Shown piece after piece: positions 1 to 64,000 of a DNA stretch of 64,000 nt. The notes beneath the pieces were generated by a model, which was not told where the DNA came from, ran no database searches, and saw only the letters and a list, made by a program, of their open reading frames with translations. Made by a program: the position numbers and the translations under genes. This stretch comes from Pascua guehoae (Eukaryota > Basidiomycota > Tremellomycetes > Trichosporonales > Trichosporonaceae). Position 1 is the first letter of the stretch, and every line of letters starts with the position of its first letter. Location of the stretch: positions 812,116 to 876,115 of the forward strand of contig BCJX01000013.1 of the NCBI GenBank assembly GCA_001600415.1, written 5' to 3'.

Positions 1-3000
1 CTATTATTTGCGAGTTTAGACTCATCAGACGTCAGCCGGTTCATCCAGGACTGGCTGGCATGTGCGATAGAGTTTCAGAACTGGGGTATACCGCCGCATG
101 CCGTTGAAGAAATCGCACTCGGGCCCGCCCCTGCATTGGTTGGCATTGGGATTTGTATTTTGCTTGTTTGCTGGAGCGTGCTACGACTGGGTCATCTGCC
201 CGAATGTGTCGCCTCTTCCGGCAAGCTGGCCAGACGCCAGACGGCGTGGCCAGCCATGTGTCCATCACCCATCCTGCGCCATTTGCGCCATCTGGCGCTA
301 TTGTATTTGCGCCATCCATCTGAGCCATGAGCCATCACGCATCTAGCCATCTGGGCCATCTCGGCTGGGCTGTGCGTAACAGTGTACAGTAACTGGGGTA
401 ACATGGCGTTGAGCTGGCGTACGGAATACGGCAACTGGAAAGAATGGCGCATGTGCAACAGGGCACACGTACTCACTCCGAGGCTTGCGGAGGCGCAACG
501 GCGACGCCTCTTGTCAGGTACACTTGAACCGCCCCGCAGTGCGCGTGCATGAACATCAGCCGACTGCGGCTGGCTGGGCATCGTGCGGCGCGCGGCCGGG
601 TAGGGGATGGCAGGGCGGCTGTCGTAGTTTGTCTCGTGCCCATCTTTCGTACACAGACACGGCTCAAAAGCGTGCATCTCTTGTGACAATCCTCCTCTTT
701 GCCCTCGGCCCCATCTACCCGTTACGCCTGTTTGCCTGATGCGCAGCTGGGTGTGTCAAGAAGCAATAATGTAGGGCCAAGGGACGGAACCCGACAGGGC
801 GCCGACTATTCACATGACAGCAACCCGCACGCCAGCAATTACAGGCGGCGGGTGTCCAAGCTGGCCCATTGATCTGCCCAACCTTGCTGTCTGTTTCCCA
901 GTCCGGCTGACCGTGCGATCTGCGGCAAAGCCCATCGTGCCCGCTTGTTGCTGTATTGACGTCTTACCCTTTGGCCCATTCCCTTACGCATTTCTTGAGC
1001 ATTCCACACACCTTCTTGCCCAGCCCCTGGCCCCATACACGGGCGGCGCCTCGACGCACGCCCCCGCGCACGTTGCCGATAACCCCCACCTGGTGTTCCA
1101 TAACATCCGTCCGACCGGCGACAGCCGCCTACCGGACGGTCATTCCGCTGCCGTCATCACCATCGTCATTGTGGACCAAACTTTCTCCCTAGTGGTTTCC
1201 AAAGGTCTGCCGCGGGTATTCCATGCGGTCAGTCATGCTGTTGCTTGTGCGAATGTGTTGCTGGTATCGGCAGTTTGTCCCGCTTTCGGGCATCGACGTT
1301 TCCACGAGTAATACCAAAAAGCCTCTCTCGCCATATTGTTCCTAGCCCATCTCCCCATCTCACTATTCAACCACGCGGTCCCTGACTATAGGCCGTAGGG
1401 CTGCTCGTGTGCCCGCCCACATGTGGTGACATTCAAGCACAGGCACGATGCTGTTTGCCCACGACGCCGGTTCTGGTTCCAAAGACTACGGAACCATGGA
1501 GCTACGATAGTGGGGACCGAGCTTCTGCGGCCAATCTGCTCCCCTTGACAAGGCATGCGTACTCCCCGCTGCCTAATTGCTGGGTCAGTTTGTGGTGGTC
1601 CTTGTGCTTAAACGAGTTTAGTCGGGATGTTGACAAGTTGCAATCCACGGGAACCCTGAGTAGGGGCCCGCAACGTCAACGGCAGCAGCAACCCGACTGT
1701 TGGGCAAGTTGTTTTCCCCACTGCACGTAAGGAACAGCAACCTATCCGACTCGGAGGTGTGTGTGTCGTATGCAGCTAGAGAACCGTGGGGGGCAGTGCG
1801 CAAGGGTAGCGTACGAACCGTCGCGGCTACCGTCCAAGGGTAAATGCACGCGTGCTGAACATCAACAAGTGCCCAACATTTTGTAGAACAGGCGAGAAAC
1901 CGAAGCAGACACGGTTCGAGGATATTAAAATCGCGCCACGGTGACAATGGTCGGAGGCTGCGACACAGTTTAGCGCCAAGACGAAGAGAGATTTGACACA
2001 GTTTAGCTGCGCTTGCAACAAGCAAAGTACAGGGTCGGGAATTACTCCCGAGCAGGGCCAGGGGTGAGTCGGGGCTGAATGACAAACTGGCTCTGAACTG
2101 GCTCTGAAAAAGTGGGTTAGCATGTGATACCCTTGGCACCTTGGCTCGGATGCGGGGAACCCCAGAGGTGACACACACACGGCTATCACTGCCCGCGACA
2201 AACCCCCCACCCATCTCGGAGGCGGCGGTGGTGGCGGCGGAGGCGGAGGCGGGTGGGAGTGGCGGTGGCGGCGCTCTCCGCCTCCTCCCTCCCTCCCTCA
2301 TCCTCCCCGCCCGCAGCCTTTGTCCCAGTGGTGTGCTGCATGCCCATTTGTGCCTGATGTCTTTGGATATGGCCTGCCTGGCTGCACCAAGTAACTGGTA
2401 GCCTGGGTAGAGTTGACCGTGGTTCAGGCTCCAGGCTTCAGGAATTATGCGCTAAGGTGGCGGCTCCGATACGACCCTGATAGCAAACGCCGGCGCCCTA
2501 AATGTCCCTGACCTTTCCCCACCACGTGTATAGCCGCCACAAACGCGCATCAGATCCAAATACCGAATCGCCGAGATCTCGGTTTTGTCATGACGTAATC
2601 TTTCTGATGAAGCTGAATGACGTACGAGGAAGAATTGTTTGCAATCTTTTGGCTGGGCGAGACCGGGGACCGCCCCTCCCCTCGGCTCGGCACTGGACAA
2701 GAGTCGTGCGTCATTGGGGGCTCGCATCGCATTCTAGGGAGAGAGAGCATGTTGGATCAGCTGGATTCTGGACCGCACGGTGGATGGCGGGCCATCTGCC
2801 GCCGGCTCCAACCTCTTACCCCGCCTTCCCCCTCAATTTCACCCATCCCATCCCCCCGCCCAGCGCACCATAATAACAATGCAACGCTCACACCCAGCAT
2901 TCAAAGCATTCCTCACTGGTCGTCACTGACACAGCCCTCCTCTTCAACATCGCTCACGTCAGCGTCAGTCGCATCAGACTGCCGTGCCACGTCAATACCT

Positions 3001-3711
3001 GTGCACGCACCGCCATTATTACTTTCAGAAGAGCCTGGTCAAGAGAATGCCCAAGATAGACGAGTACGACGACTTGGAGCTAGGCAAAGTTTAATGGACC
3101 TCGTTGGAGGCACACTGCCTTGGACGCGACGTAGTTGCATGCTGTGCAATGCAGTGTACAGTACAGCGTGTTGCATGCGTTGTATGGTGCCGTCTGTATA
3201 GGGAAGGGACAGTGTAAGGTGTGAAGTGGAGTGAAGTGGAGTAGGTTTTCAATGTGGTGCGCGTCATGGGCGCGTCCAGGCTTGCGCGTCATGCATCGAA
3301 ACGTTTAGGCGTAATGGACAGGTCGGAGTGGCGCCGAACAAAGTCGTGTACATTGGTTGCATTGGGTGGTCAAAGTGGTGGTGGATGATTATGACGGTGG
3401 CTGTCTCAGCACCCCACATGCCACACTTGCAAGCAAGCGTCCAGAACACGTAGGTACCGCCATAGATAACACTTTCCCACGGCGCCAATCGCCCCAAACC
3501 CCCGCCTAGCAATCAGCACCTTCCTTCCTTCCCGCTCTCTCCACCATAGATAGATACATACATACCAATCAACACTCGCTACCATCCTTCCCGTTCACAC
3601 GACCCCTCGCCGCTCCTCCCCCACAACCCAATCTCATATCTATCGCCCTCACGATCAAACGACGAGCACGGTCCCAATCACGACAATCCAGCCGACCAAA
3701 AACAACCACCA
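1..3711. other. Long non-coding stretch, no supported gene
   Basis: I see no convincing gene in this 3.7 kb. Open frames are short, overlap on both strands and resemble no family I know. There are CCATC/GCCATC-like runs around 260-360 and GGCGGN runs around 2220-2280. One candidate terminal exon (3029-3094) is reported among the findings. The last few hundred bases, rich in C and T, are probably promoter and 5' untranslated region of the gene starting at 3712. Confidence 0.5.
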
Positions 3712-5593
3712 ATGCAGATGCCCCGCAGTACCCGCAAGTCACACTCGCCATCGCGGCCGCGCCACTCTGCCCTCTCTCCACTTCAGGCATTCTCCCCACT
3801 CCACGACGATGAAAAGCCACTCCGCTCGCCAGGCGGCGCTGCTCCGTCCGCCGGCGGTGGCGGCCACAGACGCACCAGCTCGGGATCGAGCACCCATGGA
3901 CTGCGGCGCTCACTGTCGGGCCGCGAGCGCGTCTTTGAGCGTCGCGACAGCAACACTTCAGACAGCGGTGGAGCCATCACCACACGCTTGATTCTCGTCA
4001 AGGCACCGAGCGATAGCAAGAACGACGGCACGCTTCGGCAGTGAGTATACTGCAATCCCTCTGCCATGCATATAATGATGCGCTTGTTTGCTGACCACGC
4101 CGCCAAACAGACGCTCCAAGTCTTCGTCGTCGCTTGCCCCCATCTCATCTATAGCTACATCCTTTACACAGTCGGCGACCTCGGCTGGCCCGCGTCGGTC
4201 GTTTGCCGCTGCGTCATTCTCGTCCTTTTCCCCCATCACTGCCATCTCCTCCAACAACCCGTTCACCCAGTCGCCCGTGGGCATGCACAACGCTCCGCTC
4301 CCCATGACGCCGAGTTCGCCAACGCAGGCCACGGATGAACGCACCAAACCCCTTTCCCCCCAGGAAGTGGTCGAACTTGCGCGCGGCCTCATGAGCCCCG
4401 TCGTCGCACCCGAGCCAAGTTCGGCGCGCAAGGTGACGCGCCGCAAGAGCTCAGATAGCCTTTCACAGCAAGCCAAAGAACCCATTGCACTGGAACCAGT
4501 CGACTATGTCGAGATGGACGACAACCAGCTGCTCCCGTTTGCCGACCGGCCCCGTGAAGTTGCGCGCCTCCTCGCCAACCCCGCCAACGAGCTGCTCTTC
4601 ACGCAGCTCAAGCACGCGTTCCCCCATGGCCCCTTGCGGCCCGGGTGGAAGGACATTGACGTGGAACAGTGGAACTGGGTCGAGTTTGAAACCCACCTGA
4701 CGACCATTGACCGCCGCGAGTGCTCCGACTACTCGTGGGTCGTCCTCGCGCGTGGCGCCGTGCGCCAGCACAGCGTGGCACTGTGGGAGAAGCTCGGCAC
4801 GTGTCTCGGCTGCGACCCAGAGCTCATGGTGGCCGGCGACGAGGACGACGAGCCTGCGAGCTGGGCCGGCCTCGGCCTCGGCGACGAGGGCGAATACGAC
4901 CCATCGCAACCGCGCGTCTTTGTCGAGACCCTCGAGGCAGTGGACCCAGACGATATGGCAAAGGCCGAAGCCCAGCTCATGCTCGAGTTTGGCTCCCCTG
5001 TCGACGACGACTTTTCCGACTTTAGCGTCCTGAACAACAGCGTGGCGAGCATGGAAACGATTGGCGAGGAGACTCCGCCCTCAAACGCACACCGACACCA
5101 GGAAGAGGCCGACAGCTTCTTTTCATCCACTGCAGGCCGCCCGCGCTCGTCTTCGCAGGTATCCGCCGGGTCGCTGGTGTCGGACGACTCGTCGATTGGC
5201 TCGCCCGGATCACCAGGACGACCCAAGCGCACAAAGTCGACTGTCGGACTGCAGATTCTCACCACATCCCAAGCCCCAACGTCGTCGTCGCCCCAGTCAT
5301 CGAGGACACCCTCGCGCTCGCCGTCCATGACGTTTGGAGGCTCGCCGTACCGCGCCGCTGAGCAGCTAGAGCGTGAACCGGGCAACCCGCTCTTCCCGAG
5401 CAGCTTCAATACTCTCTCCCTCGCACCCAACCTCGGCCGCAAGGCGAGCATCACGGCCACGTACGGTGCAACCTCGCCCACCGATCCGTTTAGCTCGTTC
5501 CGCGGACGTGGGTTCCCCCGCAAGGCCAGTGGCGCGGGGCTGAGCGAGAGCGCAATTACGTTTGTGAGCGACTCGTCGGCAGAGCACATGTGA
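3712..5593 (+). CDS. Serine-rich conserved-looking fungal protein of unknown function
   Basis: Two exons, 3712-4040 and 4111-5593, join in frame (split Gln codon) across a 70-nt intron with a GTGAGT donor and CAAACAG acceptor, giving 603 residues. The N-terminal third is low-complexity, rich in Ser, Pro and Arg. The middle (about residues 240-330) looks globular: acidic and aromatic, with a Trp-rich stretch containing GWKDIDVEQWNWVEFE and a run through SDYSWVVLARGAVRQHS. The C-terminal half is again Ser/Pro-rich with acidic patches. I see no signal peptide, membrane span or catalytic motif. I do not recognise the family. The composition suits a phosphorylated regulatory or scaffold protein, which is inference only. 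The start is the first ATG after a long pyrimidine-rich leader. Confidence 0.75.
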
Positions 5594-6299
5594 GCATGGT
5601 CGGTCGCCAACCCATTCGAGAACAAAAATAAATCAGAGAGAGAGAGGTGTAGCAACTAGGTAATGTGATATAGGTCGTTGTGTTATGCATTTTTGGAATC
5701 TACTCATCATACTCGGCGCAAGGGTCCGTATATGTACGTGGTAGGCTAAAGTCTGTGGCTCGTCGCACATGTCCTCTGGGCAAGCAGACTCTGTTGTGTG
5801 TGTCGAGTGTGTCAAGTGTGTCGAGTGTGTCAAGTGTGTCGAGTGCGTTGAGTGAAGTCACTTAGCGTGACGGTTCAAACACACGCGGCGGGGAAGCCTA
5901 TCGGGAGTGCAGGATCACGAAGAGCGCTGACCCACAAATTAAAGCACCATCTGCATCTAAGCCCCCGCTACGTTCCCATCTCCGACGCGCAGGGTGAGGA
6001 AGAGAGAGTGGAAGCGTGCAATCAAACAAACAGCTTGTACTGTAGGTTGAAGGGTATCTGAACATCGAGGCATATATGTGGTTATGATTTGTGAATCTGA
6101 TGAATGGGCAAGGGGGAGAGAACAACCTGTACATGTCCTCGTGGGGCGAATAAGTTGTGTCAGGACGAGAGCAGAAGCATTGCGTGACAATGTCGAGACA
6201 CTACGAGAAGATATATATACTAACAACCGTAATGGTTTGGATTGACCGCGACTACAGAACCCAGGCCAGAGTCACAAATGGTGAAAGACTGCCACAGTA
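5594..6299. other. Intergenic, with a 9-bp tandem repeat
   Basis: This is the 3' flank of the gene ending at 5593 and the 3' flank of the minus-strand F-box-like gene. It is more AT-rich than the coding regions. The only structure I see is the short tandem repeat at 5799-5853. Confidence 0.5.
5799..5853. repeat. Short tandem repeat, 9-bp unit
   Basis: About six tandem copies of a 9-base unit alternating TGTGTCGAG and TGTGTCAAG, so an 18-base higher-order period is visible. The last copy is diverged (TGCGTTGAG). Confidence 0.85.
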
Positions 6300-8109
6300 C
6301 TATACTGTATATCCTCTCCGTGCTGTCCACGCTCGGCTCGATCCTTCCTGCATTTCTGCTTTCCATAGCCACACCGCCCCATCCGTATTACGGTACCAGT
6401 CGACCGCCTCGGGCTGGACCTTGCGCCGCTTCCCTCCCACCCTCTCCGTGCCACGCTTGTAGTCTTTGAATGACTGGGAGTGAGTGGGGATTACGGGAGC
6501 CATGTAAAACCCGCGCGTCGTTCGCCAAAGGACACTCCAGGGGGCTCAGACATGGCACTGCACGTACTCCAAACACACCCCGCTTGGCGCCCGGCCCACC
6601 GACCCACACGGCGCGCAACCTTATCCCCTGTGCAGACGCCCCGACGCCTGCGCCGTCCCACCGCACCTCGGGCTGTGAGTCGTTGGTATATGGACGACTC
6701 CGAAAAGGAAGAGCGCGCCTCGGTCGCTGTTCGTCCTGGGTCCGCAGAAATAGACTGGCGGCAGGTGCGTCGGGGTCCAGCTCCAGTTCCGGATCGATAG
6801 TGGACCACAGCTCTGGATCTGGGAAACTTCTTGCGCGTACACGTCGCAAATACTCGAGGGGTCGCGAACAGCGCCGAGATCAAACCTGTCGAGTGGCCCG
6901 AAAACGTTTGGATCCACGGGATTGGGGCTAGGTCGATGACCTACAAAGCGCAAGCTGTTGTCTGCAAAGCAGCGAGCGCGGACGGCATGCCACTGCCCGC
7001 TAATTGCCCAGTCCCATACGCCGGTATTGTGAGGTCCCCGCTTCAGACCCAGGAGGCCGTGGCGCGCGGCGATACCGTCCCGGAGGGGATCGACCACGGA
7101 GCGGTCGACGTCGAGTGGCCAGGGGTCACCGCGCCACTGGTGATCCAGTCGTCCACTGGAACACGTCAGGAGACGATAAACGCACGGCAATGCCTCTTCC
7201 TCATGCAAGGCCTGCAAATAAGCCTAGTTTGGACACATAACACGCATGAGACACTACCGAATCCCAACAACTTGCCCAGAAATTCCACGTCGGATTGTAT
7301 AGCGTGCCAAAATGTTAGATTCTTTGGCAAGCCCGTCTCATCCACCCGTGGAATCGCTGGGGCGCGCGCCCAATCCTCTGTGCGACCGGTACTCTGGCAT
7401 GTGATTGAAAACCGCGCGCATGGGCCCCATCCGCCAGTCTCCGCCCGGGCATTGCGCCATGAAGGAAAACGACTTAGGTCACCATTGCGTGTAACACTCC
7501 CCAGTTGCTCGAGTGCTCGGGGAAGGCAGCAAGGTCGAGGTACAGGTCGAGAGCTGTGCGGAATATGCGCGGTGCCATGTCAACCTGCAGGTGCTGCTGA
7601 CAGCCAGGTACTTGCGACTTGCAAATACTTTGGGTGGAGACGGCCGTGGGGCCAAGATGATCCCCGCTCGAGGTCGGAGGAGAACTCGGTGCGGGAGCTC
7701 GTGGGTATCTAGAAAACGAGCAACCTGGTCACGGTCCGACACGTTGTCTCCATTCGTGATGCTCTCGTAGTACTGGGAATGCGCACGCACGTCTTGGGTC
7801 GTCGTATTTCTAAAGGTGCAGGTCTGCCAGACACTGTTTTCGTTCTGATATTCTCAGCCCTTGCACCCCCGGCATTGCAGACCTCATCTTGAGGACACGC
7901 CGGCCCAACGGGCACGTTTATTATGCGACATAGATCACGACACGGACACGTTTGCGAGGATGGACAAGTCGTCCATCGCTGCGAGAGCGAGCATCTCGAC
8001 GATGAGCTGGGTGTCAGTTGTACGCCTGCGGCTGCGGTCGCCAACCTCTTGCGGCAAGTCGAGAATGCTAGCTCGTTTAGTATCCAGCGGTGCGTCTGGT
8101 GCACCTTAG
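6300..8109 (-). CDS. Multi-exon F-box-like protein, model incomplete
   Basis: No single long frame spans this region, but consecutive minus-strand segments read as protein and join at good splice signals. A segment ending ILDLPQE (8109-8047) joins LIVEMLALAAMDDLSILAN across a short intron with a CTGAC branch point, giving an F-box-like pattern. Then come 7844-7629 (starting NENSVWQTCTF), 7584-7483 (VDMAPRIF) and 7393-7258 (STGRTEDWARAP), all phase 0. Next is 7211 to about 6856 (ALHEEEALPCVYRLL), then a segment starting NPELWSTIDPELELDPD after a possible 35-nt intron. The tail, GGKRRKVQPEAVDWYRN, ends at a stop at 6300-6302. The first exon, the junction near 7258/7211 and one junction near 6540 are unresolved. 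It could be an intact lineage-specific F-box gene or a recently decayed copy. The F-box call rests on one motif. Confidence 0.4.
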
Positions 8110-8460
8110 GGGACAGGTTTGGGGACACCTTCGGGGACATGTTTCGGTGCACCCCCTACGGCGTCAGTCGACCATACGGACAAAGCAGCACAGCCGAGCT
8201 GATGGACGAGGTAGACGGCATTGATGAATGGGCAACCGAGACAACCAGCCGGCCAGCCTCCACCTTCATGTGCCACACTGGCCAGACCAGCCATCTCCCA
8301 CGGTCGCCAGCCCCAACCACGTGGCCTAAACATCACGTGATAATCCGCCCAACGCGTCGTGACGCGCCCAACATTCATGTCGGCCCACAACAAAACACCA
8401 CACCCACCCACCCACCACCCCCACACCCCCAACCCTCCCCCCGCTCCCATCCACGGCACA

Positions 8461-9578
8461 ATGGACACCTCGCTCCAAGACCTCTTCAGCGCCGACTCGC
8501 CCCCCCGCGCGCCCGTCCGCGCCACCACCCCAAGCACGCCGGGTACGCCCGCGGGGCCCTCGCGCCGCGCGCACGCCGACGCCGAGGCGCTCTTCCTCTC
8601 GCCGTCGGGCTCGCTCGCGTCCCCTGTGGCTGTGGCGGGGCGCAAGCGGCCGCGCTCACCGGGCGCGTACGATCGGGCGGCGTACGATAGGGACGTGGCG
8701 GCGCACGACCGGGTGGTGGACGAGGATAATCGCGACCGCGGGATATGGGTCGTCAACAGCGACGACGAGCGCGCCGACGGTGGTAGTGGGGGTGGTAGTG
8801 GGGTAGCTCCCCGCGCGAGGGGGGAAGTGTTCGACGACCCGTTCGCGGTCCAGGACCCGTTTGGGGGGCTGGCGGGCCACGACGACGAGGCGCCCAAGCC
8901 CCGCCGCGTCATGGCAAAGGTCGACGCGGAGCGGCTGCTGGGGCCCAGGGGGCTGCCGGCGCTCGTGGGCGCGGCGCGCAAGTGGCGCCCGAGGGGGAAG
9001 GGCAAGGAGGTGAGTCGAGACGGGCCTGGGTGCTGGGTTCTGTGACGTAGGGTCGGTTGGGGGGACGTCGTGGGCTGTGTNGGGGGGGGGGGGGAATCTA
9101 TTTGGTCTGTGCAGCTGCTGTCGATTAAGACCTGGCTGGGGATGCCTGCCAGCCTTGTCTGCCCTTGTCAACTTGACGCAAGCGACGTCTGGTCATGCTC
9201 CAGCACGATAACGTAACCCGTTCGCCACTCGCCGGGGCCCAGAAGATCGCCCGCCCGCAAATGCACCCAGCTGACGTCCAGGTAAAAGACCTCCACCGCC
9301 TCCTCGACATGTACCAGATGTGGGCGCACTCCATGTTCCCAAAGGGCGACTTTGCATACACGATCCAGCGCGTCGAGACGGTGTGCCGCCAGCGCCGCAT
9401 GGTGGTGAGTCCCAACTCCTTTCACGCCCCCACAATCTTCCCCTGGTCTCTCGCGGCTCCACCGCTGCGTGCCCGCCTGTGCTGGACTGACGGCAGTCTG
9501 CGGTCGCCGGCCTGCGCGAGGCGTTTTACCCCAAGGAACGCGACCCAACCGACGACATGGACCTGGGCGACGACGACG

Positions 9579-9615
<37 letters not shown>

Positions 9616-9865
9616 GGCCGAGGCCGAGACACAAGCGCACGAGACGAGCGGCGCGACCACGGCCCAGCGTCAGCCCCTGTTTGACGAGCCCGACGAGCCC
9701 GACTTTGACGAAATGCTCGCGCTCGAAGAGGCAGAGCGCGAGGCGGAGGCGGCGGCGGTCCCAAACGGCAGCACGGCGAACGGCGCGTCGAAGAATGGCA
9801 CGGGGGCGTGGGATGAGCCGCCGGTGATGGACGAGGAGGATGAGTGGGAGGGTCTGTACGACTAG
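8461..9865 (+). CDS. CSM3: Csm3/Swi3 (Tipin) replication fork protection complex subunit
   Basis: Three exons, 8461-9009, 9282-9404 and 9497-9865, give 346 residues. Residues about 160-225 match the Swi3 domain: a KPRRVMAKVDAERLL core, the GLPALVGAARKW stretch, then KDLHRLLDMYQMWAHSMFPK and a basic VETVCRQRRM end. In fungi Csm3/Swi3 pairs with Tof1/Swi1 at stalled forks and supports checkpoint signalling and sister cohesion. The domain sits centrally, with a Pro/Ala-rich N-terminus and an acidic C-terminus holding a polyalanine run from a (GCA)n tract. The first intron is long (272 nt) and contains one N beside a G run at 9081, so an assembly error there is possible. The acceptor at 9280-9281 is fixed by frame and by the conserved KDLHRLL. 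Confidence 0.88.
9581..9614 (+). repeat. (GCA)n trinucleotide repeat encoding polyalanine
   Basis: Eleven or so GCA units inside the last exon of the Csm3 gene encode a polyalanine run just after an acidic GDDDE segment. The repeat is likely length-variable between strains (inference). Confidence 0.9.
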
Positions 9866-11397
9866 GCTTGTATGTATGGGGGCCGCTCTGTTTGTGCCTG
9901 TGGATTCTGTGCAGGAAGGGAGATTGGCTGGGCTGATCGCTCTCGGGTCGCCGGTGCCGGTAGAGTGGTCGGACAACGTCTGTTCGGTCCGGAAGGTACG
10001 GCACCTACCATGTTCGACTGGGGAACTGTGGGGCACTCATAGTGTCTGTTGCACTGCAAGGACGTGTCCAATGCGCCCGGTTGTCCAACCTGTTGCTTGA
10101 TGGTTGCTTGATGCCCATGCCTCCTGATTGTTCGTTCCCAATCCGTCCTTGGCACGTCGACCTGGCGACTGCGATGTAAAACTCGGCTTTGCAGGACGTA
10201 ACGTGCACTATAATACTGCATATGTCGTGTCTCAACCAACAAGGGCCAGACGTCATTGGCATTTTCTCCTGTTTACAGGCTTGTGGCCGTCCCGGTTGTT
10301 CGCCCAACCTGCCAATACATTGGACATGGCAGGGCATCACCCTCGACCCACTACAGAGTTAACGTTGAATCCGAGTATGCTCGCCTTGATAGGCTCAATA
10401 TTTATTAAGGGGGCAGTTTTCTGGATGCCAACACCGACTTCCGGGTGAGCTGGTCTTGCGACACATGAAGAATGTGCCAGTCCAGAGGTGGCCAAATGTC
10501 CTGACTTATTCGGGAGTGCGCGATTCGTCACGTCCATCTGGACTCGGGAGCTCTGCACTTCTGCACCATACACGGGCACTGATAGGAAGTACGGAATGTA
10601 GGCAGATATACCATCTGGACATGCTGATAGCAGTGCCGGTGTCGGAAACATTGCCGTTGTTTTAGTGGTACACAGATAGTCATGGATATCTTAATCGTCG
10701 ATATGGACGGCGACTGCTTCTTGATATCCCGTCTCGGTGCCCAGCAGCCATTTCACTCATTTAAATAACGGGGGGTGGGCACTGGTACCCGACGTGGCAG
10801 TTGAGACCAACACGTCGACTCAACATTACGCCCGAGTTTACAACGGCCGGACAGTTATAGTTTCTACACGTAGAGAATGACCCACGGGTTCCGTCATTGA
10901 ATGTTTGGCAGTGTGCCATGCGGCAGTAAATTAATTAGATATGAATCAGCTCGCCGATATGATGGAGACTATCCTGCCGCCAGAAGAGTCAATGTCAAGA
11001 TGTGAAGGGAATTATATCAGCAATATTTTCGAGCTGGCACCTTGAGTTCGAGGTGCATCACAGCCGAGTGGAAAGCCGGATAGCAGCATCTCAGGGAGTG
11101 GTACAAGACCAGAATGAGTGGGGAAACTTCGAAGAGTCGAGCAAAGGGGAAGAAGTGGGCTATCCTTCACTTGCTTATTTACTTTCTCGATAGGCTGCCC
11201 CTCTTTCATCGACGTCCCAGGTACATATGCAGCGGTGGGGGCACAGGAGAGACCCGCAGGCACTGTCTTGACGACGAGATGACCGAGATGAGGATTGGGG
11301 ATAGATGAAGCCTGAGCACTGGGGGCAAACAAGGACCACTCCATGTCTGCGTCATAAATGATAGACTGTTCCTATTATCACCAACAAGCGTTGGCTT
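9866..11397. other. Intergenic, no gene seen
   Basis: Moderate-GC sequence with no long frame carrying a recognisable protein and no splice-linked series of segments. It includes the 3' flank of the Csm3 gene and the 5' flank of the tRNA gene at 11398. Confidence 0.5.
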
Positions 11398-11488
11398 GCC
11401 CGTTTATATCAGTCGGTAGATAGTTTGACTCTTACTACCTCGTGTGTAAGCAATCAAAATGTCATGGGTTCGAGCCCCATAATGGGCT
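11398..11488 (+). tRNA. tRNA-Lys(CUU) with an 18-nt intron
   Basis: A full cloverleaf folds by eye. Acceptor stem GCCCGTT (11398-11404) pairs with AATGGGC (11481-11487), with one G-U. The D stem is TATC/GATA around AGTCGGTA. The anticodon stem is TTTGA (11424-11428) with TCAAA (11454-11458). The T arm is ATGGG-TTCGAGC-CCCAT (11464-11480). The loop reads CT-CTT-A, giving anticodon CUU. An 18-nt intron (11435-11452) sits one base 3' of the anticodon, the standard place, and carries TAAG, which can pair with the anticodon CTTA. The discriminator is U73, which I recall is also found in yeast tRNA-Lys. A T5 run at about 11492-11496 is a good RNA polymerase III terminator. The B box GGTTCGAGCCC is canonical. 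Confidence 0.93.
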
Positions 11489-12226
11489 AATATTTTTGTG
11501 TTCCACGGCAGCCTTGGAACATTTTATTTTTTGCTTCTCTGCAAACCTGGCATGTGTCCATCGTCGTACTGAGCAGAGACGGCGGAAGGGCGGGGCATGG
11601 TGCATGCGAAAGGGGTGCGTAGATTCGTAGCGAATTGCCCTTCGTCCTTGCCGTGCGCGCGCGGCAGGCCTCGACTGCAGCCTGCCCGAATACCAGGTCA
11701 GGTGCTTCCGGATCGTGCGGAGGGCTGCACTTGTACCCTGACTGCAACTGCTCAGCCCACATGGGGACAGCAAACAAGTCGTGACTTGTGTCTGTGTGCG
11801 TTTATGTGTGTACACGTGGGGGGGAGGACGGGGGGTCGTCTGGCGCTTTGTTTTGGCCATGAACTGACCACTGTGAGTCGGCATGGACCGACAGCGACGA
11901 CCCAACGTGAGCGGACAGGCAGGCGAGACCGACATGTATATCCCTTAATTCAATCACATGGGGGCAACCGGGGATCCGTCTTTGGACATGAACAGCAGTC
12001 AGTCCGGGGCAGTATAGCGGTGGTCGCCATTGAAGGGTGATTACATGTGGGCAATAATGTTGCGTGTGGGTGCTATACAGCAGTGCAGTCTATAGATTGT
12101 GTGGGTGATGGGTACTGTGTGTTGTTGGTGTGGTGTGTCTTGTGTTATTCTTCTAGAGACGGCAAGAGGCGGGGTGGGAAGTCTCTAGACCTGCTAGAGT
12201 GCGCACCGTGGCGAGAGAGACGCCGC
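11489..12226. other. Intergenic, no gene seen
   Basis: Begins with the T-rich polymerase III terminator region. No supported coding sequence. The right part is GT-rich and is the 3' flank of the minus-strand gene ending at 12227. Confidence 0.5.
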
Positions 12227-12904
12227 CTACTCGTCCTCCATCCCGCAGCAGACCTTGAGCGCGCGCACGAGCTGGTCGCGCGACGCGTCAAAGGGCGGCG
12301 ACTCGTCGAGGTAGCGCTCGAGCGAGTCGCGGAGGCGGTCTGCCGACAGGCGCTGGATGGACGAGGGGTTTGCAAATGCCTGCGGCTGGGGGGTTCCGGG
12401 AACCGAGCGCTCGGTGCTCTTGCTCCCCAGGCCGCGGGCGGGGGGCAGGCCGAGGACGCGGCGGGCGTGGTTGAGGCGCGCGTCGTCCATGGCGTTCAGG
12501 CGGGTTTGGGCCGTGTTGAGGGCGGTGCGGAGGGATTGGATCTCTTGCTGCATGTCGAGGAGGACGCGGTAGATGGGCGATGTGGGGCCGACGGCGTCGC
12601 GCATCTTGAACCAGTCTGGGGTTAGTGTGTGCCGGGGCCGGGGGNNNNNNNNNNNNNNNNNNNNNNNNNNNNNNNNNNNNNNNNNNNNNNNNNGGGAGAG
12701 GGGGTTTGGGGGTCGGTGGTGGTGACGTGAGGTGGTTGGTATTGCGGGGATGTGGAGAGACGGTGGCTGTCTCAGGGCCCAAAGACCAGAGACCCCGTCG
12801 TCATGTCGGAAGAGACGACGACTGAACCCATTTGCCAAGAGCGACCTGCGACATTGTGGCGGCAGGGAATGTGGGCACGGACTCGACCACTTCCCAATCC
12901 AACC

Positions 12905-12954
<50 letters not shown>

Positions 12955-13223
12955 CCCCCCCGGTCGTGCACGACGACCTCGACAAACTCACCATCAGCGT
13001 GCTCCATGAGCGCGGCCCGCCAGACCTGGACGGCGGCCTTTTCCTCGTCGTCAAACACGGGCGAGGCCATGATGCCGTCGACGAGCTCGAGGGCCTCGCC
13101 GAGCGCCTCCTGCGAGAGGGGGAGGGGCAGGCCGCCAAACTCGCGGTTCAGGTGGATGAGGAGCGGGTACTTGTGCGGGTTGCACGGGAGCTGCTTGACG
13201 ATTTGGGCCGGGATGACGATCAT
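12227..13223 (-). CDS. Hypothetical protein with a coiled-coil-like C-terminal exon, interrupted by a gap
   Basis: Two coding segments are clear. The first starts at ATG 13223 (MIVIPAQIVKQLPCNPHKYP) and runs to about 12970, with a helical LSQEALGEALELVDGIMASP region. The last exon starts at 12615 after a CCCCAG acceptor (DWFKMRDAVGPTSPIYR), continues through a heptad-like helix ending in LNAMDDARLNHARRVLGLPP, and stops at 12227. Between them lie a poly-C run (12906-12953) and an N gap (12645-12693). The reading phases of the two segments do not match directly, so a further exon probably lies in or near the gap. I do not recognise the family. The poly-C tract sits right at the expected donor, so the exact first-exon end is uncertain. 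Confidence 0.6.
12645..12693. other. Assembly gap (49 N)
   Basis: Run of undetermined bases inside the gene at 12227-13223, flanked by G-rich sequence on both sides. It probably hides part of an intron and possibly a small exon. Confidence 0.95.
12906..12960. repeat. Long poly-C homopolymer
   Basis: Forty-eight consecutive C (12906-12953), one G, then further C. On the coding strand of the overlapping minus-strand gene this is poly-G at the start of an intron. Such length is unusual and may be partly a sequencing or assembly artefact. Confidence 0.85.
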
Positions 13224-14957
13224 CGTGAGGGGGCGGGGTGGGGAGAGATGCGGTAGGGGTGAGGTGGGATTGTTGTGGGTGTGGTTAATCAAGAAGATGT
13301 GTGGCGAGGTGGATATGCAGGTTTGTGGCGATGGTGGTTATAATATTTGGCCTCGTGTGTGTCAATCTTTATCTCGTCTGCCATTGTCCAGAGCCGCCCA
13401 AAGCCGCACCCTCCCGTACCCACTGCCGCGTCACACCGCCGATCTGCCCGATCTACACCCGGCAAACCCAGGCCACACGGCCAAGTCAGGCAAGCCCAAG
13501 CAAGCCCTCTCGGTCCTGCTCGGTCGATTCCATTACCTCTCCACGCCCACCTGTGCACAATGTCTTTGCCCGAGACATGGGTGCACGACCACTGAGATGA
13601 CGGGTCGCCGGCGGGTTCCGGGTCCGAGCGGGTCTAATCGGCAGGCCGTCAACCCAAAAACAGAGCAAGGAAAAAAAAAAAACAAATTTGGACGCGCCAC
13701 AACCAAATCAGACACGTGCTTCAGGGACAATTGCGTGCCAAGATGATCGCCGCTGCTGCGGAGCAAAGTCTAGAATATCGTCATGTTGATTCAATCTGCT
13801 GTGGCTCTATGCCACTAGATACACCCAGGTGTGGTCCGATTTCTCTGATCATGGTGGCCGAGATTGTCACAACGTGTTGGTGTTGAGAAATTATGGGTGC
13901 AGGACACTTTGGTCATGACAAATGGTACATTTTCGCAGAGCTTGGTCGCTGGTGATTTCGGTGTGCTGTTCGACAGACGACGGTTGAGCGACAAGGTTGC
14001 TATCGTGAACAAAGCACCTTGGCAGCTCCGCGTTGTGATTCCTCACCATCCACTCCCTCTCATTCTCAAGGGATACGATACATCCATGCAACAAAACAGG
14101 GCTCGCACGACGACCACAAGTGTGGTCTTCATGGACGTCGTCGAGGTCAAATATAATTTTCCTCTGCAAACCAAGATTGCTGCGGGGGCATCCAAACACG
14201 TCGAAACGAGCAGAGCGCCTAGCACCATAACCATACTGGAGTCTTGACATGTCTGTATGACAATGGCAAACTCCCAGAGGCGTGCGACCCGACACGCTGG
14301 ACGTGTGATGACCATGCCTGGGCCAAATGGTGCAACGTGGACACTCAGACTCGAGCCATTCTAGCTCTACAGCCTGGGATGGCAAATCGTCACCAAATCT
14401 GGAACGCGAGTTGCTTGGGCAGTCCGGGCCGGTGCGTAAGAGTCGAGACTTGGGAGACTGTGAGGATGGCTTTGAACAGCCTCGATGAATGACTTCCGTT
14501 GTTGTTACTATGTGCTCGTGATCTGCGCCGCCTTTGACGCTGGGCCCAGGGCAGTAGATCAGTGGGGCCCCAGGTGGCAACATAAATCTTGTCATGGGCA
14601 AGATTTGATTCCGACAAGTTTGCGATCGATCGGAGCGGATCGGCCGGTTGACCGATCAGTTCAAAACCAAAGCACGACCACCTCTGAACCTCTGTTGCTT
14701 CTTGGCAAACGGGCCATGAACGCCGATGCCGGCCGATACGCCCCCGCATTCTGGCGCCCGCAACTGCGCTCGGGTTCCATATCCATAATTTGTTTGTGCA
14801 TGCAACGCGTCATGTCATGGTGGTGGCCGTCACCGATCTCTGCACCAGTGTCCTATCCCATCGCGCCTCGTCCTCGCCCACCCGGTGTCTAGTGCCCAAC
14901 CCGTCGCGTCCGGGAACACACGTTTGCACAAGGATGTGCTCGCATGCATACTCGGGT
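13224..14957. other. Intergenic, with one possible orphan frame
   Basis: Mostly without a supported gene. The plus-strand frame 13914-14247 (ATG 13914) has balanced amino-acid use and alternating hydrophobic segments; it is listed as a finding, not as a gene. A poly-A run lies at about 13671-13682. Confidence 0.45.
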
Positions 14958-17461
14958 TTAGGCGGCAGGCCGCTCGACGACATCCTCGAGCTCCTTCCAC
15001 GCCCCGATTGCGCCCACGTCCACGTCCAAGGTGCGAGCGTCGGCGGCGAGCGCGTCGACGTCTGCGCGCATCTGGGCGCGGAAGCGGGCCTCTTCGTCTG
15101 CGGGTTCTGGTGTCCCCGACCCGCCAGAACCAAAGAGCGAAAAGCCGCCGCCGCCGCGCCGGCGGTGTCGGCGCAGCATGTCCTCGGTCTTGCGCGCGGA
15201 CGCGAGCACACTGGCATACTGGGTGAGAACGTGGTCGACGACGCGGCGCGACCATTCGGCGCGGTACGCAGACGCGAGGGACGGGCGCGCGTCAAAGAAC
15301 GTGTGCAGTGGTTTGAGGAGCGTGGGGACAAAGTAGGATGCGGACGGGGTGGTCGCGCCGCGAGCCGGGGCGGCGCGGAGCTGGGCAGCGACTGACTTGA
15401 CGAGCTTGAGCGGCTCGGCACACCGGCGCTCAAGGATGCCAACGATGCGCGACGCGTACACCTCGGAAGAAAGCGAGAGCGGCAGGTCGTCGCCCAGTTG
15501 GCTCAGCACGGCCAGGTCGCTGATACGCCCCTTGATCGCGTCCACGTCCGTGATCGCCGAGGCGGAGAAGCGCAGAGCCGCGTCATCCTGCCCCTCGTCG
15601 TCGGCCGCAAACGTGCCCAGCGCAGCCGATAGCCATGCAGTGTACCGCGCGACAATCTGCAACGATAGTCGCCAGAACCGGTGCGACAGCTCGGGCAGGT
15701 AGATTTCGGGCGCCCAGCATTGTCGGAATGCCTCCCACGTCGCGGCGCTCTGTGCCAGCGCAAACCCAGATCCGGACGGAGGCGTCGTGCTCGTTGACGC
15801 GAGAGAAGCCTCAAACTTGCTCACAATCTCCTTCCACCGCAGCTGGAAGTAGACGGGCAGCTGCCATCGTCGTTCGAATGTGGCGTACACGGTGCTGTCA
15901 CGCATCGCGAGCACAGCATCTGTCGTCGGCGCATGGCTCTCGAGGAGCGTCAGGAAGCGGTGGGTGGTGGTGTAGTGCTGTGAATTAGTGTCGAGTTTGT
16001 CGCGGCTTTACGGAGGCGGTGGAGAGGGCGAGCCAGGATAAGTGTGGCAGAGCAAGTGCAGGAGGGCGAGTGTGGCAGCACAAGTGGAGAAAGGGGAGAG
16101 GCACACGTAGATATGCGATTTCGACAAACACGAGTTGACCAGCAGTTGCGCTAGCAGCGTTTCAACGTTTGTGTATACAGTTTCCACTCAGTCCCAGTGA
16201 TGTTGCCAAGAGTTCCGCCGCACGGTCACACCCCAACCAGGCTCCCACTGCCCGGAACGACTTTGCCTCTGTCCTCTTTCCGACTCACCTTGTGCAGCTC
16301 ATCGGGCCGTCCGGCGGCAAAGATGACGTGGCCGAGATTATCAATGACGACCTTTGCAATCTCTGGCCAGAGGACACGAGCGAAAAAGTCAAACTCGGGC
16401 GAGACCTTGTGGGCAATGTCGATGAGGGGCGCGTACGTCTCGACCTGTGCGAGGACGCGATTGTAGAGCTGGGCGAGGTTGGACGAGGCCTGTATCCTAT
16501 TTGGGTTTCCGCCGAGGCCGCCCTGGCCTGACGGGCCGCGTGCGAGGGGTGTAGCGGGAGTCTCTGGGGCGGCTGGGGAGGGCGGTGTGATGAGTGCCGC
16601 TGCAGTGATGGTCTTTATGCAAAAGTCGTGCACGTCGTGGCGGACGACGGTCTCTGCCTCTGTCCAGCCCTCGATGGCGTCGTAGGTCCGGAGCGCCTGG
16701 CGCATGCGCGGCTCGTCGCGGCTCGCCATGGCCGTCTTGAGGATGGCGGCGAGGTCGGCGCTGAGGCGGGTGCGCAGCGCGTCGATGCGGGGCGACGCCG
16801 TCTCGGCCAGCAGGCACTGCTCGCTCCGCGCCTTGTCGCGCAGGTAGACGAGCTGGCTGTACTCGCCCGCCAGGCGCGCTGCGGCCTTTGCCCGATCCTC
16901 GTCCGCGAGTCCCACCGCGGGGCCCGGCGACCGCGTGCCTCCAGCCCCAGCCCCGGCGGCTGTCCCCAGAGCCTCGGCGCGGTCGAGCGTCTCAAACAGC
17001 CGCTGCAACAGGTCGAGCAGGGCCTTTTCCTCGCGCAACGCCGCACGCGCGTCCAGTTGCGCCTGTACCGCCTCTTGGTGCTCCTTGAGCACATCCCGCA
17101 CATCCTCCACCTGGCCACGCAACGTCCCCAACGGGCTTTGGAGCCGCTTCAGCCGTGAGCCCTCCCCGCGCAGCCCCGTCCCCAGCGAGATGAACTCTTC
17201 ATAGTCGTCGTTGATCAGCTGCACCAGCTCCTCGCGCAGCACGGAGAGGTACTCGCGCAGCTCGCCCCGCAGCTCGTCCAGCGGAATGTGGATGCGCGAG
17301 AGCAGAAAGGCGTCCACGTCAAAGGACGCAGACGACAGCAATGGGTGCTCGTGCGAGAGCGGCACGAGCGACGGCAGGTCGAGCGAGTGCGCCGGTGTCG
17401 ACGCCGACGTCGACGTGCGAGGGTCGCCGCCGGCGGCTAATGGCGGCTCGGTCGTGGCCAT
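14958..17461 (-). CDS. COG2: Conserved oligomeric Golgi complex subunit 2
   Basis: Two exons, 17461-16289 and 15977-14958, join in phase 0 across a 311-nt intron to give 730 residues, close to the usual Cog2 size. The N-terminal domain is clear: FDVDAFLLSRIHIPLDELR, then EYLSVLREELVQLINDDYEE, FISLGTGLRGEG and SPLGTLRGQVEDVRD, the conserved Cog2 N-terminal helix series. The C-terminal exon begins HYTTTHRFLTLLESHAP and contains WQLPVYFQLRWKEI, typical of the Cog2 C-terminal domain. COG is a peripheral Golgi tethering complex for retrograde intra-Golgi vesicles; Cog2 belongs to lobe A. I chose ATG 17461 (MATTEPP) over an in-frame upstream ATG because the extra residues look untranslated. The gene is divergent from COX20, 278 bp away. 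Confidence 0.9.
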
Positions 17462-17739
17462 TGAGGGCGACAACAATGGAGAGGTGAAATGACGCGAGGT
17501 GTAGACGTGGTATGCCAAGATAGCCGTCTCATTGACAACTGTCGTACTTGCTGGCGATCGTGACGCGGTCAGCGCCAACATGGCAACGTGGTAAACGTGG
17601 CTGCCGCGTGGCGACGCCGTGCCTGAACTTGCTACCCGAACTTGAACTTACAACTCGGCAGAACGAGGATCGCTCAACCCACCTAAAACCACCACCGATC
17701 CGACTTTTTCTCAACACGCACCATTGGGAGGAGCATACC

Positions 17740-19084
17740 ATGTCGTCGCCGTCTGATCCGAAACCGCCCCTCAACATCCCACAGGGGAACAGCCCCGTGA
17801 CGCCCGATGCCGAGCGCCCCGAGGACGACAAGCGGACCGGGAACAAGATCGAGGACTACAAGGCGGCCATCTCGGTGCGTTTCGTATTCTCGCCGTGGTG
17901 GTTTCGACCGCGGGCGCGTACGGTATGCTTGGGACAGAGTGACGTGTGCGGTGTGGACGTGGAAACACTGCAGTACTCGACATGTCTGTTCCGCGGACAC
18001 GGTTGTAACCTGCCGTCCACACGTCTCCTGGTCCACAACCCCCACCACTGGCCCTGTCGATCGCGACCACACCCAGAGCACCACGCAGAGCGACACACAT
18101 GGACGTATCAGCTGACGTCGCAGAGGATAAACATTATTTCCGACTTTGAAAACATCGGCAAGATCCCCTGTGCGCGCGGCAGCTTGCTGTACGCTATTGC
18201 CGGCGGGGCGGGCATCGGCTCCGTCCGGTTCTTGGCATCACGGAGTGCGTTGTGTGCTGCGGAGAGTGGGAACGATGGGAGCTGACGGGGTACAGAGGTG
18301 TGGTCGGCGGCCAACTGGGCTGTGGGGACGTTTGTGTTTACGGCGATTGCGAGCTGGTGAGTTGCGTGGCTGTGGGCCTGTAGGTGTGGGTGAGGGCGTG
18401 GTCGGGGGAGTGGGGGTGGGTGTGGGCGGAACTCAAAGGGTCAAGGACATGCCTGAGGGGTGAAGATGAGGTTTGCGGCAATGGAAACGGGGACTATGTG
18501 GCATTGAGGTACTGGGGTTGGAACGGCGACGAGGCGGCTAGGCGACCAGGAGACATTGGTAGACGGTGCGATTTGGGCGGAACTCTACGGCAGAGGTGAC
18601 AGGTCTCTTGGTGCACAAGAGAAAGAGGAGAAATGGGCTTTACAATTCGGCGGAGGCTCCGGGGGGCAGACCCAAGCCGGAACGACGACTGGCCTGTGGT
18701 GAGGGGGCCGGACGAGTGCCTATAGTGGAGACGTTGTGGAGCGGCGGTGCAGAGACGACCCTGTGCGAGGCCCTTTGAAGAGTTGTGATGTTGCAGTGGA
18801 TCTGGCACAATACCATGGGCAGGCTTAGCTATCGACCGGCGGATAGGAAAGTGCGGCCGACAGCAGATAGACGAGAGGAACAGATGTACACCAACAAGCC
18901 TCCCCCGACGCCAGTCCGACCTCGCGCTAACACTACCAGGGAGATGTGTCAACATGCCCGAGCCAAGGAGCTGGCGCAGATGCGCATGATCCAGGAGCGC
19001 TTTCCCCATCGCCATGTCTCCAAGCTCAAGCGCAAGGACGAGGATTGGCAGCCACCAGCCGACGAGGGGGCCAACAAGCAGTAG
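17740..19084 (+). CDS. COX20: Cytochrome c oxidase assembly protein Cox20
   Basis: Four exons, 17740-17874, 18124-18244, 18296-18356 and 18940-19084, give 153 residues. The core is diagnostic of Cox20/FAM36[20 protein letters not shown], a first membrane segment ending in SVRFLAS, then [20 protein letters not shown] as the second membrane segment. A basic Met/Gln-rich tail follows ([20 protein letters not shown]). Cox20 is an inner mitochondrial membrane chaperone that helps newly made Cox2 mature. The splits fall inside the K codon of KVWSAAN and the W codon of SWEMC, which fixes the junctions. The third intron is 583 nt, ten times the local norm. The gene converges on the Ran gene, about 200 bp away. 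Confidence 0.9.
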
Positions 19085-19286
19085 ACATGACATCAACGCA
19101 GCAAGGGTAGACACAGCACACATGCACAGTTCATCACATCCATTCACCATCACAAGCTGGCAGCGTAGGCCAAATGACGCAACATCACAGGTGCATGACA
19201 TGCAGCGATTCATCTCATGGCTCGGCAAATGGACACTACGTGCGCTACAGACTATGGAACAGCCGAGCCCTCTAGGTGTAAACCTC

Positions 19287-20813
19287 TTAGAGGTCGTCGT
19301 CCTGTGGTGTGTCAGTGGCGATTCCGTGTTCAAAGAGCGGCAAATCGTGCGCCAGAGCCCCAAAGCTACATGGCCTGCACTAGCACCACGACATACCTCG
19401 TCAGGGAGGGGAGCGGCAGCGGCCTGGTCGAGCTCCTGCTGGTACTTGGCCATGAGCTCGGGGTCGACCGAGACTTCAGGGGGAGCAAGTGCGGGGGCGG
19501 CGACAAACTCGAGCGACTGGTTGCCGACGAGCTTGCGTGCGAGCCAGAGGAAGGGCTTCTCGAAGTTGTAGTTGGACTTGGCCGAAATCTCGAAGTACTG
19601 GAGGTTCTCTGTGCACAGCGTCAGTAAAAGTGGAACAAGGGGTAAAAGCGTGACCGGCCGCGTGACGCACTCTTGCGGTGGAAGGTAACGTTGGCGGTCT
19701 TGACCTTGCGCTCCTTGACGTCGACCTTGTTGCCGCAGAGAACAATGGGAATGTTCTCGCAAACACGCTCGAGGTCACGGTGCCAGTTGGGGACGTTCTT
19801 GTAGGTGATACGCGAGGTAACGTCGAACATGATGATACCGCACTGGCCCTGGATGTAGTAGCCGTCACGGAGACCACCGAACTTCTCCTGTCCAGCGGTG
19901 TCCCAGACGTTGAAGCAGATGGTGCCCTGTGGGTGTTAGTAACGCGGTCGAGATGCGATCCACGACGATTCGAGACTGCGCATTGTACGCTGGTGCTTTG
20001 GGTTCGGGACGTCTCGAGCGATTGCTCGGTCCAGCCCGGCACCGGAGACGCCCGCAAAGAGGGAGAGTGTGTATAACCGCTGCGGGCAAGGGCACAGAAA
20101 CCATTCTCGCCAGCAGTCGATCCCCTCGTCCGCTCCGAGGCACTCTCGTGCCCTAGCACTCGCAAAATATAGCAACAGTCTCGAAGGCGCCGCGCAAGCG
20201 GAAATGATACGCACGAACGAGGTGTGGAAAACGAGGGGGTGGACCTCGACACCGAGGGTGGCTGGGACGTTAGTAAATCTTGTCTGGTGGTCCGGGGTCG
20301 GGGCCAAGTCGGCACAGTGTCGTCGAGCGACAGGGTCGATTCGGTTCAACGGAGAATGCGTCCCAGTGCAACAAGCGCATACGCACCAATGTACTTCTTC
20401 TCGAACTCGCCTGTCGGGGTCAGCATCAAGTCTTCGCGGCTGGGAATGGCAAGAGGCCATGGTGGTGGCAAAAGTTTGCGTGACACGAACCGGTAAGGTG
20501 GCGCTTGACGAAGGTGGTCTGAGCGGGTTAGCTCAAGTTTCTGCGAGATGGGGGCATTGCAGCAGCTCACCTTGCCTGTAGAGCAAAAGCAACGAGGGCA
20601 TTGTCAGCTATCCATCTCGAGCAGCGTTTGGCGTGGTCGAGGACATACCCTGCGAGGTTGGTCAGCATGGTTCGAAAGAGATCAAGTTGTGCCTTGAGCT
20701 GTTTGGGATTTGGGGGTGCTTCGCTTCCATGTGTGCTCGCGCGCACAGAGACTCACGGTACCACCGTCACCGCAGAGGACCATCTTGAAGGTCGCGACGT
20801 TTTCACCAGACAT
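19287..20813 (-). CDS. GSP1: Ran GTPase (Gsp1) with 1-nt and 5-nt exons
   Basis: Nine exons by eye: 20813-20757, 20649 (one base), 20575-20571, 20518-20491, 20410-20387, 20261-20215, 19926-19671, 19608-19397 and 19301-19287, totalling 645 nt for 214 residues, the normal Ran length. Motifs are complete: P-loop GDGGTGKTTF, the TLGVEVHPL effector region, [21 protein letters not shown] and the acidic DDDL tail. Ran drives nucleocytoplasmic transport and spindle assembly. The P-loop Gly-Lys codons (GGC AAG) are split as G plus GCAAG, each piece bounded by its own AG acceptor and GT donor. The three flanking introns have GCTGAC, GCTGAC and GCTAAC branch-point-like sequences. Without the single base the frame breaks. 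The start has an A-rich context, as in highly expressed genes. Confidence 0.92.
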
Positions 20814-21442
20814 TTTTGCTGTTGTTTTCTTTTGGGTTTGGGGGAGGAGAGGAGAGAAGGAGAGTGGGGGTATAGAAGGCGGGGGAAGAGGACGAGAGGG
20901 AGGTTTGTGATGAGGGACGAGGGGTCGAGGTGGCGAGATGGGTGCACCGTGTTGTCTACCACTCTGGCACCCTGTGGCCGTGATTTTATTAATCAGCAGT
21001 AATTCTTCACCATTTTATCCCAAATTGCCACGTGACTTGTGTGCGACCACAAGGTGCAAGTAGTGGGTGCTGGTGCGCTGTGGTGACAGACTGCAGACTG
21101 CTGTCCCATGGTGGGCAGGCGCACCCAGTGGATGGGGCATTCTCGCAGTCAAGGTGGCAAAAGTCGCCCTTTGGGTAGTCTTTCGAGCGTGTCCTCGTCT
21201 TGTTTCCTCGCTGTACAAGTGTCCATAAGAGCAGTTGGAGCACACGAGAACAAGAACTTGCATGTGGATTGGTGGAACAGAAACCGCTCCTAACTTCGCC
21301 CAGCTTGTCTCACAATTCTGGGACTTCAATGTCACGTGACGCCCCCCTCTGTGCCTTCCTCGCGTTCACTTGTCTCCCCCCGCCTCCACATTTTGATTGT
21401 TGTTGTCTTCCTTCTCTGCTCTCTTTCCCTACATTACCCACC

Positions 21443-22823
21443 ATGCCAGCAGCCGGCGCCCCAGAAGACACCTCGAACGGTGCTGTGAGTCGAGATCTCC
21501 CTCGGTGCCATTACCGTAGCTAATCTAGCGGCGTCAAGCCGCGTCCCAGTCTGAGCGCCAAAAAGAGACCCTCATCAAGGTGAGCTAGGAAGTCCCTCAC
21601 GACTGCTAACTCTCAGGACCCGCAGCGCGACTATACGACGGCGCAGTTTACGACGACGAGCGAGTCTCTCGATGAGGCGCTGAAAAAGTCGACGGTCGGC
21701 CTCGTCTCGCTGTCTGACTTCCAAAAGACAAAGGAGGAAATCGAGGAAGAGCACCGCAAGGTCGCCGCCAAGACTGCGGCGGAGAAGATGTGCGTTAAGT
21801 GTAGTTGTAGTGAAAGCCTAACGCCACAGTGCGAGTGCGAAGCGGTCAAAGAAGGACAAGAAGAAGGCGAGGAGCAAGCTCTCGTTCATGGACGACGAGG
21901 CCGACGACGACGTGTCCATTGGGAGCAAGCGCTCGCGTGAAGGGAGTGACGGTGAGCTGTGGTTAGCGACAGTTGTAGCTCATACCAGACTCGCGCCCCA
22001 AGAAGCTCACAAAGAACCCCAACGTCGACACGTCCTTCCTCCCTGACCGCGAACGGGAGGCTGAGGAGCGGCGTCAGCGCGAGGAGCTCCGGCAAAAGTG
22101 GCTCGAGCAGCAGGAACGCATCAAAAACGAGGCCATTGAGATTACCTACTCGTACTGGGACGGGAGTGGGCACCGCAAGGTCGTTGACGTGGGTTTAGCT
22201 AATGGAAGCGGTAAATGTTGAGCTGACCTCTAGTGCAAAAAGGGCGACTCGATCGAGGCCTTCCTCGGCAAGTGCCGAGCACAGGTGCCCGAGCTGCGCG
22301 GGACGAGTATCGACAACCTGATGTACATCAAGGTGGGGTTTGTTGATGTTTTAAAAACTGACCCACCAGGAGGACCTCATCATCCCACACGTGAGTGGAG
22401 TCCGACGTTGGCTCACTTTGGTCCTTTGCGAGCCCCAGGGCTAACCGCAGCACTATACATTCTACGACTTTATCATCAACAAGGCGCGCGGCAAGTCGGG
22501 CCCGCTCTTCAACTTTGACGTGCACGACGACGTGCGCATGCTGGCGGACGCGCGAAAGGAAAAGGACGAGAGCCACGCGGGCAAGGTCGTCGAGCGGTCG
22601 TGGTACAACCGGTTCAAGCATGTGCGTCGTGTGTGGCGAGTGGCGTGCAAGGGTGTCTCGGTGTTTCCTCTACACGCGACGGTGCAGGCTGCACAGTACC
22701 CGATGCTGACGCCAGATTTTCCCCGCATCCAGGTGGGAAGTGTACGACCCGGACAAGGACTATGGGAGCTACGTGAGTGGGTCCGCGACGACGCTCGACT
22801 GACCCGCGCAGAAGGTCGCTTAG
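21443..22823 (+). CDS. XAP5 / FAM50 family nuclear protein
   Basis: Ten exons: 21443-21484, 21529-21579, 21617-21789, 21830-21951, 21989-22188, 22234-22332, 22370-22390, 22451-22621, 22716-22772 and 22812-22823, giving 315 residues. Family signatures run through the whole protein: [118 protein letters not shown]. The N-terminal half is charged, coiled-coil-like and Lys-rich with probable nuclear localisation signals. XAP5/FAM50 proteins are nuclear and linked to chromatin and spliceosome function. Two exons are tiny: 21 nt (EDLIIPH) and a 12-nt terminal exon (KVA, stop). The gene is divergent from the Ran gene, 629 bp between starts. Confidence 0.93.
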
Positions 22824-23226
22824 CGTGGCGCGTTTCGTCCATCTGTTGTACTGTATGCATTGCATTTCCTGTCATGCTGTCATGCTGTCCTTATGTCCAT
22901 GGAGGCTCTGCTGACACTCTGGTATCCTTACCATGGGAGATAGATTCCAAGTCGAATAGGCCCTCGAAGTCAGCAGTGTACTGTACAGGTAATGCGGCCG
23001 TATGCTTGTGCACTGGTGCCGGTACGCGGGGATGGGCACGTTGGCTGCTGGGTGGCTTTTTCGGTGCCACTTGTCAACAAGCGAGCCCAGTCGCCACCCA
23101 TTTTTTTCAGGCACACATTGAAATCCGCCCCAACTTGTCCACCTCGTCTCATCTTCAACCTCTCCCCCCTCCCCACTTCTTACCCACCCAACCCACTCCC
23201 CACCCCGACCGGCGTCAGCGCCGCCT
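22824..23226. other. Intergenic region upstream of DUS2
   Basis: About 400 bp between two same-strand genes. The last 130 bp are strongly pyrimidine-rich, as upstream of most starts in this window. No other feature seen. Confidence 0.5.
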
Positions 23227-25937
23227 ATGCCCGTGCGCCTCCTGCGCTCCCGCCTCGCCTCGCTCGCTGCCTACTTGCGTCCCACCACCAGCCCCCGCCC
23301 CATCCCCATCCCCATCCCCAGCCCCCTCGCCATGCCTGCCGCCGTGCGCGCCGCGTCCCCCGACATTGCCGTCCCCGCCAAGCGCGTAAAGCTGGATACG
23401 ACCATGGGTGCTCCTGCCGTAGCTGTTGGTGGTACTGGTCCTATCACGGGGGTGACTAGCACCGCACCCGCGCCCCCAGCCGCAACCACAACCACAACCG
23501 CACCCCCAACCACAACCACCACCACAGCCCCAACCGCACCCCCATCCGCACCGCCCGCCTCGTCGACAAAATCCAAAAAGGCAAAGGCCGTCAGCGCCGA
23601 ATCCGCGCCCCCACCCCCCTCCTTCCCGGGCCTCACCGAGCCCGAGCTCGCCGCGCTCGTCGAGGCGGAAATGGCCCTCCCGCGCGAAACGGACAGGGCG
23701 TACGCGTTCCCCCTCGACTATCGGGACAAGCTCGTCCTCGCCCCCATGGTCCGGACGGGGACGCTGCCGACGCGCTTGCTGAGCTTGTACTATGGCGCAG
23801 GGCTCGTGTGGAGTCCGGAGATTGTGGACCGGGCGATTATTGGCGCACAGCGGAGTGTGGACCGTGAGTTGTTGGGCGGCGGGGGTGGCCGGATCGTGAC
23901 GGGTGGACGGGGACACGGAGGATATGGCATGAGTGGGCAGGGGGTGGAATCTGCCACTGCGGATGTAGCGAGCGATTGCACCGCTTGCTTGACCGCTGCG
24001 AGAACGCGACGGCCATACTGGGCACTGCCTGGACTACCTCTACCTCGACCTCGACCTTACTGGGAGGCCAGAACGCTCACACTGCAGCCGTCACGGGTGT
24101 CATCACGTACCACAAGGGCCAGGGCGCAATCTTTACGACGCACCCCGTGGAGAAGCCGTTCCGTGAGTACGAGTTGGGACTGGGGACGGGTCGGAAAATG
24201 AGCAGGCAACTGCGTGTGTTGGACTTTGGTGTCGCTGGGTCCAGGCGATGACTTGCACACCTGGCCTGGCATTCTGCTCTGGGGTCTCGCTTTGTCTTTA
24301 CTGGTATCCCGCGTTATTTGCTGGTATCTTATGAGGAATCTCATGACCTTTTCTGCTGGCAAACAGCCTGGGAAGCGGGGTGCTTGATCGTAGCCCATCC
24401 CTCCCTCTTGCGCTACACGGCAGTGTTCGAACTCGCAGAACAGTTGCATTTGTGCCTATTACCACTCCGCACGACTTTCCTGCGACCTGCACCCCCTTCC
24501 GCTGGCNNNNNNNNNNNNNNNNNNNNNNNNNNNNNNNNNNNNNNNNNNNNNNNNNNNNNNNNNNNNNNNNNNNNNNNNNNNNNNNNNNNNNNNNNNCCTC
24601 GCCGCCCGCGCCGCCCAGACCGTCGCCCAAGACGTGGCCGGCATCGACCTCAACTGCGGCTGTCCCAAGTCGTTCAGCACGCACGCAGGCATGGGCGCCG
24701 CCCTCCTCTCGACGCCCGACAAGCTCCTCGCCATCCTCCGCGCCCTCGTGCGTGCCGTCCCCCTGCCGGTCTCGGCCAAGATCCGCCTCCTGCCGACGCA
24801 GCAGGCGACGCGCCTCCTCGCGGCCAAGATTCTCCGCACGGGCGTGAGCAACCTGACTGTCCACTGCCGCACGCGCAATATGCGCCCGCGCGAAAAGGCC
24901 ATCTGGGAGCGGTTGGCGGATATCGTCGAGCTGGGCAGGCGGAGGGGTCTGCCGGTTGCGTGTAATGGGGACGGAGAGGGGTGGGCGAATTGGGAAATGG
25001 TCAAGGAGTTGACTGGTGAGTGGGGTATGGGCTGGGGCGGTGTAGGTGTAGGTGTAGGTATAGGGCGGGTGGGGGGCGGGGGGAGGGGTTGGGGGTTTGG
25101 GAAGGAGAGGAGTTTGGCAGGGAGGGTATCGACGAGGGTGTCGGCGAGAGTGTCGGCGAGGGAGAGGGGAGGTATCCGAGGGAGCCAGAGCGCCGTGCAG
25201 GCAATGCCAAGGAGAAAGCGAGGACAGGAGGCGGGGAACACGCTCGAGACGGCGGTGGCGAGTCTGAGAGAGCCCAAGGAGAATGCAGTGAACAGTAACG
25301 AGGACGAAAGCGAGAAGCAAGAAACGAGAACAAAAGCAGACACCCCCTCCCCCGTCCACCCCCGCGCCCCAACTAACACCCAGGCGCGTCCTCGCTCATG
25401 CTCGCGCGCTCGGCCGAGCGCAACCCGTCCATCTTCAGCCCCACGCCGCAGTGCACGACGACCGTCGTCGTGCCCCAACTGCTCAACATTGCCCAGTACA
25501 CGGGCAACGCGTGGGGCAACACGAAATTCCTCTTGCTCCAGTTCAAGCCGTCCCCGGCCCCCGTCGGAAACCTGAGCAAGGCGGAGAAAAAGGCCGCGAG
25601 CGAGGCCGCGTCGCGCGCAAAGAGCATCGACGACATGGCCGGCGCGATGGGCTACGACCTCGGGCGCGGCGCGGCGTTTATCGCCGACCTCGAGGCGAAG
25701 CTCAAGGAGCGGCCAGAGTGGGCGCTGTGGGAGGAAAAGAGGGAGGAGTGGGAGAGGGATATCGCGGCCATGCGCGAGGTGGCGGAGAGGGAGGAGAGGA
25801 TGAATGCCGAGAGAAACTCGGAGGAAGAGGCGCAGAATGGCGTCGGCACCGCCGACGCCAGCGACGAGGCGGCGGCCATCAACGAGGCCGTCGCTAACGT
25901 GTCGGAGAACAAGCCGCAGGCCGCCATCGCGGGGTAG
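23227..25937 (+). CDS. DUS2: tRNA-dihydrouridine(20) synthase Dus2, with an assembly gap
   Basis: Exons 23227-23863, 24088-24162, one running from inside the N gap to 25015, and 25384-25937. Dus2 reduces uridine 20 in the tRNA D-loop using FMN and NAD(P)H. The flavin-binding start is [19 protein letters not shown] with [16 protein letters not shown]. After the gap, [20 protein letters not shown] carries the catalytic Cys, followed by [23 protein letters not shown] and [10 protein letters not shown]. The N-terminus ([19 protein letters not shown]) is basic and could act as a mitochondrial signal; an in-frame Met at 23332 would give a form without it. A Thr/Pro-rich linker precedes the domain. 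The segment expected to read like RLIFQ-G-A falls in the gap at 24507-24596. The C-terminal extension is charged and helical. The fourth exon joins in frame across a 368-nt intron. Confidence 0.88.
24507..24596. other. Assembly gap (90 N) inside DUS2
   Basis: Undetermined bases between the second and third readable coding segments of DUS2. The exon beginning upstream of [13 protein letters not shown] must start in it. Confidence 0.95.
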
Positions 25938-26194
25938 CGGCGCACCCCATCGCGGCCTAGTAGTACGTCCCGTCGCGTCGCGGGGCGCGCGTAGTTGTGC
26001 AGTGGTGCATGGTGCATGGTGCATGCTGTGTGCATAGATACAATGTAGAGGCGTAGCATATTACACATCCATCCCCTTGTCACGTACCCAGAGTCCCAAG
26101 AGACCAAGCAGAAAAGCACGAGACCAAAGTGGAGACCAACCGTTGCTCGTGGGGTGTCTGGCGCGCCTCACGCATCTGACGCGCCTCTACGAGC

Positions 26195-28639
26195 TCAGCT
26201 CGTGGCCAGCCGCGGTGACCGGGTCGCCCACGAATCACTCTCCCATCCGGTAGCGCCAGCGAGCGCAGCGAGGTTGTGCCCAATGTCCCGGGGCGCGCCG
26301 CGGCCGTCGACGGCAAAGTGCGCGTCGGCGTCGCGCAGCCAGGCGGCCGCCTTGTCCCGTGCGCCAACCGGCTGTTGTCAGCTAAGGTTGGCACATCACA
26401 GCTGACTTACATCCCTGGCGACCTCGGCGTCTAATGCGGCCCGAGCAGCGGCCCACGCCGCAAATGTCGGGTTGACGGGCGGCACCTTTGTCCCGAGCTC
26501 AATCTTGTGGCGGAGAATAAACTGGGGGAGTGTGGGGCCCACGCCCGTGGGGAAGAGTGTGAAGAGCTGGTGGGTTAGATTTGAATAACCTCAAGTTACC
26601 CACAATGAGATTGGCGGCAGCCAGTGCTACCCAGCCATGAGCCGACTCGGACGTCGGAGTACCTGCCGCGACACGCTCGCGGGCCACGAGGAGAATGTAC
26701 CACCACGCGGCGCGCGTTTCTGCGCGCCCCACCAGACATAAGTCAAAGGCCAGGAGCGAGGCGTGGAGGAGGCAGTCGAGGGCGCGCACGCGGACCGCAC
26801 GGACAATGGGCACAAAGGATGCGTGCGTCCTCGCTAGGCGGGCGCCCGAGGCGGCTTGGTCGCTCCAGGTCCGAGAGAGGTGGAGGAGGGCGCGGCGGTG
26901 GCGTGAGGGGTTGGAAAGTGGGGTGGTGAGGGAGAGGATTAGACACTGGGGGTGAGCGGGGAGGGCGGTGGTGGGAATGGGTAGAAGGAAGGGGCGGCTG
27001 ATGGTGGGGCGAAGGAGGAATAGAGAAAGGAAAAGTGAGTGTGAAGGGTGGAAGAGAGTGTGATGGAGGAAGAGAGAGAGAGAGAGACGTGTAGAAATAC
27101 AGGGGTAAGGTCATGACGGTGGAGGGGAAAGAGGGACGCGGCAAGGTAGGTGAGAGGGGCACAGGTGGCGATGGAGGGCGAAGCGAGGTAAATGAGAGCG
27201 GGCATGAGGAAGAGGTGCGAGGGAAGATCAAGGGTACAGCAGGAACATAAAGGAAGGAACCAAACAACCAAAACAGACACGGGTGGCAAGGGCACCCATG
27301 GCGGCAGAAAGAAAAGTTCCCGTCGATTGATTCCTTTACTCACACCAGAGATGATATCCCGCCACAACGAAAAGGACCGTCGCTCGTTGACACCCGTGAG
27401 CTCAGTGTCGAGGCGAGCGAGGACTCCCGGTGCCTGCCCCGTAGCGGATGACAGCCACTCGTCGACGAGGCTATCTCGTGGTGAGTCGCTGAGGAGGTTC
27501 TGCAAATGTCAGTAGGCTTGGTACCGAAGCAGGTGTCTCCCTTGCTCCTCTGAAGCAAGATCCTACGAGCCACACCCACTTTGTACACTGCCCGTACGAC
27601 CGGCAGCATCTCTGGCATGCCCGTGAGTGCTGACTCGAGGTCGCGGAGCGGCAAGCGCACGAGATGCGGGGCGCACGCGAGCGTCTTTACGGCGTCGGTG
27701 AGTGCGGCCCACATCTCAGTGTGGGTGGGGATGGTGACTGCGGGAAGCGGCATGTTCTGGCGGAGGAGCGGTGCGACCTCGTCGAAAGCCCATGGAACAG
27801 CGGCGGTCGAGATGGTGAATGTCGGCGAGGCGTAGGGTGCGTGGAGGAGGAGTGCGTCGATCCAGGTCTGGGCCGAGTCAGCGCCAGTATCAGTGCCATC
27901 GTCAGAACGACGCCGATACTCACTGTACGGAACCGGAGACGCTGGATGACCTGGGCCCACCACGCATCGCCCGAGCGCGGATGGAGGAAGCGGTCCACAT
28001 TCTGGACATACGTCTTGACTTCGTCCACGTTCTCGTTGCTCTCGAGGGGCACGCCGTAGGGATCGAGCCACACGTCCTCGCCATCGCGCGCGACCGTGTT
28101 GCCGTCAAAGAGCGCATAGTAGGCGATCTCCACACCCTTGGCGAACGCGAGTACGTATGCACGGAGGGCGGCACATACCGCCTCGGCTTCGGCGTACCCT
28201 TCGCTTTCGCGTGGTGCCGAGGGGGTGATGACGAGTGCGTTGTGATAGTGCAAAGACGTGAGGATCGTCTGCGCGAGCGTTCCGCCCCGCAGCCATGCGA
28301 GCTCGCGCGCGGCCATCTCGTCCATGATCCAGCAGAGCTGCTCGGCGGAGAGCGGCGCAGACGGCGAGAATTGTCCGTGGGGTGAAAAGAGCGAGCCCCT
28401 GTCAACTGCCGGGTCCATCATCTAGGTGTGGTGAGTGGCATGTCCGTGGGCAGAGAATAGAAGGAGAACGCACCTCGAGCGCGTTCATGGCCTCTAGGAA
28501 CGTCAAGCTGGCGGGCTTGATGACCTCGCCCGGGCCAAGAGCTGAGGTCAGCAACTGTAGGCATATGGGGGGCGGCGGGATCAGCTAGCTGGGACTCACT
28601 TGCGGCAGCGGCGCAGAGCCATTGCTTTATATCTGGCAT
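26195..28639 (-). CDS. NAA35: NatC N-terminal acetyltransferase auxiliary subunit Naa35/Mak10
   Basis: Eight exons: 28639-28600, 28541-28474, 28421-27924, 27867-27580, 27499-27344, 26945-26604, 26566-26411 and 26371-26195, giving 574 residues. The Mak10 N-terminal signature is present: LGPGEVIKPASLTFLEAM, NALEMMDPAVD, WIMDEMAARELAWLRGGTLA and QTILTSLHYHN, then LRAYVLAFAKGVEIAYYAL and DGEDVWLDPYGVPL. The rest is helical, as in the family (RVRALDCLLHASLLAFDLCL, AAWWYILLVARERV). Naa35 anchors the NatC complex to ribosomes and positions Naa30, which acetylates N-termini such as Met-Leu and Met-Ile. The donor at 27579 skips an in-frame read-through and restores VYK|NLLSDSP. One intron (27343-26946, 398 nt) is long and CT-rich. 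The gene converges on DUS2. Confidence 0.85.
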
Positions 28640-29109
28640 GGTGCCCGCGTCGCCCGTGTCGAGGGAAGGAGATGGTGGCTGAAGGTGGTGAAGGTCGATG
28701 TGGATTTTGGTAATGTGCCGCACAGTCGCGCACAAGATGATCGATGAGATTCAAACAAAGTCATGGGCACATGGCATGCCAGGCACGGAACCACGCGACT
28801 GACTGTCAAATGATGTGGAGCACCGGAATGACGTGTAAACCAGAGTGGGTTTTTAAACTGTCGAGATACTAAAATGACCAGCCGTCGCACAGGCACGCGT
28901 AGAGCACCGCCCTTTGTTGCTTCCCCTGGCCCCTGGTCGCGTCTGGTCTGGTCCTTGGCCCTTGTCTGGATGGATTCCCACCCAACTGCGCATGGCGCGG
29001 CACCAGCTTCGCATCGCGCACAGCTCGTCGTCCGTCCGCCTCGCAGGACCACTGCCACCACGGCAAACTGGAACGCGTCCAGCATTTCTCAACCACACAC
29101 CACCCCACC

Positions 29110-30745
29110 ATGTCCAACCCATACACCTACAACGACCCATACGCGCACCACGGCGGCGCGGGCGGGCAGGACGGCTACGGCCCGTCCGGCCAAGAGTACC
29201 TCGCCCCGCAGGGCGCGCAGGGAGGCTACGACGAGGGCAGCAACTATGGACAGCACCAGAACCACGGCGGCCAGGACGGGTACGGCAACTACAACTCGTA
29301 CTCAAACTCGAACAACTCGCCGGTCGAAAAGGACGCTGGCGACGGGGACGGCGACCCGCAGCTGGGGCAGATTGGCGGCGGCGCACGTCCCGTCCCCGGT
29401 CGCTCGGGGCTGCAGAACCCCACATCGTCGTTTGCCGCCATGGGCCCCCCGCCGCGGAGTACGGGTGTGCTTCGGATGTGGCGTAAGGACGAGCGTGGCA
29501 AGCAGTGGACCAGGGTGAGTGGGAGCGAGCGGGGCGAACGCGGGCCGCGGTTGGGTCGGAGGGGTTGTGGTCGTTGCTGCCGTCGAGGAGAGCGAGTTGT
29601 ATGGGGGCCGGGCTGCCTGCTGCCAGATCCCGAATGATTAGCTGTGCCGCTCCCGAAGGCGGCGCGTGCCAGTTAGGCCTCAGCAGCCACCTCATCCACC
29701 TCCACCCCCAAGTGGCAAGCGTGACTTTGGCACAGCGCATTTCCCCAGCTGCACCGTTGGGTTCTTTTCCTCTCCCCCATTCCAACCTGTGCTGGCGCTA
29801 ACAACCAGGGCGGCGGTGTGCGGAGCACAGGCCGAATGATCTTCTGCTGCTTGTCGATCACGATCATCCTCATTATCAGCATCATTCTCGCTATTGTCAT
29901 GGTAAGTGCCGCTCGAGTATACTCGGCCCCGTTCAAGTCTCCTGGGTCGATGTCTCTGTTCATTGTCGCCTTCCTAAATGGCCGCGCAGAGTCGTCCAAC
30001 CACTCGTTGAACACTGGTCCTTGAACAACTGCCTTTTCACTCCCCTGTGGAGCTCTTGCACGTCCTCTTTCACTCCCTACTCTCCAAGTTTTTATCTCCT
30101 ACTTCTTCACTATCTGCCTGTCCTGATACCTGGGATCTTTACTACCGCGCCAACCCCCAACTAGTTTGTGACTAACACATAGTTCATTCGCCCACCCTCT
30201 TTGGCCATGACCAGCTACACGACAGACATTCCAAACATCAACCAAGCTGGTGGCAACTTCCAATTCGACGTCAACCTCAACATTACAGTCACCAACCCCA
30301 ACTGGTTCAACGTCAACTTCCAGCGTGTCATTGCCGACCTGACGTACCCGGATGTCAACAACATTCAATTTGGCGGCGGACGTGTCAATGGCGTAGACTT
30401 CAAGGGCTACACCAGTTCGCAGTTTATGTTCCCCTTCACCGTAAAGTAGGTATAACCAGCCTCGCGATCGCGAGGACAGCACTCGTCCCTGCGCCTTTGA
30501 TCCCGCCTGCACAGGAGAACGCCCCGCTAACACCCAGTTACACAATCGTTAACGACCCCGGCATGGCGGCCCTCAGGGATCTCGTCAACAAGTGCGGAAA
30601 CAAGAGCGACATCAAGGTCGGCTATGCGCTGCACCTGTGGCTGCGTATCCTGGGCGTCACTATCAAGCCAACCATCCGAGCCGACATGAAGGTTGGCTGT
30701 CCTCTCGACATTGCCGATCTCCAGGGCATTATCAACTCCCACTAG
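29110..30745 (+). CDS. Single-pass membrane protein with LEA2-like domain
   Basis: Four exons, 29110-29514, 29809-29901, 30183-30445 and 30538-30745, give 322 residues. The first 135 residues are Gly/Tyr/Asn/Gln-rich and disordered. A single membrane segment (residues about 145-167, MIFCCLSITIILIISIILAI) is followed by a beta-rich domain: FDVNLNITVTNPNWFNVNFQ, VIADLTYPDVN, then VGYALHLWLRILGVTIKPTI and a short end at GIINSH. The VxNPNxxxVxF pattern after a membrane anchor is typical of the LEA_2 (water stress and hypersensitive response) fold found in plants and fungi, where such domains may bind lipid. A type II orientation, with the LEA2 domain on the lumenal or outer side, is inference. 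Divergent from NAA35 (470 bp between starts). The second exon is essentially the membrane segment alone. Confidence 0.82.
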
Positions 30746-30979
30746 AGATGACGAGTGCGGCAGGCGCGGCCTGCCAATTTGTATGCAACATATTAGAGCC
30801 TCACATGCGTGGGTGCTCACGGACGACGGATTTGTGTGTGTGTGTGTGCAATGTTTTGATCTTCTGGGCTCTACTACAAGGAGACGACCGACTGATCAAC
30901 CTCGACTATGATAGGTCACGGTCCATGGTGGCTCGCTGCACATTTTCAGTTGAACACGATCCTCTGTTCGGTGGACCAC

Positions 30980-32978
30980 TTAGACGGAGAGCTCGGCGGC
31001 CTTGACGTTCTTGAGGTTGTCGGCGTAGGGCTTGAGGGCGGGCTGGACCCACTCTGCGACAAACGAGTCGACCTGCTCGGGGGCGCGGCCGATAAACGAC
31101 TGGGGGTTGAGGAGCTCGTCGAGCTGGGCCCAGATGGGCTTAAAGTAGGCGTCCTTCTTGACGCGCTCAATGAGGTCATTGTCGCCGCCCTGCTGCTTGA
31201 CGACGGCCGACGCCTCGTGCGAGAGCACGCGGATCTTTTCGTGGCACTCCTGGCGGTCGCCGCCGGCCTTGACCATGGCCATGATAATGTTCTCGGTCGC
31301 CATAAACGGCAGCTCCTGCGCTATCCTGCGCGCAATGACCTGCGGGTACACGACGAGACCCTCGCAAATGTTCTGGAGCGTCGTGAGGAGAATGTCGGCC
31401 GTCAGGAACGCCTCGGGAAGCGTCACGCGGCGGTTGGCAGAGTCGTCGAGCGTGCGCTCAAACCACTGCACCGACGAGGTCATGAGCGCATTCTGCTGCA
31501 GAATCATGAGGTGGCGCGCAAGCGAGCAAGCACGCTCGCAACGCATCGGGTTGCGCTTGTAAGCCATGGCAGACGAGCCAATCTGGTCCTTCTCGAAGGG
31601 CTCCTCAATCTCCTTGAGGTTGGCGAGGAGACGGACTGGTGTTAGTGGAGGTGGGGGAAGGGGGTTAGGGTGGACGCTGTTGGGCACAACCTATGGTACA
31701 CACGGCCCTGCGTGACATCCGCACATGCGCCTGTGCACGTGCTGCACACCACACCCGCGACAAAGTGGCATTCTGCACTCACTGTCAGTGGCCATCTTGT
31801 GGACGGTGGCACCAAAGCTGGCGAGGGGGCCAAGGACGTCGGCGTCAATCTTGCGCGAGTACGTCTGGCCGGTAACGGGGTAGGCGTAGGGGAAGCCAAA
31901 GAGCTCGGTGACGCGCTTGTCGAGCGCCTCGACCTTCTTGTGGTCGCCGTCAAAGAGGGCGAGGAACGAGCCCTGGGTACCGGTGGTGCCCTTGACGCCG
32001 CGGAAGCCGAGGTCGTTGCGCGCACGCTCGAGGTTGCGCAGGTCCCACAGAAGCTCCTGGAGCCAGAGGGTGGCGCGCTTGCCGACCGTGGTGAGCTGGG
32101 CGGGCTGGAAGTGGGTGAAGCCCAGCGTCGGGAGGGCGCGGTACTGCTCGGCAAACTTTGTCAGGCGGTCAATGACCACGGCGAGCTTGGGGAGGAGAAT
32201 GCCGAGACCCTCGCGGAGGAAAATCAGGTCCGCGTTGTCCGTCACGTAGCACGACGTCGCGCCGAGGCTGACGTTAGCCACAATGCCCCCCCGGAGTCAA
32301 CTATGCGTGGTGCTCACTGGATGATACCGGCCGCCTCGGGAGCGACAGTGCCGAACGTGTGGACGTGCGCCATGACGTCGTCTGCAGGTCAGCGGGCGAG
32401 ATCGGGCTGAGATAGTTTAACAAGGCACGCTGGGGCCCACACGCCAAGGACGTTTCGGAGCAGTATTCGCGACACCAGCACAAGGTGCGCTCTGGCACCG
32501 ACTCTTGCCGGAACCGCACCGACCGCCGTCAAACCACAATAGCCCACCACGGCTGTGGCAGTATGCGTGCTTTGCTATCTCCCCGGTGGCCGGGGCCTAC
32601 TCACGGCGACGCTTCTTCTCTTCCTCGGCAGCGACCTTCATCTGGGCCTCGTCGAGCTCGAGGTGGCTGCGCATCTGCTCAATCGCCTTGTCCGAGATGG
32701 GAAGACCGAGCTCCTGACTCTGTCAGCACGCCATGCTAATCTCCATCTCCTCGCGCACCTTCTCAGCAATGGCGAGGTTGAGCCAGAGCTTGCGCCACGT
32801 GCCGAAGCGCGTCTGCGGGTTAGTTTGAGCTGCCTCGAATTTCAGGCCGAGCTCACGCCGTTGGAGAAGAGCTTGGACATCTCCTTGGACGCATAGCGCC
32901 TGCATTTGTCAGTTGGGGCCAGTAAGTGAGTGTGTATAGCTGCGCTCACGAGGAGAGGGGGGTCTGGTACGAGTCCAT
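30980..32978 (-). CDS. ADE13: Adenylosuccinate lyase
   Basis: Seven exons, 32978-32950, 32899-32857, 32812-32759, 32713-32605, 32381-32318, 32267-31783 and 31635-30980, give 479 residues, close to the roughly 480 of the yeast enzyme. Signatures: [85 protein letters not shown] and the fumarase/aspartase loop [17 protein letters not shown]. The enzyme splits SAICAR and adenylosuccinate in purine synthesis. Introns 3 (45 nt) and 5 (50 nt) are very short. For intron 3 the AG two bases after the branch point is skipped for GTCAG, giving [11 protein letters not shown] as in the family. The gene is divergent from malate dehydrogenase, with about 1.05 kb between starts, and converges on the LEA2-like gene. 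Confidence 0.95.
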
Positions 32979-34026
32979 GGTCGGTTTGTGTGGGGGTGGT
33001 GGTGGTGTGTGCAGTGCGTCACGACGAGCTGCGAACATGTATGCCCTGTGCAGGGGGTCTGACTGGAAATTCCCTTATCAGTGCAAACTATTCCCTTGAT
33101 GTCGTTGGGCTGCCGTAAATGAGCCGGTTTGGTGTTAATATCCACGTCATACAAAAGTTGTACGTAATACAACATGGTGTCGGAAATAACTTGTTAGCCC
33201 CACACAGATAACGGAAATCGTCTCGGCATTAGGAGCCCCGGAATCGGATGTATTAGAAGCAGACTAATACTTGGCCCCAAAGTGAAATGAAATGAAATGG
33301 AAACAGATGGCGCCATGGTATGCTGCGTGGGGTGAGAAATGGGCCTGGGCTAAATGGCGCCGAGGACACCGGCGGGATTATGCAAACGGGGGCGATGTCC
33401 CCCGAGTGAATACATACCCGAGTCGGAACAAAATCAGCCGAACGGCCGGAGTGGGGGTCCGTGCCCCCCCTTGCCCCATCTTATGCCGGCGGTTGGCCCA
33501 CCATTTCAACAGAGATGTGGCGTTGTTCGAGTCTGGGTGCACTGAGTGTGGCTGGGCCTAGCACGCGTTTGGCCCGTCTTTGACGACCTGTGACTGGTTG
33601 ATCGTCGGACTGGTTCGGTCGGGCACACCGGTTACACCAAAGGGACCCAGGCGGGGGAAACCAACTCTCCCACCCTCCCCCCTCCCCCCTCCCCCCTCCC
33701 CTTCCCCCAACCCTCGACGTGGTCGATGCAGCCATGCAGCCATGCACCGTAGCCCACCTGTATCGTATGGATTACGCGCGCGTTCCTCTTCCCTGCCTGG
33801 CACCCAGCCCCGCCCTCGCAGGCCCCGCACAGTGGTACAGTCTCTTGCCCATCTGGGTACCTACCCACCCCACCCACCTACTTAACTGTCCTTCTTCCTC
33901 CTTCCACTCCATCTCTCTCTCATACACTCTTCCTTCTCTTCCCTCCCACCTTCCTAAACCCCCCAAAAACATTCAGTAAGCATTGCTGCAGCACACACTA
34001 AACGTCAACTTACACACCCCGCAGCA
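32979..34026. other. Divergent intergenic region between ADE13 and MDH
   Basis: About 1 kb shared upstream region. The MDH side (33650-34020) is extremely pyrimidine-rich on the plus strand, typical of the 5' leaders here. A short (AATGA)-like run, GAAATGAAATGAAATGG, lies near 33284-33300. No gene seen. Confidence 0.5.
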
Positions 34027-35689
34027 ATGGTCAAGGCTGTCGTTTGCGGTGCTGCCGGTAAGTAAACTGCTCGCCAACACGACACTGCACCACCGTGGCC
34101 CACGATTGGCCCGCCCCGTCATCCGGCCCCCGGGAAACTCTCAACTTACACATGCAGGTGGTATCGGCCAGCCTCTCTCGCTTCTCCTCAAGCTCAACCC
34201 CCTCGTCACTGAGCTCTCGCTGTACGATGTCGTCAACGCCCCTGGTGTACGTGCTGCCCACCAAAGCCCCTTGCCCTCGCACCAAACGGTGCTGACCCTT
34301 TCCCACAGGTCGCTGCCGACCTCTCGCACATCAACACCCCCGCCCAGGTTGCCGGCTTCCTCCCGGACAACAACGGCGCCGAGGAGGCCCTCAAGGGTGC
34401 CGACATTGTTGTCATCCCCGCCGGTGTCCCCCGCAAGCCTGGCATGACGTGAGTTGCACCTTCCTTCCCCACTGCGAGGTTCTCCGATACCCACGTACAA
34501 CCCTTTGCAATGATCGACGCTAACTCTGCCCAGCCGTGACGACCTCTTCGTGCGTTGCCCTCACCACCCCCCTTGAGCATTCACTGACGCAGTCGCGCTG
34601 TTGTTACACGTAACAGAAGGTGAGTTTGTCGGGCCTTATCTCGGCCCTCGCACAGCGAGCAGGGACCCCGCAGGGGAACCCTCCGCTGGAGCCTCTCTAT
34701 TTACGCCTATTCCACACGTTGCTAACACGCCATAGGTCAACGCTGGTATCTGCGCTACTCTGGCTCAGGCCATTGCCAACGCCGCCCCCAAGGCGTTCAT
34801 CCTTGTCATCTCGAACCCCGTCAACTCGACTGTCCCCGTCTTCGCCGAGACCCTCAAGAAGGCCGGCGCCTACGACCCCAAGCGGTGAGTTGCAGCTCGG
34901 TGTTTCGCTTCGAGATTGGAGCACACACGTGGGCCCGGATCCCCCCATGTTTGCGATCGGGCGCGCATTTACCCGCGTGTGCGAGCTCGGCAGCGCACCA
35001 CACCGCCAATCATTGGCTGGGGAGAGCCTCCTCCACACGAGAGCAATACTAACGCTCCAGCCTCTTTGGTGTCACCACCCTCGACGTTGTCCGTGCCGCG
35101 ACCTTTGTCTCGTCGGTTGTTGGCAAGCCCACCGACGCGGCCAAGTACTCTGTCCCCGTCGTCGGCGGCCACTCTGGCCACACCATTGTGCCCCTCCTGA
35201 CCCAGTCGGACCCCGCGATCCCCGCCGACGTCCTCGACAACAAGGAGAAGCGCGACGCGCTCGTCAACCGCATCCAGTTTGGCGGTGACGAGGTCGTCCA
35301 GGCCAAGAACGGCGGCGGCTCGGCCACCCTCTCGATGGCCCAGGCCGGTGCCCAGTTCGCCGACTGGGTCCTCCAGGCCGCCTTCAACGGCAAGAAGACT
35401 GTCGTCCAGTCGTACGTCGACCTCGAGTCTGCCGAGGGTGGTGCCGCCATCAAGAAGGAGATTGGCTCGGACGTCGCCTACTTCTCGGTCAACGTCGAGC
35501 TTGGTGTAAGTCATCTTTGTTTGGTACGCGACCTTGGACTGACAGCGACAGCGCGACGGTGTCGACGCCATCCTCCCCATCGGCAACATCGACGACCAGG
35601 AGAAGGCCCTTATCCAGACTGCCGTCAAGGAGCTCGGCCCCTCGATCGACAAGGGTGTCCAGTTCACCCCTGCTCCCCCCAAGCTCTAA
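34027..35689 (+). CDS. NAD-dependent malate dehydrogenase, with a 3-nt exon
   Basis: Eight exons, 34027-34057, 34158-34246, 34309-34448, 34534-34549 (16 nt), 34617-34619 (3 nt), 34736-34884, 35061-35505 and 35552-35689, give 336 residues. Family signatures: [18 protein letters not shown] (NAD-binding), [52 protein letters not shown] and the catalytic-His [12 protein letters not shown]. It interconverts malate and oxaloacetate. No mitochondrial presequence and no SKL-type tail, so a cytosolic form is most likely. The 3-nt exon AAG supplies the Lys in DLFKVNAGI; skipping it leaves one residue too few between the conserved F and NAG. A longer alternative exon there hits a stop. The final acceptor was set to give [11 protein letters not shown]. 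Confidence 0.94.
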
Positions 35690-35920
35690 GCTCTTAAGTT
35701 TGTAGCCTTAGCGGGTTCGTAGGTAGTAGTAGCAAGTACATGAAACGGATAAGAAGGTGGCGTGTGTGTGTGTGTTCGCTTGTGGATTGTCTGTGCAACT
35801 GCATGGGCCGAGCTGCGGGACGTGGAGGTGGTAAAACCCTTGTCCATTGTCTGTGGTAGAGCACGGGTCCACGGTCTGTGGTAGAGCACGGGTCAACGGT
35901 CTGCCTCATCCAAACACGTA

Positions 35921-36091
35921 TCAACTACCAGGGTCTACAAAGTTTGCCGCCTCATGCTGGTAGGTTTCGAGCGACGGGATCCACAACCAACTCTTACTGG
36001 CGTCGCGGTCCGCCACGAGCTGCGGCGTACACACCGGCTCGTCCGTTTCGCGGATGAGGGCATGCAGGAAGGCGAGCGGGTGTGCGAAGTT
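35921..36091 (-). pseudogene. Inverted 3' fragment of the 38.8-39.8 kb gene
   Basis: Reading the minus strand, this stretch encodes NFAHPLAFLHALIRETDEPV and ends EAANFVDPGS then stop, closely matching the end of the plus-strand gene at 38759-39759 (NFAHPLAILHGLIRETDDPV, ending EAANLVYTGN). Differences are mostly silent or conservative, so both copies were under protein-level constraint for a while. Upstream of the match the frame dissolves into a run of CTA codons and unrelated sequence, and there is no room for the rest of the gene before 36389. It is either a truncated copy or a last exon that has lost its gene. Confidence 0.7.
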
Positions 36092-36388
36092 GAGTAGTAG
36101 TAGTAAGAACGTTCGTGCCAGAAGGATGAAAAACGGATACAGAGGTGCGAAGTGTGGGGGTACCTTTCAGTGTTGGCTGCTCTGTACAGTATGGCGGCCA
36201 ACGAGGCGGAGCAACAGAATAGGGCATCCAGATGGAGATGATCCTGTGACAGAAGAAACATCAATTCGGTCGAGCGCGCTGAGGTTTTTCCATTCCATTC
36301 ATCAGCTTTGTCCATGTGTTATCTGCACTCCAAGCTATCCATCCACAAGGATCTATTCATTTACAACGTCACCGAGCAAATCCTACAT

Positions 36389-37678
36389 CTATATTGACAC
36401 ATCTCCTGATCCTCGACGGCGGCGGGTGAATGGGTGGAGGGCTCGACGTAAAGCGATTCTCCATCGGTCGGCCCTCGCGACTTCAGGCATATCATGAACG
36501 GGATGTACGAACGCCCCTGGACCTTTCGTCCCTTGTCGCAGAGAACACCAAAAGAGATGAGCGCGCGATCGCAAATGAAGTGGCAGTCCGTGAACCATGC
36601 AGAGAAAGCGAAGGGCGGCCGCTTTGTCGTTGGTGATGAAGACGAAGGTGGCGTTTCGGTCGACGCGGGCGTTGAGGATGAAATGACGGATCTCGTCAAG
36701 AACCCAATCGTCTCCACGTCGGCCAATGTTGGTTTCGACGTGTAGGGTGTCTTCGGCTTCGAGAGAGTTGAAGATGGGGCGTCCCATCTCTCCACTGCGT
36801 TCGGTTCGAACACTTGATACGATAACGACATTGATGGGGTTGATGCTTGACCTCGTGCCGTAGAATGGGTATTGTGGTTCGAAGGGTATATACGCCCCGT
36901 CCAGAGGCAATGTCCCTTCCATCGGGGCACCCCTCGCCAATGGCATCACATTTGTGTCGGGGAAGGCGTAAATGGTAGCACCGTGTGGGTCGAATGGCCG
37001 CCCAACCACGCTCTCGGGTGTGATCTTGGCGAGCCGCTTATGTCGCACAGCGTCCTCGGGTCTCGATGTAAGGGCGCCCAATGTTTTCAACAAACAGTCA
37101 ACAAACACTTTATTGCTCCCTTTGCGAATCTTGGCGTCGTCGATGAGGTGGATGTGGGGCGTTCTGGTCTGGTGGACCCGTTGGGCCAAATCGTGGCCCA
37201 TGTCGGAATTGCCGAGAACAAGCACGACGGTGGCCGAAAGGGCAAGGGATGAAATAGCTTGCCACGTATCGGCAGCTCGAAGAGCAGAGTGATGTTTGGC
37301 GAGTTGGATGTCATTGGGTGACGAAACCCTCTTATCGATGTGGTATCGGTCATCGGCAAACCCACGAAACTGCCATTTGTCAATGAATCTCCCCATAGGT
37401 GGTGGTCAACTTACGCGCGCCATATCCCCGGGGACCCAACAGCCTCTCACCGCGTGAGTTCGAGAGCCTCCCGTAAGGGGGTGGGCGATCATGACGTCCG
37501 CATAGAACGATGGGCCTCGAACACCTTGAGCCTTGTAAACGTCCAGCATGAGCAGATCATGCTCTAGCACAGCTAGCTCGTACCCCGAGCCGCCGGACGA
37601 CACGACATAATGTAGGTCGGATGCGAAGCGAGAGCCGAGAGATGCGTCGATGTAGAGGAATACTGGCGGGGAACTCAT
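36389..37678 (-). CDS. Uncharacterised protein with two NYN/PIN-like segments
   Basis: Two exons, 37678-37415 and 37369-36389, join in phase 0 across a 45-nt intron (GTAAGT donor, ATTGAC branch, GGCAG acceptor), giving 414 residues. The start MSSPPVFLYIDASLGSRF has an early Asp after a beta-strand. ATVVLVLGNSDMGHDLAQRV then resembles the core motif of NYN/PIN nucleases (hydrophobic strand, then xGxSDxxxxLxxRV). A second similar arrangement follows: INVVIVSSVRTERSGEM, GDDWVLDEIRHFI, ATFVFITNDKAAALRFL. This suggests two related Rossmann-like halves, possibly an RNase or a decayed PIN pair. That is inference from pattern only. Base composition is lower in GC than the neighbouring housekeeping genes. 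The gene sits between the inverted fragment (35921-36091) and the gene at 38759. Confidence 0.65.
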
Positions 37679-38758
37679 CTCGTATAGTCTTGTGACGAGA
37701 CGTAGGTCAATAATTGAGGTCAGCCTCTGCGAGAAATGTGAGCACCGTCTATATATGGGCGACCACGCAGAACAACCCGTGAAGGTGCAGTCTCAATTGA
37801 GTTCGCTTGGTGTTTCAGCACAACAAGGAGTACTCCAAACATTCGGGGGCTGAGTTTGAAGGCAAGCGTAACATGTTCAGCAGAAACGTGTGAAGAAACT
37901 CATGCTTAAAGCGGGCAGAGGATGGAGTGTGTCGACTTTGTTGGCTTGCACTTCGGCTTGCGCTAGGATTCATTCAGACATTCGGGGAGAGTGTTCAAAG
38001 GAGCACATACCGCGCTCAGCAGAAACATACTGGAAACAGCCCGTTGCTGTCGGTGACCATTGTGCTTGAGCATTGGAACTCGACAAAGGCTCCATTGCAA
38101 GGGAGTTCAAACGTTTGACTCACGTCCGATGATCACAGGGGGCAAGGCATGACCGAACGTAGAGACAATCACAAGGGGTTAGCTTTGAGTGTGCGCTCTC
38201 GGCGTACATCGCTTGTCATACATACCCTTTTCACTTCTCCTGCTTTCGATTTCTCGCCCGTTTCTGTTTCTCATCATTCCCGTTTCCCCCTAGCCTTCTG
38301 TGTCCGTTGGGTCGTTTCTCCTTGGTCCTTGACGGTTTCTCCGCAAACGCGACGAGGAGGAAGGGGTATGAGGGGGTACCGTACATACTGGACCGCCCCG
38401 GGGAGATTGAGATGCACACCCTACCCCATACGCTTGTCACAGGATGTGTTGTTCAATATCAATGCTACCCCGTACCCCCTTGCCGTCTTGATGTCTGACG
38501 CGTGTCACTACCAGTTTAGCCTAAATGTTACAGGTGGAGGGGGAAAGAANGGGGGNGGGGGGGGGGGGGGGGAGGGGCGTTCCTGGCCCGTTTCGGTTGC
38601 AACACAGCCTCTCCACTCTTGTCGATGCATGTTTGGGCGATGTCGACGTCTTGTCTTCGTTATTTATGGTAGACCTGCTGTTTCTTCACTCTACATTTAA
38701 AAGCACCTCAACAGGTATTGTCCTATCATCAACGCCACCGTCTTTTCTTTTATCTGTG
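37679..38758. other. Divergent intergenic region of the accessory block
   Basis: About 1.1 kb between two divergent uncharacterised genes. It holds a diverged direct repeat (CATTCGGGG...CAGCAGAAAC, near 37840-37892 and 37978-38030) and a G-run with two single N at 38550-38571. The right half is pyrimidine-rich. Confidence 0.5.
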
Positions 38759-39759
38759 ATGACTGTCGACCTACCCTCCGTTGACCAACATGTCGAGGTG
38801 GACATGGAACAGTCACCCAGTCTTCCTGACGAGATGACCTCGAGGGATGATCTGGTGCACCCCAATATGGTGTTCGATCTTGATCCCAACGACACCTATG
38901 ACAAGTAAGCGTATCGTGCTGCAGACTCTGACATCAGATATCCCGATATTAAGGCGTACCTCGCGCTTGTGGGTACAACAGCTGGACACGCAACCTGGGT
39001 TCACAGCGATGCAACGACGAACTCGGATCTCTCTCCTCGTGAAAGGGAGCGTGTCGTCAAGACAAGGAAGGCGGTCCGACGAGGGGTTGAGGTCCTCATA
39101 GAACGTCGAGAACGTAGACAAGGGTGAGTAACTTCTGGTGTGGAGTAACCGGGAAAACGCCAACGCTGCACAGAGTGTTTGTGGAGGCTTCCGAATCCGC
39201 GCCCGATCCACAGTACGACGAGGACGACGAGGACGAATACATCCCAGATGACGAGTCTGCCCTCCCATGGCTGCGTGCCACCGGCTTCGCAGAGATGGAG
39301 TATGAGGATGCTACCGCATATCTCGATCAGGCAGTCCTGTCCGCGAGAGCGCAAAGTTACAAACCTGCGGATGACAGCGACGATGACGATGGCGATGATG
39401 ATTTGGAGAATGAGCTCAACGACTCACTTCTTTGCGTGAGTTTCCTTCAGCAATCTTGTTGCGTAGTAGTGATTGACGGACAGGGCAACGTTCGTATACC
39501 TCTTCCCAGCCTACTCTGGCGCAAAGATTTGGAACCGATCACGCCTGCAACACCAGAGTGGGTCATGCTCATTCGCTCTCTGTACAGCAACTTTGCACAC
39601 CCGCTCGCCATCCTCCACGGCCTCATCCGCGAAACGGACGACCCAGTGTGCACGCCCAAGCTCCTGGCGGACCGCGATGCGAGTCGTAGCTGGTTGTGGG
39701 TCCCTTCTCTCGCGACATACCAGCATGAAGCAGCCAACCTTGTATACACTGGTAATTGA
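38759..39759 (+). CDS. Uncharacterised acidic protein of the accessory block
   Basis: Three exons, 38759-38904, 38938-39123 and 39174-39759, give 305 residues. A further 48-nt in-frame intron (39436-39483, GTGAGT donor) may be removed, giving 289. Visible regions: an acidic start (DLPSVDQHVEVDMEQ), a second exon with YPDIKAYLALVGTTAGHATW and a Arg/Glu-rich helix (LSPRERERVVKTRKAV), then long Asp/Glu runs. It ends in a well-folded-looking part (WVMLIRSLYSNFAHPLAILH, GLIRETDDPVCTPKLLADRD). I do not recognise the family. The last 57 codons are duplicated in inverted orientation at 35921-36091. Splice junctions restore frame twice (K codon, G codon), which supports a real gene. Confidence 0.6.
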
Positions 39760-40448
39760 GGTGTATGTATGTGACCATGGCGTTGGGTAGCAGTGTCACC
39801 TGTGGTAGTGGCAAACGTTCATCAGAGAATGTCCACTAGGGGATTGCAATGAGGACAAGACGAGGTCAGTAGCTGCTGGTCAAAGCATATGGCCACGGAG
39901 TGGCGGTTGATTGATGTCGTGCATGCCATGGCGTGATTTGATGATCTGTATTCGTCAGATAGTGTCAATTACTGTCCTTCTTCCAACAAAAAGAGGTGAT
40001 GGGTGCGGTTCTTCTCCAACGTTGAGAGATTCTTACTCAACACCATGCATACTGTACATGTAGCGCTCAGCGGCAAAAAAAAAACGTCTGCGCACCTTTA
40101 GCACACAATGTGACCACGCACTGGCTGGCTGGCTGGCTGCATGGCATGCATGGATTGTCGATTGATAACATTAGCCTGGGTCCTTGGCTCGGCGATGACG
40201 CACGGCAAGACCCACCCATGACTCAGCCTCGGCCGACGCCCCCCAACCCGCCCTGCGCCCAGGCGCTAATTTACTTAAAGCGCGTCGTGCCACGCGCACA
40301 GCACCACACTCGACGCCCACTTTGCCACGCTCGCCTCCACCAAACACCCCCCAAAGACCGTCACCACACGGTTTCTTCCATTCGCCTTTTCCTTTGCTTT
40401 CCTCACCCTCACCTCACCTCACCTTTCCACCACCCCACACTCTTCACA
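39760..40448. other. Intergenic, thioredoxin upstream region
   Basis: No gene seen. The 200 bp before 40449 are C-rich and pyrimidine-rich. A CTGGCTGG run (about 40121-40140) and an A-run (40075-40084) are the only simple sequences. Confidence 0.5.
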
Positions 40449-43304
40449 ATGGTCAAGGCTATCGAATCCAAGGACGAGTTCCAGACCCTCGTGAGTGACT
40501 CTCAACGGGATGACCGCGAGTGCGGCGGTGGTGCTTGGTTTCCTGGCGGACCGGGCTGTGCTCCTCAAGTCGGGGTCATTGGCGTGGAGGGCCGAGGGTG
40601 GTCGGAACTAGGTGCCAGCATGACAGGCATCAACCCTGCCCGCCAGCGCCCGCCGTCCAGTGGTGGGGGTGTCTCGTGTCATGCGTGTCTGGACTGTCGA
40701 GTGTCGCTTCGGTCCCGTTCGTCCTCGGACTGGCTCTGAGTCTGCTGGGCTTGCGCGCTGGACGTGCCGCGTACTGGTCTACCGGGTGGACTCGATGCTC
40801 AGCACACTGGCACCACGTCCCCAGGGACAGTCCAGCAGGCAGGTCGAGCGGTGCGCTGTCGGGCCGCAGCACTGGTACTCCCGATGTGTGGCGCGGCATT
40901 CGGCTCGTGGCATAAAGATTCGTCGGCGTTGCGGGTTCGGTACAAGTGCAAGGGTGGCTTTGGACGACTGTTCGATATCGTACAACATCCCTTGTGTGGA
41001 GACAAGAGTGGTGCCCCCCCCCCTCTCTTAGGCCCCCTTTTACAGACACCTGGCCCTGGTGATCGGCCCGCTCCAGTCGACGCGGACCCGACCTCACTCC
41101 CGTACATTCCCCATTCCCGCCTCCTTTTCCCCTAAAGCATTCACCCGGCCCCCGCGCCCACCCAGATAACCCCCCCCACACCCCCAACTAACAGCCCAGA
41201 TTGCCAGCGGCGACGTTGTCGTGGTTGACTTCTGGGCCACGTGGTGCGGCCCCTGCAAGCTCATCGGCCCCCACTTTGCAAAGCTCGAGGCAAAGTACCC
41301 CAACGTCAAGTTTGCAAAGGTCGACATTGAGGAGCAGCCTGTGAGTGTCGACGTGGGGTGGGGTTTGGGGGTTGAGCGGGTTGGGCGGGCTGGGCGAGCG
41401 GGGCTGGGGCAGATTTGTGCTGGTGCTAGGTTGTGTTGTGTGGGGTCGTGTTGGGTGGTTAGAGGCCTGAGTGCAGTCTCGCTGTGTCCAGTTTGGTTGT
41501 AGGGCCACAGTTGTGGTGCCCGCGGAGTGTTGGCGAGGGTGTCCCCGGTTCTCCATGGCTTGGGTCTGCTGTTTTGGGACGTCATGGAGGCGTCGTGCGG
41601 GTCGTTGGTCCGCTGGTCGTTCCAAGTCGCTCACTTGGTCTGCTACTTGCTCTGCGAGTTACTCAAGGACTTGGTCTGCGACTTGGTCTGCAACTTGCTC
41701 TGTGACTTGCTCTGTGACTCGCTCTGTGACTTGCTGGGTTGCCTCTTCCACTCGCCATACAGCGTGAGCTGTGAGTTGGTCTGGGACCTGCGCTGTGAGC
41801 GGTTACGCAGGTTATTCCATGACTTGCTCTTGTGTATGACCTTCCTCAGGGCACAAGTCATGGGCTAGTTGGCGGGCTTTACTCCGAGTTATGGAACGAA
41901 GTCACAGCCGGGTTCTAAAGGGCGGGGGAAGTTGGCGACGGAATTGTGCACTGGCGCAGACTGGGTGTGCTTGACATTCTGCCTTCCAGCCCGTACCACT
42001 ATTTCGGTGAGGCGGCACCAGCAGGAGACACCATGTGCGATGTCCAAGGCTAGCTCTATGCCGATCCAGCTAGCTTGTGCCAGAGTGTGCCCGGTCACCG
42101 GGATCGCTTGGGTCAACCAGACGCTGGTCAGAGGTCGAGTCGTGGAGACAGTCATTCCTGGTTTGCAAGCGGTCTTGATCTTGTGAACTCTGTTCACCTT
42201 TCAACTCCCTTCTGCCCTTGGTGCTTCTCCCGCTGCCGAAGAGGTCTTGCATGTCGGTGGTCTGAGCAGCGCGACATGTGCCTAATCCGCCCTGGGCTTG
42301 TGTTGGGTCCTGTGATTCCAACCTTGTGACAAAAGCGACGGAGTGAACCAGCCAAAGCGTGTCACTCAGTGTGAACTGTTACTGCCCCTCATCGCACGGT
42401 CGAAGCACTTGCTCAGCACTCTATAGTGCCATCTGCGTGACAACGCAATTGGAGAGGGCGTAGCTCCGCAATGCGGTATACCACAATCCACAGCCCCCCT
42501 GTTCCTAAGGTTCCCGATACGCTTTGGTGTCCAAAAGTGCCCCGCCACCGTTGATGTCGACGATAAGTCGCGGCGCCCGTTGCGCCCGCGTGTGTGATAA
42601 GGAATAGATCTAAGCACCAAGCTGTGCCTCTCGGAGCTCTCCAGTCTAGATCTATTCGTCACCTCTCGTCACGTTGAGACGGTAGCGAGTCGATGGCGAG
42701 CGTGATGATTCATTAGCACCGAGCCCACCATACCGCCCACCTGACACTGCTACTGTTCCCATTTCAATCCTCCGTTCTTCTCGTAATCACCTGCCGCTAC
42801 TTTCTTCTTCTGGTATCCGGTGCCTCTTGTGACGTTGTGGCCTCGCTATCTCCATGACCCCATTTTATCTTGGCCGTAATGGACAAGCATCGCTGACCAT
42901 GCAGGAGGTTGCCCAGGAGCAGTCCATCAAGGCCATGCCCACGTTCAAGGCGTACAAGGACGGCAAGGTTATCGAGGAGTTCACTGGCGCCGCCCCGGCC
43001 AAGCTCAACGTGAGTGTGAAATGACGTGTTCCTGTGAAGTGGCAGTGGCGTGTGGCACCAGGCTACGGTGCAGCGGTACAGTCGCAGCGTGTAGCATCCG
43101 CAACAGCCAGTGGCCCTTGTGACAGGCCATGGGGGTCGTGCACTTTAGTACTTGGGTGCATTCCCGCATTGTGGCCGTTATCACGACCGTTGGCGGCGGC
43201 AACGCATGGCGACAAGTGGATGTGCATCTGCTGTTGCCACCCCGATGTTGATGCCTGATACCAATGCTGACATCCAGGCTCTCCTCGAAAAGGTCTCGGC
43301 TTAG
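40449..43304 (+). CDS. Thioredoxin with exceptionally long introns
   Basis: Four exons, 40449-40490, 41200-41340, 42905-43009 and 43278-43304, give 104 residues, the standard thioredoxin length. The fold is complete: MVKAIESKDEFQTL, then ASGDVVVVDFWATWCGPCKL with the WCGPC active site, KFAKVDIEEQP, SIKAMPTFKAYKDGKVIEEF with the cis-Pro, and ALLEKVSA. It reduces protein disulfides in the cytosol, recharged by thioredoxin reductase. All exons are in phase 0. Introns are 709, 1564 and 268 nt in a window where most are under 110, so 2.5 kb of intron serves 315 nt of coding sequence. The 1.56-kb intron contains a 12-bp minisatellite and an inverted repeat. Confidence 0.93.
41631..41745. repeat. 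12-bp minisatellite in thioredoxin intron 2
   Basis: Imperfect tandem copies of a 12-base unit close to ACTTGCTCTGTG / ACTTGGTCTGCG, about eight to nine units, with looser copies continuing to about 41840. It is in frame over several units, so it creates a spurious Leu/Cys-rich frame on the plus strand and a Ser/Gln/Lys-rich one on the minus strand. Confidence 0.8.
42602..42657. repeat. Perfect 11-bp inverted repeat in thioredoxin intron 2
   Basis: GAATAGATCTA (42602-42612) and its exact reverse complement TAGATCTATTC (42647-42657) flank a 34-base spacer. The RNA could form a hairpin within the intron. Confidence 0.75.
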
Positions 43305-44053
43305 AAGATCAGACTCTATAGCTCGTAGTGCCCTGTACAGCACAGCACGATGATGTAGTTGGATGACAATCTACCTTCCGAAGTGGACCTTTGACGCGGT
43401 GTACACACTCTTGCCTCGGCACACTTCAGTACCATCCGGCACGGACCAATGCTAAAGTTCTGTTACCCTCACTGCTTCCTGCAAGGTTGACGTCTCCCAT
43501 TCATTCCCATTCTCTGTTCATTCTCAGTCCCTGTCTCGCCGGCTCTACCCTACTCGCACATTCTTTCGCGTCCCGCTAGCCCAGTTTGACGTACGCACCA
43601 GCGGCCGGATCGGGCAGGACGCACAACGTCCCATACCATACGCACGTACGACGCCGCCGCTCGTCCTGTTCCCTGGTCACCACTGCGGCGTATTTCGGAT
43701 GCGACAGCAGCGTCGTGGAACCGACTAGACAAGGCGCGTACTTTGGTATCAGGAGGGTGTCAGGAGCGTCTGTGGGGAGGTGTCGTACGAGACAAAACGA
43801 GAAAAGTATGTGAAACAAAACTGCATGCGGAAAACAAGTACATACTACGACCCGTAGCGGTAGTGATAGCGGTAGCGGTGGCAACGGCAGACGCCGACTC
43901 AGAGTACGCACACCAGTGTACGCATGCCGGCGTCGCACCCGTGTATCATGTCTCACCACCACGCTGTCTCACCGCGGTATGTAACCCTGTGCGACGCGTG
44001 CTGTAACAGGACGGACATGGTGATTATGGGTCATGGAATATGGGATGCCATAG

Positions 44054-44118
44054 ATGACGCATGACGAACGACGCATGACGAACGACGCATGACGAACGAC
44101 GCATGACGAACGACGCAT
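44054..44118. repeat. 14-bp tandem repeat
   Basis: More than four near-perfect tandem copies of GACGCATGACGAAC, ending in a diverged GACGCATGCCGAG. Confidence 0.9.
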
Positions 44119-44857
44119 GCCGAGCAAGTGGACGGCGGGCACGGCGGCATGTGCCCGTCGACTCTACGAGCTAGCTAGCCGTTCCCGATAGCGCCCACTA
44201 GTCCACTTGGACCAGTCCAGCATGCATACAGCAGTACGGTGCAGCACCAGTCATCAAGTCGATGATCGATGATCGATGAGGCGCACGTGCGCACGGGCAT
44301 GTCTCGGATGATCCGAGTGAAACGACTGAAACAACCGCCATGCCCCGCGTGGTGACACCCCGGCATGGTCGAGGTGCATGTAGGAGGCGGGGGTGACATG
44401 GTGCACTGGTTGGCCAGTAGGCCACCTTGTGTTCGGGTGCATACATGCATGGTGTGGGTGTGAACTTGTGTGTCTGGGCCCAGTGGCCTCTCGTTATCGT
44501 GTTTGAGGTTTCCGCCAGGGGAAGCGTGACGCGGACACGGATGCGGACGCGGACGCGGATACTTGGTTCTTGCCACTTGTGCACCTTTGGTCACCTTTGG
44601 CACCTTTGGGCGCCTTTTGCTGGTCCTACAGCTAAGCTATGACACTAAGCGAGCATGCTAGCAGGCTAGCTACTCGCATGCGACTTGTTTCATACCCGTA
44701 CTACTGTACTCGCACATCTCGCATGCTCACGTCAAAGTACAAATACGCGTGCAGGTGCGGAATGGCCTGCGTGAGACATCCGAGGTACACTATGACCTCA
44801 CGCACCGCCGTGCCGTGCCCTGTGGCGTGCTACCGTTGCCGTTTGTGAAACCGCCAC

Positions 44858-44926
44858 CTGCCAGAGTAGAGTACCTGTGCTGTACCTCGGCCAGCTGCCA
44901 GAGTAGAGTACCTGTGCTGTACCTCG
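44858..44926. repeat. 32-bp perfect direct repeat
   Basis: Two identical 32-base copies (44858-44889 and 44895-44926), starting CTGCCAGAGTAGAG and ending GCTGTACCTCG, separated by five bases. Confidence 0.9.
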
Positions 44927-45546
44927 ACAAGATGTCGCCTTGGTGTCCAGTTCCAAGCAACGGTACAAGGCGGATGTCGATACCCCCGGTGCGCATGCAT
45001 CTGCCAAACAGAGTGATATCATCCCGGTGTATCCGCGCTGCTTACATACACCTTACAGTGCGGGCCGCCGAGGGCCCTTGGCATGGACACGTGTGGAAGT
45101 CATACGGTGCGGGTGCGGATAAATGCCGAGACGAGAGGTTCGAGGTTTTTCAGAGCACCAGTGGGACGTGCTGGTCTGTGGGCCTGGGAATGGGAAACTG
45201 GCCTGGACTCGACTAGTGCTGTTGATCGCCCAGAGTGAGTTGTGTGAGGTGTGAGGAGTGAGATAAGGTGTGAGGTGTGAGAGTGGCCGCGAGGCGAGGT
45301 GCGACTGTGCCCCCCGTACCCCTTGCTAGCTGTTCGGTGCCCGAGCCCGAGGCATGCGAAGTGGCACGTCCACATGCTCACATGCTCGCGTCCTCGGTAT
45401 CGGTATCGGTACATCTTGGTGTATCCGGGGAATATCGCAGTCTAGGCGTAGTCTAGGACGCAGTCTAGGACGCGGTGGAAAGCGCAAAATAGCACAGTGT
45501 GAACTGCGTCATGGTGATCGCAAAGATGGCTATTTGAGAATTGGAC

Positions 45547-45591
45547 GAATTCCAGAGCTGAGAATTCCAGAGCTGAGAATTCCAGAGTTGC
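45547..45591. repeat. 15-bp tandem repeat with EcoRI sites
   Basis: Three head-to-tail copies of GAATTCCAGAGCTGA, the third diverged at its end; each starts with an EcoRI site. Confidence 0.9.
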
Positions 45592-48500
45592 AGAGGTCCA
45601 GAGGTCCCGAGATCCAGAGTTTCGCAGACTGATGGCGTGAGGAGTTCAGGAAACGAGTCAGGACTGTCCGTCGCTCCAGATACTGGAACCCATGGGCATT
45701 CGGCAATTTTCTGTCGCAGTTGTCGGACCGCACCGTCCCCCCCCCCCGTCGCGGTAAACCCGAAACGAGGCCATTGCCGGCGGAGAGGCACAAGGGGCAG
45801 CAGAGCCTGGAGTCGAGCCGTTTGGTGAGGCGACGGGGAGGTGGAGGGCGAGACCATAGGAACGAGGGGAGGCCGAGCGCGACTGTCAGAGTATGTGTAT
45901 GGTTTTGTACACCGCATGACGTCGGGTACGGTGCGGGCCAGCTGCCAGCCTTGTGCGCCGCTTGTGCGGTGCTTTTCGCCCACGGCTCGAAGAGGAGGAC
46001 AGCCCCGGCGGCGATGACGCTGGGTGGGCTGGTTTCCCGTACCTCAACTCTGTTGAGCGTACGTGCCCCTCGACGCCAAGCCACGCTAGAAGCTCCACAA
46101 TTGCCTGGCGTTGCGCAACGTCTAGGGGTGCACAGGCGCTGTGGACACGCAGGTCCAGGGCCCCAATGCGCGCTATGGTACAGGAAACCTGCTGCGGCCA
46201 CGGCCTCGTCCTGACCTGGCCTGACACCTACCTGGCTGACCTGAACTGACCTGACCTGGACCCGGAATTGGTTTGGTTTGTGTTGGGCCATCATGATGAA
46301 ACAAACTCTAACTGTGATCAGAGGCTCCTGCGCCCGGAAGCGCCCGGCGCCGCCAACCCATGTCGAGATTATCTCGTTGGCGCCTGTCTAGTTTTTCGCA
46401 GGCACACGTTGTGCCAAGGGACGAGAGAACACTTGCGTTTGCACGGAACGAGCACGCTGGGGACGTTGGGGAATGACAAATGGCGTGCTGCCAAAACTAA
46501 AGTACCATGCATCACTGTGGCTCTGGAAGAATGCTCGGTGTGGGTCATGTGGTTGGAACAAGTGGCGTGCGCAGCACGCAGCATGCAGCCAACTACTGTA
46601 CGAGTGGCTGCTGCGTCCCGTTGCAGGTACACGAGCACTGACAAAGTGGGAAAGATTGGTCTAGAGTTTACCGCGCGCGGCGTCTGCTGGCCCGAGCCCC
46701 CGGCTTTTGGTGGCCCGCATTCGTTTCGCCGTCGAGCACGTTTGGTGGGTGCTGCATGTGGTCTTTGTATTGTGGTCTGGTCGTGAATCAAAAGCACGCT
46801 GTCAGCACTCGTCGTGTCCCGCGTGCAGTGTGTTGGATGGCCATGCACCAAAATACCCGATGACCGCTGGCCGCCCCTCATCTGTTTCGCACGGCCTGGT
46901 GCTACGGATTATCCTATCGATCCCGCCCATGATCGAGGGATACGGTCCTCTTTTATCCTTTCTTAATTATTAAGGAGCCTTTTGGATTTTCGAGGTCTTT
47001 GGTGGAAAGAGCAAAAGTATGCGCAATCGTGACACGCCGACTTGCCTCATATGTGTGTCTGTCCGACAAGGTGTTCACATGTTGTCGCGTCGCGCATCGC
47101 CGCCGCACGGGTGGCATCGGGCGCATGGCGCACGGGCGTGACAATGGTGACACCAGACGAAACACGCCGAAACTGTTCAGAGCGACACTGGCCGGATGCT
47201 CATGCTGCCCTAGCTGCCCGGCAATTCTGGCTAAAAAGCGTCCCTCGTCTCCTGGCTCTGGTAGCTGGTGGGCGGCAGTTTGGCTTTGGCTTTGGCACTT
47301 GTGGTCCGCGATCCGGGCCGGCCAGGTACGCCGTTTGTACTTGTTAGGCAGAGCCTGCGCATTGCCTGCAGCCGTCTGCAGTGTGCACAGTTTGGGGGGT
47401 TTGGATGCCCCTGTTGTTACGAAACGTCGAGGTATCTGTCTCACCTCTTAAACTGACCCTGAAGCAAACCTTTTATTCCCCCCCACCACTCCCTCTCACT
47501 CGCAGTCGTCACCGCACACCCGTGGCTGCGCTCTGACGGTGGTTCCGGCTCTGGTGCCTTGCTCACCCCACAGCAGTACGGTGCCAGCATGCACAGCCAG
47601 CAGCAGTTGTGTCTTTGTATTCTCTGCCTGCACTGCGGCAGTGCCGCACAGCGCCGCATGCGCCGCAGGCACTGCCTGGCTGACAAACGGCTTGCGTGCC
47701 TCTGTCCTCCAACTCGGCCAACGCACCAACAACGTTTTGTCATTGTCAGTCTGAAGCCTTGTTGCATCGCCTTGTCGGCTTATCCCACCCACAAGCACAC
47801 ACTTGCGTACCGGCCGCCCTGCCGGCCATCGCCTGTGGCATGCACGCCGACAACCAACTCTGTCGGTCCGAGCCGCGAGAGAAAAACAATCAGGATGGTC
47901 CAGACCCGGGCCGAACTTCAGGTCCGACATCCCTCTCCTCCTCCTCCTCCCCCCTCTCCCTCCCTCCACTATTTTTTTTTCCCCGCGGCATTGTCCCCGC
48001 GGTCCGTCTTAGCACATTGTGCCTCCGGCTCGAGCCCCTTCAGTATCAGACTCTGAACCCTGCTCTCTCCCCCGCAATACCTCCTCCCCCTCGGCCTTCG
48101 GGTCCCTTGAACCCGTTCAGACTTTGGACCGTCACCCCCTCCCCTGCCGTCCGTGCCATGCCGTTGCCACCTCCTGTCCCTGCAAACTTGTCCTGCAGTT
48201 GTCAAAATACAGGGTTCGGTGTTATACGAGGGTACAGGCGGTACAGGATGACAGGATGCACAAGTTGGCTCCGAGCGAGACTCGAGTTTTCGGCTACGTG
48301 GAACGGATGACTCGGTGCTGGGGGACGCAGTTTGGCCTTTGGATGTGGGGTGTGTGTTTTCTGTGATCTGTGTCATCTCTTCCCGTCAGGCGTCTGGCCC
48401 TGCGTCTCAAGTCGTCGTCTCTGACGCCACACCTTGCACTCCCTCCCCCCTCACCCTGGGCTGGGCAGGCGGTTACTGTCCACCTTATGTCGCAGTATGG

Positions 48501-48820
48501 CACACATAGTTTGCTAAATCTCGGCCTTGTCTGGCCGCCGCCAGTATGCGCATGCATGACAACTCTGCCTCGCCTGCCAGCTGCTGGGTGTTTCGTTCAT
48601 CAGCAGCACATACAGTTTCTTGTTGTGACACACCCACCCCACCCCAAACCCAACCCGACACGTCTCAGCATCGTCTTTTCTTGCTTTGACAGCATCAAAC
48701 ATTGTCCACTCGACGTGTCGAGCTTGCGAAACACCCCGCAAGCACTCTGGCACACTGCGAATTGCCCCCCTTTTCGTCGACGCCACCAACAACAACAATA
48801 ACAACAACAATCGGCGCCCC

Positions 48821-48918
48821 GCCCGTCACCGCCTCCCCCACGAGCGCCACACACCCACACCCACCCACCCACACACCCCCCCGCCCGTCACCGCCTCCCC
48901 CACGAGCGCCACACACCC
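48821..48918. repeat. 36-bp direct repeat abutting an assembly gap
   Basis: A 36-base unit starting GCCCGTCACCGCCTCC occurs at 48821-48856 and again at 48883-48918 (period 62), with a CACCC-rich spacer. The second copy ends exactly at the N run, suggesting a longer tandem array collapsed in assembly. Confidence 0.85.
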
Positions 48919-49018
48919 NNNNNNNNNNNNNNNNNNNNNNNNNNNNNNNNNNNNNNNNNNNNNNNNNNNNNNNNNNNNNNNNNNNNNNNNNNNNNNNNNN
49001 NNNNNNNNNNNNNNNNNN
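48919..49018. other. Assembly gap (100 N)
   Basis: Exactly 100 N, the usual placeholder for a gap of unknown size, next to a tandem repeat. Confidence 0.95.
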
Positions 49019-50429
49019 CCCCCTGCACAGCCCGACGCTTCTCGGTGTTCACTTCTGGCGCGTGTCGAACACCACGCACATACCCGAGACCACCCGCCCG
49101 CGGCGCGTCGTACGCCCCCCTCACCTCGTCGTCCGTCCTCGGTCGTACGTTATCGCAATCTCCCATCGCGCCCCCGCACTCCTCTACTAGCCTCATCGCA
49201 CCGCCTTTTGGGTCTCCCGGTCGAGTCCGAGACCCGAGCGCGTGTGACGTCCCGGCGACAACCGAGGCCTTTTTGCGTGCATTGACCCACTCGTGTGGTG
49301 CTCGAGCAGACACAACATCTGCACGTTTCCTCAAAGGAGACCAGAGCGTGCTCGTCTCCTAAGCTTGACGCAAAGGACGTGCGTGTATCAGTAAATCAGA
49401 GTCTGCACAGCACTCCTCCACCAGCTTGTTCAGCTGGATCTGTTCCATCATCCCCTTCCCCGCCAGCGCCAGGACGCGCAAACTAGCATCGCATCTCGCC
49501 AACACTGCTCCCCCCAGCTTCGGCCAACGCGTTCAAACTACCACAGCCGACACAGCCACTCGCACGCGCGCTCGCCTCGACTTTACACCGACAGGCCCCG
49601 CAATACGCGTGCAGGCTTCTATTTCGAGTACTGCCCGGATTGCAAGTCGTCTCCGCATTCTTCTACCCTTGATCTCAATCTCAATCTCAATCTCATACCA
49701 GGACAGCGCTGCGGATTCGGTTGCGGTTGCATGCCTGGTGCCGAGATCTTTTGCCCTCTAATTGCTCCGTAGCTCCTGCCTCGGCCATTTTTCGCCTCGT
49801 ACATCCATCCTCGCGTCCTCGTCCTCAAGCCTGCGACCTCAAGGCCTGCCTGCCTGCATACCACAGCTGTGCAAGCAGCCACACTGCGCGAGCATTTACA
49901 CATTCACTGCATTTGCCCCAGTTCCCCCCCCCCCCCCTTTGCCTAGTCGCCCTGGGCATATCCCAACGTGCCGCTGGCTTGTCATCCACTCGTCCGCCAC
50001 ATCACCGCGCGCCACTCGTCCTCGCCTTGTTGCCGGCATCTCTTTCCTTGCTTGCATTAATTCTTTCCATCTTGGGGTCGACATTCCCCTTCCCCCGTTG
50101 ATCTCTTTCTCTTTACAAAGCACACTCTTGGCGTGCCCGCCCCTCCCCCCTCCCTCGCGCATACCACTCGCTAAGCATTCGGCACGCGCACACCCCCCAC
50201 TTGCGCCCCTTCCCCCGTTTGGTCCCCTCGTCGCGCTGGTCATCCATCGTTCACCCCCTCGTCTCGTCTCGTCTCGTCGGCCGACATCAACACAACACGT
50301 CACACGCGCCGCACACGCCCCTCCCCTTTTTGATCTGCTCATTTGCACCATTGCACTATTGCGCACACTTTATTGCACACGCACGCTGATCGCCTGGTCA
50401 GCCTGCAACGCAACAACACGTCCGCGCAA

Positions 50430-53400
50430 ATGGCCATGGCAGAATACTCTGATACGCCTTTTCCAGGTGACTACCAACCTGGCCAAGTCGAAGCTTCCCC
50501 CGGTTTCTTAGGAGGCGCATTTGACAACCTGCCACATTTCTCGCCCGCCAACAGCGAAGGCTCTTACCCCATCGGCTTTGACCCATCCCGACCCCCGACA
50601 GCGGGCGCAGGCGGCGGCAACACACCCGGCGGGGGCAGCGGCGGTGGCGGTGGCGGACCTCCTTCGAATATGAGCGGTAGTGGCGAGTTGCGACACCCCC
50701 TCGCGCAAGGACCACCAGGCTCGGCGCACGGCCCAGGTGGCGGTCCTGGCGGTCCCGGCGGTCCTCCCGGTGGCCCGCGCGGCCCGGGAGGCGGCGGTCA
50801 CTCGCACAATCCCAGCATACAGAGCGGTCATTCCCATTCTTTCTCCAACGCATCTATCTCATCTATTGCTTCATCGTCCACTTCCTTTTCCCTCGCCAGC
50901 CAGGCAGGAGACCCCATCCACCACGTACCAGGAGGAATGTACGCTCCTCCAGGCTTCCACCCAGGAGAGTACGCCCCGCACCCAATGTTCCCCCCAGACG
51001 GCGTAAAGCTCGCCCTCAACACAAACGTCGTGCCCCATCCAGGTCTTCCCACAGGCATGACACTCGGAATGGGCGGCATCGGTATGCCACCAACTCCACT
51101 CTCTAGCACAGTGGGGCCGGGCTTCTTTGGCCGCTCTCCAATCGCCCCACCCACCGGTATCGTCCCCGTAAGTATTTGTTGTCATCCCCATTCCCACTCC
51201 TTCCTCGCTCCACTCGCAACAAGTCGAATTTCTAACACTCTAGACGCAGAGCCTCCCGGGGATGGGCAAAATGCAGCACGAAAGGAACCGCAGCCTCAGT
51301 CGCCCCACGCCCTATCATCTCTCATCGCGCTCCAACTCGATGTCCATGAAGTGAGTTGGATTACGTGGCAGGGCCATTTCGCACACTGACACCGCCTCCC
51401 AGATCCGATGCCGACGAGGAGCTCATGTCCATCTACAGTTCTACGAGCAACCACAGCGGCTACCAGTCCCCATGGTCCAACACGACAAGCCTCATGGCCG
51501 GTGACATGTCCCAGATGTCACTCGAACACCGTCGGTGCGTTGAAAACACGGCACGGACCGCGTCCTTTGGCCCGTGTGTGATGAAACTGGCTGACTTTTT
51601 CCTTCCTTTTTAGATCGAGCTCGACACCCTTTGAGATTCCCGTCAATCCTCACCACGCCGGTCGCACGCGCGCACGCTCCTTTTCCCTGGGAAAGAGCTC
51701 AAACAGTCTCGATTTCCTCGAAGCAGATCTCGAGCTGTCCGGCAGCGGCGACCGCGAGGCTATCATCCGCACAGACCTCGCCACCAAGGCCGAGCAGGTC
51801 CGTTCACTCAGTCCCTGCCAGCATGGCAAGGCGCGCGCTGTCTGGGCAAAGCGATGGTGAGTACGCGAGATATATTTTTTCCCATTTTTTCTTTCTCCTT
51901 TCCCGCCGATCCGCGCGCCCCCTGCGCCCCGTGTCTCATGTTGGGGGGATGTTAACAATCCACAGGCTCAAGCTATCTTACACCCCCGTAAACGGCTTCA
52001 CGGTGCCGCGCCAGGGCCTCTACCACTCTTACACGATGTCGTGTAACGACTTTGGGCTGCGCCCGATCAACTCGGCTTCGTTTGGTAAGGTTGTGCGCTC
52101 GACGTTCCTGGGAATACGTACACGCCGACTGGGCGTTCGCGGAAACAGGTCAGTTTTCTCACCCGCCCACCCTGATGTGTAAAGTTTAGCTCACCCCTTG
52201 GGTAGCAAGTACCACTATGTTTCGCTGCGTCCGGCAATTTCTACAGAGGCCCACCGCCTCAATGCGTACGGCGATTCAAGTGGCCAGCTGCACATTGCAC
52301 CGCAGGAAGGGGATTTTGGCCTCGATGACCAGTCCGGTGACCAAGAGGTTCTGACCGAGGACGATACAGAGGAAGACGATGACGAGGACTTGGCCGATTT
52401 GTCAGAAGGGTACGTCCATGGGCCCGCCCTGATGTCCAGGCCCCGTGACCTTGTGGTATGCTAACTCGTGTTTTTTAGCATGACGTATTCGTTTGGACCA
52501 GGTCCCCATCGCCCCAAAGGACACGGTAATGGTTCGCGGTCGCGTTCGACCTCGGCGGACGAGGGTGCGGTCATTCGGTCCGCTCGGCCCGCATACATGC
52601 GCATGGCCGGGAGCAACCCCGCTATGGCGGGTTTTACCGCAGCTTCGAGCGGCGCATCTACTGCTGTGCGCATGAACTCTCCATCCACAGGCGGCCGACC
52701 CATGCCGCCCTTTCCTGCGATGCCCAACGGAGTCGACCCTGCCCAAGGTCACGTGTATAGCCGCTTTTGTGCCAACCAGGAGCTTCTATCCCGCTGCATC
52801 AACGAGCTCCAATTTGAAAGCTTTGAGAACAACGTGCGTGATCAGGACCCGAGCACAGTCATTTATTTTACCCATGTGGCTAACTTGAGGCAGTACCGTG
52901 GATTTTGGGAGGCCCTTGGAACCGACCAGCTTCAGCTGTGTTCCCAACAGCCTCTGGCCAGCTTGATGGTCGAGACGACGGCGATGGCATTCGACGTGAG
53001 TGACTGGAAATAAATTTCTCGGCACAGCTTTTTGCTAATTCTGGAAGCACTTTATCATTTCGCTGGTGGACAAGATTCTCACGACTATCCCGCCAACGTC
53101 GCATGCCACTCTCAGCCTCCTTGCCATCAATTTTGAAAAGATCACCGCAGACGCGTTGGGAGGCGTGGCGTCGGAATTGTCTGGCCCGCTTGTGGAACTC
53201 AGCGGCCATGCCGCACAGCTTTTTGGTGAGTGGAGGCGAGTAACCTCCGGAAAAGAGTCGACGAAAAAAATATGCTAATCGTGCTCCAGCCCGTTTCCTC
53301 GATCTGCATCAGATTACGCAGGCAATCGGCCCGATTCTCGCAAACGCCGACCATCTTGCGGCCATGCGCACCTCGTGGCGCATGTTGGACGTGAGCTTTA

Positions 53401-54152
53401 TCGTGCGCCAATGTGTGGCGGCGTGCGAGTGCGCCGAGGCGGTTGTCGACCCCGCCCTTCAATCATTCGGCGTCTGGCTTGCCGACGTTGGCTCGGACCC
53501 CCACATCCATCCCGTCGAGCAGCTTGCTGGCTGCGTCGACTCTGCCCTCGCGCGCGCCGAGTCGACCTTCCAGGGCCTCATGAGTGTCCGTGGCATCATT
53601 CCTCGTGCGACCTACCTCACATCTCAGGTAATGCGTCTTTTGGTGAGTTCAAATAAATGTAGCCAGCACCCCTAACCGCAGACTCTGCGCTCGGACATGT
53701 CGTTTGGCTGGTTCCAGCTGCTCAAGACGTGGATTGACGACTATGTTACCATTTCGTGCGCGCGGCGGGCGGCCTTTGCGCAGCGCAGTGAGATGGGCAT
53801 GCTGGGCGACGACGTGAGCTCGGTTGGAGGCTCGGTCCCGGGCTCGACAGTCTCTGCCCCCGCTGCCGTCTTTTCGACCATGTCACTGGACCACCTCGGT
53901 CCTACGCCCAGTCCCGTCCCGCACCACGTCCACACCGGCCCTAACCTGGCAATTGACACGGCTTCGGCCGGATATCAAGCTGTGGCGCCCCTCGACCAGA
54001 ATGCCATTACTCCCCGGCCTGCTTTCACCGCCTCGGGCGCGGCAACGACTGCCAGTGGCCCGGGCGTCGCCGGTGTCGCGGGCACTCCTACACCGTCCCC
54101 AGGCCTTGCGACGCTCACGGGTACCGGCAGTGCTCCCCCCTCGTTCATGTAG
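50430..54152 (+). CDS. RFX1: RFX-family transcription factor
   Basis: Eleven exons, 50430-51167, 51244-51350, 51403-51534, 51614-51856, 51966-52148, 52206-52409, 52479-52833, 52894-52995, 53048-53225, 53290-53627 and 53682-54152, give 1016 residues. Residues about 395-475 are an RFX winged helix: ARAVWAKRWLKLSYTPVN, FTVPRQGLYHSYTMSC, LRPINSASFGKVVRSTF and RTRRLGVRGNSKYHYVSLRP. The first 245 residues are Gly/Pro/His-rich. After the domain come acidic runs and a helical region (RFCANQELLSRCINELQF through FVIRQ-type helices) resembling the RFX dimerisation part. Fungal RFX proteins bind X-box motifs and are tied to the DNA damage response (Crt1 in yeast) and cell-cycle control. Six of the ten introns split a codon after its second base, each restoring a conserved residue. 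The start is the first ATG of MAMAEYSD. Confidence 0.9.
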
Positions 54153-55782
54153 GCCGCGGCCCACATGAACGCAATCGAAAAAAAAAAAAATCCCTGTACA
54201 TTTCCGCTGCCGCGCTCCGCCTCTCTGCTTCACCTGAAGCCCCGCTCAGGCCGCCCTCCCCCCTGCCGGACACCAATCTTCGCTGTTTCCTTGACCTCCT
54301 GCCCCGGCCGATGACGCGTGGAGCGCGCTCGTCCGGAGAATGCAGATACACGCTAGCGCCACAGGCGATCATGACCAGTAACGAGTGATGCGAGAGAAGT
54401 AGAGCGGCCGGACGCATATGTATAATCTCATCAAATGTATTTTGTGATTTGAGCGGGTATTGGTGTAGACTAGACAGCTATGTGGAATGGGGACAAAGCG
54501 TTGAGCGAGTGCGTAGAGGGCGTTTTAGACACACTGGTGACTGCAGAAGTGAGTGGGTCGCTGTTCGTCCACTCGGACTGGTAACAGGGCATGGTTACGG
54601 CATGGTCACGGAGGTACCAGTCCACAACCGTCTGTGCGATTCTGTTCTCCCATCACCGAGCTCGGTGGTTAATGATGCCCATGGCTTCGCGCAACGCCAT
54701 CTACATACAGTCAAGAAGTGGTCAGGCAGTCGAAAAGGGGTGAAATAGAGTGACCTTGAAAGAAGGAAGACGAGGGGATAGGGGGAGCAGTCGAGCCAGG
54801 TCTTGCTTTGAGCGTCCCAAGCTGCTACTGCCTACTTGAAACCACCCATTCTGCAAGTGCTAAGAGGCAGAGGAGGGCCTTGAGACTAGTGGAGATGCCA
54901 GATCCTGGCAAAATGGAAAGCCGAGGTCGCAGACACGAGACCACTCGAGCACGGTGCAGTTCTGAACGTCCGGCGGGCGGAGCGCAACGGGTGTGATCCC
55001 TCTTGGACGAGCAATCAGGTTACGCCGTCCCCCATCTGCATGTGGTCACTGTGCATCGTAGGAATTTTCTTAGAGCACCAGACGCACACGATGGCGTATA
55101 GATGCCCATTGACACCAACGTCAGGTGGTTGGATGGGCCCGAGCGCGAGTGTGACGTCGGTGGGGTCACCTTGGATACGGGCTCCACCCTGGCTCCAAGG
55201 GCGGCGCGGCGAAGGACAACCTGCTGGCCACGGTTTGTGTTTCGAGCGTGTGTATCAGAGATGAGTGCATGAGAGGACATAAAATAAGTAACATGTCATG
55301 AAGAGCGTCTAGTCTTTGCTCGCTAGCAGTTTTGATGAGGATTCAGTGTGGTGTGAGGGGAATGGGATGGTTGTCATGCAACGCATCCTCGGCGTCGCAA
55401 CGCTCACCACCTGGTTACCAGGCTGACCCTCAATTGCGATCGAGCCAAAGTGCCACAGAAATGTCCGAGAAACCCTTCGCGTGGTAATTGTGTGGAATCC
55501 ACGTGTGCTTGACCACGTGCTTACTCGCCACACCATCGGGATTGGTCGGGGATATAAAAGTCGGAGTTGATGCGTTGACCGTTGTTCCGATTTGTCCCAG
55601 GACGCGAAGACTGAGACGGAGGCTGCTGGATGGGAGACGCAGCAGTCGAGGGAGGGATGGAGGGCATCCAGGCAGCGAGCGTGAGCAAGTTGGAAACCAC
55701 AGATTGATCGACAAGTTGGATTGTGTCGAATACATACCCATACCCCTCTTCTCCTCTCGTACCACCCAAAAAAAACGCAGCC
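54153..55782. other. Intergenic, no supported gene
   Basis: 3' flank of RFX1 (with an A-run at 54178-54190) followed by about 1.3 kb with no recognisable frame, then the promoter of the EF-Tu gene. Confidence 0.5.
55514..55560 (+). promoter_or_regulatory. Putative core promoter of mitochondrial EF-Tu gene
   Basis: In order: a CACGTG E-box (55514-55519), ATTGG, an inverted CCAAT box (55541-55545), and TATAAAAG (55553-55560), about 225 bp before the start codon at 55783. The combination suits a strongly expressed nuclear gene for a mitochondrial protein. Function is inferred from motif and position. Confidence 0.45.
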
Positions 55783-57608
55783 ATGCTCCGCTCCAGGATC
55801 CAGTCTGGCATTGTTGCCGCCGCGCGCACCGAGCTTCGCGGTGAGTAGCACAGAGCAGAGGGGAGGGTGTGGTGGTTACGAGAGGGAATGTTTTTGTCCA
55901 TGATGATTTGGGTGTACTGGGGCAAAAGACGATGCAGACGCTGACGAGTCTTCTACAGTCGCTCGCCCTGCTGCCGCTGTGGCTCGCGCGTCGTTTGCGA
56001 CTGCCGCGGTCGCGCCCCGCATGGCGCCGCGCGCTGCCATGCTGACGCCGTCGCTCGTCGGTGCCGTTCGCAGCTACGCTGCCGAGGCTGGTGGCCGCTT
56101 CTCGCGCGCAAAGCCCCACTTCAACATTGGTACCATTGGCCACGTCGACCACGGCAAGACGACGCTCACTGCTGCAATTACCAAGCACCTGTCCGAGCAG
56201 GGCGGCGGCAAGTTTATGGACTACTCGCAGATTGACAAGGCGCCCGAGGAGAAGGCGCGTGGTATCACGATTTCGACGGCGCACGTCGAGTACGAGACCA
56301 AGAACCGCCACTATGCGCACATTGACTGCCCTGGCCACGCCGATTACATCAAGAACATGATTACGGGTGCCGCGCAGCTCGACGGTGCCATTATTGTCGT
56401 GTCGGCGACCGACGGCCAGATGCCCCAGACGCGTGAGCACCTGCTCCTCGCGCGCCAGGTCGGCATCAAGAAGCTCCTTGTGTTTATCAACAAGGTCGAC
56501 CAGGTCGACGACCCCGAGATGCTCGAGCTCGTCGAGATGGAGATGCGCGACCTCCTCAGCGAGTACGGCTACGACGGCGAGAACACGCCCATTGTCATGG
56601 GTACCGCCCTTGCCGCCCTCGAGGGCAAGGACCCCGAGCGTGGTGCCGCAAAGATCCAGGAGCTCATGGACGCCGCCGACACCTGGCTCGACATTCCCGA
56701 GCGTGACCTCGACAAGCCCTTCCTCATGTACGTCGAGGACGTCTTCTCCATCTCGGGCCGTGGCACTGTCGCCACCGGCAAGGTCGAGCGTGGTACCATT
56801 ACCAAGGGCTCCGAGGTCGAGATTGTCGGCATGGGCAACACCTTCAAGACTGTCCTGACCGGTATTGAAATGTTCCACAAGGAGCTCGACCGCGGAGAGG
56901 CCGGTGACAACATGGGTGCCCTCCTCCGTGGTGTCAAGCGCGAGCAGGTCCGCCGTGGTCAGGTCATCACCGCCCCCGGCACCATCAAGTCGGTTAAGAA
57001 GTTTAAGGCCCAGATCTACGTGAGTCGCAGCAGTGCTAGTGCAGCCGACCAGTCCAGGTCGACTTGGACTTCGGTCGTGGTTGAAAATTGTGGTGGCGTC
57101 GGGTTGTCACCTCCCGGACTGTTTGAGCGTCTGCCACAATGTTCTACAGACATTCTCCCTTGCCCCGTCCGAGCCCGCGCACGCACACACCCGCACACAC
57201 CCTCCTGGTGCCGCGCTAACTCTCCCAGGTTCTCTCCAAGGACGAGGGTGGCCGCTACACCCCCTTCATGGAGAACTACCGCCCACAGCTCTTCATCCGC
57301 ACCACCGACGTCACCTGCTCCCTCTCCTTCCCCGAGGGCACCGAGAACGCCCACGAGAAGCTCGTCATGCCCGGCGACAACGTTGAGCTGTGAGTCGTGC
57401 TGGGGAACAACGTGCACAGGACCTAGCTTGCTGACTGGTTTCTTTACAGTGTCGGCGAGCTCATCAACGACGTTGCGCTCGAGATCGGTTCCCGCTTCAC
57501 CCTCCGTGAGGGCGGCAGGACCGTGGCGACCGGTATCGTCAGCGTGAGTCCTCGGGCGGTTAATCACACACGAGTCTGTGCTAATGGTACCAGGAGCTTT
57601 ACGAGTAA
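55783..57608 (+). CDS. TUF1: Mitochondrial elongation factor Tu
   Basis: Five exons, 55783-55840, 55959-57019, 57229-57389, 57450-57543 and 57594-57608, give 462 residues. The first 65 or so are an Arg/Ala-rich mitochondrial presequence ([18 protein letters not shown] and following). The mature protein begins near [20 protein letters not shown], with [39 protein letters not shown] and the domain 3 motif [19 protein letters not shown], matching bacterial-type EF-Tu. It carries aminoacyl-tRNA to the mitochondrial ribosome. Codon use is strongly biased to C-ending codons, as expected for high expression. The last exon is only 15 nt (ELYE and stop). Convergent with the GCIP-like gene. Confidence 0.96.
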
Positions 57609-58046
57609 AATCGCCTCGAGAGGACGTCGAGACGACCGGAGGTGTAGACAAGAGGTGTACCATTATGCATCGCCACTCATTCCATAAAGTACAAGGACGG
57701 AAGCAAATTCAAAGTGGTCCCAGTTGTTTGGTTCCAAGTGTTGATAGTCACGAGCCGTCGAGCGTTCTGCAAATGCTGGGACCACGCAAGGTCTTGTTGG
57801 CCAGCAGAGTCGCAGTGCCGAAAGGGGATATACAGGAGAAAGCACCTTGCTGGCAAAGACGACTGGTAGTTGGAGGAGTCTTCAAAGCACGCTTCGAGTC
57901 GTCTCATGCGCGAACGCGATAGGCCCATTGGAGCCGCAGCGTCCTCAACGCAGCACCAACACGCAAAAACGCCAACAAACATTCTCAGTACTTGCTCCCA
58001 GTACCTGCTCTACATCTAAGCATAAACTATAAGACTCCTGCGGCAT
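57609..58046. other. Convergent 3' region
   Basis: About 440 bp between the stops of two convergent genes; holds both 3' untranslated regions. Nothing else seen. Confidence 0.6.
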
Positions 58047-59313
58047 CTACTGCAGCGCGTCGGCCATGGCCGCCATTCCCAACCTCGCCTCCTGCCACTT
58101 TGCCTCCTCAACAGCCAGCCTGTCGGCCCAACGCTGGGCAAACGTCTCGGCCGCCTCCTTACCCTTCTGCGCCTCGCTTCTTCCCAGCCTCTCCCTAAAG
58201 GCTGCGGCCAGGTCGCGGCCCTTGGCATTGAGTGCGTCGATGGCGCCGAGAATTTCGGACACATCTTGCTTGGGGAACATGGAGGACACGGCCGTGTCAA
58301 ATGCCGCGACCACGTCCGAGCCAGCGGTCAAGAGGGGTGCGTATGTTTGTTCCGGTGTGAGCGAGAGGAGGGGCAGGTAGCGAGGGAGAGTAGAGTGGAG
58401 GATCTGGTGGAGGGCGAGGAGAGGGCGGGCCTGGGAGTTAGCGGATTGCCTTGGGCTGGGCTATGAGAGACGCTCACCGACTGGGCACGATTCCGCTCCT
58501 CTGGGCTGGGTTTGCTGCCCATGGCCTTTTCGAGCTCTCCCCACTCGTCGTCGTCGTCGTCGCCAAACCCAAACCCATCATCCTCATCGTCGTCGTCGTC
58601 GCTGCCCTCCTCGAGCAACTCGCCAAACTCGGACCACGCATCCTTGACCGTCTCCTTCTGCGCCTCCCACCTAAGCTTGGCCGCCGCGGCCTCGTCGTGG
58701 GGAAAGTCCTTTGTGAGCCGGTCGACAGCCTCCCAAATCATCCCAATGTGGGTGAGGTACGGCTCGTTGCCGCCCCCCGTCGTGCTCGGCTCGCTCGCCC
58801 GCCCCGACCGCACATCGTCCTCGAGGACGGCGAGGAACCGCTCAATCTCCATCCCCACCAAGCTCACGCCGTCGCGCCACGTGTCGACTAGCGCCGACGG
58901 CGCGTCTCCTCCCCCGCGTGTCGGGTCGCCACCGGCTGCAGCGACGACACACGAGATCAGCCGCCCCAACTGGTCGACAATCTTGTCGAGCTGCGGCACC
59001 ACCGCGGCCTCGGTCATGGGCGGCTTGAACGCGAGCGCCAGCGTGGTCGCCTCTTTACGCAGCGAGGCGAGCAGGGCCAGGCTGATCTCGCCCAGCCCCG
59101 CGGTCGGGAGAGGGACCAAGGTCGACGAGCTGCGGTTCTTGGTCTCGGCCGCATCGAGCGCGCGCACAGACGAAGATACCGCCTGCCGAGAGGCCGAGAG
59201 GTCTACATGTTAGTCGAGGGGGTGCGAGGACGGGGTGGAGCACGTACTCTTGGCGATTTTGTCTGGACGTCAGCAACGTGGCATCGTGTGAGGGGCTCAC
59301 CTAGTCCGCTCAT
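58047..59313 (-). CDS. GCIP/CCNDBP1-like protein
   Basis: Four exons, 59313-59301 (13 nt), 59262-59248 (15 nt), 59202-58478 and 58430-58047, give 378 residues. The start reads MSGLDKIAKNLSASRQAV once the two tiny exons are joined. The body is all-helical: LALLASLRKEATTLALAFK, QLDKIVDQLGRLISCVVAAA, then a helix after a Gly-rich loop, a strongly acidic middle (Asp/Glu and GFGFGDDDDD), and a helical C-terminus ending DALQ. The LKKEAxxLxLAF plus VxxLxxLxxxV layout resembles the Grap2/cyclin-D-interacting (GCIP) domain. In animals that family is a helix-loop-helix regulator of the cell cycle; the fungal role is unclear. The family call is moderate, the gene structure firm. Divergent from BRCA2, 351 bp between starts. 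Confidence 0.7.
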
Positions 59314-59636
59314 GGTGATCGAGTTGAGAGAGTGTTGTCGACAACGATGACTGGCAACAAGGCCTGACACGACATGACGCGACTGTCTGCACGGGCGGGA
59401 AAAAGTTGAGATGGCGGTGGAGGTGCCGGGTTAATCCATTTGCCGCCCATTTCAAACCATCTCAAATGGATTTGACCGGGTTACTAATCCAAGTCGATTT
59501 ACGTAACAGAAACCATGTTTGGTTGTGACGCGCCTGACCTTGACATGAAGCGCGTACCTTCCTTGGCCACCAGCTCTCAACTCGCTCTATAACTTTCATC
59601 TCTTCTTCACCTTTCTTTCCTTTTCGCCATCGCCTC

Positions 59637-59657
59637 ATGAACCCCGCGCCAGAGTGA
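59637..59657 (+). promoter_or_regulatory. Upstream open reading frame before BRCA2 homologue
   Basis: A six-codon frame (MNPAPE, stop) ends seven bases before the chosen BRCA2 start codon at 59665 and lies just after a CT-rich stretch that probably marks the transcription start. It could reduce translation from 59665 and favour the in-frame ATG at 59776. Confidence 0.5.
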
Positions 59658-59664
59658 ACCTACC

Positions 59665-62600
59665 ATGAACAATGGAGTAGTGGAGCGAGGTGGGTGCTTG
59701 AGCTTGGTCTTTGCTCACCCCGCAGTGCTCCCACACCCGCCCGTGGTCGACCATCCTCGAGTCGCGTCCACTGCAATGCCCAACATTGACGGCCTGCTCG
59801 ACGGCCTGGACGCGGATGACTTTTTTGACGAGGATGACGATTTCAACGATACTGGGGCGTTAAGTGGGGCTAGCATTGCCCCGCACCCGCAAGCGACGTC
59901 TGGCCCATCGCATCTCACTGCCCCACCACCTCCTGACCCATCTCACATGGAGACGAACGAGGTCGAGCATGACGAACTGTACACCCCCGCCGAACCCCTT
60001 CCCGCCCACATTCCCGCTACTGTCTCATTCGCCACTGCGCGCGGCAAGGCGATCGCTCCACCCTCCGAGGCGGCCATGTCGCGTGCGCTCAAACTCATGC
60101 GCGAAGCGGAACGCGAGATGGAGGAAGAACCTGCGAAACGACGCCGGACCGAATCCCCTTCTTCCACACCCAGATCCCAGAAGCAGGAACCACAACCTGC
60201 CCCAGACACTCCGACAGCACCACCTCCATTACCTGCGAGCGGGTTCCAGCTCGGTTCCGGCCGTGCAGCTCCGCCGCCGAGTGCGAGCAGTGTAGCGCGC
60301 GCGATGGCACTTTTTGGGGACACCGACACTACACCGAGCAAGCCGAGCGCTGCTTTCACCAGCACTGGGACTGCAGACCGAGCACCCAACTCGGAGAGCC
60401 GTGCGCGTGCTCTATCTATCCTGGGTGACGTGGACACACCTACTCGCCCTTCCTCCAGCCCAACAGGTGGTCGCATTGGCTTCCAGCTCGGCTCTGGGCG
60501 TGCGGTAGCACCTCCGAACGCAGACAGCATGGCTCGCGCACTTTCCATCTTTGGGGAGGCTGCGCCGGCTGCCTCGTCGGGTTTCTCGCTCGGCTCTGGC
60601 CGTTCGGCCCCTCCGCCATCATCGGAGAGTATGGGGCGCGCGCTCGCCATCTTTGGCGAAGCAGACTCCCATGCTGGCCCGGCCACTCCCCGCGACCCAG
60701 CCGTATTCCGTGCACCACTCGCAACTTCAACCCCAACGCGGCCAGCTTCGCCTGCATTTACTGCCCCTCGCCCCATTCGCTCCTTCAGCACGCCCAATCG
60801 CCCATCGACCCCAACACGCACCCCGCTTCAGACCACCACGAACACGTTTGGTACGAGTACTAGTACGCCGCAACCGCCCAAGATACCAAAGGGAATCGAC
60901 ATCCGAACACCGGGTGCAACGCCCCGCCGTATCGGCCTCGGTGCGACGCCGAGTTCCGCGAAGCGTGGCGTGCGTAAAGGGTTTGTCACGCCGTTCAAGG
61001 CTCCTAGTGCTGCTGGAGGAAGGAAACCGTTGGTGCCATCTGGACTTCGTGCACCCCCCATTACGAAACCAGTCACTCCCGAGAAGATTTTCCACTCTGT
61101 GTTTGACCTCGAACGTGAGTTTTTGTGGTTGACTAAAATGCTAATTGTTAGGGCCACAAGGCAGGACGACCATGCGCGCTGCGTTTCTCTACCCTGGCTA
61201 TTATCACAATGCGGAGCTCCGCGAAATGGGATTGTGAGTTGGCCTCCTTTGGCTCGACTGACGGTGTTAGGCCAGACGAGATCTGGATGATCAACCTTGA
61301 GAACGCGCTCGACTACCAGTTTATTGGCGAGGACGCGTCGACGCTGGGGAATGGCCAGGCGCTTGAGCGCCTCAAGTTTGAGGGCTGCGACCTGGTGACG
61401 CCCAAATGGGTGGACAACCACTGGCGGCTGATTTTGTGGAAGATTGCAGGACAGGTCATGGCCAAGCCGACGCTGTTTGACGAAAAGTGGAACTGGTACG
61501 AAGTGATGTGTCAGCTGAAATATCGGTGAGTAGTCGCCCTCGCGGCCTGGGCTCACTCAGCAGGTACGAGAGGGAGTTTGGCGCCGCTCAGCGTCCCATT
61601 GTTCGCCGAATCCAGGAGCACGACTCGTCTCCCAGCCTCCCGATCGTCCTCTGCGTCTCGGGTGTACATCGCCCTCCACCCGTGTTAAACGAAAAGGACG
61701 AACCCGTACCCCAGCGACCGTACCTCGACCTCACCGACGGATGGTACCATATCCGTGCCATGACCGATGACTGTCTTGCGCGTGCTGTCCGCAGTGGGAA
61801 GATCAAGGTTGGGCGCAAGCTCGGCATTTCTGGGGCGAAACTCGAATCGGGATCGGACGGTGCCGACGTTTTCGAGGCATTCGAAAAGTCGCATCTCATA
61901 CTTTCCGGCAACTCGACACATCTCGCACCATGGGACGCCAAACTTGGTGTCCAGGCAAAGCCCTTTGTCGCTGGTCTGTCCTGCCTCTCGGTCGATGGCG
62001 GGAACATCGTACTCATGGACATTGTCCTGGAGCGCGTCTTCCCGCTTGCATACGTGAATGGCGACCGGACGTCGCGCGAGGGGCCATGGAATGAGGAGGA
62101 AGAAGCACTGCGGGCAGACGCATGGAAGGTTGGTTGAAGTGCTCCACAAAAGTGCAACTCTAACCACCAGGACAAGTACGAGGCGGAGAGTACACGCATG
62201 CAGGACGAGATGCGGAAGAACCTCGAAAAGATTGAGGATCTCGCCTCGCTTCTCGCATCGCATGCGGAAGATGCATCGGGCCCCGTCTCGGACACCCCAC
62301 CCGACTCGGTGGACAACGACTTTGACGACCTCCTCGAGGCCGCAAACCCCATGGCTCGACTGCGTTCCCTGTCGTCATCTCACGTTGTCCACCTGGCACG
62401 TCACGCGCGCATTCGACTGGAGCAAGCTGCGGCCGAGGAACGCTCCGAGCTCGAGTGTCGCCTGCAGGAGATCTGCCCGCCGCGTGATGTTCGCGACTTT
62501 CGTATGGTCCGCTTCAAAGATGCAAGAGAGGGGAGCAAGGAGGCGGCGCGGACGGGTTTGCTGAGCGTGTGGGACGCGCGTGCGCTCGGTGATGGGCTCA

Positions 62601-62811
62601 AAGAGGGGCGACGCTACTTGGTGGGTATGATCCTCAGGCCCTGCTGACCCACCAGGTATCCAACCTCATTCCAGGACGCAATGGCGACTGGTCAATACCA
62701 AAGAGGGGCGGCTCCAAAACGGAAGTGTACCTGCACACCCGGCGTGATACGCGCTGGAAGGCTGTAGACAGGGTGGCAAGGGAGGCGACAAGGGCGCAGG
62801 ACGAGCTTTAA
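59665..62811 (+). CDS. BRH2: BRCA2 / Brh2 recombination mediator
   Basis: Six exons, 59665-61114, 61152-61233, 61271-61525, 61564-62128, 62171-62620 and 62656-62811, give 985 residues. Five BRC-type Rad51-binding repeats begin near residues 121 (FATARGKAIAPP), 193 (GFQLGSGRAAPP), 230, 272 (GFQLGSGRAVAPP) and 306 (GFSLGSGRSAPP); most end in an A-x-x-LF/IFG helix. The C-terminal half is the BRCA2 DNA-binding domain: VDNHWRLILWKIAGQ, EVMCQLKYRYEREFG, PIVLCVSGVHRPPP, LDLTDGWYHIRAMTD, KVGRKLGISGAKLES, LILSGNSTHLAPWDAKLG and FPLAYVNG, followed by a charged helix and OB-fold-like sequence. It loads Rad51 onto single-stranded DNA for homologous repair, as Brh2 does in Ustilago. An acidic DFFDEDDDF motif lies near the N-terminus. 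The start may be 59665 or 59776. Confidence 0.93.
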
Positions 62812-63499
62812 GTGCATTCGACAGTAGAACTCATTGTCATAGACGCCATTCATTGTGCATGTTGTGAGGCGAATGTATGCATGTGTATCTAGGATGTTTG
62901 CGACTGATGCTAATGGGAGGCGGCGTGCATGTGTGATGCGTTTTTGTCTGGATCCAGAGTGTTCAATGCGTTTTGTGTCTGGATCCAGGAGTGCCAGTGG
63001 GGTTTGCTGCTCGACCTGGGTTTTCTTTTTGTGGTTGTATGAAAAACCAAGTGTTCGCCACCTAGCCACTCGCCACGGGCCCGGTGTCTGTTCGAAACAC
63101 AGTTGCACTTCTTGTCCTTCATGTACGTATGCGTACAGGCAACCTCATGCCCAATGATAGCAGTTTGTACGGAGCTGGGCTTAGGATAGTTCAGTTGTGG
63201 GCAGCACTAGAGGCGGACCGAGGGCGGAGGCGGACAGAGGGCGTAGGCGGACAGAGGGCGGAGGCGGACACCGAGACCACGAGGCGACACTTGCGTGATG
63301 GCACATGTCCGGCCGAGGCGCATGTCCAACGCGTGATGAGACGAAGCAACATGTAGAACAACACCAATCTCATATATACAAACACCCTAAACAACAAGGC
63401 TGTGAAACCAAACAAAAGAACAACGGACAATGCGAGCTTGCTCGAAGCGACGCTCACACCGTGTGATGCGCCACACCTGCCACACACGGATGCGGAACA
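62812..63499. other. Convergent intergenic with an 18-bp repeat
   Basis: No gene seen. About three 18-base units of GGCGGACAGAGGGCGGA type lie at 63211-63268. The rest is 3' flank of the two convergent genes. Confidence 0.5.
63211..63268. repeat. 18-bp tandem repeat
   Basis: Three imperfect copies of a unit reading GGCGGACAGAGGGCGGA/TA, in a G-rich block. Confidence 0.85.
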
Positions 63500-64000
63500 C
63501 TAGGCGCGAGCCTGGGCCTCGGCGTGCTTGGCCTTGGACTCTGCGTGCTTGGCCATGGAGAGCGAGTCGACGCGCTTGGTATGCCCCAGCGGCGCGCGAG
63601 CCTTGTGGGTCTTGCGCTTGGCCGTGGCATTCTGCTCTGCTGCATTCTCATGCTCTGTTCGTCAGCATAGCGTCGGAGTTGTAGACCTGAACTCGTCCCC
63701 ATCCCCATCCCATCCCCATCCCATCCCCATCCCAGCCCCNNNNNNNNNNNNNNNNNNNNNNNNNNNNNNNNNNNNNNNNNNNNNNNNNNNNNNNNNNNNN
63801 NNNNNNNNNNNNNNNNNNNNNNNNNNNNNNNNNNNNNNNNNNNNNNNNNNNNNNNNNNNNNNNNNNNNNNNNNNNNNNNNNNNNNNNNNNNNNNNNNNNN
63901 NNNNNNNNNNNNNNNNNNNNNNNNNNNNNNNNNNNNNNNNNNNNNNNNNNNNNNNNNNNNNNNNNNNNNNNNNNNNNNNNNNGCCCCAACCAGACTCACC
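63500..64000 (-). CDS. 3' end of an unknown gene, cut by gap and window edge
   Basis: The last exon (about 63664 to the stop at 63500-63502) follows a GAACAG acceptor and encodes a basic, Ala/Lys-rich tail: ENAAEQNATAKRKTHKARAP, LGHTKRVDSLSMAKHAESKA, ending EAQARA. Its intron runs into the N gap. At the right edge the reverse complement reads G then GTGAGT, a good donor, so another exon ends at about 64000. Too little remains to name it. Confidence 0.5.
63740..63982. other. Assembly gap (243 N)
   Basis: Undetermined bases inside an intron of the minus-strand gene at the right edge. The left flank is a CCCATC/CCATCC simple repeat (63690-63739), the probable cause of the gap. Confidence 0.95.

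What the first reader, a model, noticed from the sequence alone, without database searches (positions are those of the whole stretch)
20571..20813. One-nucleotide exon followed by a five-nucleotide exon in the Ran GTPase P-loop
Seen: exon 1 ends GDGGT at 20757 before GTGAGT; exon 4 begins TTFVKRH at 20518. The missing Gly-Lys codons GGC AAG must come from between. The five bases GCAAG (20575-20571) are flanked by TACAG and GTGAGC, giving only part of the codons and the wrong frame. A single G at 20649 sits between CTCGCAG and GTATGT and completes GGC AAG exactly. The three introns around the two exons are 107, 73 and 52 nt, each with a branch-like GCTGAC/GCTAAC. Known: Ran needs GxxxxGKT to bind GTP, so losing these residues would kill an essential protein. 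A single-nucleotide exon has, to my recollection, been reported in an Arabidopsis gene; very few are known. Recursive splicing through the CAG|G|GT site is an alternative mechanism.
Basis: partly seen in the sequence, partly recalled or inferred. Interest (0 to 1): 0.93.

Follow-up and report, generated by a model that had tools for sequence, protein, structure and literature searches.

The report
One-nucleotide exon in Ran GTP-binding site
In a basidiomycete fungus, the gene for the essential protein Ran appears to need an exon one nucleotide long, followed by one of five, to write the two amino acids that hold GTP; such exons are known but rare, and several related fungi's public gene models leave these two amino acids out.

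Summary
On the minus strand Ran has nine coding exons of 57, 1, 5, 28, 24, 47, 256, 212 and 15 nt, giving a 214-aa Ran. Of 3,858 GT-AG chains with one to three introns across the P-loop, one keeps the frame and restores GxxxxGK[ST]: the chain with the 1-nt exon (20649) and 5-nt exon (20575-20571). One Ran locus was found in this genome. Annotated Ran models of Apiotrichum porosum, Trichosporon asahii and Kwoniella bestiolae read GDGGT-TTFVKRH, exactly the product of skipping both tiny exons; Cutaneotrichosporon cavernicola has intron-like residues there. A gene-blind scan for the same splice signature gave two further, weaker 1-nt exon candidates, in a Het-C gene and a DUF2838 gene. Single-nucleotide exons are already reported in plants and Fusarium and mentioned for Cryptococcus neoformans. 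This is a new member of a known kind, in a very conserved motif. No RNA, raw reads or relatives' DNA could be read; a one-base assembly error is the main rival.

The parts
20757..20813 (-). Ran coding exon 1 (57 nt), [19 protein letters not shown], ends phase 0
20650..20756 (-). intron 1 (107 nt), GTGAGT...CTGACCAACCTCGCAG; CTGAC at 20665-20661
20649..20649 (-). proposed 1-nt exon 2 (G), first base of the P-loop Gly codon
   Evidence: only GT-AG solution found
20576..20648 (-). intron 2 (73 nt), GTATGT...CTCTACAG; CTGAC at 20607-20603
20571..20575 (-). 5-nt exon 3 (GCAAG): the rest of Gly and all of Lys
20519..20570 (-). intron 3 (52 nt), GTGAGC...CTAACCCGCTCAG; CTAAC at 20531-20527
   Evidence: C. 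cavernicola model P0056 carries a translation (KADRAQ) compatible with the same intron tail (inference)
20491..20518 (-). exon 4 (28 nt), starts TTFVKRH
20387..20410 (-). exon 5 (24 nt)
20215..20261 (-). exon 6 (47 nt)
19671..19926 (-). exon 7 (256 nt), core of the G domain
19397..19608 (-). exon 8 (212 nt)
19287..19301 (-). exon 9 (15 nt), DDDL and stop

Best explanation
This is the Ran (GSP1) gene of a basidiomycete fungus close to the Trichosporonales/Tremellales. Its P-loop codons GGC AAG (Gly-Lys) are cut by three ordinary GT-AG introns into G | GCAAG, so exon 2 is one nucleotide and exon 3 is five. Shown by sequence: the anatomy, its uniqueness among GT-AG splice chains, and the loss of the motif without it. 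Inferred: the introns (107, 73 and 52 nt) are recognised one at a time by intron definition, because a 1-nt exon cannot hold the 3' and 5' splice-site complexes together. The most likely order is 5' to 3': removing intron 1 joins the G to exon 1 and creates the donor ACCG|GTATGT; removing intron 2 adds GCAAG; removing intron 3 adds exon 4. This is a recursive-splicing-like use of a freshly made donor, but with one base kept. Skipping the G shifts the frame; skipping both tiny exons keeps the frame but deletes Gly-Lys. The split P-loop is probably inherited from before the Trichosporonales/Tremellales separation; whether relatives divide the six bases as 1+5 is not known.
For: Exactly 1 of 3,858 GT-AG chains restores GxxxxGK[ST] in frame; 0 of 3,683 AT-AC chains, 0 of 100,655 chains with up to two introns and any of GT/GC/AT with AG/AC; only the same chain gives GDGGTGKT among 50,978 chains with GT or GC donors. 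All eight Ran introns in the model are GT-AG with a CTRAY motif and G at donor +5; +5 is G in 84% of 32 donors chosen by coding frame behind a branch-motif acceptor. Shuffles: 1 of 20,000 gives YAG|G|GTNNGT with adequate introns, 0 of 20,000 with branch motif. The spliced protein matches yeast Gsp1 (residues 5-212, 404.9 bits) and Ran of 1i2m (residues 3-214, 397.4 bits; that 1i2m is human Ran is recalled); Pfam Ras score is 159.5 bits with Gly-Lys against 145.0 without. One Ran locus was found in the genome. 208 of 216 collected proteins have GDGG[TV]GK[TS]; of the eight others, two read GDGGIGKT, two do not contain this part, three are Tremellomycete models reading GDGGT-TTFVKRH and one (C. 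cavernicola) has 11 intron-like residues in place of Gly-Lys. The three gap models equal, in this stretch, the skip-both product computed from this gene. The same signature found two more, weaker candidates in conserved genes.
Against: No RNA, cDNA or raw reads. No DNA from any relative could be read, so conservation of the 1+5 split is unknown; relatives could have one 6-nt exon. The genome shows no excess of the strict signature over its reversed control (14 against 17; 32 against 73 for the A/C/T form). A bare AG|G|GT is fairly common by genomic density (0.078 expected in 92 positions). Intron 6 of the same gene is 288 nt, so an unsplit 181-nt intron would not be abnormal. A poor self-trained matrix put the intron-1 acceptor at its 9th percentile. 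Naganishia (P0004) has Gly-Lys in its listed model, and Phaffia (P0188) passes the motif scan, so the difficulty is not universal in the class.
Confidence: 0.86

Rival explanations
1. Assembly error: one G is missing in front of GCAAG. The true gene has a simple 6-nt exon GGCAAG between a 181-nt and a 52-nt intron, and the CAG|G|GTATGT site is accidental.
For: One more G at TACAGGCAAGG would give TACAG|GGCAAG|GTGAGC with no 1-nt exon; relatives' models only show that Gly-Lys is hard to annotate, which a 6-nt exon explains equally well. Raw reads could not be checked, and the error rate of the assembly was not measured.
Against: It leaves a branch motif, acceptor, single G and donor, correctly spaced and supplying the right base, to chance (0 of 20,000 shuffles with branch motif, 1 of 20,000 without; though 153 of 20,000 for a bare AG|G|GT). 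The stretch is not a long homopolymer. Every other junction of the gene is in frame.
Confidence: 0.08
2. One 180-nt intron with non-canonical ends (GT-CA or TG-AG) yields the same mRNA.
For: With intron 3 fixed and the upstream intron's ends left free, 81 cuts give a P-loop-like product; six of them give the exact Ran sequence, among them GT-CA (20756-20577) and TG-AG (20755-20576).
Against: None of the six has GT-AG, GC-AG or AT-AC ends; the spliceosome would have to ignore the AG of CTACAG or the GTGAGT donor one base away.
Confidence: 0.03
3. The gene is broken or makes a Ran without Gly-Lys (skip both tiny exons), tolerated or used for regulation.
For: Public models of three relatives read exactly this way, and the frame is kept.
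Against: Only one Ran locus was found here, its remaining 212 residues are intact, and 210 of 216 collected proteins keep the GKT of the P-loop (208 as GDGG[TV]GK[TS], 2 as GDGGIGKT). Gly-Lys of the P-loop binds the phosphates (established knowledge), so such a protein should not bind GTP.
Confidence: 0.02
4. A zero-length recursive splice site rather than an exon: CTCGCAG and GTATGT only serve to remove a long intron in steps.
For: The AG-then-GT arrangement resembles a recursive site, and stepwise removal is the likely order in any case; [quoted passage not shown]
Against: If no base were kept, the frame would be lost and the P-loop destroyed (skip 1-nt). The G must be kept.
Confidence: 0.01

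Closest known systems
Arabidopsis APC11 single-nucleotide exon (PMC4674806; parts 1 and 2 of 3 read)
   Same: Constitutive 1-nt coding exon between two introns; frame is lost without it; upstream branch site; annotation was wrong.
   Different: There the exon is A and was proved by cDNA and mutant constructs; here it is G, sits in a P-loop, is followed by a 5-nt exon, and has no RNA proof.
Fusarium CYP621A one-nucleotide exon (PMC12940212; parts 1 and 2 of 3 read)
   Same: Fungal nuclear gene; AG|G|GT; supplies one base of a Gly codon in a conserved motif (PKG); found because exon phases did not match; an overlong intron hinted at it.
   Different: Shown in 20 Fusarium orthologues with 18 RNA reads; the G is the middle base of the codon; no second tiny exon beside it is described in what I read; a P450 of unknown function rather than an essential gene.
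C. neoformans exons 'as small as 1 bp' (PMC3990503; passages only)
   Same: Same fungal class, RNA-seq-based statement that 1-bp exons exist and are hard to find automatically.
   Different: The passages name no gene for the 1-bp exons; whether Ran is among them is not stated in the passages seen.
Plant 1-nt microexons of APC11 and VPS55 (PMC8831610; passages only)
   Same: Conserved 1-nt exons missing from reference annotations.
   Different: Plants, other genes, RNA-seq and RT-PCR proof.

Membership tests
Single-nucleotide exon of a spliceosomal gene | One base flanked by canonical AG and GT | tested here: met
   CTCGCAG|G|GTATGT at 20656-20643
Single-nucleotide exon of a spliceosomal gene | Base is required for frame and protein | tested here: met
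   Omission frameshifts after GDGGT; only GT-AG chain of 3,858 that restores the P-loop
Single-nucleotide exon of a spliceosomal gene | Base present in mature mRNA | not testable with these tools
   No RNA data held
Single-nucleotide exon of a spliceosomal gene | Both flanking introns have usable length and branch motif | tested here: met
   107 and 73 nt, CTGAC in each
Single-nucleotide exon of a spliceosomal gene | Conserved in orthologues | tested here: inconclusive
Ran GTPase | P-loop [25 protein letters not shown] motifs and acidic tail | tested here: met
   Spliced protein; near full-length match to Gsp1 and Ran
Recursive (zero-length) splice site | No base kept between AG and GT | tested here: not met
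   One base lies between AG and GT and must be kept for the frame

The most novel reading that the evidence does not exclude
One-nucleotide exons are a recurring and inherited part of gene structure in Tremellomycete fungi: the split Gly-Lys of Ran has survived since before Trichosporonales and Tremellales parted, and the same genome uses further 1-nt exons in its Het-C and DUF2838 (GPC1-like) genes. Their spliceosome would then routinely splice introns in turn through freshly made donor sites, without exon definition.
Probability: 0.4. Interest if true: 0.72.

Novelty: new member of a known kind. Interest (0 to 1): 0.62.

Why it matters
If true, an essential, very conserved motif depends on accurate splicing of a 1-nt and a 5-nt exon in a row, which is a natural test system for how the spliceosome handles exons too small to be 'defined'. 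It also shows that public Ran models of four Tremellomycetes lack the GTP-binding Gly-Lys, so annotation of such genomes needs a search for tiny exons, and it suggests a simple way to find them: motif first, then missing codons in conserved families.

Tried and rejected
Self-trained splice-site matrices: one search failed and one search was its debugging; the set of 100 introns was clearly contaminated by false long introns (median 209 nt), so its scores are not used. For the record they put the exon-2 donor at the 61st percentile and the intron-1 acceptor at the 9th, but the acceptors of introns 3 and 7 at the 1st. A smaller set, donors chosen by coding frame behind an acceptor with a branch motif (32 single-candidate donors), is used only for donor composition.

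Relatives' DNA: a scan of viral contigs found none; of genome contigs only a remote GTPase of a Helarchaeota MAG. The protein database is clustered at 90%, so further Tremellomycete models may be hidden inside clusters (120 rows shown of 7,885 and of 3,401, and only the 7,987 candidates sharing most words were scored). Named Tremellomycetes that I recognised in the two listings: six (Apiotrichum, Trichosporon, Cutaneotrichosporon, Kwoniella, Naganishia, Phaffia); four of these lack Gly-Lys. Many rows carry no species name. Order was looked up for Kwoniella, Naganishia, Cutaneotrichosporon and Apiotrichum; for Trichosporon and Phaffia it is recalled.

Genome-wide signature scan: 46 sites (14 with G, 32 with A, C or T). 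Examined 39 of 46: Ran, 17 read by eye and 21 by script only. Seven were not fetched. Three candidates (Ran, Het-C, DUF2838); the others that I read looked like ordinary exon ends or non-coding sequence, except L066, which is unresolved. The script is insensitive: its best chain was a wrong one for Ran, took a different acceptor for L044 and a wrong chain for L070, so the 21 script-only sites may hide further cases.

Papers: nine searches, of which 5 and 69 showed 20 of 61 and 20 of 213 papers. No paper on a 1-nt exon in Ran appeared in what was listed; searches returned 0. Mitochondrial 1-nt exons (placozoan cox1 PMC5436844; PMC12308204) were seen only as listings and concern another splicing system. 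Supplementary tables of PMC3990503 could not be read.

Full report
What was checked. The window's minus strand carries one Ran gene. Its coding exons are 20813-20757 (57 nt), 20649 (1), 20575-20571 (5), 20518-20491 (28), 20410-20387 (24), 20261-20215 (47), 19926-19671 (256), 19608-19397 (212) and 19301-19287 (15). They join to a 645-nt frame that encodes a 214-residue protein ending DEDDDL (first seven exons). The protein matches yeast Gsp1 (residues 5-212, 404.9 bits) and Ran of PDB entry 1i2m (residues 3-214, 397.4 bits; human by recall). All eight introns run GT to AG and have a CTRAY motif.

Is the 1-nt exon needed? I enumerated every chain of GT-AG introns of at least 30 nt between the start codon and the end of exon 4: 170 with one intron, 1,643 with two and 2,045 with three. 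Exactly one keeps an open frame and contains GxxxxGK[ST]; it is the chain with the single G at 20649 and GCAAG at 20575-20571. With introns of at least 40 nt and up to three introns, GT-AG gives that one of 2,128, AT-AC 0 of 3,683, and GT or GC donors 3 of 50,978; the two extra ones, which need GC donors, read GDGAQGKT and GDGGTVTQGKT and so do not restore Ran. If the ends of a single upstream intron are left free, with intron 3 fixed, 81 cuts reach a P-loop-like product; six give the exact Ran sequence, including GT-CA and TG-AG, and none of the six has a standard pair of ends. These are the non-canonical rival. Leaving out the G shifts the frame; leaving out both tiny exons keeps the frame and gives GDGGT-TTFVKRH.

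Chance. Shuffling the 181 nt between exon 1 and GCAAG, with dinucleotides kept, gives a bare AG|G|GT with both introns at least 45 nt in 153 of 20,000 cases, YAG|G|GTNNGT in 1 of 20,000 and the form with CTRAC in front in 0 of 20,000. By density in 264 kb of this genome, both strands, the expected numbers in 92 positions are 0.078, 0.003 and 0.0003. A bare AG|G|GT is thus unremarkable, the full signature is not. Shuffling the whole intronic stretch gives any GT-AG chain with an intact P-loop in 1 of 300. In the whole genome the strict G form occurs 14 times, 17 for the reversed control pattern, and the A/C/T form 32 times against 73. So the signature itself is not enriched genome-wide; what is unlikely is its presence at this place with the right base.

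Other evidence from this genome. The Ran protein finds one locus at high identity (three exon-level matches at 90-99%, all in this gene); the other eight of 11 matches are at most 37% identical. The Ras family search lists 41 exon-level matches. Both searches score only the best candidates.

Relatives. Of 216 proteins gathered in two searches, 208 have GDGG[TV]GK[TS]. The eight others are: Apiotrichum porosum P0008, Trichosporon asahii P0051 and Kwoniella bestiolae P0009, all reading GDGGT-TTFVKRH; Cutaneotrichosporon cavernicola P0056, reading [23 protein letters not shown]; two reading GDGGIGKT; and two that do not contain this part. The three gap models equal, in this stretch, the skip-both product of this gene. 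In P0056, KADRAQ can be written AAG GCT GAC CGC GCT CAG, a branch motif and acceptor very like the end of intron 3 here, GAGCTAACCCGCTCAG; this is inference from the protein alone. Apiotrichum and Cutaneotrichosporon are Trichosporonales and Kwoniella is in Tremellales. Naganishia (Filobasidiales) has Gly-Lys in its model. So the intron positions on both sides of Gly-Lys look older than the split of the two orders, and annotation failed there in four species. This supports one or more tiny exons in relatives, not specifically a 1+5 split.

Are there more? A motif-first scan, blind to genes, listed 14 sites with G and 32 with A, C or T; 39 of the 46 were examined, 21 of them only by an insensitive script (see Tried and rejected). 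Two besides Ran stand in conserved genes that lack exactly one base. In L044 a Het-C gene (Pfam PF07217) needs a G to write VKRVYF-G-NWLRDYS. Of 28,610 GT-AG chains with one to three introns of at least 42 nt, three give VKRVYFGNWLRDY and all three use the same 1-nt exon, CAG|G|GTACGT, differing only in the intron before. The alternative, a weak donor GTCGAT, inserts a Val and lowers the Pfam score from 280.0 to 273.4 bits. In L070 a DUF2838 gene (PF10998; GPC1-like is recalled) needs an A to write HYFLF-D-MCYFVN, with introns of 40 and 44 nt. The main alternative, one 81-nt intron from a weak donor GTACCA, inserts a Gly and lowers the score from 140.3 to 134.2 bits; with introns down to 30 nt three further open joins exist, all with extra residues. 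Both are weaker than Ran, since a one-residue insertion is conceivable. In a set of 32 donors chosen by coding frame, +5 is G in 84%, A in none and C in 9%, which disfavours both alternatives.

Mechanism. Shown: the anatomy, the uniqueness, the loss of the motif otherwise. Inferred: recognition of each intron as a unit, and removal in turn. The 3' splice site of intron 1 and the 5' splice site of intron 2 are one base apart, so their complexes cannot sit together; Guo and Liu argue similarly for APC11 and propose intron definition combined with recursive splicing. After intron 1 is removed, exon 1 ends ACCG and meets GTATGT, a usable donor.

Known or new. One-nucleotide exons are reported for Arabidopsis APC11 with cDNA and mutant constructs (PMC4674806), for plant APC11 and VPS55 (PMC8831610, passages), and for CYP621A of Fusarium with RNA reads (PMC12940212), whose authors call theirs the first for a fungal gene. 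The C. [quoted passage not shown] My searches listed no report for Ran. The finding is therefore a new member of a known kind. What stands out is the place (the P-loop of an essential GTPase), the second tiny exon beside it, and the matching gap in relatives' models.

Limits. No RNA, no raw reads, no DNA of a relative. A missing G in the assembly in front of GCAAG would turn the two tiny exons into one of six bases; the splice signals around 20649 make this unlikely but do not exclude it.

Noticed in passing
L044 (G000:C6:473700-474900), minus strand: Het-C family gene (PF07217) whose conserved VKRVYFGNWLRDYS was obtained only with a second 1-nt exon, CTGACCGTCGCAG|G|GTACGT, flanked by 43- and 104-nt introns; the rival join inserts a Val through a weak donor.
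   Followed up: partly
L070 (G000:C11:232250-233400), minus strand: DUF2838 (GPC1-like) gene with a possible 1-nt exon A, CTGACTCGCAG|A|GTGCGT, introns 40 and 44 nt, writing HYFLFDMCYFVN; the main rival is one 81-nt intron with a weak donor and an inserted Gly.
   Followed up: partly
L066 (G000:C9:460900-462050), plus strand, about 515-570: Site CTAACGGTATCAG|T|GTGAGT shortly after a coding stretch ending GATTATGACA|GTGAGT; may be another 1-nt exon or a gene end; not resolved.
   Followed up: no
window 19287-20813, minus strand: Ran has several other very small exons: 28, 24, 47 and a last one of 15 nt encoding only DDDL and stop.
   Followed up: yes
P0056 (Cutaneotrichosporon cavernicola Ran model): A second insertion, VPARVLTNQ, sits at the position of intron 6 of this gene (HT.F|G) and looks like another retained intron, so that public model seems wrong in two places.
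   Followed up: partly
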